DNA of 64,000 nucleotides from Microcystis aeruginosa NIES-4325 (GTDB lineage Bacteria; Cyanobacteriota; Cyanobacteriia; Cyanobacteriales; Microcystaceae), in contig NZ_BJKP01000001.1 of assembly GCF_008974145.1 (NCBI RefSeq), positions 1 through 64,000 on the forward strand. Direction: 5' to 3'. Every line of letters begins with the position of its first letter. Positions within the stretch are counted from its first letter, which is position 1. The notes under the pieces were generated by a model. That model worked only from the letters and a program-made list of their open reading frames with translations, had not been told where the DNA came from and did no database searches. A program made the position numbers and the translations under genes. Positions 1 to 64,000 of the stretch are shown here, in pieces.

Positions 1-295
1 CTGCTGAGAGATTGACCATATCGATATGGTCATTAATATGAGCGGAACCCACATATTTAAGTTTAGCATCCTCTGATTCTTTCGCCACTTCATCGAAGTA
101 AAAAGAATTCCATTCCTGATTAAAATATTCGTGAGCTAAATAATAACGATTTTGTTCCTTCAGGCGATAGTAACGACTTTTTAAAATTGGATTTTGGGCA
201 AAATAACTAGGATTAGCTTCTAATAATTCTCCTGTAAAATTAAGTGCCTGTTCAAGCAGTTTTTCAGAGTTTATATCCCTTGAACTTTTCCTGGT
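1..295 (-). pseudogene. Methyltransferase regulatory-domain remnant (5'-truncated, runs off window)
   Basis: Reading the minus strand down from 295 gives an open frame with stretches such as LEANPSYFAQNPILKSRYY and YYLAHEYFNQEW, followed by AKLKYVGSAHINDH. This resembles the regulatory domain that follows the SAM-binding domain in a family of class I methyltransferases (MethyTransf_Reg type). No SAM-binding domain and no plausible ATG precede it: the frame begins directly after the stop codon of the membrane protein at 296-298, in the same frame. I infer a recombination scar that left a headless gene copy. The far end lies outside the window, so its length is unknown. The family call is from memory of the motif pattern. 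Confidence 0.55.
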
Positions 296-1798
296 TTATC
301 TTTTTCGGTACAATTTCATCCCATAAGTGCCTGTATCTAACTGTTCTCCTGTATCGTACCACTGGGGGAGTGAGTCGCCAACAATTTCTGCTAATCCGGG
401 ATTCCAGGGCGCTCTAGCACTGGCCCTAGTATCAATGATAATTAATGAAAGATTATCCCTATCCTCTGGTGTCATCTGCCCATTATAAAGGGGGAAATAA
501 ACTCGTTTAGCCCAAGACTTGAGGGCGTAGAATGTTTGAAAATCAGCATAAATGTGATCCTCATGATTAATTTTGTTGTCAAGAAAGTTTTGTACTTTAG
601 CATAGTCATTATTTTCCCATTGTTGTAAGGTACTTTGCACTAGGTAAGGTAGTCCTAGTAAGTTGGCATAAAATAATAAAACCAAAAAAGCTATACTAAT
701 AATTGTTGTCTGAATTTTGCCAGTATTTTTTTCTTAAATATTATTAAAACTCCAGCAAATACAAATGATCAAGGGAAACATCGACATCCAACTATAGTAA
801 AGTGGATATTTCCCCAGAAAACACATAGTAGTTGGTATGGTAATAACGCTGATCAAAGCAAAAAAGGAAGGAGAACGCCACTGGAAAGATTTGGTCAATA
901 GTTCATAAAATATCAAGATGATCAGCAGTAGTAACAGTGGGGGAAAAGACGGATGCAAGCAGCCACCACACAGATAATCTTTCTGGTAAAAAAGTTTGCT
1001 CACTCTGGAAAATATTAGATCAATGACACTTCTGTTAAGGTTGGCACTGGCAACAGTATGACCCAAAGTCAGACTAACAAAATCATCCCAAACACCATTA
1101 GTTGAGTAAAGTGCATAAAGAAATAACATTCCTAAAATAAATCCCCCACCTAGGGCGACAAATTCCCGCCAAAATCGCTGAAAGTTGAAAAGGAGTAGGA
1201 TACCGCCAAAAATTGTCGCAAAGACCACGGCTGACAATCCAGAAAGGGGAAAGAAAAATCCAATAATTGTCATAGTAAGCCATCGGATTTTAGCATCTTT
1301 TATTAAAAAAGCTCCCAAAACCAGTGCTGATAAGAAAATGCAGGAAGTGTCGTACCTTCCCGATATATAAATAAAGGTAATTCCTGCTGGCAAAAGACAA
1401 ATAACCACTAAGATGATTCTTAGCCAAGAAAACTTAATTAAAGGTAATTTCTTGATAAATAACCAGATTAAAGTTATGCTAAGAAGCATTAACACATAAT
1501 TAAAAAGCCTAACTTTTTCAATACTAAATCCCAAAACTTTTATCCATAAAGCCAGCAAAACTGTATAAAGAAAAGAAGTGCTAACATGGAACTCTTGAGC
1601 ATTTTGATGATACCAAGCAGCCGAGGTAAAACTATCGTATAAAGCTAGATTAGCTGCTGGTTCTGCCAATACTACTTCATCTATCCACACGGGTTGTAAT
1701 CGAGAGCCAAAGAATATGCCTACTAGCAAAAAAGCGATTCCAAAACCGATGAGAATCAAAATTTCACTGGTTAAAGATATATTTTTTTTCATAATCAT
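296..1798 (-). pseudogene. Polytopic glycosyltransferase-like membrane protein, interrupted by one in-frame stop
   Basis: The first part (1798 to 734, 354 residues) is a multi-span membrane protein. It has an N-terminal helix, then a loop with VWIDEVVLAEPAANLALYD, whose acidic residues resemble the first periplasmic loop of dolichyl-phosphate-mannose/ArnT-type transferases, then about eight hydrophobic segments. It ends at a TAA at 734-736. The same frame resumes immediately and encodes another membrane span (around 667-715) and a soluble tail of about 130 residues ending at 296. Such a tail domain is usual in this family, so I read this as one gene of about 500 codons split by a nonsense mutation. 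A true start could be 1798 or the ATG two codons later. It sits 49 bp downstream of the FkbM gene in the same direction, so it probably belonged to the same glycan-modifying operon. Confidence 0.6.
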
Positions 1799-1847
1799 TA
1801 CTCACCTATCAGTTATTCCGTAAACAACTCAATATTTATCCAAGATT

Positions 1848-3203
1848 TTAATAAGCATTAGAGAAATAAGTTGCGGGCATGACACAGGAACACCATTTAA
1901 GTGCTTCACTAAAAACAGAATGTTCTTGAAAAAAGAAAACATTTCCCCATGAACTACCAACGGAGATTAAGTGATTACAATAAAAACTCACCTCATTATT
2001 AGGGAATACTCGATAAATTACAATAAACCAACGATAGCCGCGTAATTTCATTGCTTCGACAAGACTCGGTAAGCGGTTGTCTGCCCCAAACTCACCAAAA
2101 GGAAACTTTTCATCCCAAAATTCCGCAACTACCACAGGATAACGATAGTCACCCATACCTATTATCACTTCTAAATCAAAACCTTCGGTATCAATTTTTA
2201 CCAAACCAACTTCCGAGGGAACCTGCTGTTGCTGATGTAAGGTTTCCAGAGTTGTCACCGTAATAGGGACTGTTTCTGTAAAGACCATTCCTTCTGGTAA
2301 CGAATGGATGTTAATACTGCTCAGTAGAGTATAGTCAGCGTCGGGATAAAGGGGTTGACTATTGGGGTCATTAACTAGATTTTGATCCCCGACTAGGTGA
2401 AGCTCCCTCTCCTCATTTATCGCTCCTAATGCTAAAGGAAAAACGTGAAGATTAGAGAAATTAGATAGACGATTTTTTAATTTTTCGACAACGGGTAAAA
2501 ACGGTTCAAAGGCATAAACTTCATAGCCTGTTTGCAATAGTCGTTCTGTTACATCCCCCTGATTGGCTCCGATATCTAAGGCATAAGGATAGGGAAGATA
2601 GGAGTATAAATAACACATCAATTCAACTTCAATTCCTTGAAAATTTGATTGATTAGTGACAACCTTAAATTTATAATTATGAATATCCTCATAAACTTTA
2701 CTTAGCAGTTGTTGATTAAGTTGAAAACGTTCTCGAGTTTCCTCTTGAAATGCTTGAAAAGTTTCATAAATAGCTTGCTGTTGTTGCTGGGAATCTTGAT
2801 AAATTTTCTCGGTCGCCTGATAAATAGCTTGCTGTTGTTGTTGAGAATCTTGATAAATTTTCTCGGTCGCCTGATAAATAGCTTGCTGTTGTTGCTGGGA
2901 ATCTTTGTTAAATTGTTGAATTCCTTGGACGATATCTACGGAAAACTTGAGCAAAAAAGCTTGATTTTCCAGTGATAAATCAGCCTTTCGCTTGGTTTCT
3001 GCATTTTCTTGTCGGATTTTCTCCGTGGAGTTATTGAGTTGCTCAACCTTAAAATCTAAGGTATCAAGCTGATTAAGTTTCTCCAGTTTTTGGATTTGTT
3101 CAAGTTGGACATGACTGAGTGAATCGAGTTTTTCTAGAAATAAATCTTTGACTGCTTTAACTCGCCGAACAATTTTATTTTTGGCTAATAATTGTTTAAT
3201 CAT
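1848..3203 (-). CDS. FkbM-family methyltransferase with long N-terminal coiled coil
   Basis: A 451-residue protein. The C-terminal half (about 190-420) is an FkbM-type SAM-dependent methyltransferase: the SAM loop ALDIGANQGDVTERLL is near residue 207, followed by an acidic motif in VYAFEPF and the later KIDTEGFDLEVI motif. Family members typically O-methylate sugars or other small hydroxyl substrates; the substrate cannot be read here. The N-terminal 185 residues are predicted coiled coil, rich in Q, E, K and L, and include an 18-residue unit repeated in tandem with poly-Q runs. It lies 24 bp downstream of the 1020-residue glycosyltransferase/FkbM gene and is surely cotranscribed with it. The coiled coil may oligomerise or tether the enzyme (inference). 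Confidence 0.8.
   Translation of the reverse strand: MIKQLLAKNKIVRRVKAVKDLFLEKLDSLSHVQLEQIQKLEKLNQLDTLDFKVEQLNNSTEKIRQENAETKRKADLSLENQAFLLKFSVDIVQGIQQFNKDSQQQQQAIYQATEKIYQDSQQQQQAIYQATEKIYQDSQQQQQAIYETFQAFQEETRERFQLNQQLLSKVYEDIHNYKFKVVTNQSNFQGIEVELMCYLYSYLPYPYALDIGANQGDVTERLLQTGYEVYAFEPFLPVVEKLKNRLSNFSNLHVFPLALGAINEERELHLVGDQNLVNDPNSQPLYPDADYTLLSSINIHSLPEGMVFTETVPITVTTLETLHQQQQVPSEVGLVKIDTEGFDLEVIIGMGDYRYPVVVAEFWDEKFPFGEFGADNRLPSLVEAMKLRGYRWFIVIYRVFPNNEVSFYCNHLISVGSSWGNVFFFQEHSVFSEALKWCSCVMPATYFSNAY
2768..2912 (-). repeat. 54-bp in-frame tandem repeat (about 2.7 copies)
   Basis: Copies begin at 2768, 2822 and 2876, an exact 54-bp period, nearly identical apart from a few substitutions; the third copy is partial. 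Each unit encodes 18 residues containing QQQQQAIY and ATEKIYQ. The period is a multiple of three, so copy-number change lengthens or shortens the coiled coil of the FkbM protein without a frameshift. Confidence 0.9.
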
Positions 3204-3227
3204 GGGGTATATTTTAGGTATAGAAGA

Positions 3228-6200
3228 TTAAGGTTTAGAGGGAAATTGATTAATTTCTCGGTTAGTTTCGGGAACTAATAGCTCCTGACGTATAAAGACG
3301 ATTTCCTTTTGCAAAAGAGTTCCATCTATTGGTGAGCGCCATTCTCCCGTTTCGTCATAATAGCGAAATCCCAACTGGTATAACCAATGAATCATTTCAC
3401 TAATAACTAGAGATTCCTCATCGTATCGGATCACGGATAGTTCGGCGATAATCAAATCTACCTGAGCGATAAATTCTTTGGCCCCTTCTAAGACAATATG
3501 CTCGGCACATTGCACGTCTAATTTTAATATTCCTCTGCCAGAAATTTGCTGATCTGTTGCCACCTGATCGAGGGTTTTAACCGCCACTGTAATCGTTTCA
3601 TAGTTTCTAAAATCGGCGGGAGTGATCAAGTAACTTCCGTATAAATCGGGGGAAACCTGAAAACTTAACCGACCAGCTTGATTAGAGATGGCAATTTCTA
3701 GTAATTCCGCTTTAGGAATATTAGATATATAGTAATTTCTGGCCGATTGCTCGTATTTTGAGATTAGCGGATCGATGAGGATAAAGCGAGCTTCTGGGAA
3801 TAATTGACTAGCGGTATGAGACCAAATGCCGTGGGAAGCTCCCACATCAACCACAAAATCAGGCTGATATTTTTGCCCTCGTAAACGTCGCATCACTTGA
3901 TAAACTGGCACATAGTCTTTATAAATCTTTTTGGGGACAGGTGGCTCAATAAAAGGCACGGCCTCGATCGGCGATCGAGGTAAAATCGCTTCAAATCTGT
4001 CATCGGCCGCCTGTTCTTTTTCTAGGGACTGCCAAACCCAATCGTTAATATCTTGGTCGGAGAATTTTGCCGCTACCTTAACGGCATTTTCGCGCATTCT
4101 TTGCTGATTTTCGGCGTTAAGAACGTAGTTCACGGCTGCTGCCAAACTTTCGGGTGTATAATCACAAACCACACCGATTTGAAAGCGATTAATAAAGTTG
4201 GCCGCCGAGGTTTTATTACTGCCTAAAAGAATTACCGGGGTGTTAGCGGTGGCGAGGTTAAAAATAATCCGGCCGGGTAAACTAAGGCGAGACAATTCTG
4301 TCCGATCGTCTCTTCCGTCCATGGTCCCCGTGGGAACAATAACAAAGGGATATGCTTGTAGTTGTTGTGCTAGTTGTTCTTCGGGATAAAGTCCTTGGCT
4401 ATAAAGTCCCCATTTTTCTAATTCTGCGGCAGATTCTTTGAGCCAATAATAGTTAGAATTGCCATACCAATCTAGTTTAATCCCTGCCCCTTGAATACTC
4501 TCTAAAAGAGATTGGAACCATTGGGGACTCCAAATGCTCCCTAATAAAGCTCCCCATTTTTCTTGACAGCGTTGGGGAGAAACTTCGGCAACTTCACTAT
4601 TGATGAGACGGTGGGGAACAATCGCCGGTAGGAGCCAAAATTTGTAGCCGTACTTATTCTCGTAAGCGTCGCGGAGTTCGGGATGGGTGGCAAAACGAAC
4701 GGAACATTTGCTTAAAAACTCTTTCATCAAAGCATCGGGAATCTCCTGAACGCAGATATTCTGATCGTCCATGATGTAGGTGGCAAGGGGAACGTTAAAT
4801 AATTCCTTAATAGCGATCGCTGTCAGAATATCGCTGGCGTAATAAGGGACACAAAAAACTTTTTCGACTTGATGGTGTCCGAGAGTTTGTAGAATTGATT
4901 GAAATATCGCCGGTCGCGACATTTTCTTATGGTCAAGATGGAAGCTTAAGACCCCGAATTGTTGTTCACCGCCATAGTGATTATCGGAACGGATGGAAAT
5001 AATCTCGCTGTCATCGGGAAAGATTCTTCTGACCAAGGCTCCTGTCCCGTGACTTTGATTGACTTCACTAGCGGTGACGATCACACTGCACTTAAGGCTA
5101 TTTTTCTCGAATTGTTCAAAGCGATTATCGATGGGTTTTCCTTGTTCTAACGATCTCCAGAGCCAATCATCAAAATGATCGGCTTTTAAGCTTTTGGCTA
5201 ATTTTTGACTGGAATAACGGAGCCGCAGTTGATTGCTTTCTACTCGTAGTTTCTCTATTTCTGCTAATAGGCTTTGAGCTTTATAATCACAGACAGTTCC
5301 TAGGTCGAATTCTTTGACGAACTGAGCGGCGGCACTATCTTCACGACCAACAATGATGATCGGAGTATTAGCAACGGCGGTAATAAAGGGAATGCGGGAA
5401 GGCAAACTCAAACAGGCGAATTCGGGACGATCTTGCTCGTTTTCAGAACTGGCGGTGGGAACGATTGCAAAAGGGGCTTGACGTAAGTAGTAGATGAGAG
5501 CATCTTGGCTGCAGTAACCTTTAAAAAAGATACCATCTTTTTCTAACTCTGCTTCTTGGAATTGCAACCATTGACGGTTAGGATTGCCATACCAATCTAA
5601 TTTGATCTGGGATTCTCGACATAATTGTCTGAGATTTTCTAGCCAAGTCTGAGACCAGATATTACCGATTAAAATCCCTCTTGCCATAGAATCGGGGGCG
5701 GTAATTTCTGGGGGCATTAAATAACTTTCTACTAGGGGCGGTACAAACCAAATTTTCCTTTCGTATTTTTTGCTATAGGCTTGAGAAAGAGGCTTAGAAA
5801 TGCCTAAAACTAGATCACTATTATCTATTAATTGCTTAACAATGCCATCGGCCACAGCCCTTACATAGATATTCTGATCATCCATCAGGTAGGTACAAAC
5901 GGGGACTTGAAAGAGAGATTTAATCGCTATAGCTACATAAAAATCTTCGATAAAGTAGGGAATTACTAAGACTCTTTTCGCTTTTAAATAAACAAATAAA
6001 TTTTGGATTTTTAATAAAATTTCCCCATAGGAACAGCCGCGCACATCTAGGCAAAAATTCTGAACACCAAAATCTTGATCTCCTTCGTAGAGATTAGTGG
6101 TTCGTAGGGAAACTATCCGGCTAGTATCGGGAAAATTTCTCTTTAAAAGAACGCCCACCCCGTGCCGCTCGTTAACCTCGCTGGGTGAGACGATGATATC

Positions 6201-6290
6201 ATAACTTTCTTGGAATTTGTCGGCAAAACTATTTAAGTCTTGTAAGGACAAACTAAGTTCTTTTTGTAGTTCCTGATAAGAGGTGAGCAT
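3228..6290 (-). CDS. Tandem glycosyltransferase-like / FkbM methyltransferase fusion
   Basis: A 1020-residue multidomain protein. Residues about 30-385 and 400-770 are two copies of the same domain. Matching blocks are SEVNERHGVGVLLKRNFPD versus SEVNQSHGTGALVRRIFPD, YLMDDQNIYV versus YIMDDQNICV, and the paired C-terminal blocks IGNIWSQTWLENL and LGSIWSPQWFQSL. They look like GT-B-fold glycosyltransferases with a C-terminal Rossmann half (ANTPIIIVG / ANTPVILLG, then FDLGTVCDY / FQIGVVCDY). Residues about 800-1000 form an FkbM methyltransferase (VVDVGASHGIWSHTA, ILKLDVQCAEHIVLEGA). The fusion suggests sequential sugar addition and methyl capping, probably on a surface polysaccharide or glycolipid (inference). 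It is the first gene of the minus-strand cluster. Confidence 0.75.
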   Translation of the reverse strand: MLTSYQELQKELSLSLQDLNSFADKFQESYDIIVSPSEVNERHGVGVLLKRNFPDTSRIVSLRTTNLYEGDQDFGVQNFCLDVRGCSYGEILLKIQNLFVYLKAKRVLVIPYFIEDFYVAIAIKSLFQVPVCTYLMDDQNIYVRAVADGIVKQLIDNSDLVLGISKPLSQAYSKKYERKIWFVPPLVESYLMPPEITAPDSMARGILIGNIWSQTWLENLRQLCRESQIKLDWYGNPNRQWLQFQEAELEKDGIFFKGYCSQDALIYYLRQAPFAIVPTASSENEQDRPEFACLSLPSRIPFITAVANTPIIIVGREDSAAAQFVKEFDLGTVCDYKAQSLLAEIEKLRVESNQLRLRYSSQKLAKSLKADHFDDWLWRSLEQGKPIDNRFEQFEKNSLKCSVIVTASEVNQSHGTGALVRRIFPDDSEIISIRSDNHYGGEQQFGVLSFHLDHKKMSRPAIFQSILQTLGHHQVEKVFCVPYYASDILTAIAIKELFNVPLATYIMDDQNICVQEIPDALMKEFLSKCSVRFATHPELRDAYENKYGYKFWLLPAIVPHRLINSEVAEVSPQRCQEKWGALLGSIWSPQWFQSLLESIQGAGIKLDWYGNSNYYWLKESAAELEKWGLYSQGLYPEEQLAQQLQAYPFVIVPTGTMDGRDDRTELSRLSLPGRIIFNLATANTPVILLGSNKTSAANFINRFQIGVVCDYTPESLAAAVNYVLNAENQQRMRENAVKVAAKFSDQDINDWVWQSLEKEQAADDRFEAILPRSPIEAVPFIEPPVPKKIYKDYVPVYQVMRRLRGQKYQPDFVVDVGASHGIWSHTASQLFPEARFILIDPLISKYEQSARNYYISNIPKAELLEIAISNQAGRLSFQVSPDLYGSYLITPADFRNYETITVAVKTLDQVATDQQISGRGILKLDVQCAEHIVLEGAKEFIAQVDLIIAELSVIRYDEESLVISEMIHWLYQLGFRYYDETGEWRSPIDGTLLQKEIVFIRQELLVPETNREINQFPSKP

Positions 6291-6560
6291 AATGATTAAT
6301 TATAATAGGCTCTAACTATAGATATTCCATGACCGCTGACAGGTTTTCTCTGAAAAACAAAGCATAACCTCGTTTCGCCTACGGCCTCGTCATTAAGATA
6401 ACTGCCGTTTTTTTCTTGGTTATCCCTCAAGAAATTTTATATTCTTCGATATACCCTGTCAAATTTATTCCTATCTATCCCAGAAAACGGAGATTGCTCC
6501 TTGCAGGTTTTAATGTTTTAAGATTGTTCATCTCCTTTTTACTAACTTCAGTGATTGCTA

Positions 6561-7520
6561 TCACAACGACCTTTTTATATCGCTTTTTGTTTCCCCATCG
6601 GGAATTATCATCTCACCTTGGCAGACTAGAACTGATGCACCACCCACAGAAACTTCTGTAATTGACCGGTTATTTTTCTGAAACTTTAATTGTATGGTGC
6701 TGAGTCTGCCCATTTCTACTCCCTGGACTATTGTCCATTGATTCATCCCTTCCCTGGAAGATTCTAAGGCCCCTAGGTAGCCAGCCAAAGCGGCCACAGC
6801 CGAACCAGTGGCGGGATCTTCCATAACTCCTAAACCGGGGGCAAACATTCGGCCATAGAGACGAGATTGGGGTGATTCTGGGTCAAAACAGCAGACAAAA
6901 AGGGAGTTAGCGGGGGATTGGCCTAATAATGATGACCATTGAGTTAGATTTAGTTTTATTTTCCCTAAAATATCTCGATTTTTGACAGGTATGAATAAAA
7001 AAGGGAGACCACAGGAAAAGGCGCGGAGGGGATAACCGGGTAGGAAATCGGCAACGCTTAGGGAAAGAATCGCAGCTAAATCATCGAGAGCATAAGTATC
7101 CGTCACTAATTCTGGCAATTGTGCCACTTTTAACTCACTATAGACCGGTTTTTCCCCCTCCATGATAATTTTCACCGGTACTAAACCGACTCCTTCCTCC
7201 AGATAAATCGTGGTTTCTCGGTAGGGGGGAATAGCGCCGATTAGGGCTAAAATATAGGCCGTGCCGACGCTAGGATGGCCAGCAAAGGGTAATTCGGTAC
7301 TGGGGGTGAAAATCCGGACTTTTTTGCTGCCTTGGGGCGTTTCTGGCGGAAAAACGAAGACTGTCTCCGAGAAGTTAAATTCGGCGGCGATTTTTTGCAT
7401 CTGGGTGCGGGTTAATCCAGATGCCTCTGGAAAAACTGCCAAGGGATTACCGCCAAAAATGCGATCGGTAAAAACATCGGCGGTATAGTAGGAATAGGTA
7501 GGCACGCGGGGATAGGGCAA
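6561..7520 (-). CDS. PhzF-family isomerase/epimerase-like protein
   Basis: A 319-residue protein of the PhzF/diaminopimelate-epimerase fold. Family hallmarks are present: the early [16 protein letters not shown] motif, the catalytic glutamate in FNFSETVF (about residue 52), AGHPSVGTA (about 80-88) and the [12 protein letters not shown] motif in the second half. PhzF in phenazine producers isomerises dihydro-3-hydroxyanthranilate. There is no phenazine operon here, so the substrate is unknown. It is monocistronic; the 270-bp gap to the upstream end of the glycan cluster holds no convincing gene. The start at 7520 gives the usual N-terminal length. Confidence 0.85.
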
Positions 7521-7664
7521 CAGTTATCGGAGAATTTTTTCATCTTACACCTATTTTCACCCCTGACCGCCCTGATGGTCTGTCTAGGGATAGATTCTCC
7601 CTGTCAGTCCTGTTAGTCTCTGTTGACTGAGAAATAATTAAAATACAGAGTTTTTCATGAAGTA

Positions 7665-7803
7665 TATAGCGGTTCTCGCATCTGTGCGGCACACTTAAAC
7701 CTTTGCTGATTAAGCTGTTCAGAATCGGAAATGTACCTCGTGTGAATCAGAAACGCTATAACCTGATAGGGCATCGTCTCGGAGTCTCCTCATAACTGCT
7801 ATA
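7665..7803. mobile_element. Miniature element with TATAGC-GTT terminal inverted repeats
   Basis: A non-coding 139-bp segment is bounded by TATAGCGGTT at 7665-7674 and its near inverted copy AACTGCTATA at 7794-7803. An internal CGCTATA at 7754-7760 suggests a nested or older end. The same terminal sequence, AACTGCTATA, recurs near 44119 upstream of groES, so it looks like a dispersed non-autonomous element. No coding capacity is seen. Confidence 0.45.
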
Positions 7804-7810
7804 GGCTCTA

Positions 7811-8284
7811 CTACTTATTCGCTTCTAATCTGGCTAATAAACTAACTAACTTATCTCTAACGGAATTGTGGGTGTATTCGTCTTCAGGGTGAGGTTTCTG
7901 ATTGGGTTTTTGAAAATAGGGACGTTCCCCGTATAATTGTCCCCATTTCACATCGACTCGGTGTACTAATTCATAGAGTAATTCTTGATTGTCTAAAATT
8001 TCTTCTAGAATTAACTGTAAAGCTTGAACGGGATTATCTAAATTTTGACTGACTTTGGTTAATTCTTCATCAACGATAAGCTGTAAAATTATCTGCAAAG
8101 CTCCCGAAGAATCCCCTAAATTAGCGGCAATAAATTGTTTAATCTCTGTGGTAACTTGCACCAATTTAGGGACGGGAGATTCTCCCTTGAGGAAATCCGC
8201 CCCCTCTTGAGCGATAAAATCTGCTAGGGTAAACTCACGCCTTTCGATGATATCTTGGGAAAAATCCGGTTCTTCAGGGGTCAT
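7811..8284 (-). CDS. Conserved-looking hypothetical protein
   Basis: A 157-residue, acidic, soluble and largely helical protein that I do not recognise. It opens with a short disordered stretch, continues with amphipathic helices (VPKLVQVTTEIKQFIAANL, NPVQALQLILEEILDNQELLYELV) and ends in a proline/charged tail with KPHPEDEYTHNS. It has no Cys, no membrane span and no catalytic motif. Codon use matches neighbouring genes, which supports real coding. It is divergent from the aminopeptidase gene, with starts about 60 bp apart. The downstream end touches the miniature element at 7665-7803. Function unknown. Confidence 0.6.
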   Translation of the reverse strand: MTPEEPDFSQDIIERREFTLADFIAQEGADFLKGESPVPKLVQVTTEIKQFIAANLGDSSGALQIILQLIVDEELTKVSQNLDNPVQALQLILEEILDNQELLYELVHRVDVKWGQLYGERPYFQKPNQKPHPEDEYTHNSVRDKLVSLLARLEANK

Positions 8285-8345
8285 AAACTAAAAAGATTAG
8301 CGATAATAGACTATAGGACTTATTGTGACATTTTTAGGAATATCT

Positions 8346-9668
8346 ATGGGCATCGATCGCAGAGAGTTTCAGCAGCGTCGTCAGCAGGTAATGGAAAAAA
8401 TCGGCAATGGAACGGCAATTTTTCGCAGTGCGCCCATGGCGGTCATGCACAATGACGTAGAATACACCTATCGTCAGGATAGTGACTTTTTTTACCTGAC
8501 AGGATTTAATGAACCGGAGGCGGTGGCGGTTTTAGCACCCCATCACCCCGAACATCAGTTTATCCTGTTCGTGCAGCCAAAAGACCCGGAAAAAGAAACC
8601 TGGACTGGCTATCTCCACGGGGTGGAAGGAGCAAAGGAGATTTTTGGTGCTCATGCGGCCTATTCTATCCAAGAATTGGACGAAAAATTACCCCAATATC
8701 TCGAAAAAGCCGAACGAATTTATTATCATCTCGGACGGGACAAAACTTTTAATACAAATGTTCTCAATCACTGGCAAAAATTAATCGCCACTTTTCCCCG
8801 TCGCGGCACCGGACCGACTGCTTTAGAGGATACTAATTTTATTCTCCATCCTTTGCGCTTACTGAAAACCGAGGCCGAATTGGACAATATTCGCCAAGCA
8901 ACTGCTATTTCAGCACAGGCACATAATCGGGCCAGAGAATTTACCAAAGTTGGTCACTATGAGTATCAAATTCAAGCGGAAATTGAGCATACTTTTCGCC
9001 TAGAAGGGGGTATGGGTCCGGCTTATCCTTCTATTGTCGCTAGTGGTGCTAATGCCTGTATTCTGCACTATATCAACAATAATCGTCAAGTACAAGAAAA
9101 TGAGCTTTTATTAATTGATGCCGGTTGTGCCTACAATTACTATAACGGTGATATTACCCGCACTTTTCCCGTTAATGGTAAATTTACACCCGAACAAAAA
9201 ATTATCTATGAAATTGTTCTGGAAGCTCAATTAAAGGCGATTGAAGTGGTAAAAACTGGTAATCCTTATAATCTTTTTCATGACACAGCCGTGAGAACAA
9301 TTGTGGAGGGATTAGTGGATTTGGGGCTATTAGTCGGCGACATTGATGAGATAATTAAAGAGGAAAAATATAAGCCTTTTTATATGCACAGAACTGGCCA
9401 TTGGTTAGGATTAGATGTCCATGATGCGGGAGGTTATAAAGTTAACGAAGAAACTTGGCAAACTTTGCAACCCGGTCATGTTTTAACCGTGGAACCGGGT
9501 ATTTATATCGCCCCCGATATTAAACCTGCTGAAGGACAGCCGGAAGTGCCGGAAAAATGGCGAGGTATCGGCATCCGTATTGAAGATGATGTGTTAGTTA
9601 CTGCCACAGGAAATGAGGTTTTAACTGCAACGGTTCCCAAAAAAGTTGAGGATATCGAATCTAAGTAA
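8346..9668 (+). CDS. pepP: Xaa-Pro aminopeptidase (aminopeptidase P, M24B)
   Basis: A two-domain metallopeptidase of about 440 residues. The N-terminal AMP_N domain has RREFQQRR, DSDFFYLTGFNEPEAV and the later YYHLGRDKT region. The C-terminal pita-bread domain carries the dinuclear metal ligands: the Asp of LLIDAGCAY, the Asp of NGDITRTFPV, the His of HRTGHWLGLDVHDAG, the Glu of VEPGIYI and the Glu of IRIEDDV. It removes N-terminal residues preceding proline in the cytoplasm. A GTG at 8325 is in frame, but the ATG at 8346 gives the usual start MGIDRREFQQ and I prefer it. It is followed by a CCCCCT/AGGGGG inverted repeat. Confidence 0.9.
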   Translation: MGIDRREFQQRRQQVMEKIGNGTAIFRSAPMAVMHNDVEYTYRQDSDFFYLTGFNEPEAVAVLAPHHPEHQFILFVQPKDPEKETWTGYLHGVEGAKEIFGAHAAYSIQELDEKLPQYLEKAERIYYHLGRDKTFNTNVLNHWQKLIATFPRRGTGPTALEDTNFILHPLRLLKTEAELDNIRQATAISAQAHNRAREFTKVGHYEYQIQAEIEHTFRLEGGMGPAYPSIVASGANACILHYINNNRQVQENELLLIDAGCAYNYYNGDITRTFPVNGKFTPEQKIIYEIVLEAQLKAIEVVKTGNPYNLFHDTAVRTIVEGLVDLGLLVGDIDEIIKEEKYKPFYMHRTGHWLGLDVHDAGGYKVNEETWQTLQPGHVLTVEPGIYIAPDIKPAEGQPEVPEKWRGIGIRIEDDVLVTATGNEVLTATVPKKVEDIESK

Positions 9669-9695
9669 AAGGTAGGTGTTAAAAATTGTCAGATT

Positions 9696-9721
9696 CCCCC
9701 TAAAGCCATTATTAAGGGGGG
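9696..9721. repeat. CCCCCTaa...ttAAGGGGG inverted repeat
   Basis: A C5/G6-armed imperfect hairpin of about 26 bp lies between pepP and the Uma2 gene. It resembles the short C/G-tract dispersed repeats common in cyanobacterial intergenic DNA. It could act as a weak terminator for pepP, but there is no T run after it. Confidence 0.35.
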
Positions 9722-9779
9722 ATTAAAGGCAAAATCTATCTTCAAAGTAGATTCAATTAAGTTTTTTCTAGAGATTATT

Positions 9780-12379
<2,600 letters not shown>

Positions 12380-12430
12380 AATAAAGCGTTAGATTAGAAA
12401 GAGTCCTTTTTTGAGAGATATTTAAACCTG

Positions 12431-13252
12431 ATGGTCTGGCCTTTTAAACCGAAAACCCGCAAACAAATCGCTCGAATAGAAATTACAGGTGCAATTGCCT
12501 CCGATACCCGCAAAAGGGTCTTAAAAGCCCTAGAAATCGTCAAAGAAAGGCAATATCCCGCCCTACTTCTCCGCATTGACTCCCCCGGGGGAACCGTGGG
12601 GGATTCCCAAGAAATTTATGAAGCATTGAAGCGGTTACAAAAAACCACCAAAATAATCGCTAGTTTTGGCAATATTTCCGCCTCTGGTGGCGTTTATATC
12701 GGTATGGGGGCTAATTATATTATGGCTAACCCCGGCACGATTACTGGCTCGATCGGTGTTATCCTGAGGGGGAACAATCTGGAAAGATTGTTGGATAAGG
12801 TGGGAGTTTCGTTTAAAGTGATTAAATCAGGCCCTTATAAAGATATTCTCTCCTTCGATCGAGAATTAACTGATGAAGAAGAAAGTATTCTCCAGGATAT
12901 GATCGATACCAGTTATCAGCAATTTCTGCAAACCGTCGCCAGAGCCAGAAATTTAGATGTCAATCAGGTGAAAAGTTTTGCCGATGGGCGCATTTTTACC
13001 GGTCAACAGGCGTTAGAATTAGGAGTGGTTGATCGCCTGGGAACCGAGGAAGATGCCCGACTTTGGGCGCTAGAATTGGCAGGATTACCCCCAGATAAAA
13101 CTAAATGTCAGACTATCGAAGAACCGAAACCCCTCCTCAGTCGTCTGACGGGCAATCGTTCCCAAATACCCCTAGGATTACAAAAAACCCTACAGCGTCT
13201 AGAATTTGAATTGGAAGTTAACGGACAACTATTGTGGTTATACCGACCCTGA
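12431..13252 (+). CDS. sppA: Signal peptide peptidase SppA (short type)
   Basis: A 273-residue ClpP-fold serine protease of the short SppA class. The nucleophile serine is in SASGGVY (about Ser85) and the general-base lysine in KSGPYKDIL (about Lys137); IDSPGGTV near residue 50 forms the oxyanion region. It cleaves remnant signal peptides in the membrane; an obvious N-terminal anchor helix is lacking, so membrane association may be peripheral or through oligomerisation. Start ATG at 12431 yields MVWPFKPKTRKQIARIEI. The C-terminus LLWLYRP looks native. It lies between ligA and aroH on the same strand. Confidence 0.88.
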   Translation: MVWPFKPKTRKQIARIEITGAIASDTRKRVLKALEIVKERQYPALLLRIDSPGGTVGDSQEIYEALKRLQKTTKIIASFGNISASGGVYIGMGANYIMANPGTITGSIGVILRGNNLERLLDKVGVSFKVIKSGPYKDILSFDRELTDEEESILQDMIDTSYQQFLQTVARARNLDVNQVKSFADGRIFTGQQALELGVVDRLGTEEDARLWALELAGLPPDKTKCQTIEEPKPLLSRLTGNRSQIPLGLQKTLQRLEFELEVNGQLLWLYRP

Positions 13253-13329
13253 TGGCCAGATTAAAGTCGAGAAAAAGGGCGCGTTAACCCCTAAAATTGA
13301 CTCATCAGGATTAGCGGAGGATGACAATC

Positions 13330-13722
13330 GTGCAGTGGAAGGTTCGAGCCATTCGGGGAGCGACGACAGTAACGGCTAATACTATTGAAGCTATACGAGA
13401 AGCAGTAACAGAACTCCTCGAAGCGATCGAAATCCACAATAGTCTCGACCCCGATGATATTGTTAGTGTTATCTTTACGGCAACTCAGGATTTAGACGTG
13501 ATTTTCCCCGCTGCTATCGCTCGCGAACGTCCCCATTGGCAAAATGTCCCCCTCCTTGATGTGCAACAGATGCAGGTCGCTGGTAGTCTGGACAAGTGTA
13601 TTCGGGTAATTCTCCACGTTAATACTCCCAAACTGCAAGGGGAAATGCAGCACGTCTATCTCCGGGGGGCGAAAAATCTTCGCCCCGATTGGCAGATTTC
13701 TCCAGTAACTATTAATCGCTAA
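13330..13722 (+). CDS. aroH: Monofunctional chorismate mutase, AroH class
   Basis: A trimeric AroH-type chorismate mutase (about 130 residues) converting chorismate to prephenate for Phe/Tyr synthesis. Diagnostic motifs: VRAIRGATTV at the N-terminus, ATQDLDVIFPA, RERPHWQNVPLLDVQQM, KCIRVILHVN and HVYLRGAKNLRPDW. Start choice: an ATG at 13321 directly abuts the Shine-Dalgarno GGAGG (13316-13320) with no spacing. The in-frame GTG at 13330 has a 9-nt spacing and gives (M)QWKVRAIRGATTV, as expected for the family, so I take GTG as the start. It is downstream of sppA with a 77-bp gap. Confidence 0.9.
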   Translation: MQWKVRAIRGATTVTANTIEAIREAVTELLEAIEIHNSLDPDDIVSVIFTATQDLDVIFPAAIARERPHWQNVPLLDVQQMQVAGSLDKCIRVILHVNTPKLQGEMQHVYLRGAKNLRPDWQISPVTINR

Positions 13723-13738
13723 AATCTTCGATAACTGA

Positions 13739-14632
13739 CTAAATCCCCATTTCCGACAGCCAACTCAAAATTAATTGATTAACTTTTTCGGGATGTTCAT
13801 CGTGGGGACAGTGACCGGCTTTGGCAATCGGATAAAATTGGGTATTATTTCCCATTTTAGCTCTTTCTTGGTAAATTACCGAACCGGCGATCGGTGTCCA
13901 AGGGTCATCCTCTCCCCAGAGTACCAATAAAGGGCGATCGATTGGCGGTAATAATTCCTGGGGAGAAGGTCCGGGGGGTGCTGTCAACACCGATGCAAAC
14001 ACTCCCCACGCACCCTCATCACAGGAGGGTTGATAGAGAATTTCGACTAATTCCTCGGTAATCGCGGTATGGTCGCGATAAACCTGTTTTAAGGTGTTCC
14101 GGATGCGATTTTTCTGTCTTACCTGTTCAAAAATAAACTTTCCTGTCACCGGAGAACTAACTAAACCGGTAAAGGCAGCCATGATTAAACGCAAGGGGAA
14201 ATTTAATTCTTCGGGACGATGGTTTAATCCTCCCGCACAGTTGATAATTACTCCTGCGGCAGTGATTTCGGGAGATTCTGCCATCAGCATTAATGTAACC
14301 AGTCCCCCGATGGAATTACCGACAAATACGGTTGGTTTTGCAATTTTTTCTCGCCAAAAGTCTTGTATTTGCTGCTGCCAAAGGTTGAGACTATAATCTA
14401 AAGCGGGCTTATCCGCACCCCCAAATCCCAAGAGATCTAGGGCATAGACTTGATAGCCATTTTCCGCTAAAACGGGGATATTTTTGCGCCAATGACCGAT
14501 AGATGCCCCAAAACCGTGAATTAATACTAGGGGTTGTCCTTCTCCCCGCACAGTGTATGGGATGGTGTGACCTTGCCATGTCCAAGACAATTGTTCTAAG
14601 CTAGTGGCAGTGAGCGGCGATTGTAGTGTCAT
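13739..14632 (-). CDS. Alpha/beta hydrolase
   Basis: A 297-residue alpha/beta-hydrolase. The oxyanion region is LVLIHGFGASIGHWR, the nucleophile elbow is VFVGNSIGG, the acid is in VLWGEDDPWTP and the catalytic histidine in AGHCPHDEHP. It is soluble and without a signal peptide. This class in cyanobacteria includes esterases and chlorophyll- or lipid-related hydrolases; the substrate cannot be told here. It is convergent with aroH (16 bp between stops) and divergent from a second hydrolase gene, with starts 58 bp apart, so the two probably share a promoter region. Confidence 0.85.
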   Translation of the reverse strand: MTLQSPLTATSLEQLSWTWQGHTIPYTVRGEGQPLVLIHGFGASIGHWRKNIPVLAENGYQVYALDLLGFGGADKPALDYSLNLWQQQIQDFWREKIAKPTVFVGNSIGGLVTLMLMAESPEITAAGVIINCAGGLNHRPEELNFPLRLIMAAFTGLVSSPVTGKFIFEQVRQKNRIRNTLKQVYRDHTAITEELVEILYQPSCDEGAWGVFASVLTAPPGPSPQELLPPIDRPLLVLWGEDDPWTPIAGSVIYQERAKMGNNTQFYPIAKAGHCPHDEHPEKVNQLILSWLSEMGI

Positions 14633-14690
14633 TGTATGAAGTTTTATTAAGTGATACTTAAATTATAGAGTAAAAATCAGCCGAGAATTT

Positions 14691-15539
14691 ATGCCACAAC
14701 GCCGGACTTTTACCAATAACTCGATGGCAATTTCCTATTTACAATGGAGCGATCGAGGTAGGCCTCTATTATTATTGCACGGCATGGCGGATCATGCTTT
14801 GGTTTGGTCAAGTTTGGGCGATTATTTAAGCTCAAATTATCAAGTTATTGCCCCAGATTTGCGGGGACATGGGGAAAGCGGTAAACCGGCAACTTGTTAT
14901 CACTTTCAGGATTATATCGGCGATTTAAGGACTTTAATTAATCATTTAGGTTGGAGGCAAGCACATATTTTAGGTCATTCTTGGAGTGCTAAAATAGCGG
15001 CAATTTGGGCAACTCAACAGCCGGAATTATTTAAGAGTTTAATTTTAGTCGATCCCTTTTTTATCGATAAAATGCCTAGTTGGATTAGGATAACTTTTCC
15101 AATTCTCTATCAAGTTTTGCCCTTTTTAAAGATTACTCGCTCCTTTGATAGCTATCAGAGCATAGAAGCGATTGCTCGTCAATTAAAACAATATAAAGGT
15201 TGGTCAAATTTACAGCAAGAGGTGTTTAAAAATGCCATTGAACAAAAAGCTGATGGCAGTTGGAGCAGTAAATTTACTTTATCGGCACGCGAGGAAATTT
15301 TTGAGGATGTCATGGGGTTTGCTGGATTAACTAAAACTTTAGATATTCCCAGTTTATTAATCCTTCCCCAACAGGGATTAAATCGCACTGCTTGGCAAAT
15401 TCAATCCTATAAAAAGTATTTAACGTCTCTAGAGATTAAAAAGATACCGGGTAATCATTGGGCATTTTTAGGGGAACCTGAAACTTTTAATCAAGCAGTA
15501 GGGGAATTTTTATCTGTTCAGAAAAATGACGATGTTTAA
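14691..15539 (+). CDS. Alpha/beta hydrolase with GHSWS nucleophile elbow
   Basis: A 282-residue alpha/beta-hydrolase: LLLLHGMADHALVW near the N-terminus, APDLRGHGESGKP, the nucleophile elbow GHSWSAKIA, a helical cap region (about 140-200) and a late NHWAFLGEP block where the catalytic histidine lies. The elbow GHSWS deviates from the classical GxSxG only in its last position. It is divergent from the hydrolase at 13739-14632; they are not close copies (different elbows and caps). It is followed by a short AT-rich gap and a convergent gene. Substrate unknown. Confidence 0.82.
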   Translation: MPQRRTFTNNSMAISYLQWSDRGRPLLLLHGMADHALVWSSLGDYLSSNYQVIAPDLRGHGESGKPATCYHFQDYIGDLRTLINHLGWRQAHILGHSWSAKIAAIWATQQPELFKSLILVDPFFIDKMPSWIRITFPILYQVLPFLKITRSFDSYQSIEAIARQLKQYKGWSNLQQEVFKNAIEQKADGSWSSKFTLSAREEIFEDVMGFAGLTKTLDIPSLLILPQQGLNRTAWQIQSYKKYLTSLEIKKIPGNHWAFLGEPETFNQAVGEFLSVQKNDDV

Positions 15540-15582
15540 TGAAAAGGTAATTGAGTTAATTTTAAGCTGCATTATGCGCTCG

Positions 15583-16758
15583 CTAACACCCTAAGTTCAT
15601 ATAAATTTCCTCGGCAATATTCCTGCTACCTCCAGATTCTCCCACTCTAATTTTACCATTCTCTAAACATCTGTGTAAATAACGAGAATCTGCCAAAATA
15701 TCGATAATTTTAACCGCAGCATTTTTAAATAAATTTACCTCTGTGGGTTTCTGTCCAATAGTTATCACCGATTCCCCTAGTAAGCGCATTTGTGCCTCAG
15801 CAAAAGGGTAGGTAAATTGGGGACCAAATCCGGGTATTTGTAGGACGGGTTTTCCTAATCCTACTGATTGTTCTACTGCTGTCCCCGCCATGGCTAAACA
15901 AGCGTCACAATGGTGTAAAATATCGGCAAAAGCATCACGATAACAGCACACATTAGCCCCATTTTTCTCTAATTTTCCCGCTCCTAAATAATGCCATCCC
16001 TCTTGTTTGGCTAAATTTTCTAAGTCGGTTTCTCTGATACTAGGAACGATAGCAGCCCGAAACTGCATCGGTTTAATTTTAACTATTTCCTCACAGACTT
16101 GCAACTGTAGAGCTAAATTACTTAAAGCTTCGGGTAAACGACTCCCCGCTAATAAAGCAATCATGGGAATTTGACTATCTAATTCTAAATCTTTACCCGT
16201 CGGTGTTAACACATCCATAATCGGATAACCAGCAAAAATCGCTTTTTTAATACCCCGATTTTGTAGATCTGTTGCTGTATATTTATCCCTAGTAAAAACT
16301 CTTAAACACTTGTCTGATCTCAAACATAATTCTGTCAGTAAAGGTAATTTAATTGTACCTTCATAGTAACTGGAAGTAGAAACAATAAAAGCCACAAAAG
16401 GACGACTGGTTAAACGAGCGAACACAATCGGCACTATATCCCCCACTGCTATCAATAAATCACAATCCTTGCTAACCTTAAAAGCTGCCTGAATTTGCTG
16501 AATAGTTAGACCAATTAATCCCGCCCCAATATCCTTAATCCAATTAAAAGGATTGGTATAAATAATTCCCCCCGAGGGCATAGTGGCAGTGGGGGCAATA
16601 ATTGGTACTGGCAATTTTTGATAAGCTTTTCCCTCTCCTACTAAAGGCAAAGCAGCTATAGATAATTGGGGCTGAATTTTTTGTAATTCTCCCACAATTA
16701 AACTAGCATTTAAATCCTCGCCATGACCATTACTAAGAAATAAAACCTGTTTAAGCAT
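15583..16758 (-). CDS. Lipid-A-disaccharide synthase-related glycosyltransferase
   Basis: A 391-residue GT-B protein resembling LpxB but of the cyanobacterial LpxB-related class. The N-terminus reads LFLSNGHGEDLNASLI; LLIAVGDIVPIVFARL and VAFIVSTSSYYEG follow, and the nucleotide-sugar domain has IALLAGSRLPEALSN and MAGTAVEQSVGLGKPVLQIPGFGPQFTY. The usual LpxB starting motif is modified, so true lipid A disaccharide synthesis is uncertain. It starts 7 bp after the CbiG-C gene stops, and accA lies upstream on the same strand, suggesting one transcript accA/cbiG-C/this gene. Confidence 0.8.
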   Translation of the reverse strand: MLKQVLFLSNGHGEDLNASLIVGELQKIQPQLSIAALPLVGEGKAYQKLPVPIIAPTATMPSGGIIYTNPFNWIKDIGAGLIGLTIQQIQAAFKVSKDCDLLIAVGDIVPIVFARLTSRPFVAFIVSTSSYYEGTIKLPLLTELCLRSDKCLRVFTRDKYTATDLQNRGIKKAIFAGYPIMDVLTPTGKDLELDSQIPMIALLAGSRLPEALSNLALQLQVCEEIVKIKPMQFRAAIVPSIRETDLENLAKQEGWHYLGAGKLEKNGANVCCYRDAFADILHHCDACLAMAGTAVEQSVGLGKPVLQIPGFGPQFTYPFAEAQMRLLGESVITIGQKPTEVNLFKNAAVKIIDILADSRYLHRCLENGKIRVGESGGSRNIAEEIYMNLGC

Positions 16759-16765
16759 CGATTTG

Positions 16766-17239
16766 CTATCCTCTATATTCCCTTGCTGCCAAAGAAACCG
16801 CCACCGTCACCGATTTTGCTTCTATTTGCTTGCTGACTAGCAAAGTCTCGCCCATTTTTAAAGCGGCAGCTTCGGCGACGCTAGGAGTTCCCATGTCCTC
16901 GTTGACAATAGCCGAGGGATTGGGGACATTAGTATCTCTCAACTCCTCGGCAGTAAAGGTTTTTAGGGGCAATCCTTTCTCCTGACAGTAGGCAATTAAA
17001 CCCCGTTCATCAGCTTTGGTGTCAAGGGTGGCGATACCGGCAATAGCGGCTAAAGAGAGGTGGTAACGCTTAAAAACAGCCCTAATTGCCCTATCTATGA
17101 CTGCTTTCTCCGTGCCACGGATGCAACCTATACCTAGCCATAATACTCGTCCATGCCATTGCACTTTTGCTGGGGAAGGAGCCGTTTCATCTGGTTGGTC
17201 TTTGAACCTGCCATCAATATTATAGCTTTCTGGGTGCAA
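16766..17239 (-). CDS. Stand-alone CbiG C-terminal domain protein (cobalamin biosynthesis)
   Basis: A 157-residue protein matching the C-terminal domain of CbiG/CobE: VLWLGIGCIRGTEKAVID, AIAGIATLDTKADERGL, LPLKTFTAEELRD, and NPSAIVNEDMGTPSVAEAAAL. CbiG opens the delta-lactone of cobalt-precorrin-5A; the stand-alone C-terminal domain occurs in cyanobacteria, often with the N-terminal part fused elsewhere. No other cob/cbi gene lies in the window. The first 25 residues before KVQWHGRVLW look poorly conserved, so the real start could be internal. It is 7 bp upstream of the LpxB-related gene. Confidence 0.8.
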   Translation of the reverse strand: MHPESYNIDGRFKDQPDETAPSPAKVQWHGRVLWLGIGCIRGTEKAVIDRAIRAVFKRYHLSLAAIAGIATLDTKADERGLIAYCQEKGLPLKTFTAEELRDTNVPNPSAIVNEDMGTPSVAEAAALKMGETLLVSKQIEAKSVTVAVSLAAREYRG

Positions 17240-17299
17240 CCCTCAAACTGAAGCTGAAGCCTAGCAAATCTACAAAAGAAACTGCTCACTGCTCGCTGA

Positions 17300-18289
17300 T
17301 TAAGCGGTAGCTTCTAAAAATACGCCTAAATTGCGGAATTTTTGATAACGAGATTCGCGCCGTTGTTGGGGTGTTAACAAAGATAAAGCCTCTAAATTCT
17401 CACTAATAGCGGCTTTTAAATTGGCTGCCGCTTTAATCGGATCAGCATGGGCCCCTCTGGAGGGTTCAGGAACGATCTGATCGATAATATTTAACTCTTT
17501 TAAATCTTTTGAGGTAATTTTGAGGGCCACTGCTGCTTTATCGGATTTTTTGGCATCTTTCCAGAGAATAGCGGCACAAGCTTCGGGAGTCGCCACGGTA
17601 TAGACAGAATGCTCTAACATTAATAGGCGATCGCCGACACCAATGCCCAAAGCACCGCCGGAACCACCCTCACCAATAACAGTACAAATGATCGGCACAT
17701 CTAAACGGAACATTTCCCGGAGATTATAGGCGATCGCTTCCCCTTGACCTAATTTTTCCGCTTCCACCCCCGCCCAGGCGCCGGGGGTGTCAATAAAGGT
17801 TAAAATTGGCTGATTAAACTGATGGGCGTGTTCCATTAAACGCATGGCTTTACGATAACCGCCGGGGGCAGCCATGCCGAAATTTCTAGCCACATTATCC
17901 TTAGTATCCCGGCCTTTTTGATGCCCGATAATCACCACGGGACGACCGTTAAAACGGGCAACACCCCCCACAAGAGCGGGATCGTCGTAACCACCGCGAT
18001 CCCCGTGTAACTCGAACCATTCATCGGTGATTGCCTGAATATAGTCTAGGGTACTGGGGCGCCGGGGATGACGGGCTAATTGTAGCCGTTGGGAAGGGGT
18101 GAGATTGCTAAAAATCTCACGACGTAATTGATTAGCTCGTTCGTCTAGTTGACTAATTTGTTCCGAGACATCTACGCTATTTTCTTGGGCTAATTCTTTA
18201 ATCTGTTCGATGCGGGATTCTAATTCGTAGAGGGGTTTCTCAAAATCTAGGAGAAAAATCTTTTTCTCGGTAGTCTCGTTTTTGGTCAT
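17300..18289 (-). CDS. accA: Acetyl-CoA carboxylase carboxyltransferase subunit alpha
   Basis: A 329-residue AccA, transferring the carboxyl group from biotin to acetyl-CoA as an alpha2-beta2 complex with AccD (not in the window). It has an N-terminal helical hairpin ([18 protein letters not shown]), then the crotonase-fold body with [60 protein letters not shown] and [20 protein letters not shown]. The length is normal. It reads divergently from speE with a 174-bp intergenic region that must hold both promoters. Confidence 0.97.
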
Positions 18290-18463
18290 AGGTTAGTGGC
18301 TAGAAGTTTACTGTTCGCTAATCTTTTCTAGCTTACCGTTTTTCAGCGATCGATTATCGGCAGCTTCGGGATTACCCAGAGATAATTTCAGGTTATCGAT
18401 CGAATTTTGTCAATTGTTGTATAATAGTAGATCGTGCCTTTTTCACCCCAAGGAGGATTAGTT

Positions 18464-19411
18464 ATGGCAGGAAGTGAACTAAAAGCGGATCTATGGGTTA
18501 ACGAATATATTACCCCCTGGGACATTTATAGTCATGGGGTTTCGCGGATTTTAGCCTACAAAAAAACCGATTTTCAGGAGATGTATATTGTTGAGTCGGG
18601 GGCCTATGGAAAAGCCTTGGTACTGGATGGGAAATGGCAATCTTGTACGGGGGATGAATTTATTTATCATGAAGCATTAGTGCAACCGGCAATGATTGCC
18701 CACCAAGAACCAAAAACTGCTTTAATTCTGGGAGGTGGTGAAGGTGCGACAACGCGGGAGTTATTGCGTTGGAAAACAATCGAAAAAGTGATGATGATCG
18801 ATATCGATGGGGATGTGGTGGCAGCTTGTAAGGAACATCTTCCCGAAATGCACCAAGGCACTTTTGATGATCCTCGTTTTGAGTTAGTTGTGGCCGATGC
18901 TTTAGAAGTTTTAGACACCACTAACGATCAATGGGATATTATTATCTCCGATCTGGTTGATCCCATCGGAGAGGGTCCTTCTTTCCCCCTATTCACGAAA
19001 GAATACTTTGAAAAACTACAAAGAGTTTTGGCCGAAAATGGCATTGTCGTTGTCCAATCTGGCCCGGTTTCTCCTCCTTCGGTGATGTATCATGCTCGTT
19101 TGGTAAATACTTTAAAAGCAGTTTTTCCCTACGTTCATTCCTATTGCGCTCCCACTCCTAGTTATGGTTCTCCTTGGGGTTTTACTCTCTGTGCTAATCA
19201 TCCTTTAAATACTCGTCCTGATCCCGATGTGGTGGATGAATTAATCAGCGATACAACTACGGGAGGATTACGTTTAATTGATGGCATGAGTTTACTCGGA
19301 ATGTTACAAACTCCTCTCTATATTCGTCAAGCTATCGCACAAAATACGGAAGTTTATACCCTAGCAAAACCCCCGAAATTCTTCGGTCAAGGAGTAATCA
19401 GTAATCAGTAA
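18464..19411 (+). CDS. speE: Spermidine synthase (polyamine aminopropyltransferase)
   Basis: A 315-residue SpeE: LILGGGEGATTREL (decarboxylated-SAM site), MIDIDGDVVAACKEHL, VVADALEVL, IIISDLVDPIGEGPSFPLFTKEYF and the acidic active-site residues typical of the family. An in-frame GTG at 18434 lies almost at the transcription start expected from a TATAAT at 18420-18425. The ATG at 18464 has AAGGAGG at about 18449 and gives MAGSELKADLW, so 18464 is chosen. The last codons (ISNQ) are encoded by a heptamer repeat that continues past the stop. It may act on other diamines or triamines (thermospermine) rather than spermidine. Confidence 0.92.
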   Translation: MAGSELKADLWVNEYITPWDIYSHGVSRILAYKKTDFQEMYIVESGAYGKALVLDGKWQSCTGDEFIYHEALVQPAMIAHQEPKTALILGGGEGATTRELLRWKTIEKVMMIDIDGDVVAACKEHLPEMHQGTFDDPRFELVVADALEVLDTTNDQWDIIISDLVDPIGEGPSFPLFTKEYFEKLQRVLAENGIVVVQSGPVSPPSVMYHARLVNTLKAVFPYVHSYCAPTPSYGSPWGFTLCANHPLNTRPDPDVVDELISDTTTGGLRLIDGMSLLGMLQTPLYIRQAIAQNTEVYTLAKPPKFFGQGVISNQ

Positions 19412-19442
19412 TCAGTAATCAGTTATCAGTTATCAGTTATCA
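19394..19442. repeat. Heptamer tandem repeat (GTAATCA x4, GTTATCA x3)
   Basis: Seven consecutive 7-bp units without interruption; the first two and a half units encode the last residues and stop codon of speE. Short runs of the same motif appear at about 25820, 29797 and 38900. This is the short tandemly repeated repetitive type of sequence well known from cyanobacteria. Confidence 0.95.
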
Positions 19443-19459
19443 GTAAATAAGGGTTATAA

Positions 19460-21742
19460 TTAGAAATCGATCGAGTCTTCATGATTAAGAATTGTTTGCA
19501 GAATTTCTAGGGGAACAGTAGCAAAGTATTGCTGGAGAAAGTTCTCTAGGGCTACCGCTTCTAGAAATTGCTCAATCTTATTAATTTCTGCCCCATGATT
19601 GACTAATTCAAAGGATAAATTTTCTTGATTTTTCTTGACTTTAAAGCCATTTTCTGCTAGGGAAATTAATCCTAATTCTAGGGTATGATAACTGAGGTTT
19701 AAGCGGTTTTGTAATTGTTGACGGGAAATACTGGTTTTAGTTCTAGCTAAATATTTCCCAATCCCCACAAGGTTTATCCATGTGGTGTGGGCGGATTTTT
19801 TAAAAGGACTACCATAGGCAAGAACTAACTTTTTATCGCGTAAAATTGCCTGTTGATATTCCCTGGAAAGTTTTGTCCAATCCCGGGGACATTCCCAGAG
19901 AAAAAGGGAATTTAATTGGCTAACTTCTTGACTAATTTCTCGATGGCGATTGTCGATTAAAAAATCTTTTTTATTGCTATAGGTTAGGGATTCTTGTTGA
20001 TAGGGTTGCAGGGCAATTAAGCGCACTTCATAGCGATTTTTGTAGGTATTAAAATCTAATTCAACTACGGCATCATAACGGGTATCGGCAGCGATTTCAT
20101 CTTTGTGATGACCCCACCACATACCGGGGAATCCCTGCTCGATCGAACTATCCCAGATATCAAAAGTTGTCCGGAGATAAGCGATTTTTTTGCCTTTGAA
20201 ATCCTCAAGATTTTTATGCCAAAGATTTTGAAAATAACAATTTTGAATTAATAGCTTCGGTGTCGGATTACCCATCCCGCAGGGTTCCAGTAATTTTAAT
20301 TCTCGAAATAGACTTTTTCCCAATTGGGAAACCGTCACCACTGCATCCACTTCTATCGGGGAAGAAAGGGAAGTTAAATCAATTCCTGTGCGTCGCAATT
20401 GTTGATTAATTCCCTCAATAAATAGGGGTAAATTTTCTATGGTTAAACTTAAACCAGCGGCCAAAGGATGACCACCAAAACGATGTAAAAGATGGGATTG
20501 AGAGGATACTAATTGATAGAGATCGATCTCGCAAATTGACCTAGCGGAACCCTTAGCAAAAGGTGGTTCACTGGTACTTAATAAAATTGTTGGTCGCTGG
20601 TATTCTTGGGCAATTTTTCCCGCAACTAATCCTAAAATTCCCGCCAGCCATTGGGGATCATCTAAAATAATTACATTAGTAGTGGAAAGATCAATTCTCT
20701 CTAGTTTTTTCTGAACTTGTTTAATAATATCCCGTTGGATTTCTTGGCGACGAATATTGGCCAATTCTGCTTGTTCAGCTAATTCGTGACAGCGCTTTTC
20801 ATCTTCACTGGTAAGTAATTCCACACAAAATCTGGCATCGCCATAAATGCGACTGACGGCATTGATGCGCGGTCCAATACCGAAGGATATATCCATCGGT
20901 CTATCTCCGGTTTTGTTACATAAATCGAGTAATTTTTTAACTCCTAAACGCTGAGTATTTTGCAGTTTTTGAAGACCTTTTTGGGCTAAATAACGACATT
21001 CTCCCGTCAATTTGACTAAATCGGCAATTAAACCAATCGCAACTAAATCCAGTAAATTTTCTAGGGGTTTTCTGGGAATATCTGGCCGGGTTATATACAT
21101 CGCTTCCACTAATTTATAAGCAACGGCAACCCCAGAAAGATGATAGAAAGGATGGGTTTCCACAAAGTAGCGGGGATTAATCAGGGCAATCACCTCGGGG
21201 CGCTCGTCGGGTAGGGTATGATGATCGGTGATGATAATATCGATGCCTAGACTGTTTGCATAGTCAATTTCGGCGATATTCGTGCTTCCCGTGTCACAGG
21301 TGACGATTAAACTGGTTCCTTGATGCGCTAGTTTCTCGATACCAGGACAATTGAGGCCGTGGGATTCTTTTTGGCGATCGGGTATGTAATAATCTAACTG
21401 TTGATAGGGTGGGAAAAACTGCCCCAATCCTTCCCAGAGGACACTGGTAGCGGTGACACCATCGGCATCGAAATCACCCCAAATAGTCACTTTTTCGCCT
21501 TTATTTAGGGCTTTTTCCAGTCTTTTGACGGCGAAGTTCATTTCTTGCCCAAAATCAAAGGGAGTTTTTGACTGATAAGCTTTCTCATCCAGAAACGTCC
21601 GCAGAGTCGCCCCATCCCGGACACCGCGATGCCATAATATTTGTGCCACGACGCTGCCATCCGACTGTGAGGTGTAGTCTTGGACTATTTTTAAAAACTC
21701 TTGGGGAAGAGTTACCGATGGGGGAATTTGCCAGTTAGACAC
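19460..21742 (-). CDS. recJ: Single-stranded-DNA-specific exonuclease RecJ
   Basis: A 760-residue RecJ with a cyanobacterial C-terminal extension. Phosphoesterase motifs of the DHH superfamily are visible: IWGDFDADGVTATSVL near residue 92, VTCDTGSTN, IIITDHHTLPDE near 180 and the DHHA1 region LHRFGGHPLAAGLSL. It degrades 5' single-stranded ends in recombination and mismatch repair. The last 200 residues (after about 560) form a winged-helix-like domain (RLNLSYHTLELGLISLAENGF) absent from E. coli RecJ. It is third in the minus-strand unit sbcC-moaD/thiS-recJ. Confidence 0.93.
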   Translation of the reverse strand: MSNWQIPPSVTLPQEFLKIVQDYTSQSDGSVVAQILWHRGVRDGATLRTFLDEKAYQSKTPFDFGQEMNFAVKRLEKALNKGEKVTIWGDFDADGVTATSVLWEGLGQFFPPYQQLDYYIPDRQKESHGLNCPGIEKLAHQGTSLIVTCDTGSTNIAEIDYANSLGIDIIITDHHTLPDERPEVIALINPRYFVETHPFYHLSGVAVAYKLVEAMYITRPDIPRKPLENLLDLVAIGLIADLVKLTGECRYLAQKGLQKLQNTQRLGVKKLLDLCNKTGDRPMDISFGIGPRINAVSRIYGDARFCVELLTSEDEKRCHELAEQAELANIRRQEIQRDIIKQVQKKLERIDLSTTNVIILDDPQWLAGILGLVAGKIAQEYQRPTILLSTSEPPFAKGSARSICEIDLYQLVSSQSHLLHRFGGHPLAAGLSLTIENLPLFIEGINQQLRRTGIDLTSLSSPIEVDAVVTVSQLGKSLFRELKLLEPCGMGNPTPKLLIQNCYFQNLWHKNLEDFKGKKIAYLRTTFDIWDSSIEQGFPGMWWGHHKDEIAADTRYDAVVELDFNTYKNRYEVRLIALQPYQQESLTYSNKKDFLIDNRHREISQEVSQLNSLFLWECPRDWTKLSREYQQAILRDKKLVLAYGSPFKKSAHTTWINLVGIGKYLARTKTSISRQQLQNRLNLSYHTLELGLISLAENGFKVKKNQENLSFELVNHGAEINKIEQFLEAVALENFLQQYFATVPLEILQTILNHEDSIDF

Positions 21743-21800
21743 GGGATATCAAGGAAAAAGTAAAAAAGGTGGCAGTTTTTGTGATGTTCCCTATCTCCAT

Positions 21801-22055
21801 TTAGCCACCACTAACGGGGGGAATTAAAACTATCTCATCGCCATTTTTGAGGATTTTCTCTCCCGAAACAAACTGAAGATTGACTCCAAAACGAGTAACA
21901 TCCCGCCATCTTTCTAATTGAGGATAGGGGGCTATGATATAGTTTAACACTGCTGCCACGGAAGTGTGGGCAGGAAATTCAAGGTTTAATTGTGAAGTTT
22001 TATAGACTTCTTGATAAATAGCAAATAGTTTTACTGTGATCGTAATCTTTTCCAT
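21801..22055 (-). CDS. MoaD/ThiS-type ubiquitin-fold sulfur carrier
   Basis: An 84-residue beta-grasp protein ending in the diagnostic double glycine (LIPPVSGG), where sulfur is attached as a thiocarboxylate. The body TVKLFAIYQEVYKTSQLNLEFP and DEIVLIPPVSGG fit MoaD, the small subunit of molybdopterin synthase; ThiS is less likely because of the length and the pattern around FA. It sits between sbcC (19 bp upstream) and recJ (58 bp downstream), a location that reflects cotranscription rather than function. No moaE is in the window. Confidence 0.85.
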   Translation of the reverse strand: MEKITITVKLFAIYQEVYKTSQLNLEFPAHTSVAAVLNYIIAPYPQLERWRDVTRFGVNLQFVSGEKILKNGDEIVLIPPVSGG

Positions 22056-22074
22056 CTTTACATCAATATTTTTT

Positions 22075-25000
22075 CTAGGATAATAACATCAATTGGGAAC
22101 CCTGTTCGGTTTTGCGGACTTCGATGCGGTGTTGAAAAGCTTCTTTAAATTGGGGCATATGAGTTACCGTCAAAATACAGGCAAAATCGGCGGATATAGC
22201 GTTAATTGCCGCAATTAAGCGCTCGCATCCTTCCGCATCCTGAGTTCCGAATCCTTCGTCAACAATGAGCATTTGTAGGGCTGTTCCGGCTCTTTGTGCC
22301 AATAATCTCGCTAAAGCTAATCGAATGGAGAAATTAATCCGAAAAGCTTCCCCTCCTGAATAGGTTTCGTAGGGGCGAGATCCCCGAGTATCGCCAATAA
22401 CAATATCTAAAGTATCGATTGACTTTTGTCGCTGTTTCTTCGTACCTTTACCGCTTTTTTGGGTTAAAAAATGCACATGAAATTGGTTACCGGTTAAGCG
22501 AGCTAAAATATGATTAGTTTGTGCTTCTAACTCTGGTAAAATATTCTCAATCATCAGAGTTTGTAAACCATTTTTGCCGAAAGCTATGGCTAACTCTTTA
22601 TAAACTGTATATTGTTTTTTAACTTTAGCTAAATCGCTCTCTTTTTCTGTCAGTTGTTTACCTAACGTTTCCAGTTGATGTAACTTCTCCTCAACCCGAC
22701 CTTTTTGGGAGAGCAATCCATCAATTATCTGTCTTCGCTGTTGAATATTAGTCGATAATGCGGCTATTTCTTGGCGATAGTCAGTCAAAGTACCAATCTT
22801 TTGACTAATATTTGCTAACTCCTGATTTATCTTCTGGCGATCCTGATTTCGCAGCTGCAATCTTTGCTCAATGTCAACAATTTTAGCGGCTATTTCTGGA
22901 TAATTTTTTTCTGCTTGTTGCCAATCTTGATACTGTAATCTTACCCCCTGTAACTGTCGGATCAGATTTTGAATATTCTGATGTTCACTGCGATCATAAT
23001 TTAAGTTTTGAATAAACTTTTCTAAGCGTTCAATTTCCTGTTTAATTGGGGAATTTTGACCTAGTTCTTGCTTCTCTTGTTCTAGTCTAGCTAATCGATG
23101 AGTTAAATTAGGTTTCTCGGCATTGATATTAGCTAAACGACGGTTTGCTTGCTTAAGTTCTGATTCTTGAATTTCTGCCCAACGCCATCTTTTTTCTTCT
23201 CCTCTGACTAAAGCGTGACTTTGTTCATCATAGTTTAATAGGGCGATTTCTTGATTGACAATTTGCAATTCTTGCTGTAATTCTAGGGCATAATTGCCAC
23301 TGCGTAAAAGTGCTTCTAACTCCACAAGTATCTCCTCGGTTTTCTCTAGTTCTATTTCCTTTTCTTCAATGGTTTCTAACTTGACTTCTAACTGCACATA
23401 TTTTTGTTGTAGATTCGATCTTACTGGCAATTCTTGTTTAATTTGGGCTAATTCCTCCCGTAAACGTTTTAAATCTCGATCGCAGTCCGCCATCTGTTCC
23501 TGTAGGGACCAAATTTGCTCTTGAATTTGTTCTTGATGTTGATGGGTTTTCCTGATTACTTGATGACGGTGATGACTGTCTAAATTCTGTTCACACAGAG
23601 GACAAACCGAATCGGGAATATTTAATTTTTCCAATTTATCAGTTAACTCTAAAAGTTGTTCTTCATATCTTTTCTGTTGATCCAATAAACTTTTTTTATC
23701 CACTTGTTTGAGCGTTTCCTTTTCTTCAACTCGTTGACAATAGGTTTGTTTTTTGTCTAGTTCCTTAATTCGTTTGGCTAAATTGAGAGCTTCCTCTCTT
23801 AGTACAGGAATACGAGCGATTTCTGTCTCTAATTGTTGCCGATTTCTTTGCAGTTGTTCCCGACGAGCATTAATCCTGGCTTGTTCCCGTTCCAACTGCA
23901 TATTTAAATCAGCTTTTCGGCTATTTAAAGGGGCATATTTTAAAGCTAATCTATCCAATTCCTGAAGACGTTGACGATGATAATTTAACTTCTCTAATCC
24001 TGCTTGAATATCCCCCGCTTGCTCGATAATTTTTTGAGTTTCTTGTTCCTGTCTTCCCAATTCTTCTAAACGAGCACTCGTTTGTTGGATGGGAAGGGTA
24101 AATTCGTTAATTTTTTGCTGTAATTTCTGTTCTAATTGTTGTTTATCATACTGGGCCTGTTGCCAAGCTTGCAATTGACTTGACAAACTGGCCTCTTTCT
24201 GGTCTAAATTGATTAGGCGCTCGTGGGCTGTAATGATTTCATTTTTGCGATGAAGAATAGTCTTTATTTGATTTAATTGATGGTCTAGACTAACTTTTTC
24301 TAGGTCTAATCTCTCGATTTCTGCTAATAAAGCTCGCTCCTGTTCTCTTTGCCACTGCAGCTGTTTTTCCCAATTCTGACGCTGATTTTCCTCCCCTTGC
24401 AGTTGCTGTAAACGCCGATTACTTACCTCTTGTTCTTGATTAATTTGGTTAATTTGAGTGCTTAACTCTTGTAGGTGTTCCTGATAAGAATTTTTCTCCT
24501 GAAGACGGAGTTTAATCGTTTCTACTTGCTGCTCGATCTGGAGGGACTGTCCATCAAATTGTTTCGATATATCCTTAGCTTTATTTGCTAAAATTTCATA
24601 GCGATCAAGTTGTAATAATTCTGCTAAAATCTGTTTACGACCACTGGGAGGCTGTTTCATAAACTCGTCCGCTTGTCCCTGTCGCAAATAAGCAGAATTA
24701 ATGAAAGTTTTATGGTCTATTTTTAGATAAGTATTAATCTGTGCTTGGGTATCTTTAATACTTTTGCCCGATAAAGGACGAAAACTTTGATCATTAATCA
24801 CCTGAAAATCTAAACCAGAAGCTTTCCCTCCCCGGTGACGACTACGGATAATTTTATAGATTTCTCCCCCATAACTAAACTCGAAATCTACCCGCGCATA
24901 ATCGCTGCCCGCATGAATCACATCATCACCAATCGAGACGCGACTTTCTCCCCAAATTGCCCAAGTAATTGCTTCCAGTAAAGAGGATTTTCCTGCACCA

Positions 25001-25098
25001 TTGGCACCACAAATACAGGCAGTATGTAGTCCGCGAAAATCCAGCACTGCCTCGCGATAACTGAGAAAATTTTTTAGGGTTAATTGTAGAGGAATCAT
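22075..25098 (-). CDS. sbcC: Exonuclease subunit SbcC / Rad50-like ATPase
   Basis: A 1007-residue SMC-type protein. The N-terminal Walker A is GANGAGKSSLLEAI (about 33-46). Two long coiled coils flank a zinc hook CPLCEQ near residue 500, and the C-terminal half carries the ABC signature TYSGGEAFRINFSIRLALA and Walker B MLIVDEGFGTQD. With SbcD it opens and trims hairpins and double-strand ends; no sbcD is in the window. First gene of the unit with moaD/thiS and recJ, coupling two repair nucleases. Start at 25098 (MIPLQLTLKNFLSYRE) is canonical. Confidence 0.95.
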   Translation of the reverse strand: MIPLQLTLKNFLSYREAVLDFRGLHTACICGANGAGKSSLLEAITWAIWGESRVSIGDDVIHAGSDYARVDFEFSYGGEIYKIIRSRHRGGKASGLDFQVINDQSFRPLSGKSIKDTQAQINTYLKIDHKTFINSAYLRQGQADEFMKQPPSGRKQILAELLQLDRYEILANKAKDISKQFDGQSLQIEQQVETIKLRLQEKNSYQEHLQELSTQINQINQEQEVSNRRLQQLQGEENQRQNWEKQLQWQREQERALLAEIERLDLEKVSLDHQLNQIKTILHRKNEIITAHERLINLDQKEASLSSQLQAWQQAQYDKQQLEQKLQQKINEFTLPIQQTSARLEELGRQEQETQKIIEQAGDIQAGLEKLNYHRQRLQELDRLALKYAPLNSRKADLNMQLEREQARINARREQLQRNRQQLETEIARIPVLREEALNLAKRIKELDKKQTYCQRVEEKETLKQVDKKSLLDQQKRYEEQLLELTDKLEKLNIPDSVCPLCEQNLDSHHRHQVIRKTHQHQEQIQEQIWSLQEQMADCDRDLKRLREELAQIKQELPVRSNLQQKYVQLEVKLETIEEKEIELEKTEEILVELEALLRSGNYALELQQELQIVNQEIALLNYDEQSHALVRGEEKRWRWAEIQESELKQANRRLANINAEKPNLTHRLARLEQEKQELGQNSPIKQEIERLEKFIQNLNYDRSEHQNIQNLIRQLQGVRLQYQDWQQAEKNYPEIAAKIVDIEQRLQLRNQDRQKINQELANISQKIGTLTDYRQEIAALSTNIQQRRQIIDGLLSQKGRVEEKLHQLETLGKQLTEKESDLAKVKKQYTVYKELAIAFGKNGLQTLMIENILPELEAQTNHILARLTGNQFHVHFLTQKSGKGTKKQRQKSIDTLDIVIGDTRGSRPYETYSGGEAFRINFSIRLALARLLAQRAGTALQMLIVDEGFGTQDAEGCERLIAAINAISADFACILTVTHMPQFKEAFQHRIEVRKTEQGSQLMLLS

Positions 25099-25422
25099 AA
25101 GCTGGGGAGTGGGTAAGTGGGGAGTGGGTAAGTGGGGGGAGAATACAGTACAGGTTAGAAATTAATCGGAGGATAAAAAACCGAGGATAAGATAGCTTCA
25201 GGGCAATACATCTGAGTGAATCTATTCGCTATCAATAACTCCCTCCCGCAATAACCTCTAATCAAAGCTTAACTGAAATCAAGCCAGGGGCAAATGCACT
25301 TTTTTGTTCCCCAGAATTCTCCTCACCATCATTACAACTTAGGCACTGTTCACAGATAAACGCTCAGGGTTCCTCGATTTGCTACTCTAAAGGAAAGATA
25401 ACCGATTCTTAAGACCAAATCT
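25099..25422. other. Intergenic region with a duplicated 15-bp unit
   Basis: No gene is seen. Just upstream of sbcC, the 15-bp unit GGGGAGTGGGTAAGT occurs twice in tandem (25104-25133), followed by a G run. The rest is the divergent promoter area of sbcC and the rhodanese gene; no promoter stands out. Confidence 0.6.
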
Positions 25423-25761
25423 ATGAGCATTCCCGAAATTAGCGTCCATGAACTCGCTCTCCGTTTAGCCGATCATGATCCTAATTTACAACTTATTGAT
25501 GTGCGCGAACCAGAGGAAGTTGCGATCGCATCTGTGGACAGTTTTACCATTTTACCCTTGAGTCAATACCAAGAATGGTCGCCCACTATTGCCAGCCAAT
25601 TCAACCCCCAAGCGGAAACCCTCGTTATCTGTCACCATGGCATGAGATCCCTACAGATGTGCCAATGGCTACAAAGTCAGGGTTTTACCAATGTTAAAAA
25701 TATTAACGGTGGCATCGATGCTTATTCCCTCCTCGTCGATCCCAATATTCCCCGTTACTAA
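25423..25761 (+). CDS. Rhodanese-like single-domain protein
   Basis: A 112-residue single rhodanese domain. LQLIDVREPEEV is the N-terminal signature, and the active-site loop is VICHHGMRSLQM, with the persulfide-carrying cysteine at the start of CHHGMRS. The C-terminus FTNVKNINGGIDAYSLLVDP is typical. Such small rhodaneses transfer sulfane sulfur; partner unknown. It is soluble, monocistronic and oriented away from sbcC. A TGATAA-rich repeat segment follows before hrcA. Confidence 0.9.
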   Translation: MSIPEISVHELALRLADHDPNLQLIDVREPEEVAIASVDSFTILPLSQYQEWSPTIASQFNPQAETLVICHHGMRSLQMCQWLQSQGFTNVKNINGGIDAYSLLVDPNIPRY

Positions 25762-25898
25762 TTTTTATAGCCCCCATCGGGAAAAGAGAGGGGTAAACTA
25801 TCCCCTTTCTCCCCACGGAGGACTGATAACTGATAACTGATTAAGCGTTATACTGTCTAAAAAAATGTTATAAATCTTTATCTTAAGATTATTCCCCT

Positions 25899-26975
25899 AT
25901 GTCCGCTAGAACCCATCTCAGCGATCGCTATCAACATATCTTAAAGGCGACAATTCAACATTATATCGCCACGGCCGAACCAGTTGGCTCGAAAACTCTG
26001 CTGGAGGAGTACAATTTTACTGTTAGTTCCGCCACGATTCGCAATGCCCTCGGTAAACTGGAAAAAGAAGGTTTACTCTATCAACCCCACACTTCCTCCG
26101 GACGCATTCCCTCCGATTGGGGTTATCGTCTCTACGTCGATGAGTTAATGACTCCCGATGACCGTATCGGCGAAAAAATCGGCTATTATCTGCATCAAAA
26201 CGCTAAATCTCCCGCTTGGAGTCTCGAAAGTCTGCTGCAACGGGCCACCCAATTTTTAGCCAGTTTAAGCGGTTATATCGCTATCGTTACCCTTCCCCAC
26301 ACCCTCACTAATACCCTGCGTCATCTGCAATTAATCCCCGTCTCAGCCAAGCAGATAATGTTAATTATTGTTACAGATAGTTTACAAACACGCTCGGTTA
26401 TGATAGAGATTCCCGATTACATGGCAACGGACAAGGAGGATGGATTAGCAGAAGAATTACAAATCCTCTCTAATTTTCTCGGGGAAAAATTAAAGGGTTA
26501 TTGCTTGGCAGATTTAATTAACCTCGATTGGCAGCAAATCGAGCGAGAATTTGCCCGTTATACCCATTTTCTCCAACAATTAAGCCAAGAAATCAGCGCT
26601 AGTCTCCAATCCACTGCCACCCCAGAGATTATCGTCCATGGTGTCGCTGAAGTCATTCGACAGCCAGAATTCGCCCAATGGCAACAAGTACAAATGTTGC
26701 TACATCTATTGGAAGCAGAACAGGATCGCCTTTTACCCCTGATTTTACAAAGACCAGAACCAGAAAAATCAGCTAAAAAAGTCAAAATCAGCATTGGTTC
26801 CGAAAATACTCTGGAATCCATGCGCCCTTGTACTCTTATCTCCGCTTTTTATAAACAGGGAGATACTCCCGTCGGTAGTGTTGGTATTATCGGACCGACG
26901 CGAATGTTATACGAAAATACCATTCCCCTAGTGGAATCCACCGCTAACTATCTCAGCGAGGCTATAAGTAAGTAG
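25899..26975 (+). CDS. hrcA: Heat-inducible transcription repressor HrcA
   Basis: A 358-residue HrcA. The N-terminal winged helix (about 1-85) contains RYQHILKATIQHYIATAEPVGS, SSATIRNALGKLEKEGLL and QPHTSSGRIPSDWGYRLYVD; a GAF-like domain follows, and the C-terminal block IGPTRMLYENTIPLVE is conserved. HrcA dimers bind CIRCE operators and need GroE for activity, giving chaperone-feedback control. A perfect CIRCE lies at 44204-44230 in front of groES, so the regulator and its expected target are both in this window, 17 kb apart. It is convergent and slightly overlapping with the gene at 26962-27255. Confidence 0.95.
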   Translation: MSARTHLSDRYQHILKATIQHYIATAEPVGSKTLLEEYNFTVSSATIRNALGKLEKEGLLYQPHTSSGRIPSDWGYRLYVDELMTPDDRIGEKIGYYLHQNAKSPAWSLESLLQRATQFLASLSGYIAIVTLPHTLTNTLRHLQLIPVSAKQIMLIIVTDSLQTRSVMIEIPDYMATDKEDGLAEELQILSNFLGEKLKGYCLADLINLDWQQIEREFARYTHFLQQLSQEISASLQSTATPEIIVHGVAEVIRQPEFAQWQQVQMLLHLLEAEQDRLLPLILQRPEPEKSAKKVKISIGSENTLESMRPCTLISAFYKQGDTPVGSVGIIGPTRMLYENTIPLVESTANYLSEAISK

Positions 26976-27255
26976 ATATCGCCCGCAGAGGTTCGGGAAT
27001 GGGACAATCGACGGTAAACTCTAAAATTGTCTCACCATCCCCCAAATAGCCAGAATTGGCAAAACAGAGCAACATCCGCACCAGCGCCACCCACACATCT
27101 GCATCGAACTCCCAATCCTGTCCCCGACGCGCCCCACAGGCGATCGATTTTAGCGCCCAGAAATAACTATTTCTCACCACTGAACCGCCTTTTTTATAAA
27201 CCGGTACATCCTCATGGTGAATATAAACAATATCATCTTTAGCGATCGCTCTCAT
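26962..27255 (-). CDS. Small conserved-looking hypothetical protein
   Basis: A 97-residue protein that I do not recognise. It begins MRAIAKDDIVYIHHEDVPVYKKGG and contains FWALKSIACGARRGQDWEFDADVWVALVRML and a C-terminal GDGETILEFTVDCPIPEPLRA. The composition is that of a real folded protein (two cysteines, balanced charges, no low complexity). It overlaps the 3' end of hrcA by 14 bp on the opposite strand. The start codon falls beside a HIP1 site. Function unknown. Confidence 0.6.
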   Translation of the reverse strand: MRAIAKDDIVYIHHEDVPVYKKGGSVVRNSYFWALKSIACGARRGQDWEFDADVWVALVRMLLCFANSGYLGDGETILEFTVDCPIPEPLRAISTYL

Positions 27256-27501
27256 CGGTGGCTAGGAAGGTTGCGGGAATTTTCAGCTGACTGTCTAGAT
27301 AATAACATCTTTAGCGATCGCTTGAGTTGCCCCAGAAAACCCACCCTAATCATGAATTTATATTAAAGATTATGTCAAGTTTTCCTAAAATGTACCAAAC
27401 AGTCTTGACAAACTGAAGTTTTCTTCAATAGAGCTTTTTCATTGGATACGATAGATTATAGTAAATCCAGCTTATTAAAAACTGATTATTTATTCTCCCT
27501 T

Positions 27502-27564
27502 TTGCCTCTTGCCTCTTGCCTTTTGCCTCTTGCCTCTTGCCTTTTGCCTCTTGCCTCTTGCCTG
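27502..27564. repeat. Heptamer tandem repeat (TTGCCTC/TTGCCTT x9)
   Basis: Nine 7-bp units; every third unit ends in T (or G in the last) instead of C, giving a higher-order 21-bp period. A shorter run of the same heptamer is at about 46378-46396. It sits in the 644-bp gap 27256-27899, which otherwise holds only a repeated 17-bp block around a HIP1 site (27234-27250 and 27307-27323) and the promoter of the PEP-CTERM gene. Confidence 0.95.
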
Positions 27565-27733
27565 ATCTCAACAGGCAATTTAAATTACGAACAGCTTAGG
27601 ATAGATTAATTCCTATCCCCAGTGCAGGGTTTTGATAATCTGCACTTATAAATGGCTCACTTTAAAATCAGCTTTTTTCGTGGATATCCGCTCGTAAATT
27701 GTTTTATGTAAAGAAAAATTAACAAAAATCTCC

Positions 27734-27763
27734 TTGACAAAATCAAAAGCTACCAATTAGAAT
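27734..27763 (+). promoter_or_regulatory. Sigma70-type promoter of the PEP-CTERM gene
   Basis: TTGACA at 27734-27739 and TAGAAT at 27758-27763 are spaced by 18 bp. Predicted start of transcription is near 27770, leaving a leader of about 130 nt before the ATG at 27900. Confidence 0.5.
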
Positions 27764-27899
27764 CAACCTCGAAAATCAACAGTATATAGTAGGTATTATC
27801 TATTGTCTGCGGATGTTAATTTTCTGCCGATGTTCCCCTAAACCTTTTGAACTCCGGTAATTTGCTTAATTTATCTCCTTACTAGACAAGGAAAAAATC

Positions 27900-28496
27900 A
27901 TGAGAAGCCATCAAGTCGCAGTTTTATTATCTACTTTCGCTACCGTTGCCCTAGTTGCCCCCGCAGTCCAAGCGGGAACCCTTGTTACCTCCCTACCCAT
28001 TCAATTCGTAACCGTTACAGGTGGTTTTACTTCCCCCTCCACCCCTCCTGGCACTCCCGATCCCATCAATGGGATTAGTGCCACCATTAATGGTACTGGC
28101 AGTGGTAGCACTATCCCCTTTAATCCCACCACCGGCGGTGCAATTCTGTCTAATTTCCTCGGTGCCAATGTGCTATTTAATTACACTGCTGGCAACCCCC
28201 TCACCTTCGATTTATTATCTAACGGTAGTTCTGTCTTTACTGACAGTTTCTCTACCACTGGCTCCTATAACATTGATCTGAAGTCCATTGTTCCAAGTGT
28301 TGCCAATACGGATCTCGTGGTTCAGTTCAGCGTCCTCTCTGGTACTGGTACAACCAGCATTAATGGCGTTAAATTACAAATCACCACCAAAACACCTGAA
28401 CCAGGAGCTATGACCGCTATCGGTTTATTCGGTCTGGGTTTAGCCAGTGCCGCTACCCGTCGTCAACTGCAAGAAAAAGCCAAAACCAAAGTCTAA
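27900..28496 (+). CDS. PEP-CTERM sorting-domain exported protein
   Basis: A 198-residue exported protein. The N-terminal signal peptide is MRSHQVAVLLSTFATVALVAP with cleavage after VQA. The middle is rich in Gly, Ser, Thr and Pro (IPFNPTTGGAILSNFLGANV) and low in charge. The C-terminus is a PEP-CTERM signal: PEPGAMTAIGLFGLGLASAATRRQ, that is a PEP motif, a hydrophobic helix and a basic cluster. Such proteins are processed by exosortase and are associated with extracellular polysaccharide; no exosortase is in the window. It is monocistronic with its own promoter and is followed by a miniature element. Confidence 0.85.
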   Translation: MRSHQVAVLLSTFATVALVAPAVQAGTLVTSLPIQFVTVTGGFTSPSTPPGTPDPINGISATINGTGSGSTIPFNPTTGGAILSNFLGANVLFNYTAGNPLTFDLLSNGSSVFTDSFSTTGSYNIDLKSIVPSVANTDLVVQFSVLSGTGTTSINGVKLQITTKTPEPGAMTAIGLFGLGLASAATRRQLQEKAKTKV

Positions 28497-28571
28497 ATCA
28501 TCTAAAATTGCGGTTTGACACTAAAACGAGGTGTGTCGGGTTAGGTGCATCTCAATTTTGAAGAACTATCT

Positions 28572-28738
28572 AGGGCTTGCTGAATAAATCTAAAAACCTT
28601 GTTGGATAATATCTTTAGGCCTTTTTGATTTCAAAAAGTGCCGACCATTCCATTGGAGTTATCGGGGGGGGGAAATTTTAGGGACTTTTTCCACACCCCA
28701 CACCCTACCTCTAGGAAAAACTTCTCCAGCAAACCCTA
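28572..28738. mobile_element. Miniature inverted-repeat element, copy 1 (TAGGG-TTGCTG ends)
   Basis: A 167-bp non-coding element. The left end TAGGGCTTGCTGAATAA and the right end, read inverted, TAGGGTTTGCTGGAGAA match at 14 of 17 positions. The interior has a T-rich hairpin core and a G run. Homologous copies are at 43671-43845 (inverted, degraded) and 62687-62821. The TA at both outer borders suggests TA-targeting of IS630/Tc1 type (inference). Confidence 0.7.
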
Positions 28739-28749
28739 TTTAATTAACT

Positions 28750-29661
28750 ATGACCACCAATACTGTCACCACTCCCTCGCCCCAAAAACTCTGGTTAGCA
28801 GCCATTAAACCACCAATGTATAGTGTGGCGATTATACCGATTATTTTGGGAACAGCGATCGCTTATCAGGAAACAGGTTTATTTTCTCCTCTGATTTTCG
28901 CCACTTTTATCCTCTCAGCTATTTTAATTCTCGCTTGGTTAAATCTCAGTAATGATGTTTTTGATGCCGATACCGGGATCGATGTCAATAAGGCACATTC
29001 GATCGTTAATTTAACCGGTAACAAATCTTTAATTTTCTGGCTGAGTAATCTTTTTCTATTATTAGGCATCGCCGGCATTCTTGCTATTAGTTATGGGCGA
29101 GGCGATTGGACTATCCTAGAATTAATCGCCCTCTGCTGTTTTTTGGGCTATACCTATCAAGGGCCGCCCTTCCGTCTCGGTTATCAAGGATTAGGTGAAA
29201 TTATCTGTTTCTTTACTTTTGGACCCTTGGCGATTGCCGCTGCCTACTATTCCCAAGCTGGCACTTTTTCTCTCTCTAGTCTAGCAGCTTCAATTATTAT
29301 CGGGATTACCACTTCTATCATCCTTTTTTGTTCCCATTTCCATCAAGTCGCCGATGATCTCAAAGCGGGTAAAAAATCACCTATTGCCCGTTTAGGTACT
29401 TTGAAAGGTTCTAGAGTTTTAACCGCAGTGACGGTTCTCGTTTACGTTTTAACGGTAGTTTTTGTCCTGCTGCAAGTTTATCCCCCTCTCACTCTTTTAA
29501 TCTTTCTTAGTCTCCCTTTCGCTTGGCAATTAGTCAACCACGTTAACCGAAATCACGACCAACCCCAGCTAGTCAGTAACTGCAAGTTTATGGCGGTTAA
29601 TCTCCACTTTTTTAGTGGCCTTCTCTTTGCCCTTGGTTATTGCCTTGCTTCCCGTTCATAG
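28750..29661 (+). CDS. menA: 2-carboxy-1,4-naphthoquinone phytyltransferase
   Basis: A 303-residue UbiA-superfamily prenyltransferase with about eight or nine membrane spans. The first Asp-rich motif NDVFDADTGID and the second DDLKAGKKSPIARLG are intact, and the start WLAAIKPPMYSVAIIPI is typical of cyanobacterial MenA. It attaches a phytyl chain to the naphthoquinone ring in phylloquinone (vitamin K1) synthesis, the photosystem I cofactor, in the membrane. It begins 11 bp after the miniature element at 28572-28738, so that element may supply or alter its promoter. Confidence 0.9.
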   Translation: MTTNTVTTPSPQKLWLAAIKPPMYSVAIIPIILGTAIAYQETGLFSPLIFATFILSAILILAWLNLSNDVFDADTGIDVNKAHSIVNLTGNKSLIFWLSNLFLLLGIAGILAISYGRGDWTILELIALCCFLGYTYQGPPFRLGYQGLGEIICFFTFGPLAIAAAYYSQAGTFSLSSLAASIIIGITTSIILFCSHFHQVADDLKAGKKSPIARLGTLKGSRVLTAVTVLVYVLTVVFVLLQVYPPLTLLIFLSLPFAWQLVNHVNRNHDQPQLVSNCKFMAVNLHFFSGLLFALGYCLASRS

Positions 29662-29684
29662 ACCAGATTTTTTTCTTAAACCCC

Positions 29685-29714
29685 TTGACAAAACCCCGTC
29701 ACTTGACATATACT
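29685..29714 (+). promoter_or_regulatory. Strong-looking sigma70 promoter with no nearby ORF
   Basis: TTGACA (29685-29690) and TATACT (29709-29714) with 18-bp spacing. It lies in the 354-bp gap 29662-30015, about 300 bp before the HerA-like gene. It may start a long leader or a small RNA near 29721; the gap also holds a short GTTATCA repeat at about 29797 and no gene I can support. Confidence 0.4.
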
Positions 29715-30015
29715 TATATTCATAATGGTAATCCGTGCCTGCCTGCGAACCCCTCATTTTTAGGTGGGATAGACCGCAAAAAATTAACCGACTTGAATCA
29801 GTTATCAGTTATCAGATTTGAGTTTTAAGTGTGCAGTATGTATTAAGTGGGCCGTGTTAAATACGGCGGATTCAGCCTTAGTCTTGTACATCTTCCAGTT
29901 TCCTACTGTCTTTTTACTGATCACTGATGACTGTTTACTGTACCCGATCGAGTTTGCACTGATTAACGGAAAAGTGACAGAATAGGGAGATAGATCGCCA
30001 CAAATCAAGGTTAGC

Positions 30016-31710
30016 ATGAGTGAACAGCCCCTCGGATCGGTTATTCAAGGTTCCCTGAGTGAAGGTTTAGAAATCCGTCTTTATCCCGATATTTCGGTAG
30101 AAGATATGCGCGTCGGTAAATTTTTAGTGGTGCAAGGCACTCGCTCGCGTTTTTTCTGTCTCCTCACCGATGTCTCCCTGGGTAACTCCAGTCCCCGGAT
30201 TATCGCGAATCCTCCCCATCCCGATGATAGTTTTATGCGGGATGTTTTGGCGGGTAGCGGTACTTATGGTACTATTGAACTATCGCCTATGCTCATGTTC
30301 ACACCGACGGGAGGTAATTCTCCCGCAGTTTCCGACACTTCTTTAGGCTCTTTTCAACCCCAAACCAGCGCCGATTTAGAATTACTGCCAGTTAAAACTA
30401 TTCCCGCCCATTTTAGCCAAGTTTATGAAGCTTGTGAGCAGGATTTTCGCATGGTTTTCGGTTGGGAAGATGATCCCACCAGAAAGAATTTTGCTATTGG
30501 TCAACCCCTTGACATGGACGTGCCAATATGTATTAATCTCGATCGCTTTGTGGAACGTAGTAACGGTGTTTTTGGCAAATCCGGGACGGGAAAATCCTTT
30601 TTAACTAGATTACTAATTTCGGGCATTATTCGCAAACAAGCAGGGGTTAACCTCATGTTTGATATGCACTCGGAATACGGTTGGGAAGCGATGAAAGAGG
30701 GGAAAGAGGTTTCTACGGTGAAAGGATTATGTCAATTATTCCCCGGACAGGTAGAAATTTATACCCTCGATCCCGATTCTACCAAACGCCGGGGAGTACG
30801 AGGAGCGCAGGAATTATTCTTAAGTTATAATCAGATTGAAATCGAAGATATTCGTTTAATCGGTCGGGAATTAGGCATCTCGGAAGCTAGTTTAGATAAT
30901 GCCAATATTCTCTATAACGAGTATGGAGAATTTTGGATTACTCAGTTATTAAGTATGAGTAACGAGGATATTAAAATCTTCTGTACGGAAAAACAGGGCC
31001 ATGCGGGATCAATTATGTCCCTCCAGAGAAAATTAATGCGTCTGGAGAGTTTGAAATATTTAAAAAGTGTTTGTCCCCACAATTATATCGATCAGGTTTT
31101 GCAAGCTTTAGATGCGGGTAAGCACGTTGTCATCGAATTTGGCTCCCAAAGTAATATGCTTTCCTATATGTTAGCCACCAATATGATCACCCGTCGGATT
31201 CATGCTAATTATGTTAAAAAAGCTGAATATTTTTTACAAACTAAAAACCCCGTTGATCGGCCGCAACAGTTAGTGATTACCATTGAAGAAGCTCATCGAT
31301 TTTTAGATTCTGCTGTGGTACATCAAACTATCTTTGGAACTATCGCTAGGGAGATGCGAAAATACTTTGTTACTCTCCTAATTGTCGATCAAAGACCTTC
31401 AGGAATTGATAACGAAGTCATGTCTCAGGTAGGGACGAGGATCACCTGTTTATTAAACGATGAAAAGGACATCGAAGCCATATTTACTGGGGTTTCTGGA
31501 GGGGGAAGTTTGCGATCAGTGTTAGCGAAATTAGACTCAAAACAACAGGCTTTAGTTTTAGGTCATGCGGTCCCCATGCCGGTGGTAATTCGTACTCGCG
31601 CCTACGATCAAAAATTCTATACTGAAATAGGTGCGACCGACTGGCGAGAATTACCCGATGAGGAAGTTTTAGCGGCGGCCAAAATTGCCAAGGCCGATCT
31701 AGGATTTTAA
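30016..31710 (+). CDS. HerA-like ATP-binding protein (DUF87/HAS-barrel)
   Basis: A 564-residue FtsK/HerA-clade ATPase. The N-terminal 150 residues form a HAS-barrel-like beta domain (LEIRLYPDISVEDMRVGKFLVV). Walker A is FGKSGTGKSFLTRLL near residue 195, the FDMHSEYGWEA motif follows, Walker B is VITIEEAHRFL near 420, and an arginine-finger region is LIVDQRPSGIDNEVMSQVGTR. HerA proteins work as hexameric DNA translocases, with the NurA nuclease in archaea; no NurA-like gene is adjacent. A DNA-processing role is inferred. The next gene is a small ORF followed by the RNA methyltransferase. Confidence 0.85.
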   Translation: MSEQPLGSVIQGSLSEGLEIRLYPDISVEDMRVGKFLVVQGTRSRFFCLLTDVSLGNSSPRIIANPPHPDDSFMRDVLAGSGTYGTIELSPMLMFTPTGGNSPAVSDTSLGSFQPQTSADLELLPVKTIPAHFSQVYEACEQDFRMVFGWEDDPTRKNFAIGQPLDMDVPICINLDRFVERSNGVFGKSGTGKSFLTRLLISGIIRKQAGVNLMFDMHSEYGWEAMKEGKEVSTVKGLCQLFPGQVEIYTLDPDSTKRRGVRGAQELFLSYNQIEIEDIRLIGRELGISEASLDNANILYNEYGEFWITQLLSMSNEDIKIFCTEKQGHAGSIMSLQRKLMRLESLKYLKSVCPHNYIDQVLQALDAGKHVVIEFGSQSNMLSYMLATNMITRRIHANYVKKAEYFLQTKNPVDRPQQLVITIEEAHRFLDSAVVHQTIFGTIAREMRKYFVTLLIVDQRPSGIDNEVMSQVGTRITCLLNDEKDIEAIFTGVSGGGSLRSVLAKLDSKQQALVLGHAVPMPVVIRTRAYDQKFYTEIGATDWRELPDEEVLAAAKIAKADLGF

Positions 31711-31744
31711 AAAAATTGATTTTTAATTGTAGAATAGAGTTGGA

Positions 31745-31870
31745 TTGTTTTTACTGTTTACCCCTCATGACCGCTCCAATACCGATCCCGAAGAATTGAG
31801 CAAGCAAGAAATTCCGATAGAAGTCATTATTACCCCAGCAGAAACCCTGGATGAAAACTGGTTTCCCTAA
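31745..31870 (+). CDS. Possible small protein upstream of the RlmD-type gene
   Basis: A 41-codon frame with a TTG start that ends with TAA two bases before the ATG of the next gene. Its sequence, PHDRSNTDPEELSK then IPIEVIITPAETLDENWFP, has the composition of a real acidic C-terminus rather than noise. The frame is open back to a TAG about 9 bp before the TTG, and there is no ATG or clear Shine-Dalgarno. It could be a genuine small gene translationally coupled to the methyltransferase, or the tail of a decayed one. Confidence 0.4.
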   Translation: MFLLFTPHDRSNTDPEELSKQEIPIEVIITPAETLDENWFP

Positions 31871-31872
31871 CT

Positions 31873-33240
31873 ATGCAACAAGGTGATTTAATCGAGATCG
31901 AGATTACCGACCTCAACCATACGGGCGAAGGTGTGGGAAAATACCGAGGACAGGTGATTTTTGTGCCAGATACGGTCATTGGCGATCGCGTTGAAACTCG
32001 CATCACCTATATCAAAAAAAGTCATGCGATCGGCAAACTACAAACTATTCTACAAGCTTCTCCCCATCGTATCCGTCCCCGCTGCATCGTCGCCGATAAA
32101 TGTGGCGGCTGTCAATGGCAACACATCGAGGATCAATTTCAGATTCAGGTCAAAAAAGAGCAAGTACAAGAGGTATTAACCAGAATTGGCGGTTTTATCG
32201 ATCCTTTGGTTCATCCTCCCCTCACCGGTAATTCTCCCCTCGCTTATCGCAATAAAGCTACCTATCCCCTCGGATTTTCTCCCACCGGCAATGTGCAAGC
32301 AGGTTATTATCGTCGCGGCAGCCATCATCTGATTAATCTCAATCAATGTCCGATTCAAGATCAGGCTTTAAATCAGTTTCTAGCAGAGATAAAACGGGAT
32401 ATTCAGGAGCAAGGCTGGTCAATTTACGATGAAAAGACCAATCAAGGACAATTACGCCATTTATCCCTAAGAATTGGCCGCCACACTGGAGAAATTTTAT
32501 TAACCCTGATTAGTACCGATAATAATTTACAGGGAATTGAGACCCAGGCGCGGCAATGGCTGGCAAAATACGCCAATTTAGTCGGTGTAACCCTGAATTA
32601 TAACCCCGATCGAGGTAATGCTATTTTTGGCGCTCAGACCACAACTATAGCCGGACGGAATTATATTACCGAAAAGTTTGCCGGATTAACCTATCAATTG
32701 GCTGCCGATACCTTTTTTCAGGTTAATACAGAGGCTGCTGAAGCTTTATTGGCGCTTATTTGTCAGAAATTAGACCTTAAAGGTGAAGAAATTCTTATTG
32801 ATGCCTACTGTGGTATCGGTACTTTTACTTTACCCCTCGCTAAACGGGTTAAAGAGGTGATTGGACTAGAATCCTATAGCTTTTCCCTCGATCGAGCCAA
32901 GATTAACGCCCAATTAAATAATATTACCAACACAACCTTTATTTTGGGGGCAGTAGAAAAAACTTTACCGCAACTGACAGTTAAACCTGACATTATTCTA
33001 CTCGATCCACCCCGCAAAGGCTGCGATCGCTCTGTCCTTGATAGTCTGTTACGGCTGCAAAGTCAATGCATTGTTTATATCAGTTGTCAAAGTGCAACTT
33101 TAGCCAGAGACTTGCAGTATCTCTGTAAAACAGGCGATTATCAACTGCTAGAAGTGCAAACCGCCGATTTCTTTCCCCAAACTCCCCACGTCGAATGCGC
33201 CGCTTTTCTTAGACAAAAAACAGCAAATATGGTAGGATGA
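31873..33240 (+). CDS. rlmD: 23S rRNA (uracil-C5)-methyltransferase, RlmD/RumA type
   Basis: A 455-residue class I methyltransferase. An N-terminal TRAM domain (about 1-60, IEIEITDLNHTGEGVGKYRG) is followed by an iron-sulfur cluster region with RCIVADKCGGCQW and a fourth Cys in LNQCPIQ. The SAM domain has FFQVNTEAAEALL, LIDAYCGIGTFTL, LLDPPRKGCDRS and the catalytic cysteine in YISCQSATLARD. It methylates C5 of a uridine in 23S rRNA; whether the target is U1939, U747 or another site is not decided by sequence alone. Its ATG lies two bases after the small frame upstream. Confidence 0.88.
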   Translation: MQQGDLIEIEITDLNHTGEGVGKYRGQVIFVPDTVIGDRVETRITYIKKSHAIGKLQTILQASPHRIRPRCIVADKCGGCQWQHIEDQFQIQVKKEQVQEVLTRIGGFIDPLVHPPLTGNSPLAYRNKATYPLGFSPTGNVQAGYYRRGSHHLINLNQCPIQDQALNQFLAEIKRDIQEQGWSIYDEKTNQGQLRHLSLRIGRHTGEILLTLISTDNNLQGIETQARQWLAKYANLVGVTLNYNPDRGNAIFGAQTTTIAGRNYITEKFAGLTYQLAADTFFQVNTEAAEALLALICQKLDLKGEEILIDAYCGIGTFTLPLAKRVKEVIGLESYSFSLDRAKINAQLNNITNTTFILGAVEKTLPQLTVKPDIILLDPPRKGCDRSVLDSLLRLQSQCIVYISCQSATLARDLQYLCKTGDYQLLEVQTADFFPQTPHVECAAFLRQKTANMVG

Positions 33241-33536
33241 AATAAGGGGAAAAACCTGACCCTTTAGCCGTTTATAGCTGAAAAGTCAACGGTTAAAGAT
33301 AATAGCATATTAAGACCCGTTCCAGTCAACTACTTTTTTGATTAATTACCCGCTCAAAGCTGCCTTGATTCTCGATTGGTGTGTAGATCAATCATAAAAA
33401 TATCTAATCCATCTCAGAGACAGAAAAGGGACAAAATATGACTCATTAGGTATGGCAATCATCTAGATCGACGGTTAAGAAACCTTAATCTTTCTGTAAG
33501 AGAACAGTCATTGAATAAAAGCTAGAGGTAAAGCGC

Positions 33537-33983
33537 GTGATTGCTATTTCACTGCCCACAAGCAAACGAAGCTGGAAGACCATGAGTTTCGCTTCCACCT
33601 TGTATCTTTGTCCGATTTTAGATTTATTGACCGCTAGTATTCCCGAAAAATTAGAACCAGAAATTAGATTAGGATTGCAAGAAGCTTTAGTTAATGCCGC
33701 TAAACACGGCAATCATCTTGATCCGGGCAAAACCGTGGTGGTTCACTTTTCTAGCAGTAAAGACGAGTATTCTTGGGTAATTACCGACGAAGGTGGTGGA
33801 TTTACCCCCCGTTGTCCCCATCATGGCTGCGGTTGCGATTGTCCCGATTTACCCCCCGAAGAAGCGGAAAATGGCCGAGGACTGTGTATATTATATCAAA
33901 TCTTCGACCAAGTTCACTGGAATCAAAAAGGAACCCAACTGAAACTTTGTAAACAAATTAAACAGGAACGCTGGTTGAATTAA
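33537..33983 (+). CDS. RsbW-like anti-sigma factor / GHKL ATPase with Cys-His insert
   Basis: A 148-residue histidine-kinase-like ATPase of the serine-kinase anti-sigma type. The N box is EALVNAAKHGNHLD, the G1 box TDEGGGF and the G2 box ENGRGLCIL. Between G1 and G2 sits an unusual insert RCPHHGCGCDCPDLPPEE, with four cysteines and two histidines, that could bind metal. The start is a GTG at 33537 with AGAGG about 8 bp upstream; an ATG at 33582 would remove the first strand. Partner-switching control of a sigma factor is the likely role; its partner is not identified. The 296-bp gap before it holds nothing I can name. Confidence 0.8.
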   Translation: MIAISLPTSKRSWKTMSFASTLYLCPILDLLTASIPEKLEPEIRLGLQEALVNAAKHGNHLDPGKTVVVHFSSSKDEYSWVITDEGGGFTPRCPHHGCGCDCPDLPPEEAENGRGLCILYQIFDQVHWNQKGTQLKLCKQIKQERWLN

Positions 33984-34261
33984 TGACCATGACCGTGAGA
34001 AGGACAGGGAGGAGCAGAAATCGAGCGATCGAGCCAGCCTGTAGCCTGTTGTAGCCGAGGAAGTGCTTCTTCTGGCTGATTATCTAATAAAAACACCAAA
34101 GCCGTCCCCAATTGTTCAGCAGCCCGAGCATTACGATTGGCTTTCAGACGATGCCAGTCAATCGGTGCGATCGCCAAACGTTCCGCCAAAATCCGCGCCA
34201 ATTCCAGGGTAGATAGATGATCAAGAGTCTGAGATGGGGAGGAGACAGGGGATGGAATCAT
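33980..34261 (-). CDS. Small hypothetical protein with His-rich tail
   Basis: A 93-residue helical protein (LDHLSTLELARILAERLAIAPIDWHRLKANRNARAAEQLG) ending in CPSHGHGH, a possible metal-binding tail. I recall similar uncharacterised cyanobacterial proteins (possibly DUF6439) but cannot confirm the family. It overlaps the 3' end of the RsbW-like gene by 4 bp on the opposite strand. The ALVFLLDNQPEEALPRLQQATGWL segment looks like a TPR-like helix pair. Function unknown. Confidence 0.65.
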   Translation of the reverse strand: MIPSPVSSPSQTLDHLSTLELARILAERLAIAPIDWHRLKANRNARAAEQLGTALVFLLDNQPEEALPRLQQATGWLDRSISAPPCPSHGHGH

Positions 34262-34333
34262 AATTAAAAGGTTTCGTAAAACCGTAAAATCGTCTATAAC
34301 TATAGTTTAGACGCAGGCAATCGGATCGAGTCC

Positions 34334-34735
34334 ATGTCCTTAGAAGAAAACCCGTACCCTAACGATGAATCGGCAGAATTTACCCAAGCAATTGCAGAAG
34401 TCGAAGCGGCGATCGCATCACTAAAAGACCGTTATCGACAGATCAACGAAGCAGAACAGCAAAAAAAAGACCTAGAGGCACAATTTAGCCAAATAGAACC
34501 CCAATGGCGCGAAAATCCCCTACCTGAACTAGAAAAGGAATTGGCACAAATTCGCGAACAGATTCAAGAATTAGAGGTAATTTTAGAAAGCAATTTACTC
34601 AAAGAAGGGGAATTAAAGCACCTATTCTGGGAAGGAATCCGTCGCGGACTGCTGGGGGAAGTTTTTTGGCAAATTGTCCGCTTTGGTGGTATTGGAGTCT
34701 TGCTGGGTTGGATTCTGCGATCCTGCACGGGGTGA
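34334..34735 (+). CDS. Coiled-coil protein with C-terminal membrane anchor
   Basis: A 133-residue protein. Residues about 15-95 form a charged coiled coil (AEVEAAIASLKDRYRQINEA, LEKELAQIREQIQELEVIL), followed by a short amphipathic linker and one C-terminal membrane helix (IVRFGGIGVLLGWIL) ending at the C-terminus. This is a tail-anchored layout exposing the coil to the cytoplasm. I do not recognise a family with certainty. It is divergent from the His-tailed gene upstream and convergent with metK. Function unknown. Confidence 0.65.
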   Translation: MSLEENPYPNDESAEFTQAIAEVEAAIASLKDRYRQINEAEQQKKDLEAQFSQIEPQWRENPLPELEKELAQIREQIQELEVILESNLLKEGELKHLFWEGIRRGLLGEVFWQIVRFGGIGVLLGWILRSCTG

Positions 34736-34904
34736 TTAACTGCAGCGGAGAGGGAAGCTTTTTGCTGTGATCGGTAAACAGGAACTGGCAATCAGTGAAA
34801 AGACAGCAGAAAACTGCCATTTAATAATGCACACTTAATGACGAAAAAAGGAATAGAGCCTGAAACTCTACTCCTCAATCAAAATTTTCAGTTAATTTTT
34901 AACC

Positions 34905-36155
34905 CTATACCACCGCAGAAGTCAAAGCTTCTTTGAGAATAGCGGCTTTATCGGTTCTTTCCCAGGGTAAATCGAGATCATTGCGACCAAAATGACCATA
35001 AGCTGCTACATCTTGGTAAAAACGATCGCCTCTTTCCGAGGGTAAACCACGCAGGTTAAAGGTTTGGATAATACCGGCCGGACGAAGTTCAAAGTATTTA
35101 TTGATTAAGTCCAGAATGACATCATCGGGGACTTTGCCAGTGCCAAAGGTTTCCACGAAGACACTCACCGGACGAGCTACCCCAATCGCATAACCCACTT
35201 GAATCTCGCACTTATCGGCCAAACCAGCCGCGACGATATTTTTAGCCACATAACGGCAAGCATAGGCCGCGGAGCGATCGACTTTGGTAGGATCCTTACC
35301 GGAGAAAGCACCGCCACCGTGACGAGAATAGCCACCGTAGGTATCGACGATAATTTTCCGTCCCGTTAATCCCGCGTCGCCTTGGGGTCCACCAATGACG
35401 AATTTTCCGGTGGGATTAACCAGATAACGGGTATTGGCATCGGGCTTAATCTCTAAATCGCTGAAGACCGGTTGTACTACTGCTTCCCAGAGATCACTTT
35501 TAATCTTTTGTTGGACGAGATCATTATCGGTGATATCGCCGATAGTGGCATCGTGTTGGGTAGAAACAAGGATAGTATCGATACCCACGGGACGACCATC
35601 TTCATAAATGACCGATACTTGCGTTTTACCGTCGGGACGCAGATAGGACAGTTCACCCGTTTTTCTGACTGCCGCTAAACGGCGAGCGATGCGGTGGGCT
35701 AAACTAATCGGTAAGGGCATAAATTCGGGGGTTTCATTGCAAGCGAAACCGAAGACAATACCCTGGTCTCCCGCACCAATTTTATCAAGTTCATCATTGC
35801 TGAGAAGTTCGCGATTTTCCTGAGCAGCCGTGACGCCCTGGGAAATATCGGGAGATTGTTCGTCTAAAGCGACTAAAACGGTGCAACTATTCGAGGAAAA
35901 TCCGTTATCTGCGTTTATATAGCCGATTTCAGCGATTTTCTTGCGAACTAAATCAACGAAATGAACCTGTGCTTTCGAGGTGATTTCACCAGTAATCAAG
36001 ACTAACCCTGTATTGACAACCACTTCAGCCGCTACACGACTGTGGTCATCTTGGGATAACAGAGCGTCGAGAATGGTATCAGAAATCTGGTCACAAATTT
36101 TATCGGGATGTCCCTCTGTAACCGATTCGGAGGTGAACAAATAACGTTTAGACAA
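34905..36155 (-). CDS. metK: S-adenosylmethionine synthetase
   Basis: A 416-residue MetK making SAM from methionine and ATP. Signature motifs: [20 protein letters not shown] at the N-terminus, [12 protein letters not shown], the [19 protein letters not shown] loop and the C-terminal PWERTDKA. The open frame extends upstream to 36383, but the usual protein starts just before [13 protein letters not shown] at 36155-36153 gives (M)SKRYLF and has GAGGG 7 nt upstream, so I take TTG as the start. The upstream extension overlaps the Yfr1 RNA and is not conserved protein. It is convergent with the coiled-coil gene. Confidence 0.93.
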
Positions 36156-36257
36156 GTGATGTCCCTCACATAGTAGTACATTTGAACAAGAAAAGATTCT
36201 CGGAAATCTTTGACTATACAGTGTAACAGGGAATTTGTAGAGATCGAGTATTTTCAA

Positions 36258-36327
36258 TAAGAAACCGCCCGAACATTGTCCGGACGGAGTGTGGTGTGAG
36301 GAGTGAACGGAAACTTTCGTCTCCGCT
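36258..36327 (-). ncRNA. yfr1: Yfr1 small regulatory RNA
   Basis: About 70 nt with the Yfr1 architecture. A first hairpin GCGGAGAC-GAAA-GTTTCCGT (36326-36307) is followed by an unpaired stretch containing the conserved ACTCCTCACAC core (about 36295-36305), then a GC-rich terminator hairpin (36287-36265) followed by TTTCTTATT. Yfr1 is a known Hfq-independent cyanobacterial sRNA whose single-stranded motif blocks translation of outer-membrane porin and other mRNAs. It lies 100 bp upstream of the metK start on the same strand; its terminator would limit read-through into metK. Recognition is from motif and structure. Confidence 0.88.
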
Positions 36328-36333
36328 AATTCC

Positions 36334-36361
36334 ATTGTAGAGGACAACTTAGAATCTTGAA
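36334..36361 (-). promoter_or_regulatory. Yfr1 promoter
   Basis: On the minus strand, TACAAT (36339-36334) is a good -10, with a weak -35 TTCAAG (36361-36356) at 16-bp spacing. The start of transcription would be at 36327-36326, exactly at the base of the first Yfr1 hairpin. Confidence 0.6.
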
Positions 36362-36480
36362 CGATTTGAAACAAACTGGCCAAAAAAATTTTTATTTCTT
36401 GAAGGGGCTGACTAATGCCCGATCCCCGTCTCGATGATGTAGCCTGAATAATAGAGGTGGCAGAGCTATATGGAAAGATT

Positions 36481-38802
36481 ATGACAGTTACAGCCGATTA
36501 TTTAGAACAACTCAATCCTTCTCAGCGCCTTGCTGTGGAGCATTTTTGCGGCCCTTTGTTGGTGGTTGCTGGGGCAGGATCGGGAAAAACCAGCGCTTTA
36601 ACCTATCGTATCGCCCATTTGATCTGTCATCACGGGGTCGATCCGGAAAATATTCTCGCGGTCACTTTTACCAATAAGGCAGCCCGGGAAATGAAAACGA
36701 GAATTGAAAAAACTTTTGCTCAACAGAAAGCACAGGAAAAATACGGTCAAAGATTAGAACTTTTGGAAGAATACGAACAGAAAAAACTCTTTTCTCAAGT
36801 TTATCGGAATTATACTAAAAAACTCTGGATTGGGACTTTTCACAGTCTTTGCGGTCGTATTTTGCGCTATGACATTAATAAATATCAGGATGAATATGGT
36901 CATAGTTGGCAAAGAAATTTTTCGATCATGGACGAATCTGATGCCCAGAGTTTGGTGAAAAATATCGTCACTAAACAAATGAATTTAGACGATAAAAAAT
37001 TTGATGCTCGCAATCTACGTTATGCGATTAGTAATGCCAAAAATTTAGGTTTAACCCCCAGAGATTACGCCAGAGAAAACCCTCATTTTCGGGGAAAGGT
37101 CATTTCTGAGGTTTATCAGGCTTATCAGATGCAATTGGCACAAAATAACGCCCTAGATTTTGATGATTTGATACTGGTTCCAGTCCGTCTTTTTCAGCAA
37201 AATGAATCTATTCTCGGTTATTGGCACACGCAATTTAAGCATATTTTAGTCGATGAATACCAAGATACTAACCGGATTCAGTACGAGTTAATTAGGCTTT
37301 TGTCCACCAATGGTGAAACGAAAAAAAGTGAGTGGAATTGGACGGATCGATCGATTTTTGTGGTGGGTGATGCCGACCAATCTATCTATAGTTTTCGGAT
37401 GGCGGATTTTACTATTCTGCTCAATTTTCAAGCGGACTTTGGCGATGGTTTACCCGATGATGATACTCGCACGATGGTGAAACTACAGGAAAACTATCGT
37501 TCACGGGAAAATATTCTACAAGCGGCAAATAAGTTAATTGAAAAGAATAGTCAAAGAATCGATAAAGTCCTTGTTCCCACCAGAGAAGGAGGCGAGAGTA
37601 TCTATGTTTTTAAAGCCAGAGATGAACAGGAAGAAGCGGCGTTTGTTCTCGATAAAATTCGAGAATTTACCCAAGAAAACCCCGAATTAAATTGGGGTAG
37701 TTTTGCTATTCTCTACCGAATTAATGCTCAATCTCGTCCTTTTGAAGATACGTTAATTCGCAATAATATCCCCTATAATATTGTCGGGGGATTTAAATTT
37801 TATGATCGACAGGAAATTAAAGATGCAATCGCTTATTTACGAGTGATTGCCAATCCTGCTGATACCGTTAGTTTACTGAGAATTATTAACACTCCCCGGC
37901 GCGGTATTGGTAAAACCACAATCGATAATTTGCTCAAAGCTGCCCAAGAATTAGGAGTACCTTTATGGGAAATTATCAGCGATGAAACTTCCGTTAATAC
38001 TCTCGCTGGTCGTGCCACTAAAAGCATAAATAAATTAGCTAAAATTATCCAAAACCTGCAAGAAAAAATTACCGATTTATCCGCTAGTGAAATCTTAGAT
38101 AAAATCATGGAAGATTCGGGATATATTGATGAATTAAAACAGCAGGGAACCGAGGAAGCTGATACCCGGATCGAAAATATTCAAGAATTGTATAGCGCTG
38201 TGGTACAATTCCAAGAAGAAAACGAAGAAACCAATCTCCAGGAATTTCTCGCTAGTGCTAGTTTAGCCTCGGATTTAGATAATCTTCAGGAAGGTCAAGA
38301 AAAAGTCTCGTTAATGACCCTTCATTCGGCCAAAGGTTTAGAGTTTCCTATCGTCTTTTTAGTCGGTTTAGAACAGGGCATTTTTCCCCATAATCGTAGT
38401 TTAAACGATCCCATTGCCCTTGAGGAAGAACGCCGTTTGTGTTATGTGGGGGTGACTCGGGCCAAGGAACAATTATTTTTAACCTACGCAAAAGAAAGAT
38501 ACGTCTGGGGGAATAAAGAGACAAAGGTAGCTTCCCAATTTTTGCAGGAATTGCCCCCAGAATTGCTCACAAGCAACCTGAAACCGAAAAAGACCCCAAA
38601 AGTGGTTCCCATGGAAAAAGCTGTCTCTAATCAAAGAAAATGGCAGGTGGGCGATCGAGTGTTACACTCCACTTTTGGAGAAGGAGAAGTGACCCATATC
38701 CTCAGTACGGGCAAAACAATGAATCTAGCGGTCAAATTTTCGGGTTTAGGTCAGAAAATCATCGATCCTCGCACCGCACCCATGCAACTTATCCACGAAT
38801 AG
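36481..38802 (+). CDS. pcrA: ATP-dependent DNA helicase UvrD/PcrA
   Basis: A 773-residue superfamily 1A 3'-5' helicase. Walker A is [16 protein letters not shown]; also visible are [10 protein letters not shown] (motif Ia), VDEYQDTN (II), [13 protein letters not shown] (III), LQENYRS (IV), [14 protein letters not shown] (V) and [11 protein letters not shown] (VI). The C-terminal tail [21 protein letters not shown] is the PcrA/UvrD RNA-polymerase-binding Tudor-like element. It acts in nucleotide excision repair and recombination control. A GTG at 36457 is in frame, but the ATG at 36481 has GGAAAG upstream and starts [15 protein letters not shown], so I use it. It is divergent from the yfr1/metK unit. 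Confidence 0.93.
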
Positions 38803-38816
38803 GTAATCATCTGTAG

Positions 38817-38878
38817 GGTGGGTTAGGCGAAAATAAGTTATAATCTCACTAAAAATTGAGTATTCGCCGTAACCCACC
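38817..38878. repeat. Long inverted repeat (GGTGGGTTA...TAACCCACC)
   Basis: Arms GGTGGGTTAGGCGAA and TTCGCCGTAACCCACC surround an AT-rich 32-bp loop; the right arm has one extra base. This is a dispersed palindromic repeat class common in cyanobacteria and may also terminate pcrA. The rest of the 375-bp gap to 39177 holds TGATAACTGA repeats and the promoter area of the CAAD gene. Confidence 0.7.
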
Positions 38879-39177
38879 GGCTTTTTACTCCCTATCTCCC
38901 CACTGATAACTGATTACTGTTCACTGATAACTGACACCCCCCGATTCCTCAACTCCGATCGCTACCTGCTGTTAAAATAGAGAATTGCGGTCAGACTGAC
39001 GATAAAATTGAGAAGCTAAATCCTTGATTCTTAATAGTTGTTGAGAAACTTTCCGCCTACTATCGCAATTATCCGATAATATGGGCAACAGCGAGTTAGT
39101 CTATTCAGTCTGTTAAAATTGACCCCCGTTGGTCGTATTCGCGCACTGTCTAACCTTAATGATGAGGATCAGTTAAT

Positions 39178-39606
39178 ATGGAATCAATGCAACCGACCGA
39201 GACCAAAAATCCGATTAGAACGGATTTACCTGGGTCTCTGAGCAAACCCAGCAGCAGCACCGAACAGATTTGGTCTGAATATGTAGAACCAGTTTGGGAT
39301 TCGGTGATGTCCTATCTGGCTAATGTCCCTGATTATATTGGTAGTTTCTTCTCTGGATACAAAAAACCTTTAATCGTTCTAGGGGCAATTTTAGCGAGTT
39401 TTGTTACCGTGAAAGTTACCCTAGCGGTCTTAGATGCGATCGATGATATTCCTCTCCTTGCTCCTATCCTACAATTAGTTGGAATCGTTTACACTGGTTG
39501 GTTTGTCTGGCGCTATCTGCTCAAGGATCAAAATCGCCGCGAGTTATTAGCCGAAATTGATGCACTAAAAGCGCAAGTTTTTGGCAGTCACAATAACCCT
39601 TTATAG
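39178..39606 (+). CDS. CAAD-domain thylakoid membrane protein
   Basis: A 142-residue protein with a disordered Ser/Thr/Pro N-terminus (about 1-30), an amphipathic segment (SYLANVPDYIGSFFSGYKKP), two membrane helices (LIVLGAILASFVTVKVTLAVL and APILQLVGIVYTGWFVWRYLL) and a short cytoplasmic tail LKDQNRRELLAEIDALKAQV. This is the CAAD domain first described as an insertion in cyanobacterial aminoacyl-tRNA synthetases and, in plants, as CURT1 thylakoid-curvature proteins. A role in membrane shaping is inferred. It is monocistronic, ending in a clear terminator. Confidence 0.85.
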   Translation: MESMQPTETKNPIRTDLPGSLSKPSSSTEQIWSEYVEPVWDSVMSYLANVPDYIGSFFSGYKKPLIVLGAILASFVTVKVTLAVLDAIDDIPLLAPILQLVGIVYTGWFVWRYLLKDQNRRELLAEIDALKAQVFGSHNNPL

Positions 39607-39627
39607 AATCAAGCATAGATAACCCAG

Positions 39628-39662
39628 GAGTTGAGCGGAAACACTCAACTCTTTTGTTTTTG
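39628..39662 (+). terminator. Rho-independent terminator of the CAAD gene
   Basis: Stem GAGTTGAG / CTCAACTC (8 bp, 39628-39635 and 39644-39651) with an 8-nt loop, followed by TTTTGTTTTTG. It lies 22 bp after the CAAD stop. Confidence 0.8.
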
Positions 39663-39710
39663 CACAAAAGCAACAATCGAGGCCGTCTGGTTTTTCTCAC
39701 CGTATATGAA

Positions 39711-39742
39711 CGGGAAAACAGAAATGACGGGGAAAAACGGAT
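39711..39742. repeat. 32-bp dispersed repeat shared with 44017-44048
   Basis: A block containing GGGAAAACAGAAATGAC and ending AAAACGGAT recurs inverted at 44017-44048 upstream of groES with few mismatches. It directly abuts the left end of the miniature element at 39743. Confidence 0.75.
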
Positions 39743-39891
39743 GGCTCTCTTATTCTTTGTGTGATAAGTTTAACTTATATAGGAGCAATCAATCTTTGTG
39801 TCCTTTGCGTCTTTGTGGTTCGTTCCACTCCCTCGCCCGCAGAACTGTATCTTAGAATATATTTTGCCAGATCACCAAACCCAAGAGAGCC
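39743..39891. mobile_element. Miniature element with GGCTCTCTT ends, copy 1
   Basis: A 149-bp non-coding element bounded by GGCTCTCTT (39743-39751) and AAGAGAGCC (39883-39891), a perfect 9-bp terminal inverted repeat. The inside contains CTTTGTGTCCTTTGCGTCTTTG. A second copy at 50182-50313 is about 85-90% similar by eye and lacks a 13-bp block around 39827-39841. Confidence 0.75.
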
Positions 39892-39986
39892 AACGAATGC
39901 CCACAGAGAATTTATCAAGCGATTAAGTTGAGTATGAGGGCTTTTCTCTCTATTCTAACTCTCCTCCTCTGACAGAAGAGGGATAT

Positions 39987-41159
39987 CTAAGAGCTAATTT
40001 CACGACCGAGGTAGGCAAGCTTCTCTAGAACAGATTGAAGCAGAGATCGCCGCTGCTCTACCACAATATCTAAGTTAGCCAACATATACTTTACGTCTTT
40101 GTAGGCATTGTCCAGCAAGACAAGTAATAATTCGCGATCGCTGGCAATATCTTTGGGGGATGGGTCACAAGTTGGTTGAGGTAATAAGTCCGCTGGTGGA
40201 GAAGGAAGGGATGGCGATCGCTCGGACTCTAGCTGTTGAATCGTTTGTTGTAAATTTTCAATCACCCCATACATTTCCATCGGGTCAAAAACCCTTAACA
40301 GACTGGTTTGTGTGACAATACCCAACCCCCGACCCCAGTTCCAAGAAACCACCAAACGCCCCACCCGCCGTTTTTGCATTTCCTGATGGGCTGTCCACAG
40401 GGAATCCTCGGGGCTGAGGAGAAATAAGGGCGTACTCATCACCGTCTGGGCCTTAGTTTTGTGCAGATCGATTTGAACTGCTTGAAATTGGACAAGATCT
40501 CGCTCTGTCACAATACCAACGGGGTAGTCATTATCTTCGGAATTTCTCTGGGTGATCACCACACAACTAACACGATGTTCCGCCATTAACTGTGCCAATT
40601 GCAGGACTGTGGCGGTGAGTGGGGCCTGTACCACTTGACTGGTCATCACATCCGATACGCGACGAAACCGCAACAGATTGGCCGGACGCAAAATCTGGCG
40701 AATACTTTCATGGGAGATCACCCCGATTAAGTGTCCTTGGTCATCGACAATCGGCAAATGGCGAATGCGGTAGCGCCGAAACAAAAACAGGGCAGCAAAA
40801 ATGTCTTGAGCAGATTGCTGGGGCAACGTGATCAGGGGATGCACCATCACATCGGCAACGGTTGTCTCGGTCAGGTTAATTCCTTGGGCGGTGAGTCGCA
40901 CCACATCCCGTTCTGTCAAAATTCCTAATAACTCTTGCCCTTGCACCACCAGCAGACAGCTAACACGCACCTCTCCGGCCGGAGCAGCTAGAGGGGATAG
41001 GTCATCGGTGAGCAAACACAGACGACTATGGGCCTGGCCGATCATAGCGATCGCATCTGCCAGGGAAGTGGTTGGCGGCACCGTCAAGGGGTGGCGATTG
41101 ATCGCCTTTTCCAGATCGGGGGCCCAACTCAGAGGTGTATCGAGGGACATCAGCACCAT
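39987..41159 (-). CDS. Multi-CBS-domain protein
   Basis: About 390 residues with four CBS motifs, i.e. two Bateman modules: HPLTVPPTTSLADAIAMI, ILTERDVVRLTAQGINL, VMVHPLITLPQQSAQDIF with LIGVISHESI, VMTSQVVQAPLTATVLQLA with IVTERDLVQFQAVQ, and VMSTPLFLLSPEDSLWTAHQ with GIVTQTSLLRV. It ends in a coiled-coil and helical region (VIENLQQTIQQLESER, then RELLLVLLDNAYKDVKYMLANL). In many cyanobacteria the same CBS block heads PAS/GGDEF sensors; here no output domain follows. CBS pairs bind adenine nucleotides, so energy sensing is inferred. An upstream in-frame start at 41204 is less likely than the ATG at 41159 or 41150. Confidence 0.8.
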   Translation of the reverse strand: MVLMSLDTPLSWAPDLEKAINRHPLTVPPTTSLADAIAMIGQAHSRLCLLTDDLSPLAAPAGEVRVSCLLVVQGQELLGILTERDVVRLTAQGINLTETTVADVMVHPLITLPQQSAQDIFAALFLFRRYRIRHLPIVDDQGHLIGVISHESIRQILRPANLLRFRRVSDVMTSQVVQAPLTATVLQLAQLMAEHRVSCVVITQRNSEDNDYPVGIVTERDLVQFQAVQIDLHKTKAQTVMSTPLFLLSPEDSLWTAHQEMQKRRVGRLVVSWNWGRGLGIVTQTSLLRVFDPMEMYGVIENLQQTIQQLESERSPSLPSPPADLLPQPTCDPSPKDIASDRELLLVLLDNAYKDVKYMLANLDIVVEQRRSLLQSVLEKLAYLGREISS

Positions 41160-41397
41160 CCTGCAATCACAAAGGCCAAGATAGACAGAACAGCCACCGG
41201 GCAAAGAACCCAGACTCTCAGAGTTGCCAAAACCCGTTCTAAAACTATCTCAAAGTGTAGCGTCATTTAACTTTTTCCTAAAAGATGTAACGTTTTATTA
41301 CAATTTTTATTAAACTCGTAAAGATTTTAGACCCACTTCGGTGTATCATAGAGGGATGTAACAGGTTAAACCCTGAAACTTTTTATTTAGGGGTCAT

Positions 41398-41805
41398 TCA
41401 GCCTCTAATGGTTTTAGGGGCTGCATCACCAGACGCTGGGGTGAGTACTTCCGGGTTCTGGTCGGCCTGAAGGGTTACTCCGGAAATTCTGGACACCTTT
41501 CCATAAAGTCGATCCAGCACCCGCTTTACGGAAATACGCTGCCATGGTAGACCGCGTTTGGTGGTGTAGCCCTGTTCATTAAGCCAATCGGCGATCTTCT
41601 GCAAGGATTTCCCTGATTTGTGATGACGGCGAATCAGTTCAATGACCCGGCACTCTTCCGGATCATCCACTAATTCCCCATCGATCGATCGTTGTCCAAA
41701 GGCAGGAGAGCCGTAGCCCGCATAACCACCGTTGCTTGCTTTTGCTTGTCTGCCTTGTTCTAGCCGCTCCCAGGCAGATAAATCGTTGGAAGGGGTCGCT
41801 GTCAT
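41398..41805 (-). CDS. Recombinase-domain protein lacking the resolvase catalytic domain
   Basis: About 135 residues. The core GGYAGYGSPAFGQRSIDGELVDDPEECRVIELIRRHH...KSLQKIADWLNEQGYTTKRG...WQRISVKRVLDRL matches the Recombinase (PF07508-like) DNA-binding region that follows the catalytic domain in large serine recombinases. The N-terminal resolvase domain with its Ser nucleophile is absent, and the start MTATPSNDLSAWERLEQGRQAKA is not like one. Small stand-alone proteins of this type occur in cyanobacteria; a DNA-binding rather than recombination role is likely (inference). A frame start at 41838 exists, but the ATG at 41805 looks better. It is divergent from the thioredoxin gene cluster. Confidence 0.75.
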   Translation of the reverse strand: MTATPSNDLSAWERLEQGRQAKASNGGYAGYGSPAFGQRSIDGELVDDPEECRVIELIRRHHKSGKSLQKIADWLNEQGYTTKRGLPWQRISVKRVLDRLYGKVSRISGVTLQADQNPEVLTPASGDAAPKTIRG

Positions 41806-41885
41806 AGGGTATCTAAATGCAATAACTTGCAAAACCATATTATCGCAACTTGACGTCGCAAATTTGTTTTGATTGGGAGCAGCCG

Positions 41886-42017
41886 ATGACGACTTACAAA
41901 TTAAAACCCCTGCATGAGCAGGGACTAGATATCACCATCGATGTCTGGGACGACCAAACTATAGACGATACCCCCGGGAGGCGGACATTGACTAATGCCA
42001 TTTTGCTTTACTCATAG
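41886..42017 (+). CDS. Small ORF (43 aa), possibly a truncated gene
   Basis: ATG at 41886 opens MTTYKLKPLHEQGLDITIDV and ends ILLYS at 42015-42017. The composition looks coding (acidic, DVWDDQTIDDTPG). After the stop, another frame near 42080-42105 reads FLDEERVKAGFVL before a stop, which may be a decayed continuation. I do not recognise a family. It lies between the recombinase-domain gene (divergent) and thioredoxin; the rest of the 332-bp gap 41839-42170 shows no other gene. Confidence 0.4.
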   Translation: MTTYKLKPLHEQGLDITIDVWDDQTIDDTPGRRTLTNAILLYS

Positions 42018-42170
42018 TCCTAGACCTCAACCCTTTTCAAAGAAGAAAGTTTCGGCGATAAGGCCAAGCATTTTTAGATGAGGAGCGGGTCAAGGCTGGA
42101 TTTGTATTGTAAAACGCAGCGATCAGAGAATTTGTCCTAAGTTACACAAAATCAATTTGGAGATATAAAC

Positions 42171-42494
42171 ATGGGTACGGCTACATTTATTCAAGATGAA
42201 ACTGAATTTGATTCCCTCTTAAAGAGTGAATCACTGTTGGTGGTAGATTGCACGGCAACCTGGTGTGGACCTTGCAAACTGGTGGCGCCGTTGATCGATC
42301 GATTGGCCGATGACTATCGCGATCGCGCCAAAGTCTTCAAACTTGACCTGGACAGTAACAAACCCGTGGCCAAACGCTTTGGGATTAGAAGTATTCCTGC
42401 TGTCATGGTATTTAAACAGGGGAAATTGATAGAAACATTAGTTGGGGTTAAACCCTATGAAGAATTTACGGCAGCCGTAGAACGACAATTATAG
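42171..42494 (+). CDS. trxA: Thioredoxin
   Basis: A 107-residue thioredoxin with the classical active site WCGPCK (W31, C32, C35), the cis-proline loop SIPAVMVFK and FKLDLDSNKPVAKRFGIR. It is a soluble disulfide reductase. GGAG is placed 8 bp before the ATG. The next genes on the same strand are a zinc-ribbon protein and a CBS-CP12 fusion; the CP12 disulfides are known thioredoxin targets in the Calvin cycle, so this neighbourhood suggests a functional partnership (inference). The cyanobacterial trx subtype (m, x, y or a) is not assigned. Confidence 0.93.
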   Translation: MGTATFIQDETEFDSLLKSESLLVVDCTATWCGPCKLVAPLIDRLADDYRDRAKVFKLDLDSNKPVAKRFGIRSIPAVMVFKQGKLIETLVGVKPYEEFTAAVERQL

Positions 42495-42580
42495 TCTTCC
42501 ACCGTGAACAAACACTCTGGGCAAACGTCCGAAGTTGACCCTTTCCTTCTCACATCACTATTCAATTTTGAGGTATGGCG

Positions 42581-42901
42581 ATGAACAAGCTTATAGAAAT
42601 CCGGTGTCCCAACTGTGGTAGCGTAGCTCAACGGCTCTTGAGCGATCGCCTGCCCGCAGGATATAAGTGTCCAGCCCGGCAGGTTGCTCAGACGGAATGC
42701 CCAGTGTGTGATTATTTCATCGCCATGTGTTGGCAAAATGGTGCTGTGCTGGAAGCCTATGCTCCTGGCATTCAGGGGAACACAGCTGCGGCCATGCCGC
42801 CTCAGCCCCAACCAGCGATCGCCCATTGGTCTTTGTCATCTGTGTTCAAAGTGGCACTCAGCCCACAAGAGTCTAGGAAATTGCTATCGGGGCAACCCTA
42901 G
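42581..42901 (+). CDS. Small zinc-ribbon-like protein
   Basis: A 106-residue protein opening MNKLIEIRCPNCGSVAQR, then YKCPARQ and TECPVCDYFIAMCW: CxxC pairs at about residues 9-12 and 40-43 plus single cysteines, a likely zinc ribbon. The remainder has VLEAYAPGIQGNTAAAM and an Ala/Pro/Gln linker. An ATG at 42575 also exists, but GAGG (42570-42573) is at a proper 7-nt spacing only from the ATG at 42581. It lies between thioredoxin and the CBS-CP12 gene, 86 bp and 51 bp away. Function unknown; related to redox or RNA/DNA binding only by context. Confidence 0.75.
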   Translation: MNKLIEIRCPNCGSVAQRLLSDRLPAGYKCPARQVAQTECPVCDYFIAMCWQNGAVLEAYAPGIQGNTAAAMPPQPQPAIAHWSLSSVFKVALSPQESRKLLSGQP

Positions 42902-42952
42902 TCAACTTTTGCATTTATACCAGTTCTTTCATTAAAAAAAACCAAACCATAT

Positions 42953-43570
42953 ATGCTGCAAGCTCAAGAAATTATGACCCAAAACGTTGTCACCATTCGT
43001 GGTTCGGCAACGGTTGCCGATGCTGTGAAATTGATGAAAGAAAAAAAACTGCGGGGTTTGATTGTCGAACCGCGCCATGAACAGGATCCTTATGGAATTG
43101 TCACCGAAACCGACATTGTTTACAAAGTGGCGGCCTTTGGCCACGATCCTAAAACTATGCGGGTCTATGAAATTATGGCCAAGCCCTGTGTGGTCGTCAA
43201 TCCTGAACTGGGGGTGGAATATGTGGCTCGGTTATTTGCTCAAACCCGCATTCGCCGCGCACCGGTGATTCAGGGTAAAACTTTGCTGGGTATTATTTCT
43301 GTCAGTGATATTCTCTTCAAGAGCGATTTTGTTGAAAAGCCCAAGCGGTTGTTCATTGAAGATGAAATTGAAGCAGCCCGGGAAGACGCGCGGGCAATTT
43401 GTGCAGCCAAGGGTGAGACCTCTCCAGACTGCGCCGCGGCCTGGGATGTGGTGGAGGAACTCCAGGCGGAAGCCTCTCATCAACGGGTCAAAAAACAGGG
43501 GAGTAACTCACTCCAGTCCTACTGCGAGGCTAATCCCGATGCTTTAGAGTGCCGCATTTATGAGGATTAA
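42953..43570 (+). CDS. CBS-CP12 fusion protein
   Basis: A 205-residue fusion. The N-terminal Bateman module has two CBS motifs (IMTQNVVTIRGSATVADAV with YGIVTETDIVYKV, and IMAKPCVVVNPELGVEYVA with LLGIISVSDI). The C-terminal CP12 domain (about 135-205) is complete: Cys150 and Cys160 flank AAKGETSPD, AWDVVEEL (163-170) is the PRK-binding motif, and Cys191 and Cys200 flank EANPDALE before RIYED, the GAPDH-binding end. CP12 couples GAPDH and phosphoribulokinase in the dark; CBS domains sense adenine nucleotides. CBS-CP12 fusions are a known cyanobacterial family, studied in Microcystis. Cotranscription with thioredoxin is likely. Confidence 0.92.
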   Translation: MLQAQEIMTQNVVTIRGSATVADAVKLMKEKKLRGLIVEPRHEQDPYGIVTETDIVYKVAAFGHDPKTMRVYEIMAKPCVVVNPELGVEYVARLFAQTRIRRAPVIQGKTLLGIISVSDILFKSDFVEKPKRLFIEDEIEAAREDARAICAAKGETSPDCAAAWDVVEELQAEASHQRVKKQGSNSLQSYCEANPDALECRIYED

Positions 43571-43670
43571 ATCTTTGCGGGTTTTGGGAAATTCGATCGC
43601 TTTGAGGGTGAGAATATGAACTACACGCGACTTCTCTAGGGCTGAGGTCGCGGTTTCTGTTGCTCTATCA

Positions 43671-43845
43671 CCGACGCTTGCTTAAACCCCCATAATCAGC
43701 GTTTCGGGCGGTTTTTAACCATTTTCAGGGAAAAAGTCCCAGATTTTTACCTCCGATCTCTCCAATGGTGAGCACTTTTTGATGTCTAAAAAGCCTAAAG
43801 ATATTATTGAACAAGGTTTTTACTTTTATTCAGCTGGACTTACAT
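43671..43845. mobile_element. Miniature inverted-repeat element, copy 2 (inverted, degraded)
   Basis: On the minus strand this reads GCTGAATAAAAGTAAAAACC, then TTGTTCAATAATATCTTTAGG, matching copy 1 at 28572-28738 in the same order, including the later AAAAAGTGC and CCATTGGAG blocks. Ends are degraded (GCTTGCTTAAA at 43676-43686). Borders are approximate. It occupies part of the 707-bp gap between CBS-CP12 and groES. Confidence 0.6.
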
Positions 43846-44016
43846 AACTTTGTACTTTCTCTCAGATTAACTCCTGTTAGTTCAACCTGCTGAAAGTAAT
43901 AGTCAGGGATTTTTGTCTGTTGCAATTTATACAGAATAATGTGCGATTACCCTGGTCAAAATTGTTCAGGTTATTCTTAAACAAATACTTAATCGATTGA
44001 TAAATTCTTTGTTGGT

Positions 44017-44048
44017 ATCCGTTTTTTCCTGTCATTTCTGTTTTCCCC
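44017..44048. repeat. Inverted copy of the 39711-39742 repeat
   Basis: The reverse complement reads GGGGAAAACAGAAATGAC followed by AGGAAAAAACGGAT, matching 39711-39742. Nearby at about 44108-44123 a short block (CATTAAGATAACTGC) is shared with 6392-6406, and AACTGCTATA with the end of the element at 7794-7803. Together these suggest several overlapping element remnants upstream of groES. Confidence 0.6.
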
Positions 44049-44175
44049 TTCCCTAGAGGGACGGAAAAGGGATATGCTGACTGCTGCCTTCCCAAAAGGA
44101 AAACTTTGTACCTCACCATTAAGATAACTGCTATAGCTTAACACCATAGTTCGGAAACCCGTACCGATCGAGCAG

Positions 44176-44205
44176 TTGTCAGGGGGCCTTCTATTTCGGT
44201 AAATT
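44176..44205 (+). promoter_or_regulatory. Putative vegetative promoter of groESL
   Basis: TTGTCA at 44176-44181 and TAAATT at 44200-44205 with 18-bp spacing. The predicted start (about 44212) falls inside the CIRCE operator, the expected geometry for HrcA repression. Confidence 0.5.
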
Positions 44206-44230
44206 AGCACTCGGAAGGTAAGAGTGCTAA
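44204..44230 (+). promoter_or_regulatory. CIRCE operator (HrcA binding site)
   Basis: A perfect TTAGCACTC-N9-GAGTGCTAA palindrome, spacer 44213-44221, 47 bp before the groES start. This is the canonical HrcA operator; hrcA itself is at 25899-26975. It predicts heat-shock induction of groESL. Confidence 0.98.
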
Positions 44231-44277
44231 TCTGAAAAAAGCACTTACCCAAATACAAGACAAACGGAGGATATTCC

Positions 44278-44589
44278 ATGGCTGCAGTCAGCATCAACGT
44301 AACAACTGTTAAACCCCTAGGCGATCGAGTTTTCGTTAAAGTTAGCCCCAGCGAAGAAAAAACCGCCGGTGGCATTTTCCTTCCCGATGCCGCTAAAGAA
44401 AAACCCCAAATCGGGGAAGTTGTGGCCGTCGGCCCCGGCAAACGCAACGATGACGGTAGCCGGACCCCTGTAGAAGTAGGTGTGGGTGACAAAGTTCTCT
44501 ACTCCAAATATGCCGGAACCGATATCAAACTTGGTGGCGAAGAATTCGTTCTCCTCTCCGAAAAAGACATTCTCGCCGCCGTTTCCTAG
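44278..44589 (+). CDS. groES: Co-chaperonin GroES
   Basis: A 103-residue GroES, the heptameric lid of the chaperonin: [27 protein letters not shown] is the conserved N-terminus including the mobile loop, with VVAVGPGK and [28 protein letters not shown] after it. Start ATG has GGAGG (about 44266-44270) at good spacing. It is followed 46 bp later by groEL in one operon, controlled by CIRCE and the promoter at 44176-44205. Confidence 0.98.
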
Positions 44590-44626
44590 TCATCTACCCT
44601 TGAAAACCCCTATTTTGCACGAATAA

Positions 44627-46261
<1,635 letters not shown>

Positions 46262-46282
46262 TAATTAGTCTATTTTTTCTCG

Positions 46283-46315
46283 ACTCGATCGCTTAATTGC
46301 GATCGAGTTTTTTTG
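46283..46315 (+). terminator. Rho-independent terminator of groESL
   Basis: A perfect 10-bp stem ACTCGATCGC / GCGATCGAGT with TTAATT loop, followed by T7. The stem contains a HIP1-like GCGATCG core. Confidence 0.9.
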
Positions 46316-46678
46316 ATAAAAAAACATCACTTCGGGTTAAGTACCTAAGCAAAATTAATTACACATATCTAGCCACCTCTTGCCTTTTGCCTTTTGCATG
46401 AGTGCCTTTCTTCACTAGGAAATTTATTTTGCACGACTACTTAATACGGAGTGAAACCCAACAACCGAGGATCTATTACCCTCTCCCTAAAGGAATCGCA
46501 CTTGGCACGAGCAGAAACTGCCCGATGTTGCATACCACTTTCTAGCTATTTTGTCAATACACTATAGAATTAAATATCATACCAGACGGTAAATGATAAG
46601 AAAATCTAATCAATAGTTGAAAAGAAGAGACGGCTGCGATAGGCTAATCTACATAATTTCTTAACTTTTTTAGAGATC
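46316..46678. other. Intergenic region with heptamer fragment and first copy of a 22-bp direct repeat
   Basis: No gene is seen. It holds a short TTGCCTT run (about 46378-46396) and a 22-bp block at 46455-46476 (containing CCCAACAACCGAGGATC) repeated exactly at 47387-47408 beyond the PEP-CTERM gene. The last 100 bp are AT-rich and probably carry that gene's promoter. Confidence 0.6.
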
Positions 46679-47357
46679 ATGAAAACCTCATCTATGTCTT
46701 TGGTGTTGACAGGCATCAGTAGTTCATTTGTCCTAGTGGGGGGGGGTAAACCCTGTCCGCGCGGCGGTTCTGATCGGGAATCTCCCGCAAACGAATGATA
46801 ATGGTGGTACTATTCTTACTGCCGATTCGGGGACTTTTGTAAAAGCACTCGCCTTTACCCTGCCCGCGGGTAACAATTACAGCCTCGACAACGCCATCCT
46901 GCGACTCGAGAACTACGAGAGTGGAGATGTTCCTCTCGTCCAGATCCGCAATGATGTCGGGGGTAGCGATCCGGGCAGTACCGTCCTCGCCAATTTCACC
47001 AATCCCACCCCTCAAGGAGTGGCAACCTTTGACTACACCTTCACTCCCACTGGCCCCCTCACGTTTACCGCCGGTACTAAATACTGGTTATACGTTGCCA
47101 GTACCGTTGGAGGGTTCAGCTGGCGCGCCTCTAATCCGGGTATAACCCCGACGGGCATCGCGACGCTATCGGGAAACCGGTTTAGGAACTTTAGTGGATC
47201 GAGTTTCAATAACAGTAGAACTCTCAACAGTTTCCAGATCAACGCGACCGAGATAACCGGTCCAGTGGCCAGCACGCCCGAACCTAGTGCGATCGCGGCG
47301 TTATCACTGTTCGGATTGGGATTACTGGGGGTTAAAGGTCGTCGGAACAAGGGATAA
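46679..47357 (+). pseudogene. PEP-CTERM (choice-of-anchor type) protein frameshifted in a G9 tract
   Basis: ATG at 46679 opens a signal peptide (MKTSSMSLVLTGISSSFVLV) that runs into nine consecutive G residues (46738-46746). In this frame translation stops about 20 codons later; one G fewer restores a 225-residue frame reading VNPVRAAVLIGNLPQTND, then a beta-rich domain (LRLENYESGDVPLVQIRND, YWLYVASTVGGFSWRASNPG) and a PEP-CTERM tail PEPSAIAALSLFGLGLLGVKGRR ending at 47357. The domain resembles the choice-of-anchor R class of exported proteins. The defect may be a sequencing slip, a pseudogene or a phase-variable contingency tract. Confidence 0.85.
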
Positions 47358-47367
47358 GTTGCCGGTG

Positions 47368-47434
47368 GTTGGGTTTCACTCTGTTCAACCCAACAACCGA
47401 GGATCTATGTCGGGTTTCGTTGCCTCAACCCGAC
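47368..47434 (+). terminator. Two consecutive hairpins after the PEP-CTERM gene
   Basis: GTTGGGTT / AACCCAAC (47368-47375, 47387-47394) and GTCGGGTT / AACCCGAC (47409-47416, 47427-47434) form two similar 8-bp stems with 10-11-nt loops. They may terminate transcription or be a dispersed GGGTT repeat. There is no T run. Confidence 0.45.
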
Positions 47435-47836
47435 CTACAAATTTACTATACTAATTTTTCCGTGATATTTGTCAGGATAATTTTTAGGGAATCGGTGACG
47501 GGGGATTGACTCATGAATTTCGGGGAATATTCGATCGCCTAGTAATATTGTAGGCTAATGATCAGCAATGGCAGAGATGCTTGATTTTCCTCACCGCCAA
47601 CCCCCAAGGAGGCGGGATAGGGGTGTAGATGCCCGCCACGAATGCAGAAAAATTGTCTTAAATACTTCCTTTCCCCGCCTGAAATCGCACAATTCTTTAT
47701 ATAAAGGTTGTATCATAGTCAATGACATTGTTGCGATTGCTTTCCGCTTCTAATCTAGACTGTGTTGGGATTAGTCAAAGCTAATTGCAATAGTGATCTT
47801 TTACAGTCAATGGTTTTTTAAGTCCTTTAATACGCG
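47435..47836. other. Intergenic region before the sigF-like gene, no gene supported
   Basis: A 61-codon frame at 47568-47753 has an unlikely composition and no ribosome site. Around 47590-47632 a GGCGGG/CCCGCC-rich block stands out against AT-rich flanks. No SigF-type promoter (TAGGC-N15-GGTAA) was found by eye. Confidence 0.5.
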
Positions 47837-48613
47837 ATGTCTATCCTCAATCAAGAAAATCTTAAGCTGGCAACCCTCACCCTGTTCCAAGAATACCAAA
47901 AAACAGGGGATAATAAGTTACGGGATCGGATTATGGAGTTAAATTTAGGATTAGTCAGAAAGGAAGCTCATCATTGGGTCAATCAATGCCATGAAAATTA
48001 CGAAGATTTAGTGCAGGTTGGCTGTATGGGATTAATTCGGGCGATTAAGCGTTTTGACAGCAGCAAAGGTAATGCCTTTAGTTCTTTCGCTATTCCCTAT
48101 ATTCGCGGCGAAATTCAACACTATCTGCGGGATAAAGGTTACACAGTTCGTATTCCTCGCCGTTGGTTAGATTTAGGCAGACAAGCGACAAATGTGCGTC
48201 GGCATTTCCAAACTGTTCACAATCGTCAACCCAACGATACGGAAATCTCCCTCGCTTTAAATATTTCCCTCGCAGAATGGCAAGAGGTAAAACTGGCTTT
48301 CCAAAACCGTGAACCCCTCAGTCTCGATGTGACGGTTAATAACGATGAAGATAATAATACCTGTTTAAAAGACCTCATTCCCGATCCCCATTATCGCAGC
48401 TTTCAACTATGTCAAGAGGATCGCATTCGTTTACAACAGGCACTCGCTCAATTAGAAGACAAAACCCGTCATATTCTCGAATTTGTCTTCCTTAAAGATC
48501 TTACTCAACGGGAAACCGCCGAACAATTAGGCATTAGTGTCGTTACCGTCTCCCGTCGGGTGAAAAAAGGTTTAGAAATTCTCAAGGAAACCATGACTCA
48601 AGAAGTATTTTAA
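47837..48613 (+). CDS. sigF: Group 3 RNA polymerase sigma factor, SigF-like
   Basis: A 258-residue sigma70-family factor of the SigF/SigB-type group 3. Region 2 reads YEDLVQVGCMGLIRAIKRFDSSKGNAFSSFAIPYIRGEIQHYLRDKGYTVRIPRRW. Region 3 includes RQPNDTEISLALNIS, and region 4 HILEFVFLKDLTQRETAEQLGISVVTVSRRVKKGLEIL. In Synechocystis SigF controls pilus and surface genes. An RsbW-like ATPase at 33537-33983 is a conceivable anti-sigma partner (inference, not adjacent). The gene stands alone; it is convergent with the aminotransferase gene. Confidence 0.88.
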   Translation: MSILNQENLKLATLTLFQEYQKTGDNKLRDRIMELNLGLVRKEAHHWVNQCHENYEDLVQVGCMGLIRAIKRFDSSKGNAFSSFAIPYIRGEIQHYLRDKGYTVRIPRRWLDLGRQATNVRRHFQTVHNRQPNDTEISLALNISLAEWQEVKLAFQNREPLSLDVTVNNDEDNNTCLKDLIPDPHYRSFQLCQEDRIRLQQALAQLEDKTRHILEFVFLKDLTQRETAEQLGISVVTVSRRVKKGLEILKETMTQEVF

Positions 48614-48732
48614 GCAAATTATCGGTTCTCAACCCCTAAAATCTCCAAAAATCAGAAAAATGATCAAAACACACCTCAAAAACTCAATTTTTTGCATAAA
48701 AACAACATTATTAGGATTGGGATGCTCTCAGC

Positions 48733-49893
48733 TTATTTTTGCCCAAATAGTAAGTAATTTAAAACCCCACCTAAATATTCATACTGCTCGATCGAATTAT
48801 AGTAGTGAGCAGAAATTCTCAGAATTAATGATGCGTCTCCCCAGGTAATTATCGGCACTTCAATCTGATATTTTTCCCAGAGTTGTCTAGATAGATCTTC
48901 TGCTGTCCAAGAATAATTAGGAATTAGAATCGAGGACATCGATCCGATCATTGATTCTGGACAGGGATAATTGACCTGCAAGGTACGACAAAGCAAATTT
49001 CTGGCTTTTAAAGCCAAATTACGATTCCTCGCCATCAGACCCAGTAAACCATCAATAGAGAGAGAATTTAAAAACTCGATCGCTTTTGGCACTGATAAAT
49101 AAGCACTGGGATCATCGGTTCCCATCCAAGCAAATTCTAACTGAAAACGGGAGCGATCTTGTCGAGGAGAATTTGCGCCATGGCTAATAGTTAAAGGTCG
49201 AATTATTGCCTGTTTATCCCTGCGAACATAGAGAAAAGCAGCCCCCTTGGGACTACATAACCACTTATGACAATTAGCAGTATAATAGGTGGGATTAATT
49301 TCCCTGATATTAAGGGGTAAAAAACCTAAAGCATGAGCGCCATCGATAAGAGTATCAATAGCCCGATTATTTAATTCTTGCACAATTTCTGCGATTGGCC
49401 AAATTAAGGCCGTGGGACTGGTGACATGATCTAAAACTACTAATTTTGTCTGGGGAGAAACAGATGCTAAAATTGCCTGACTAATTTCTAAAGGAGACTG
49501 TACAGGAAAGGGAATTTTAGCGATAATTACCTTCAATCCCCATCTTTTAGCTATATGTTTAACTGCATTAGCACAAGCATTATAGGTCTGATCGGTGATC
49601 AAAATTTCCTCATTTTCCTGAAAAGTTAAAGAATTTAACACCGCATTCACTGCTGTGGTTGCATTGGGAACAAAGACTAAATCAGCGCTATTTACTCCCA
49701 CTAAATCCGCTAATTTTTGCCTAGCAATATCTAATAATCCTTCTAACTCTCTCCCCAAAAATGCTAAAGGTTGTCTTTCCATTCTTTCCCGTAATTGTTG
49801 CTGATAATCCAAGACTATTCTAGGGGTTGCACCATAGGAACCATGGTTGAGAAAATAAATATTATCGGGAATTAACCAAGAGTTTTTGGACAT
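48733..49893 (-). CDS. Class V aminotransferase-like PLP enzyme (isopenicillin N epimerase-like)
   Basis: A 386-residue fold type I PLP enzyme. The N-terminus IYFLNHGSYGATPR and VFVPNATTAVNAVL are typical of isopenicillin-N-epimerase-like members; the aspartate is in TLIDGAHALGFLPL, and the Schiff-base lysine is in YTANCHKWLCSPKGAAFLYVRR. Other members act as cysteine desulfurases or racemases on amino acids; the substrate is unresolved. It ends within a short convergent region after sigF. The ATG start MSKNSWLIPDNIYFLNHG is canonical. Confidence 0.87.
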   Translation of the reverse strand: MSKNSWLIPDNIYFLNHGSYGATPRIVLDYQQQLRERMERQPLAFLGRELEGLLDIARQKLADLVGVNSADLVFVPNATTAVNAVLNSLTFQENEEILITDQTYNACANAVKHIAKRWGLKVIIAKIPFPVQSPLEISQAILASVSPQTKLVVLDHVTSPTALIWPIAEIVQELNNRAIDTLIDGAHALGFLPLNIREINPTYYTANCHKWLCSPKGAAFLYVRRDKQAIIRPLTISHGANSPRQDRSRFQLEFAWMGTDDPSAYLSVPKAIEFLNSLSIDGLLGLMARNRNLALKARNLLCRTLQVNYPCPESMIGSMSSILIPNYSWTAEDLSRQLWEKYQIEVPIITWGDASLILRISAHYYNSIEQYEYLGGVLNYLLFGQK

Positions 49894-49999
49894 ATTGAAT
49901 TAATTTGATTTTATTCAGAACTAGAAAAAATAGCTGAAAAATTGCCTATTGTATTCAGCTTCTAACTAGCTAGTATATGACATAACAACCCATTTTAGA

Positions 50000-50164
50000 T
50001 TAATCTGCCATGGTTTGAAAACGATGGATAATTGCAGTTATAAAAGTTTCTCCATCTATGAAAGGATGATTTTCGGGAGATTGATATTTTCCCGTTTTCA
50101 CTTTCCGTTGGATTAGATGCTCTTGTTGTCGGGGAAGATGTAAGTAGGTAGCTATTATGACTAT
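50000..50164 (-). pseudogene. ParD-like antitoxin remnant
   Basis: A 54-codon open frame without an ATG at its head reads YLHLPRQQEHLIQRKVKTGKY then QSPENHPFIDGETFI and ends RFQTMAD. The first 25 residues resemble ParD/RHH antitoxins (LIQxKVxTGKYxSPxE), while the rest does not match the usual C-terminus and no toxin gene follows. It lies in the 510-bp gap 49894-50403, between the aminotransferase gene and the miniature element at 50182-50313. I infer a decayed toxin-antitoxin locus. Confidence 0.4.
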
Positions 50165-50181
50165 CTATTGAGAAAATCAGC

Positions 50182-50313
50182 GGCTCTCTTCTTCTTTGTG
50201 TGATCAGTTTGACTTATATAGGAACGCTCAATCTTTGTGTCCTTTGTGTCTTTGTGGTTCGTTCCAAGTACTGTATCTTAGAATACATTTTACCCAACAA
50301 ACCTAAGAGAGCC
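50182..50313. mobile_element. Miniature element with GGCTCTCTT ends, copy 2
   Basis: 132 bp bounded by GGCTCTCTT (50182-50190) and AAGAGAGCC (50305-50313), the same termini and interior as 39743-39891. The outer flanks both contain AATCA (50175-50179 and 50314-50318), a possible 5-bp target duplication. Confidence 0.75.
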
Positions 50314-50403
50314 AATCAAGTTGATCTTAATTTTAACCTAAATATCGACAAAAAAAGCTCTCCAGGAAAAAGGAGAGAGGAGAGAACGAGTTAGAAAAAA
50401 TTA

Positions 50404-51537
50404 TTAATGTAACCATCCTTTCAGACGACGCGCAACTTGAGGACGACGTAATTTTCGCATCGCTTTAGTTTGAATTTGACGTACCCGTTCGCGAGATAAA
50501 TTGAACATTCCCCCCACTTCCTCTAGGGTATAGGGTTGACTGTTAGCTAAACCATAACGGAGGGAGATAACATCTTTTTCCCGTTCCGTGAGAACATCAC
50601 TTAAAACTGCGAAAATTTCCTGACGCATCATCATCTCATTCATTTTATCTTCGGGAAGTTGTAGATCATCATCTTCCAACAGATCCACTAATTCCGTATC
50701 TTCTCCCTTACCCACACGATGATTTAAAGAGAGAGATTGACGACGCAATTGTAATAATTGCCGCAATTGTTCGGGAGTTATTTCTAACGCTTCTGCGAGT
50801 TCTCGTTCAGTGGGATTGCGCTGCAAATCTTGCTTGAGAATGCGCTGCGCTTTTTTGAGTTTATTGAGTTTTTCAACAATGTGAATCGGTAAACGAATTG
50901 TCCGCGCATCGTTAGCAATAGTGCGGGTGATTGCTTGTCGAATCCACCAATAAGCATAGGTAGAGAACTTATAACCTTTATTGGGATCGAATTTTTCGGC
51001 CGCACGGTTGAGTCCGATCGCACCTTCTTGAATTAAATCTAGGAAAGGAACTCCGCGATTTAAATAGCGTTTAGCGATAGAAACCACTAAGCGCAAATTA
51101 GAACGAATCATTTTCCGTTTAGCTGTTCGTCCGCGATAAAGACGGTTTTCCAGTTGACGTTCATTATCTAAGTCTAAAGCGATCGCCCATTCCGTTTTCG
51201 TCGGGGGACGATGTAAATTTTCTTGCAGTTTTTGGCGCACTTCTTCCGCTTCCATCAGAAACTTAACTGAGTGGGCTAATTCAATTTCTTCTTCCGCACT
51301 CAGCAGCGGATAACGGGCCATTTCTTTAAAAAATGCGCCAACAGTATCTTCATTGCTGCCTTTATCGTATCCTGTTCCACTAGCTGCAGCAGTGGTTTTT
51401 AGGGGTTCTGGTAAAGGTTCAGTCAGATCTTCGTCAGTTCTTTCCCCAAAATCCACGCTGTCCAATTCTAAAGGATTTGTCTCCAGGGCAATGATTTGAT
51501 TAAAATTATCATCGGCGGCTAGTTTAGAGATTTTCAT
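50404..51537 (-). CDS. Group 2 RNA polymerase sigma factor (SigC/SigE-like)
   Basis: A 377-residue RpoD-type sigma factor. Region 1.2/2: EDTVGAFFKEMARYPLLSAEEEIELA, LRLVVSIAKRYLNRGVPFLDLIQEGAIGLNRAAEKFDPNKGYKFSTYAYWWIRQAITR. Region 3: TIRLPIHIVEKLNKLKKAQ. Region 4: LTEREKDVISLRYGL...LSRERVRQIQTKAMRKLRRP. The short region 1.1, NRGVPFLDLIQEG in place of the primary sigma's NRGLSFQDLIQEG, and the tail RRPQVARRLKGWLH point to a non-essential group 2 factor (SigC or SigE class) rather than SigA; I do not assign one. A TATAAT on the minus strand (51575-51570) is a candidate -10. Confidence 0.85.
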   Translation of the reverse strand: MKISKLAADDNFNQIIALETNPLELDSVDFGERTDEDLTEPLPEPLKTTAAASGTGYDKGSNEDTVGAFFKEMARYPLLSAEEEIELAHSVKFLMEAEEVRQKLQENLHRPPTKTEWAIALDLDNERQLENRLYRGRTAKRKMIRSNLRLVVSIAKRYLNRGVPFLDLIQEGAIGLNRAAEKFDPNKGYKFSTYAYWWIRQAITRTIANDARTIRLPIHIVEKLNKLKKAQRILKQDLQRNPTERELAEALEITPEQLRQLLQLRRQSLSLNHRVGKGEDTELVDLLEDDDLQLPEDKMNEMMMRQEIFAVLSDVLTEREKDVISLRYGLANSQPYTLEEVGGMFNLSRERVRQIQTKAMRKLRRPQVARRLKGWLH

Positions 51538-51879
51538 AAGCAGTTATTAGTGGTTATGGATGGAGTGGGATTATAATAGCGGGGAAAAACTCAGTTTCTC
51601 CCAATGGGATGATTGTTACATTGAATTTTCGGGGAGCAGATTTTTTAAACGTTTTCTTAATTAATGGCGGCCATTTCTGGGATATAATTATGCGATTCTG
51701 TGTCGATGGTTACAAATCGCCGCACCAGATAATCAGATTTTCTGGTAAATGGGAGGAGCTTTCAGTGTTTCTACTCATACACTCTAACTAAGGTTTTTGG
51801 TATTTGACTAGGTAAAGATCACCCTTCTTAACAATCAAGATAGCAGTCAGCTTTTTATTACTATTCTTTGCTTTTCCTA

Positions 51880-51896
51880 TTGAGAACTATTCTCAA
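51880..51896. promoter_or_regulatory. Fur-box-like palindrome 1
   Basis: TTGAGAACTATTCTCAA is a 7-3-7 perfect inverted repeat matching the 7-1-7 Fur pattern TGAGAAT-N-ATTCTCA with one mismatch. It is in the 565-bp gap 51538-52102 between the group 2 sigma gene (divergent) and priA. The remainder of that gap shows no gene. Confidence 0.45.
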
Positions 51897-51935
51897 CTTT
51901 TGACTAACTATGGTGCGATTTAATAGCTAATAGTC

Positions 51936-51948
51936 AATGATTATCATT
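51936..51948. promoter_or_regulatory. Fur-box-like palindrome 2
   Basis: AATGATTATCATT is a perfect 6-1-6 inverted repeat resembling the GATAAT-type Fur/ferric-uptake half-site arrangement. It lies 40 bp from palindrome 1, which strengthens the idea of a two-site operator. Confidence 0.4.
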
Positions 51949-52102
51949 TGGGAAGACTGCCCTAGCTAAAAATCAAAATTTGTGGGCAAAAAAGCAATAT
52001 TTAAAGTATTTTTAGAGAAAATTAACTGGTTTTATGCCCCTCAAGCTTTAAACTATAATTTAAATACCCTATTCTCCCGATCACCCCATCTCCCCACTGA
52101 CT

Positions 52103-54661
52103 ATGCTCGATCGCTGTGCTACTCTAACTGTAGCGGAACCTCGCACACCTTACCAATTAACCACAACTGGGCAACCGTGGTTAGAAGTTTTGGTAATTCT
52201 CTCCTATGCTATAGATGGTCAAGATAAACAAAAATTATCATCTGATGATGTTCCCCTTGATTTAGCTGTAGAGGAGGCAGGAACCTTATCAGATGGGCAA
52301 CAAATACTCACCTATCGTGTTCCATCTAATTTATCCGTAGAACTCGGGGATATTTTAAACGTTCCCGTTCGTTCTGAATTGTTTCGGGGAATTGCGATTG
52401 GTTTTCTCGAACATTTACCTGCCGGATTGCGGGAAGATCAAATTCGTCCGGTGGAAGATGTAGTCGCTAAGGGCTTTTTTATCGACAATTATTGGCCAAT
52501 TATCAAAAAAGTGGCATATTACTATGCAACAGATATCGTTACGGCTATTTGTGCTGCGTTGCCTTCAAATTTACTGCGACCACCTCAACGTCGCATCAGA
52601 TTAAAACCAGAAGCGATTCCCCCCGGTGCGGAGGTTTTTTGTACTCCCCTCTCCCATCAGATTTTATCCCTGCTCAAGAATCAAAAAGAAGGCGATTATT
52701 CGGCGAAATACCTGCGAAAGGAGGTAAAAAGTGCCGATAAGGGTATCAAAGATTTAATTAAGCGCGGTTGGGTAGAAAGTTATCTAGAAGCACCCAAAAG
52801 TCCTAATATTAAGTTAAAAAAAGCCATTACCCTGCTGATAACTGACTTTCCTGCTGATTTAACCGAAAATCAGCGCAAAATTGTCGAAATCTTACGCCAC
52901 CAGGGAGGAGAAATGTGGCTGCCAGAATTGGTACAACTTGCGGGGACAAAGCATTTTAAACCGCTAATTGACAAGGGTTATGTGGTGATTCAAGATCGAG
53001 AATTTCTGCGCTTATCCTCGGCGATTATGAGCAGGGATCAACCAAAAACACTCACTTCTAGTCAAAAACAAGCCCTAGAAGCGATTCAAACCCTGAAAGG
53101 TGGTGAAAGCGCTCTCTTACATGGAGTGACGGGATCGGGTAAAACAGAAGTCTATCTACAGGCGATCGCACCCGTCCTAGCAGCGGGTAAATCTGCCTTG
53201 GTTTTAGTCCCCGAAATTGGATTAACACCGCAACTAACCGATCGCTTTGTGGCCCGTTTTGGCGATCGAGTCTATGTTTATCATAGCGCCCTCTCGGAAG
53301 GAGAAAGATACGATACCTGGCGACAGATGTTGACAGGAACCCCGCAAGTTATTATCGGGACGCGATCGGCAATTTTTGCCCCTTTACCCTATCTAGGCAT
53401 GATTATCCTCGATGAAGAACACGATAGCAGCTTTAAACAAAGTCAATTACTCCCCACCTATCACGCGCGTACCGTGGCTAAATGGCGCGCTCAATTAAAC
53501 CATTGTCCCGTAATTTTAGGTTCGGCCACGCCATCCCTAGAAACATGGCTAGAATCCCAAGCTAATCCCCGTCTTTACCTATCTTTGCCCGATCGCATTC
53601 AAAATCGCCCCTTACCGCGGGTGGAAATCGTCGATATGCGGCGGGAATTGCAACGAGGCAATCGTTCCCTGTTTAGTCAATCCCTGCGTTCATCTCTGGA
53701 AACCCTGCGCGACAAGGGAGAACAGGCAATTTTATTCGTCAGTCGTCGGGGACATAGTACCTTTGTATCTTGCCGAAGTTGCGGTTATGTGCTGGAGTGT
53801 CCCCACTGTGATGTTTCCCTATCCTACCACCACACCGAACCGGGAGCGCAAGAATTACTACGCTGTCACTACTGTAACTATGGTCGCATTCATCCGAAAC
53901 AATGTCCTGAATGCGGTTCTCCCTATCTGAAATTTTTCGGTACTGGCACTCAGCGCGTCACCCAAGAATTAACCAAAGAATTTACTGATTTGCGCTGCTT
54001 GCGTTTTGATAGTGATACCACCCGTAATAAAAATGCTCCCCGGGAACTATTAAAAAAATTTACTGATGGTGAGTTTGATGTTTTAGTGGGAACCCAAATG
54101 CTCACCAAAGGATTAGATATCGATCGAGTTACTTTAGTAGGAGTAATGGCAGCCGATGGCTTACTTTATCACTCCGATTATCGCGCCTCCGAACGCGCTT
54201 TTCAAACCCTCACCCAAGTAGCAGGGAGAGCAGGAAGGGGAGAAACAGAAGGAAAGGTAATTATCCAAACCTATACCCCCGAACATCCCGTGATTAGAGC
54301 AGTGCAAACCCACGATTATGAGGGTTTTGTCGAGACGGAATTAATGCAGAGAGAGAGCTTAAATTATCCTCCCTACGGCAGTTTAGTCTTAATTCGCTTT
54401 AGTGGTTTAGATGGGGAAGCAGTGCAGAAAAGTGCCGAAAATGTCGCAGAGGAATGTGTTAATAATTTCGGTTCAGATTGGGATATTTTAGGACCTGCAC
54501 CCGCAACAATTATGAGAGTTGCTAACCGTTATCGCTGGCAAATTCTGTTAAAATTATCGGGAGAAAAGGCTGATATCGGCCGTCTTTTTCTTCCCATGAA
54601 AAGCTTAGTTTTACCCAAGGTAAGTATGGCGATCGATGTGGATCCCTTAACTATAGAATAA
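52103..54661 (+). CDS. priA: Primosomal protein N' (replication restart helicase PriA)
   Basis: An 852-residue PriA. The N-terminal 3'-DNA-binding domain (about 20-120) is followed by a winged helix, then the helicase core: Walker A LLHGVTGSGKTEVYLQ, ALVLVPEIGLTPQ, IIGTRSAIFAPL, the box IILDEEHDSSFKQ, and motif V/VI FDVLVGTQMLTKGLDIDRVTLVGV, FQTLTQVAGRAGRG. Zinc-binding cysteines lie in CRSCGYVLECPHCD and LRCHYCNYGRIHPKQCPEC. It restarts stalled forks. The ATG at 52103 gives MLDRCATLTVAEPRT; a long upstream leader contains the Fur-like palindromes. Confidence 0.96.
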   Translation: MLDRCATLTVAEPRTPYQLTTTGQPWLEVLVILSYAIDGQDKQKLSSDDVPLDLAVEEAGTLSDGQQILTYRVPSNLSVELGDILNVPVRSELFRGIAIGFLEHLPAGLREDQIRPVEDVVAKGFFIDNYWPIIKKVAYYYATDIVTAICAALPSNLLRPPQRRIRLKPEAIPPGAEVFCTPLSHQILSLLKNQKEGDYSAKYLRKEVKSADKGIKDLIKRGWVESYLEAPKSPNIKLKKAITLLITDFPADLTENQRKIVEILRHQGGEMWLPELVQLAGTKHFKPLIDKGYVVIQDREFLRLSSAIMSRDQPKTLTSSQKQALEAIQTLKGGESALLHGVTGSGKTEVYLQAIAPVLAAGKSALVLVPEIGLTPQLTDRFVARFGDRVYVYHSALSEGERYDTWRQMLTGTPQVIIGTRSAIFAPLPYLGMIILDEEHDSSFKQSQLLPTYHARTVAKWRAQLNHCPVILGSATPSLETWLESQANPRLYLSLPDRIQNRPLPRVEIVDMRRELQRGNRSLFSQSLRSSLETLRDKGEQAILFVSRRGHSTFVSCRSCGYVLECPHCDVSLSYHHTEPGAQELLRCHYCNYGRIHPKQCPECGSPYLKFFGTGTQRVTQELTKEFTDLRCLRFDSDTTRNKNAPRELLKKFTDGEFDVLVGTQMLTKGLDIDRVTLVGVMAADGLLYHSDYRASERAFQTLTQVAGRAGRGETEGKVIIQTYTPEHPVIRAVQTHDYEGFVETELMQRESLNYPPYGSLVLIRFSGLDGEAVQKSAENVAEECVNNFGSDWDILGPAPATIMRVANRYRWQILLKLSGEKADIGRLFLPMKSLVLPKVSMAIDVDPLTIE

Positions 54662-54695
54662 TCAAGGGTAGTGATTTTATTGTAGTGGTGATAGC

Positions 54696-54867
54696 TCAAA
54701 CTTTTGCTAAAGCGAGCAAGAGTTGATCAATTAATTGTTTGGTATCGGGAGAGATAGTTTTATTAGTGGGATTGCTCACAAACTCGCCTCCACATTTTTG
54801 ACATAGAACCGTTCTTGATCCTATGGTGAGAACCACAACTAGGACAAGGAAATATATTTGAGTAAAC
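54696..54867 (-). pseudogene. IS1-family transposase fragment
   Basis: Reading the minus strand from about 54867, one frame gives IFPCPSCGSHHRIKNGS and, after a frame change, another gives CQKCGGEFVSNPTNKTISPD then TKQLIDQLLL and a stop at 54696. These are the zinc-binding N-terminus and following helix of IS1-type transposases (CPxCxS...CxxCGxxFVxNPT). The stretch between is shortened and frameshifted, and the catalytic DDE domain is missing. An ORF of 61 codons (54696-54881) covers only part. No terminal inverted repeats were found by eye. The rest of the 490-bp gap to 55151 has no supported gene. Confidence 0.75.
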
Positions 54868-55151
54868 CTTCCACGAGTCACAAAAAGATGTTTATCAGAA
54901 AAGTCATCATCAAGCTAGAGGTTTAAAGACTGATGTGAGCCAATTATTTTTATTAATAAATATTTTACACACTTTATACCAAATAAGCAACATGGCTCAC
55001 CAATACTACCAAATTATTACTGGGAGTTATTACCGAATCTTGCGGGATAATTCGCTCAACATAAAAAACGAAAACCACATTAAAGTTTTAAGCGAAGTAG
55101 TATATCATTTTCCATCTCGTTTCTTTTTGCTAAAATCTTAATTCTGATAAT

Positions 55152-57284
55152 TCAAGTAATACTATAATTATATTCTTTTGCTCCTTGTACTAAGGATAAA
55201 AGTTGTCCAGTTTGATCGGTTCCCGATACTCCTAAATCACTGTGACAGAGGATAACTCTTTCGCTTACCCTTGCTAATAAATCTTTTAAAATTCTCTGTA
55301 AACGGGTCTGATTTTCCTCTAATTCTGCTGCTGTTGTCCAGCGTTGATAGGGACTTTCTCGCCAAAAAATCGGCGCAGCAAAAAGAGTAGCAGCACCTCC
55401 TTGTTCCCAGAGTGGGGAGGAACAATCTAGCCAAAAATGCCAACGATGACTAGAACGAAAAGAACGATATTGAAAGATATTACCTAGGGTAACTGCCGGG
55501 GAAGATTTAATAAATTGTCGCACAGGATAGGGATTAGCGGTAATTGTACCACGGCGCAAAAGTTGGATAAACTGACTAATAGTTTCACTGGGACTTTGAA
55601 AAGAGGGTTCACTCTCACGCAAACGGCGATCAATCTCCCAAAAATGTTGGGCAGTTTCCATTAATTCTCGCAAAGCTGCCAAGTGATCGAAGGGCAAATT
55701 TTCCCCATCGTTTAATAATTGTTCGATCGCTTGATTTAAGACAAAAATCGGGGAAAGTTTGGCTTGCTGCTGCCGTTTTTTCATCCCTTCGATCCAGTGA
55801 CAAATTCTTTCGTAGGCAGTACAAGCTTTTTGTCCTAAGCGATCCCAACGGGGAAAAGTTTCGATCGCTAATAAACGAGGATTTTCCAAATCCACTTGAT
55901 AACAATGATCGGCAATTAATCCGGCGCGAACTGGATCGATATCGGGAATTAAATTATCTTCTTCATCCCAGCGATAACGGCTAAAAATCACCAGCATTTC
56001 CGCTATGGCCTCTTGGGGGGCTAAACGCCCCAAATTTGGGTAAATAAGGGCGAGAAGGGTCAATAATGCCCGAATCAGAGGACAACTGATCAGGGGTCGT
56101 TGTTCGTTGAGGGGTTGAACGGCTATCCCAGCACCAGTTAAAATTTCCATCAGGCTATAACGGGCGATTTCGTCTAAACCAGGAGCAATAACGGCGATTT
56201 CTTCGGCTTTTACTGCTCCTTGCTTGACTGATTGAATAATAGCTGTGGCTGTCTTCCGTAACAATTCGGCGCGAGAGGTGGTTTGCAGGGAGATAAATCG
56301 ATCGGGAAGATTGCCAAGATAGTTACCGTCGCTGACTAAGGAGAGAACCTTCTCGCTAAACTGAACTGCTAACCCGTCAGTGGTAGATAATGGCATAATT
56401 TGACAGCGTGCCGCTAATTTTTGTAGATAATCGGGATCGGCAGTTAATCCTAAGCGAATTTTTCCCTGGGGATTGTAGGTAAAAACGCTAAAACAATCAT
56501 GATCGAGAAAAAAACCGAGTAAATCCTTGGTAATAGCTGGATAATCGTCCACATCGTCCGCAAAAACTCCCCGGAAGCGTTTTAATAGTTGCTGTTGATA
56601 ACGACTATCAGGAAATAAATAGCGCCAATAGAGTTCGTAGATAATGCCATAACTTAATAAACCACGTTCTAGAGACCAATCACGCCATTTAACAATTAAT
56701 TCCCCGACTTTTTCTGGTATTTCCTGCTCATTAATCGCTAAAACTCGTTTTAAATCTGTTTCTGATAATCCGTCGGCTAATCTTTCGGGTATCTTTTCTG
56801 CAGGAACACCACTAGCGCCAGCTAATTGTAACAAATCGAGAACTTGACGCACGAAACGATATTCATTTATGCTGGTAAGCTGGAAGAATTCGGCGATTGC
56901 TGGTTGCCAGAGACGGGTGGCGAGTTCCTGCTCCGTTTCTGGGCGTAATCGGCGGGGAAATTGGGCTTTTAGCCCCAAAAACTCGAAAATTAACGGCCAA
57001 AACAGGATGACTTCATCGGTGAGAAAACCTAAAGGGGTTTTGCAGAGAATCGGATGGCTACCCTTAACAGCAATGGCTAATCGATCGGCTAATTCCCGTT
57101 TGTTATCATCGTTGGCAGCGAAAACTAAGATCGATCGGGGAAGGGGCGATGATTTCAGTTGATTGCGAGACAATGAATCCCTAGACTGAGGTTGAGAAAC
57201 AACCCAGCGCCGAAATTCCCCGACTAAAGCGGTGGTTTTTCCCGATCGCGTGCCACCTTCGATCCAAATTGGTATGATTGACAT
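55152..57284 (-). CDS. SF1-like ATPase with UvrD/RecB-type layout, function unknown
   Basis: A 710-residue protein. Walker A-like IEGGTRSGKTTALV (residues 8-21) is followed by ILVFAANDDNKREL (motif Ia-like), and FRGVFADDVDDYPAIT (about 238-251) resembles motif II with Asp-Asp in place of the usual Asp-Glu. Further, GLLSYGIIYELYWRYLF is like the AddB/RecB family, and VILCHSDLGVSGTDQTGQLLSLV ends the protein. Motifs IV-VI are weak, and the PD-DExK nuclease box is not seen. It is likely a degenerate recombination ATPase or a cyanobacterial specific SF1 family. It is flanked by an IS1 fragment and divergent from pxcA. Confidence 0.65.
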   Translation of the reverse strand: MSIIPIWIEGGTRSGKTTALVGEFRRWVVSQPQSRDSLSRNQLKSSPLPRSILVFAANDDNKRELADRLAIAVKGSHPILCKTPLGFLTDEVILFWPLIFEFLGLKAQFPRRLRPETEQELATRLWQPAIAEFFQLTSINEYRFVRQVLDLLQLAGASGVPAEKIPERLADGLSETDLKRVLAINEQEIPEKVGELIVKWRDWSLERGLLSYGIIYELYWRYLFPDSRYQQQLLKRFRGVFADDVDDYPAITKDLLGFFLDHDCFSVFTYNPQGKIRLGLTADPDYLQKLAARCQIMPLSTTDGLAVQFSEKVLSLVSDGNYLGNLPDRFISLQTTSRAELLRKTATAIIQSVKQGAVKAEEIAVIAPGLDEIARYSLMEILTGAGIAVQPLNEQRPLISCPLIRALLTLLALIYPNLGRLAPQEAIAEMLVIFSRYRWDEEDNLIPDIDPVRAGLIADHCYQVDLENPRLLAIETFPRWDRLGQKACTAYERICHWIEGMKKRQQQAKLSPIFVLNQAIEQLLNDGENLPFDHLAALRELMETAQHFWEIDRRLRESEPSFQSPSETISQFIQLLRRGTITANPYPVRQFIKSSPAVTLGNIFQYRSFRSSHRWHFWLDCSSPLWEQGGAATLFAAPIFWRESPYQRWTTAAELEENQTRLQRILKDLLARVSERVILCHSDLGVSGTDQTGQLLSLVQGAKEYNYSIT

Positions 57285-57361
57285 CGTTTTTTCTCGATTG
57301 TATTTGTTAAGATGACTGATCGGTACTCTAGCTTTTTTCCTTGTGGAAGTAATTGTTTCCT

Positions 57362-58699
57362 ATGAATCTTAATCGGATTTTGCAAGGTGTTAATCAATGG
57401 TTATTACAAACTCCTGAACGTTCTTTAGATGAGGCCTATCATGCAGCTTTGAAGATTAAGGAGATAGAAGACAAGCATTTTCAAGGGCGAAAAGTGGCAG
57501 CGGAGTTCTCGAATTATGGCAGCAGCACCAATTCCTATTTTATCGCAGAAGTTAAAGGTTATCTGCAAAAAATTAAAGTCAGATTGACGGAGTTTAAAGC
57601 TAGTCGTTCGATCGTTAATACCTTCGGACCTAATCAACCGACAATTAATAATGGGGTGATTACTGTCACCACAGATGTTTGTCTGAAAAAACTTCAGTTT
57701 ATCGATAGTATTATCGGAAAATATCAAGGTAATTATTGGCAAGAAGATATGGAAGATGTCCCCAAAAGTCTGCAAAACAGAAATGTTGAGCGGGAAACAG
57801 GGAAAATAAAGACTTCCAGAAATCGCTCTTTTTTAGCGGCGGCTAGTCCTGAAAATGAGGAAATAATCAAAAGTAGTAAATCCCAAAAAGCTACGGAAAA
57901 ACCGGGGGTTTTACCCCGTTCTTTTGTCAATACTTTTAATCGCATTAAACAGGAAATCGATCCGCAAGCCGAGGAATCGGAGGAGGCAGTTTTAAAAAGA
58001 TTTCGCAATTCTCGTTATAAAACAGCCATTTCCCTCAAGTTTATTTTACTGTTAATTATTGTCCCTCTATTGACCCAGCAATTAACCAAAACTTTCCTGA
58101 TTACTCCCTTGGTTAATAAATATTTCCAACAACAGGAACAGTTTATTTTTATTAATCAAGATTTGGAAGAAGAAGCTTTTTCGGAATTGAGAAGATTTGA
58201 GGAAGCTTTACATTTTCGAGGTATGATTGGTTTAGCACCCAAATTATCTAACGAAGAAATCGAGAAAGAAATTACTAAAAAAGCAGCGGTACTAAGTGAA
58301 GAATTTCGCCAGCAGGGTTTAAATGCGATCGCTAATATTTTCGCCGATATTTGTTCCCTGATTGCCTTTGGTTTTGTTATCGCTTTTAGTCGTCGGGAAA
58401 TCGAGATTGTCAAGTCTTTTCTGGATGGCATTCTCTATAATCTTAGTGATTCAGCTAAAGCTTTTTTAATTATTCTCTTTACCGATATATTTGTCGGTTT
58501 CCACTCTCCCCACGGTTGGGAAGTGATCCTAGAAGGGTTAAGTCGTCATTTCGGTTTACCGGAAAATCGCGAGTTTAATTTTCTCTTTATCGCCACTTTT
58601 CCCGTTATCTTGGATACAGTCTTAAAATATTGGATTTTCCGTTATCTCAATCGCATTTCTCCCTCGGCAGTGGCTACCTATCGCAATATGAATGAATAG
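57362..58699 (+). CDS. pxcA: Proton extrusion protein PxcA (CemA family)
   Basis: About 445 residues. The N-terminal 220 are soluble and charged with NTFGPNQPTINNGVITVTTDV (a conserved element) and a disordered middle. The C-terminal half has four membrane helices: TAISLKFILLLIIVPLL, FADICSLIAFGFVIAFS, FLIILFTDIFVGFHSPHGWEVI and FNFLFIATFPVILDTVLKYWIFRYLNRISPSAVATYRNMNE, the CemA/PxcA signature ending. It supports light-dependent Na+-driven proton extrusion. A TTG at 57353 precedes the ATG at 57362, which I take as start. It is divergent from the SF1-like gene. Confidence 0.9.
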   Translation: MNLNRILQGVNQWLLQTPERSLDEAYHAALKIKEIEDKHFQGRKVAAEFSNYGSSTNSYFIAEVKGYLQKIKVRLTEFKASRSIVNTFGPNQPTINNGVITVTTDVCLKKLQFIDSIIGKYQGNYWQEDMEDVPKSLQNRNVERETGKIKTSRNRSFLAAASPENEEIIKSSKSQKATEKPGVLPRSFVNTFNRIKQEIDPQAEESEEAVLKRFRNSRYKTAISLKFILLLIIVPLLTQQLTKTFLITPLVNKYFQQQEQFIFINQDLEEEAFSELRRFEEALHFRGMIGLAPKLSNEEIEKEITKKAAVLSEEFRQQGLNAIANIFADICSLIAFGFVIAFSRREIEIVKSFLDGILYNLSDSAKAFLIILFTDIFVGFHSPHGWEVILEGLSRHFGLPENREFNFLFIATFPVILDTVLKYWIFRYLNRISPSAVATYRNMNE

Positions 58700-58734
58700 G
58701 GTAAAATCCGGGAGAAAACTGATAATTTACTCTT

Positions 58735-59541
58735 CTAATTTGGGGAGGATAATCTTGCTGCCGTCTCTTGTACTTTGGTAAGTTCTAATTGCAAAGCAGT
58801 GGCAATCTGTTCTATACTTAAACCTAAAGCTAGTAAACCAGCGATCGCTTCAGTTTTAGCTGCTTCACGACCTTCTTCACGACCTTCTTCTTTAGCTTCT
58901 TGATAAAGTCGAGTCTGTCTGAGATCATCTAATCCGAACATAGCTTCTAACTCCGTGCGACTAAGATTAGTAAATTTATAGGCTAAGGTTCTTTCAATTA
59001 ATTCTATAACTTTTTGCTGGAAAACTAGATCATCAATTTCAGCGATCGCTTTTTCTAAAAGTGGTTTTCCTCGTTGCTGTACTAATTGGGATGTAGCGAC
59101 GATTAACTGAATAATTCCTAAACCCAGAGACGGATCTAGACTATCGATTAATTCATCTAAATAAATACGTCTGATCTGTCCCGTTATCTCAAATCCCCGC
59201 AGTTGATAGGGAAAATTATTATCGATATACCTAGAGGCAAATAAAGCTACAGCTATCCAATCCTGAACGGGTTTATACTGATTGAGATAGATGACAATTT
59301 CTGTTAAAAACCGCCAATAAAAATCACTTTTATCCTGAAATTGCACTTCAACAAAGTAAATAATTAGTTCTGGTGCTGCTGTGGTCGGTAAAAAAATACC
59401 GTCAAAAGGACGCGCCAATTCTTTGATTTCTCGGGAGGAGAATTGATAATTTTCAGCTTTCTGGGTTGATTCTCCCAGTAATTCAAAAATTAACCCCAGA
59501 AAAGTTTGCAAGAGTTGATAAAAAATTGTATCGGTCTTCAC
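58735..59541 (-). CDS. Rpn-family nuclease/transposase-like protein (DUF2887)
   Basis: A 268-residue PD-(D/E)XK-fold protein of the Rpn/PDDEXK-type family abundant in cyanobacteria. The motif regions are ARPFDGIFLP (PFDG aspartate), IYFVEVQFQDKSDFYWRFLTEI (the E-x-Q) and QDWIAVALFASR. A charged linker EAKEEGREEGREAAK and a C-terminal helix LALGLSIEQIATALQLELTKVQE follow. Such proteins promote recombination in vivo (Rpn) but their native role is unclear. It lies between pxcA (convergent) and the CNNM gene (36 bp upstream, same strand). Confidence 0.85.
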   Translation of the reverse strand: MKTDTIFYQLLQTFLGLIFELLGESTQKAENYQFSSREIKELARPFDGIFLPTTAAPELIIYFVEVQFQDKSDFYWRFLTEIVIYLNQYKPVQDWIAVALFASRYIDNNFPYQLRGFEITGQIRRIYLDELIDSLDPSLGLGIIQLIVATSQLVQQRGKPLLEKAIAEIDDLVFQQKVIELIERTLAYKFTNLSRTELEAMFGLDDLRQTRLYQEAKEEGREEGREAAKTEAIAGLLALGLSIEQIATALQLELTKVQETAARLSSPN

Positions 59542-59577
59542 AAGCTTAAAAAAATCTAGATATTTACTAACAATTAC

Positions 59578-60885
59578 TTACAAATCATCCAACAATAGCG
59601 TTACTAACACCTTATCGACGCGATTACCGTCCATATCGACCACTTCCAAGCGCAACCTTTGCCATTCAAAATGATCGGCAGCCCCCGGAATCCTGCCAAG
59701 ATGGGTAATAATAAAACCCCCTAGAGTGTGATAATTGCCCTGTTTTTCCCCGGGTAATTCACTAATTTCAAATAATTCTTTAAAATCTTCGATCGCCACT
59801 GTGCCATCAATCAACCAAGAACCATCTTCCCTCTGCACGATCTGAGCATCTTCAATATTATCTAATTGGGGTAAATCGCCGACAATTGCCTCTAAAATAT
59901 CCTGGCGCGTCACCAATCCTTGAATCACCCCGTACTCATCCACTACCAAGGCAATATGATGACCACTTTGCTGCACCAATTCTAAAACCTTTAAACCCCT
60001 AGTGCTTTCCGGCACAAAAAGCGGTTGTTGTAAATCCTTCGTCAGGTCGAAGCTTTCACCAGTTAAACAATCACTTAATAAGTCTGTGACTTCGATTACC
60101 CCCAAAACCTCATCTAAACTGCCCTGACACACAGGAAAACGGGTATGATTGCTCTCAATTAGCTTCTGGCGGTTAATTTCGGCACTATCTTCCAAATCTA
60201 GCCAAACAACATCCGGGCGCGTGGTCATAATCTGACTGACTCGGCGATCTCCTAATCCTAACACCCTTTCCACCATATCCTGTTCTGCTTCCTCAAAGGT
60301 TCCCGCTTCGGTTCCCTGTTTAAGCATAATTTTTAATTCTTCCTCCGTAATGGGGGAATCATTATTATTCCCGCTAATCCCCAACAAACCGAGAATCAGA
60401 TTAGTCGATTGACTCAAAAGATGGACAACGGGCGAAACAATTTTTGATAACCTATTCAGAGGATCAGCAACGAGGATAGCGATTTTTTCAGGATTACTTA
60501 AACCTAACCGTTTCGGCACTAATTCCCCCACCACTAGGGATAGATAGGTAATAATTAACACCACTAATCCTAATCCCAAAGCTTGACTATAGGGGGCTAA
60601 AACGGGAACTTGCGCCAATAATTGCGCCACACTGACGGATAAATTGGCTCCTCCGTAGGCCCCAGCAAAGATACCCACTAGGGTAATGCCAATCTGCACC
60701 GTCGATAAAATTTGATTGGGATCATTGGCCAATTTTAAGGCCACCGCCGCCCGTCGATCATCTCTGGCTAATTGTTCCAAACGGATTTTACGCGCCGAGA
60801 CAATGGCAATTTCCGAGAGAGCAAAAACTCCATTGAGGAGGATGAGGAAGAAGATAACAAGAATTTCGGTAGTCGCCGAGAACAT
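59578..60885 (-). CDS. CNNM/CorC-type membrane protein with CBS pair (hemolysin family)
   Basis: A 435-residue protein. An N-terminal CNNM transmembrane domain with four helices (TTEILVIFFLILLNGVFALSE, TVQIGITLVGIFAGAYGG, ALGLGLVVLIITYLSLVVGELVPKRLGL, IVSPVVHLLSQSTNLILGLLG) precedes a Bateman pair (RVSQIMTTRPDVVWLDL, DEVLGVIEVTDLL, IALVVDEYGVIQGLVTRQDILEAI) and a C-terminal CorC/HlyC domain (YHTLGGFIITHLGRIPGAADHFEW). This class is linked to Mg2+/Co2+ efflux, not to haemolysis. It is upstream of the Rpn gene and divergent from GH57. Confidence 0.88.
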   Translation of the reverse strand: MFSATTEILVIFFLILLNGVFALSEIAIVSARKIRLEQLARDDRRAAVALKLANDPNQILSTVQIGITLVGIFAGAYGGANLSVSVAQLLAQVPVLAPYSQALGLGLVVLIITYLSLVVGELVPKRLGLSNPEKIAILVADPLNRLSKIVSPVVHLLSQSTNLILGLLGISGNNNDSPITEEELKIMLKQGTEAGTFEEAEQDMVERVLGLGDRRVSQIMTTRPDVVWLDLEDSAEINRQKLIESNHTRFPVCQGSLDEVLGVIEVTDLLSDCLTGESFDLTKDLQQPLFVPESTRGLKVLELVQQSGHHIALVVDEYGVIQGLVTRQDILEAIVGDLPQLDNIEDAQIVQREDGSWLIDGTVAIEDFKELFEISELPGEKQGNYHTLGGFIITHLGRIPGAADHFEWQRLRLEVVDMDGNRVDKVLVTLLLDDL

Positions 60886-61099
60886 GGTTAAAAGTTACAG
60901 GTAAAAGGGCGGATAGTTGTTTGTATCATAGTGCGAGGATCGGTTAAGTTCAGTAAAGAATCATCTTGATTTTTAACGAGTTACGAAGGCTTGTGTCTGG
61001 AGGGGGTTACTCCCAGTATAAATGGGATAGGATCAAGTCCGCACTCTTAACTCAGTTAGCAGTGAACAGTCAGGAGTGACCTGTTGCCAGTAAAAAAAG

Positions 61100-61123
61100 T
61101 TGTCCCTAGGAGAGTGGGGACAA
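61100..61123 (+). other. Leader hairpin before the GH57 gene
   Basis: TTGTCCC / GGGACAA, a 7-bp stem with a 10-nt loop, about 30 bp before the ATG at 61153. It could influence translation or merely be a chance palindrome. The 267-bp divergent gap otherwise contains a CAGTCAGGAG-type fragment and no gene. Confidence 0.3.
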
Positions 61124-61152
61124 ACTATCTCAATCTATTCGCCTGAAAAATT

Positions 61153-62637
61153 ATGATCGCTACACCTGTATCATCGAAATCGAACCCTATCACGGAAATC
61201 CGCCCCGGACTGCCGACTATTTGCGGTTGGGAACAGGAAATCGCGGCGATTGTTAATCACGATGATCCGATCTTTTTACCGACAACAAATCTCAAATTAG
61301 ACAATATTAAGGCTGGTTTTGCCTGTGCCTTACATATGCACCAACCCACTATCCCGGCGGGTGTTAACGGGGAATTAATCTGCAATCTCCAGCATATGTT
61401 CGAGCATCAAGGGGATGGCGATAACCATAATGCCAGCGTTTTTGCCTGGTGTTACAGTCGCATGGGCGATTTTATCCCGGAATTGGTGGCGGAAGGCTGT
61501 AATCCCCGGATTATGCTCGATTATTCTGGCAATCTCCTCTGGGGGTTGGTACAGATGGGACGGCAGGATATCCTCGATAAACTCAAATTAATCACCTGTA
61601 ACAGTCAGTATCAACCCTATGTGGAATGGTTGGGGACGATGTGGAGTCATGCGGTGGCCCCTTCCACACCGATTCCCGATCTAAAATTACAGATGCAAGC
61701 ATGGCAAACCTATTTTGCCTCGATTTTTGGCCCGGATGCCCTAAAACGAGTCAAAGGGTTCTCTCCCCCAGAAATGCACCTTCCTAACCATCCCGATACC
61801 CTCTACGAGTATATTAAAGCTCTGAAAGAATGCGGCTATCGTTGGTTATTGGTACAGGAACACTCGGTGGAAAATCTCGACGGTTCGGGATTGAGTCAGG
61901 AACAAAAATATATTCCTAATCGTCTTGTAGCGCGCAATTCTCGCGGTGAAGTAATTGCGATCACTGCTTTGATTAAAACCCAGGGTTCCGACACCAAATT
62001 AGTCGCCCAAATGCAACCCTACCACGAGGCAAAATGCCGCGGTAAACAGCAAATCGGCGGCGTTTGGGTTCCTTCCCTAGGTTCCCAGATTGCCGACGGT
62101 GAAAATGGTGGCGTGATGATGAATGAATTTCCTCGCGATTTTCCCAATCCCTGGCGGGAAATGCAGGGGGGTTCCAGTGTGGCAGGATTTAACGGTACGG
62201 AATATCTGGAGTTAATCGAGGCTGCTGGCGTTAATCCAGAAGATTATCCCCCAATTCAAGCCGTACATCAGCATAAAATCTGGCAGCGAGTTAATCCCGA
62301 TGCCGCTACCCCTGAAGCAGTGGAACAGGCGATCGCTGAGTTAAAACAGACCGACCACCGTTTTAGTATGGATGGCGCATCTTGGACCAATGATCTCAGT
62401 TGGGTGCGCGGTTACGAAAATGTCCTCGAACCGATGAACCAATTAAGCGCTCAATTCCACGAGAAATATGATCCTTTAGTACAGGCGGATCCTAGTTTTA
62501 CCCGACGACCGGATTATCTGGAGGCACTGCTTTATAATTTGCTCGTGCAAACCAGTTGTTTCCGTTATTGGGGCCAGGGTACTTGGACCGATTATGCCCG
62601 CACTTTATACGAAAGAGGCGCAGCCTTAACCCGCTAG
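61153..62637 (+). CDS. Glycoside hydrolase family 57 protein
   Basis: A 494-residue (beta/alpha)7-type GH57 protein. Early block GFACALHMHQPTIPAGVNGELI with His-x-His-Gln, then GDNHNASVFAWCYSRMGDFIPELV, NPRIMLDYSGNLLWGLVQM, and GFSPPEMHLPNHPDTL, which carries the probable nucleophile glutamate in PPEMHLP. Later MDGASWTNDLSWVRGYENVL contains an acid/base candidate. Members include alpha-amylases, 4-alpha-glucanotransferases and branching enzymes; for this cyanobacterial subgroup the activity is not settled. Glycogen metabolism is the natural context. A near-perfect hairpin follows. Confidence 0.85.
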   Translation: MIATPVSSKSNPITEIRPGLPTICGWEQEIAAIVNHDDPIFLPTTNLKLDNIKAGFACALHMHQPTIPAGVNGELICNLQHMFEHQGDGDNHNASVFAWCYSRMGDFIPELVAEGCNPRIMLDYSGNLLWGLVQMGRQDILDKLKLITCNSQYQPYVEWLGTMWSHAVAPSTPIPDLKLQMQAWQTYFASIFGPDALKRVKGFSPPEMHLPNHPDTLYEYIKALKECGYRWLLVQEHSVENLDGSGLSQEQKYIPNRLVARNSRGEVIAITALIKTQGSDTKLVAQMQPYHEAKCRGKQQIGGVWVPSLGSQIADGENGGVMMNEFPRDFPNPWREMQGGSSVAGFNGTEYLELIEAAGVNPEDYPPIQAVHQHKIWQRVNPDAATPEAVEQAIAELKQTDHRFSMDGASWTNDLSWVRGYENVLEPMNQLSAQFHEKYDPLVQADPSFTRRPDYLEALLYNLLVQTSCFRYWGQGTWTDYARTLYERGAALTR

Positions 62638-62652
62638 GATAGTAAGATATAT

Positions 62653-62673
62653 AGGGCGCAGAATCTGCGCCCT
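62653..62673 (+). terminator. Perfect 10-bp hairpin after GH57
   Basis: AGGGCGCAGA / TCTGCGCCCT around a single A, 16 bp after the stop codon. It has no T tract, so it may terminate transcription or be a short dispersed palindrome. Confidence 0.45.
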
Positions 62674-62686
62674 AGTAGTACATGAA

Positions 62687-62821
62687 TAGGGGTTGCTGAA
62701 TAAATCTAAAAACTTTGTTGGATAAGAGTTTTAGGCTTTTTTTTAATCACAAAATTCCTGGTCTGGGAGTGATCAGGGGGAAATTTAGGTACACCTGAAA
62801 ATGGGTAAAAACCCGGCCCTA
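62687..62821. mobile_element. Miniature inverted-repeat element, copy 3 (TAGGG-TTGCTG ends)
   Basis: 135 bp from TAGGGGTTGCTGAATAA (62687) to CCCTA (62817-62821), the interior matching copy 1 (AAATCTAAAAA then TTGTTGGATAA). The right terminal repeat is shorter than in copy 1. The element ends one base before the stop codon of aat, so it could serve as its 3' region. Confidence 0.65.
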
Positions 62822-62822
62822 C

Positions 62823-63404
62823 TTAAACAAAACGGCAATGCTTGAGCAGAGCGTTTTCCAGTAGGGAATGATATTCTTGTTCGGAGATAGTATAGGCCCC
62901 AAATCTAGCCAGATGGGGATTTTGCATTTGGGCATCAAATAGACAGAAATTCCGTTCTCTGAGGTGTTCAACTAACTTGACCATGGCAACCTTAGAACCA
63001 TCGGGAATTTGATAAAACATCGATTCTCCGATAAAAACCCCGCGAATTGCTAAACCTAAAATCCCTCCCGCTAATTGATCCCCTTGCCAAGTCTCGAAAC
63101 TGTGGGCCAAACCGGCTTGGTGTAATTGCTGATAGATTTGGATTAACTCCGGGGAAATCCAAGTCAGCGAGCGATCTGCACAACCGGCACAAACCCCAGC
63201 AAAATTGCGGTTAATAGCCACGCTAAAGCGATTTTGATTCAAAACTCCTTTTAGGGATTTGGGATACCTAAAACGCCGATCTAGAGGGATAAGAGCGCGA
63301 TTTCTACTAGAATACCAATCTAATCTGCCCCCTTCATCGGCCATCAGAAAGTAACCGCGTGCGTATCCTTGTATAATAGAGGCGATATCCACGACTCCCC
63401 CCAA
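62823..63404 (-). CDS. aat: Leucyl/phenylalanyl-tRNA-protein transferase
   Basis: A 193-residue Aat. Motifs: [60 protein letters not shown]-like [41 protein letters not shown] and [17 protein letters not shown]. It transfers Leu or Phe from tRNA to N-terminal Arg/Lys, marking proteins for ClpAP/ClpS degradation (N-end rule). Length is normal and the cysteine pair at CAGC is typical. The start codon at 63404 gives [14 protein letters not shown]. It is divergent from the small hypothetical gene and its 3' end abuts the miniature element. Confidence 0.9.
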
Positions 63405-63438
63405 GAATTCAGTCTCGTAGCCTGATCATTCTCTAATT

Positions 63439-63780
63439 ATGCCTGATCATCCCGCACCAATTCCGCCTATTACTTTACCACCGATCGAAAATCCCCAACA
63501 GGAACAAACTTGGCTGCGCACCGCTTTGCATCGTTGGTTGGATGCAGAATTTATTCCCGAAGCTATTAATGAAACTATCGCTGAACGCGCTAGTCAGATT
63601 TTTCTGCGTCAGCGTTTGGAAGGAGAAAACGATCTCGGTAGCTTGGTGATTGCGATCGTTACCGAGATGCAGGCTTTTGATTTTCGCGAAAGTTTTTATA
63701 GTGAATTTGCCATCGCTAACGCCGTCAGTGATTTGATTTTAGATAGTTTAGGAATCGATCGCTGTTGTGGCCAAAGTTAG
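63439..63780 (+). CDS. Small conserved-looking hypothetical protein
   Basis: A 113-residue protein that I do not recognise. A proline-rich N-terminus (PAPIPPITLPPIENP) is followed by a helical domain QTWLRTALHRWLDAEFIPEAINETIAERASQIFLRQRLEG and LGSLVIAIVTEMQAFDFRESFYSEFAIANAVSDLILDSLGID, ending RCCGQS. It is divergent from aat, with starts 34 bp apart. Codon use fits the neighbours. Function unknown; cyanobacterial proteins of this shape exist to my memory. Confidence 0.65.
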   Translation: MPDHPAPIPPITLPPIENPQQEQTWLRTALHRWLDAEFIPEAINETIAERASQIFLRQRLEGENDLGSLVIAIVTEMQAFDFRESFYSEFAIANAVSDLILDSLGIDRCCGQS

Positions 63781-63794
63781 ACAGTTTTTCTCTG

Positions 63795-64000
63795 CTATTG
63801 GAGTTTAATTTCTATTAGTGCCCCTGCTAATTTTTCTGTACGAATGGGGTACTGCTCATTTAAGAAGTTAACAAAATCTTCTTCGGGATGTGCCACGACG
63901 ATATTACTGTAGTTTTGGGCTAATTCCTTGAGATTGAGTTTTCGCCGCCAGGATTCCACATCGCCATCCTGAAATAATTGAAACTTAACTCGATCGTTAA
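63795..64000 (-). CDS. C-terminal part of an unidentified gene (runs off the window)
   Basis: An open frame on the minus strand ends at TAG (63797-63795) and contains DRVKFQLFQDGDVESWRRKL, then ELAQNYSNIVVAHPEEDFVNFLNEQYPIRTEKLAGALIEIKLQ. It is coding-like throughout its 67 residues and continues past the window edge. I do not recognise it. It is convergent with the hypothetical gene at 63439-63780. Confidence 0.55.
   Translation of the reverse strand, partial: NDRVKFQLFQDGDVESWRRKLNLKELAQNYSNIVVAHPEEDFVNFLNEQYPIRTEKLAGALIEIKLQ

Follow-up and report, generated by a model that had tools for sequence, protein, structure and literature searches.

The thioredoxin and CBS-CP12 genes of Microcystis are accompanied, head to head, by two further genes coding for a solo recombinase DNA-binding domain (REC) and a stand-alone four-CBS protein (CBS4), with a conserved 14-bp element in the gap between them. 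The thioredoxin/CBS-CP12 part of this locus is already known, whereas the REC-CBS4 pair and the element are new. We give about even chances to the proposal that REC and CBS4 constitute an autoregulated switch, sensing adenylates or energy state beside a redox/energy operon, the DNA binding and the sensing both being inferred. More tentatively, solo serine-integrase DNA-binding domains may represent an unrecognised family of cyanobacterial regulators. Such a family would form a split one-component system with a detached four-CBS adenylate sensor and would act on tandem direct repeats 70-73 bp apart, within a travelling cassette tying ferredoxin/thioredoxin redox and adenylate charge (adenylate kinase, PPK2) to the control of phosphoribulokinase (PRK) via CBS-CP12. 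If this is true, a regulator can be named beside the structurally solved CBS-CP12, and the conversion of an integrase domain into a metabolic switch gains a clear example. The proposal makes it testable how cyanobacteria, bloom formers included, set carbon fixation by redox state and energy charge; the set to be examined comprises a single small protein, a defined element of 14 bp, a putative sensor and a few target genes.

The window (the whole stretch of 64,000 nucleotides analysed here) is part of a 3.88-Mb Microcystis assembly. An initial annotation had placed five genes at 39987..43570 and read them as a group which could integrate redox and energy state. The five open reading frames were recovered at these coordinates and on the strands proposed, and their domains were found by Pfam search. 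The reading of the group stands in part: its linkage and its theme were borne out, while its core was already known.

Linkage of the five genes across cyanobacteria

A first round of searches with CBS-CP12 provided 36 named loci. The order CBS4 (minus strand), REC (minus), thioredoxin (plus), optionally the zinc-ribbon gene, and CBS-CP12 (plus) was observed on six Microcystis contigs and in eight other loci (L010-L016 and L027), of which L011 and L012 gave no zinc-ribbon match in an otherwise window-like order. Another CBS-CP12 type, about 65-71% identical, is located elsewhere and has none of these genes beside it.

A solo REC was present in 18 of the 319 genomes sampled from the phylum (E <= 2.5e-52, frame of 117-177 aa), and in 15 of these 18 a CBS-CP12 gene lies within about 4 kb. 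The order and class samples, which overlap the phylum sample, contained it in 73/388 and 75/388 genomes, respectively (E <= 1e-48), short frames at weaker E in G251 and G282 being excluded. Flanking sequences from most solo-REC genomes yielded 136 REC loci, reduced to 127 distinct loci by the removal of 9 duplicates. Well-flanked loci numbered 98; in these, the available sequence exceeded 2.5 kb towards CBS4 and 3.5 kb in the opposite direction.

In these 98 loci, the partners found near REC were CBS4 (81), thioredoxin (67), CBS-CP12 (56), the zinc ribbon (51), ferredoxin (42, a count which takes in decayed copies such as that of the window) and adenylate kinase (20). CBS4 or thioredoxin was present in 85 loci, and 11 contained none of the six partners. 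CBS4 lies on the strand and side of REC in 106 of 108 matches, and the expected orientation relative to REC was observed for thioredoxin (85/91), ferredoxin (60/60) and adenylate kinase (28/29). Such fixed order and orientation in most of the 127 distinct loci indicates a linkage far beyond chance. Thus, the conserved linkage anticipated for the five genes extends to distant cyanobacteria with nearly fixed order and orientation, and when related genomes were checked for randomly varying neighbours, this outcome could be excluded for most of the five. The redox/energy theme of the locus is plausible and agrees with the additional genes carried by the cassette in relatives, namely those for ferredoxin, adenylate kinase, PPK2 and, in one case, PRK.

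Exchange of the cassette between distant cyanobacteria is probable. A phylogeny of 99 CBS4 proteins joins the Microcystis copies to that of G743, a genome from a different order (support 0.97). Next to them come L011, L010 and other f28 genomes, and not the family to which Microcystis itself belongs.

REC and its four-CBS neighbour

Sequence features identify REC (41398..41805, minus strand) as a large-serine-recombinase DNA-binding domain that lacks the catalytic domain, a form in which it occurs in 127 distinct loci. It matches the Pfam Recombinase family PF07508 (32.4 bits for a cut-off of 21.1) and the integrase family PHROG 95 (E 9e-18), and Pfam detected no Resolvase catalytic domain in it at E <= 0.1. 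When the REC model was submitted to Foldseek, each of the top 11 rows was a large serine recombinase, mostly in structures with DNA, at weak E-values (best 5e-3) and with part of the model at low confidence; the VIA-align rows likewise support a recombinase DNA-binding domain. By Pfam, PHROG and fold, REC therefore shares this domain with large serine recombinases such as Bxb1, the Listeria integrase and phiC31, but differs from them as a solo protein of 105-150 aa with no catalytic domain.

The start of REC is most likely at 41805 (135 aa), because a stop codon interrupts the longer alternative frame of 146 aa in the sister strain L179. The dN/dS values obtained for eight pairs (0.05-0.30) reveal purifying selection on the gene. 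The reuse as a regulator of a DNA-binding domain from a mobile element, which we propose for REC, would liken it to the transcription factors recruited from mobile elements in PMC8987985; the passages of that review drawn on here cite Xre and RHH proteins as well as Hin, an inverting recombinase, and no solo serine-integrase domain.

CBS4 (39987..41150, minus strand, 387 aa) contains the repeated CBS domains of a four-CBS sensor, matched by Pfam CBS in five stretches. Its start is most likely the ATG at 41150, which shares one base (TGATG) with the stop of a 38-aa ORF (41150..41266, minus strand), a possible leader peptide. A similar ORF occupies the corresponding position in L010, L184 and L186; none was found in L183, and L012 and L013 have different ORFs there.

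In REC loci, CBS4 is a stand-alone protein (99 uncut frames of 320-524 aa, median 401). A CBS4-like match (E <= 1e-50) was also obtained in 46 of 80 genomes without REC where, among the matches listed, the module lies throughout in frames of at least 472 aa. Thirty long frames extracted from the fetched stretches of these genomes measured 482-917 aa, and in four inspected by eye the CBS part is followed by histidine-kinase or GGDEF sequence. CBS4 thus has its module in common with cyanobacterial histidine kinases and GGDEF proteins bearing a four-CBS sensor part (up to 58% identity), but differs from them by standing alone beside REC. The size ranges of the stand-alone and fused forms touch at 472-524 aa; the occurrence of the first with REC and of longer frames without it indicates that the stand-alone sensor goes with REC. 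CBS4 is a probable energy sensor, with adenylates as its putative ligands.

The 14-bp element and the proposed switch

By motif scan, GATGTTAC was found in 22 of 40 CBS4-REC gaps, against a maximum of 10 after shuffling. The element TGTWACATCYCTCT was present on one strand with at least 10 of 14 matches in 88 of 104 such gaps (shuffled, 16/104) and with at least 11 of 14 in 73 of 104 (shuffled, 1). A matrix was built from the 88 sites, in loci that it later scans, second copies being outside the training set; it gave 153 strong matches in 109 of the 127 loci, the other 18 having no strong copy. Same-strand pairs separated by 70-73 bp (66 pairs) were observed in 63 of the 127 loci, in which no opposite-strand pair occurs at this spacing. 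The control matrices, one reversed and three column-shuffled, gave 3-8 matches and no pair at 70-73 bp.

In the window, matrix and consensus scans located the element, TGTTACATCCCTCT, upstream of CBS4 (41350..41363, minus strand). It is directly followed by a -10-like TATGAT (41345..41350, minus strand), which may have promoter activity; the placement of a TATNAT box right after the first copy is kept in the 71-bp pairs. A weak second copy, CGTTACATCTTTTA, is found 71 bp downstream of the first (41279..41292, minus strand; score 11.0 vs 23.5), in what is the probable CBS4 leader. The window element is the sole copy in its own genome without mismatch to YGTWACATCYCTCT.

The element goes with the cassette genes where their arrangement differs. 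In L220, L221, L225, L230, L232 and L235, in which REC and CBS4 are on the same strand with no element in the gap, it lies before REC. It precedes PPK2 in all eight loci where a close PPK2 (at least 83% identity) is found, and in L228 two copies spaced 73 bp apart precede PRK. In G742, it is found between a detached CBS4 and the thioredoxin/CBS-CP12 genes, REC lying elsewhere.

From these observations, we propose that this is a two-part cyanobacterial cassette which moves horizontally. In the plus-strand half, thioredoxin, the zinc ribbon and CBS-CP12, joined in relatives by ferredoxin and/or adenylate kinase, would act as an effector operon that adjusts phosphoribulokinase to redox state and AMP, in line with the published work on this CBS-CP12. 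The minus-strand half, REC and CBS4, would be the switch. REC would bind the 14-bp element, often in two direct copies, at the promoter and leader of CBS4. CBS4, a four-CBS sensor of a type otherwise fused to kinases and cyclases, would sense adenylates and, by contact with REC, alter the grip of REC on DNA. Whatever the sign of the regulation, the pair would control its own abundance and also, by a direct or an indirect route, the level of the head-to-head operon.

The relation between REC and the element was followed in the 88 loci with both an element site and a REC sequence. The second base of the element is G in 79 of them and T in 9. REC position 101 is P in exactly the nine T-loci and R (76) or K (3) in the 79 G-loci, with no exception. 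R101, which is residue 90 from the likely REC start, is the first residue of a predicted helix (90-101), and a lost contact between arginine and guanine would give such a pattern. Position 80 (Q80P) splits in the same way, D84 scores equally against element base 2, and variable C-terminal columns of REC have higher mutual information with other element bases than R101. As all nine P101/T loci belong to one family (f5), the change R101P/G2T is probably a single event.

It is possible, though in our opinion unlikely, that the element is bound by another regulator, perhaps a global light/redox response regulator, REC being a conserved DNA-binding neighbour with another role. The sequence GTTACAT presumably resembles half of the HLR1 site of RpaB, and the thioredoxin side of the window showed no strong element copy by matrix scan, which also leaves direct control of the thioredoxin operon by REC unsupported. 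However, the second HLR1 half is absent from the aligned pairs, and the co-variation described above links the element to REC. Furthermore, the strict element pair, absent from the genome of the window, was detected in 14 of 65 genomes with REC (reversed control, 0) and in 1 of 80 without REC, the latter being the rate of the reversed control (1). Since the no-REC genomes also showed no stand-alone CBS4 among the matches listed, the strict pair is tied to the REC-CBS4 unit, in which REC is not separable from CBS4, rather than to REC alone.

The derivation of REC from integrases, its patchy distribution among the genomes searched and the grouping of the Microcystis CBS4 with a genome of another order would also fit REC being a helper or remnant of site-specific recombination, with att- or res-like repeats and a cassette mobilized by a full recombinase in trans. 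We consider this improbable: REC is the single match in its own genome, where no second match or full-length relative was detected at E <= 1e-3, and the pair occupies a promoter-like place, in other loci in front of PPK2 or PRK, and does not appear to flank the cassette. Little probability is likewise given to the element acting as RNA, its copies being parts of a CBS4 mRNA leader or attenuator. The second copy does lie in the probable leader, near the start codon in several loci, but the first precedes the -10-like box and is thus probably not transcribed, and an Rfam search gave no match at E <= 1. Finally, published work concerns thioredoxin and CBS-CP12, but an ordinary clustering around these two with REC and CBS4 as passengers is very hard to credit, given that REC and CBS4 occur together in the absence of the other partners in 10 of the 98 well-flanked loci and that REC is under purifying selection.

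The thioredoxin-side genes

The thioredoxin (42171..42494, plus strand) belongs to the thioredoxin fold family and has a WCGPC active site (Pfam; TIGR01068 above cut-off); it is 37% identical to an m-type-like copy elsewhere in the genome. Hackenberg et al. (PNAS, 2018) reportedly found frequent clustering of CBS-CP12 genes with trxA. The CBS-CP12 fusion (42953..43570, plus strand) was identified by Pfam CBS (two stretches) and CP12 matches above cut-off, and contains both CP12 cysteine pairs and the AWDVVEE motif. It is 98-100% identical to the copies on six Microcystis contigs and matches PDB entries 5nmu, 5npl and 5nvd over all 205 residues (E 3e-131). The locus thus corresponds to the known CBS-CP12/trxA cluster of Microcystis aeruginosa, with the same, structurally solved CBS-CP12 and an adjoining thioredoxin. 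For the M. aeruginosa protein, passages of PMC9406205 describe light induction, a hexamer, AMP binding and an influence on the activation of PRK by thioredoxin. The passages of PMC9406205 and PMC9514657 drawn on here make no mention of REC, CBS4, the element, the zinc ribbon, ferredoxin, adenylate kinase or PPK2.

The gap between REC and thioredoxin (41839-42170) contains a decayed ferredoxin (41886..42140, plus strand), of which an N-terminal part and a C-terminal scrap are left, the iron-sulphur cysteine region being missing; a 55-aa ORF (41850-42017) corresponds to this remnant. Compared with the L010 ferredoxin, the window sequence aligns to residues 1-28 and 63-77 alone, with no complete [2Fe-2S] cysteine region. 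Six other Microcystis loci are similar: the N-terminal part aligns there, with little or nothing from near the C-terminus. An intact ferredoxin occupies this gap in L010, L012-L016 and L027, seven of the first loci read, and adenylate kinase does so in L104-L110; L103 has both genes further down the operon. Pfam identified a full Fer2 domain in the L010 ferredoxin and ADK in L104. The dN/dS ratio between two Microcystis remnants was 0.88 (43 codons, few changes), vs 0.02 in each of two intact pairs. The ferredoxin remnant, the REC-CBS4 pairing and the element pair had been overlooked in the initial annotation.

REC and the zinc-ribbon protein had been singled out as the least-described members. 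For REC this led to its pairing with CBS4, whereas the zinc ribbon (42575..42901, plus strand) is an optional member of the cassette, found in 51 of the 98 loci. Its Pfam match is below threshold, but it has two CxxC knuckles whose four cysteines are invariant in 24/24 relatives; two other cysteines are lost in Nostocaceae. The model shows a confident beta-rich fold over about half of the length. That it serves as a partner of thioredoxin or CBS-CP12 would be a guess. A zinc-ribbon match of some kind was obtained in 85 of 319 genomes, and the strong cassette type (E below 1e-23) in 14. A shorter paralogue occurs outside the cassette and, in 10 of the 16 paralogue loci read, lies beside a gene which we take to be rlmN-like.

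Division and copies of the CBS-CP12 gene

According to rough pattern counts, the CP12 domain was divided among tandem CBS genes in the cassettes of several relatives, including loci L010, L012, L013, L103, L104 and L106. In these tandem arrangements, the proteins of about 150 aa retained only the C-terminal tail of CP12, and the 185-aa partner found in Nostocaceae contained the AWD motif and lacked the CP12 tail.

Outside the cassette, a second CBS-CP12 gene and a short zinc-ribbon paralogue were present in the NIES-4325 genome on a single contig (G000:C10:88754-101296), separated by about 12 kb. CBS-pair proteins encoded in Woeseiaceae MAGs (L031-L035) shared 38-43% identity with the CBS portion of CBS-CP12, and no match to its CP12 part was detected in these proteins.

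Neighbours of REC and CBS4

In four loci (L138, L147, L149 and L172), the genes for REC, the solo recombinase DNA-binding domain, and for the four-CBS protein CBS4 were adjoined by thioredoxin-like proteins. In the two sequences read, those of L138 and L172, the CxxC pair was absent, yet the L138 protein matched the Pfam Thioredoxin family.

In the window, a gene encoding a CAAD-domain (membrane) protein occupies 39178-39606. Such a gene was found close to REC or CBS4, in differing arrangements, both in Microcystis and in L101, L102 and L177, which represent three Nostocales-like genomes. A single genome (G370, L137) carried kaiC-, kaiB- and kaiA-like genes, named by eye, which were encoded on the strand of REC and CBS4 and directly 5' of them (+765 to +4128 relative to REC).

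Ferredoxin remnant region

In Microcystis, a decayed ferredoxin gene separates REC from thioredoxin. In one locus (L009, 8586-9212), this gap exceeded that of sister strains by about 350 bp, the extra length corresponding to an insert inside the ferredoxin remnant region.
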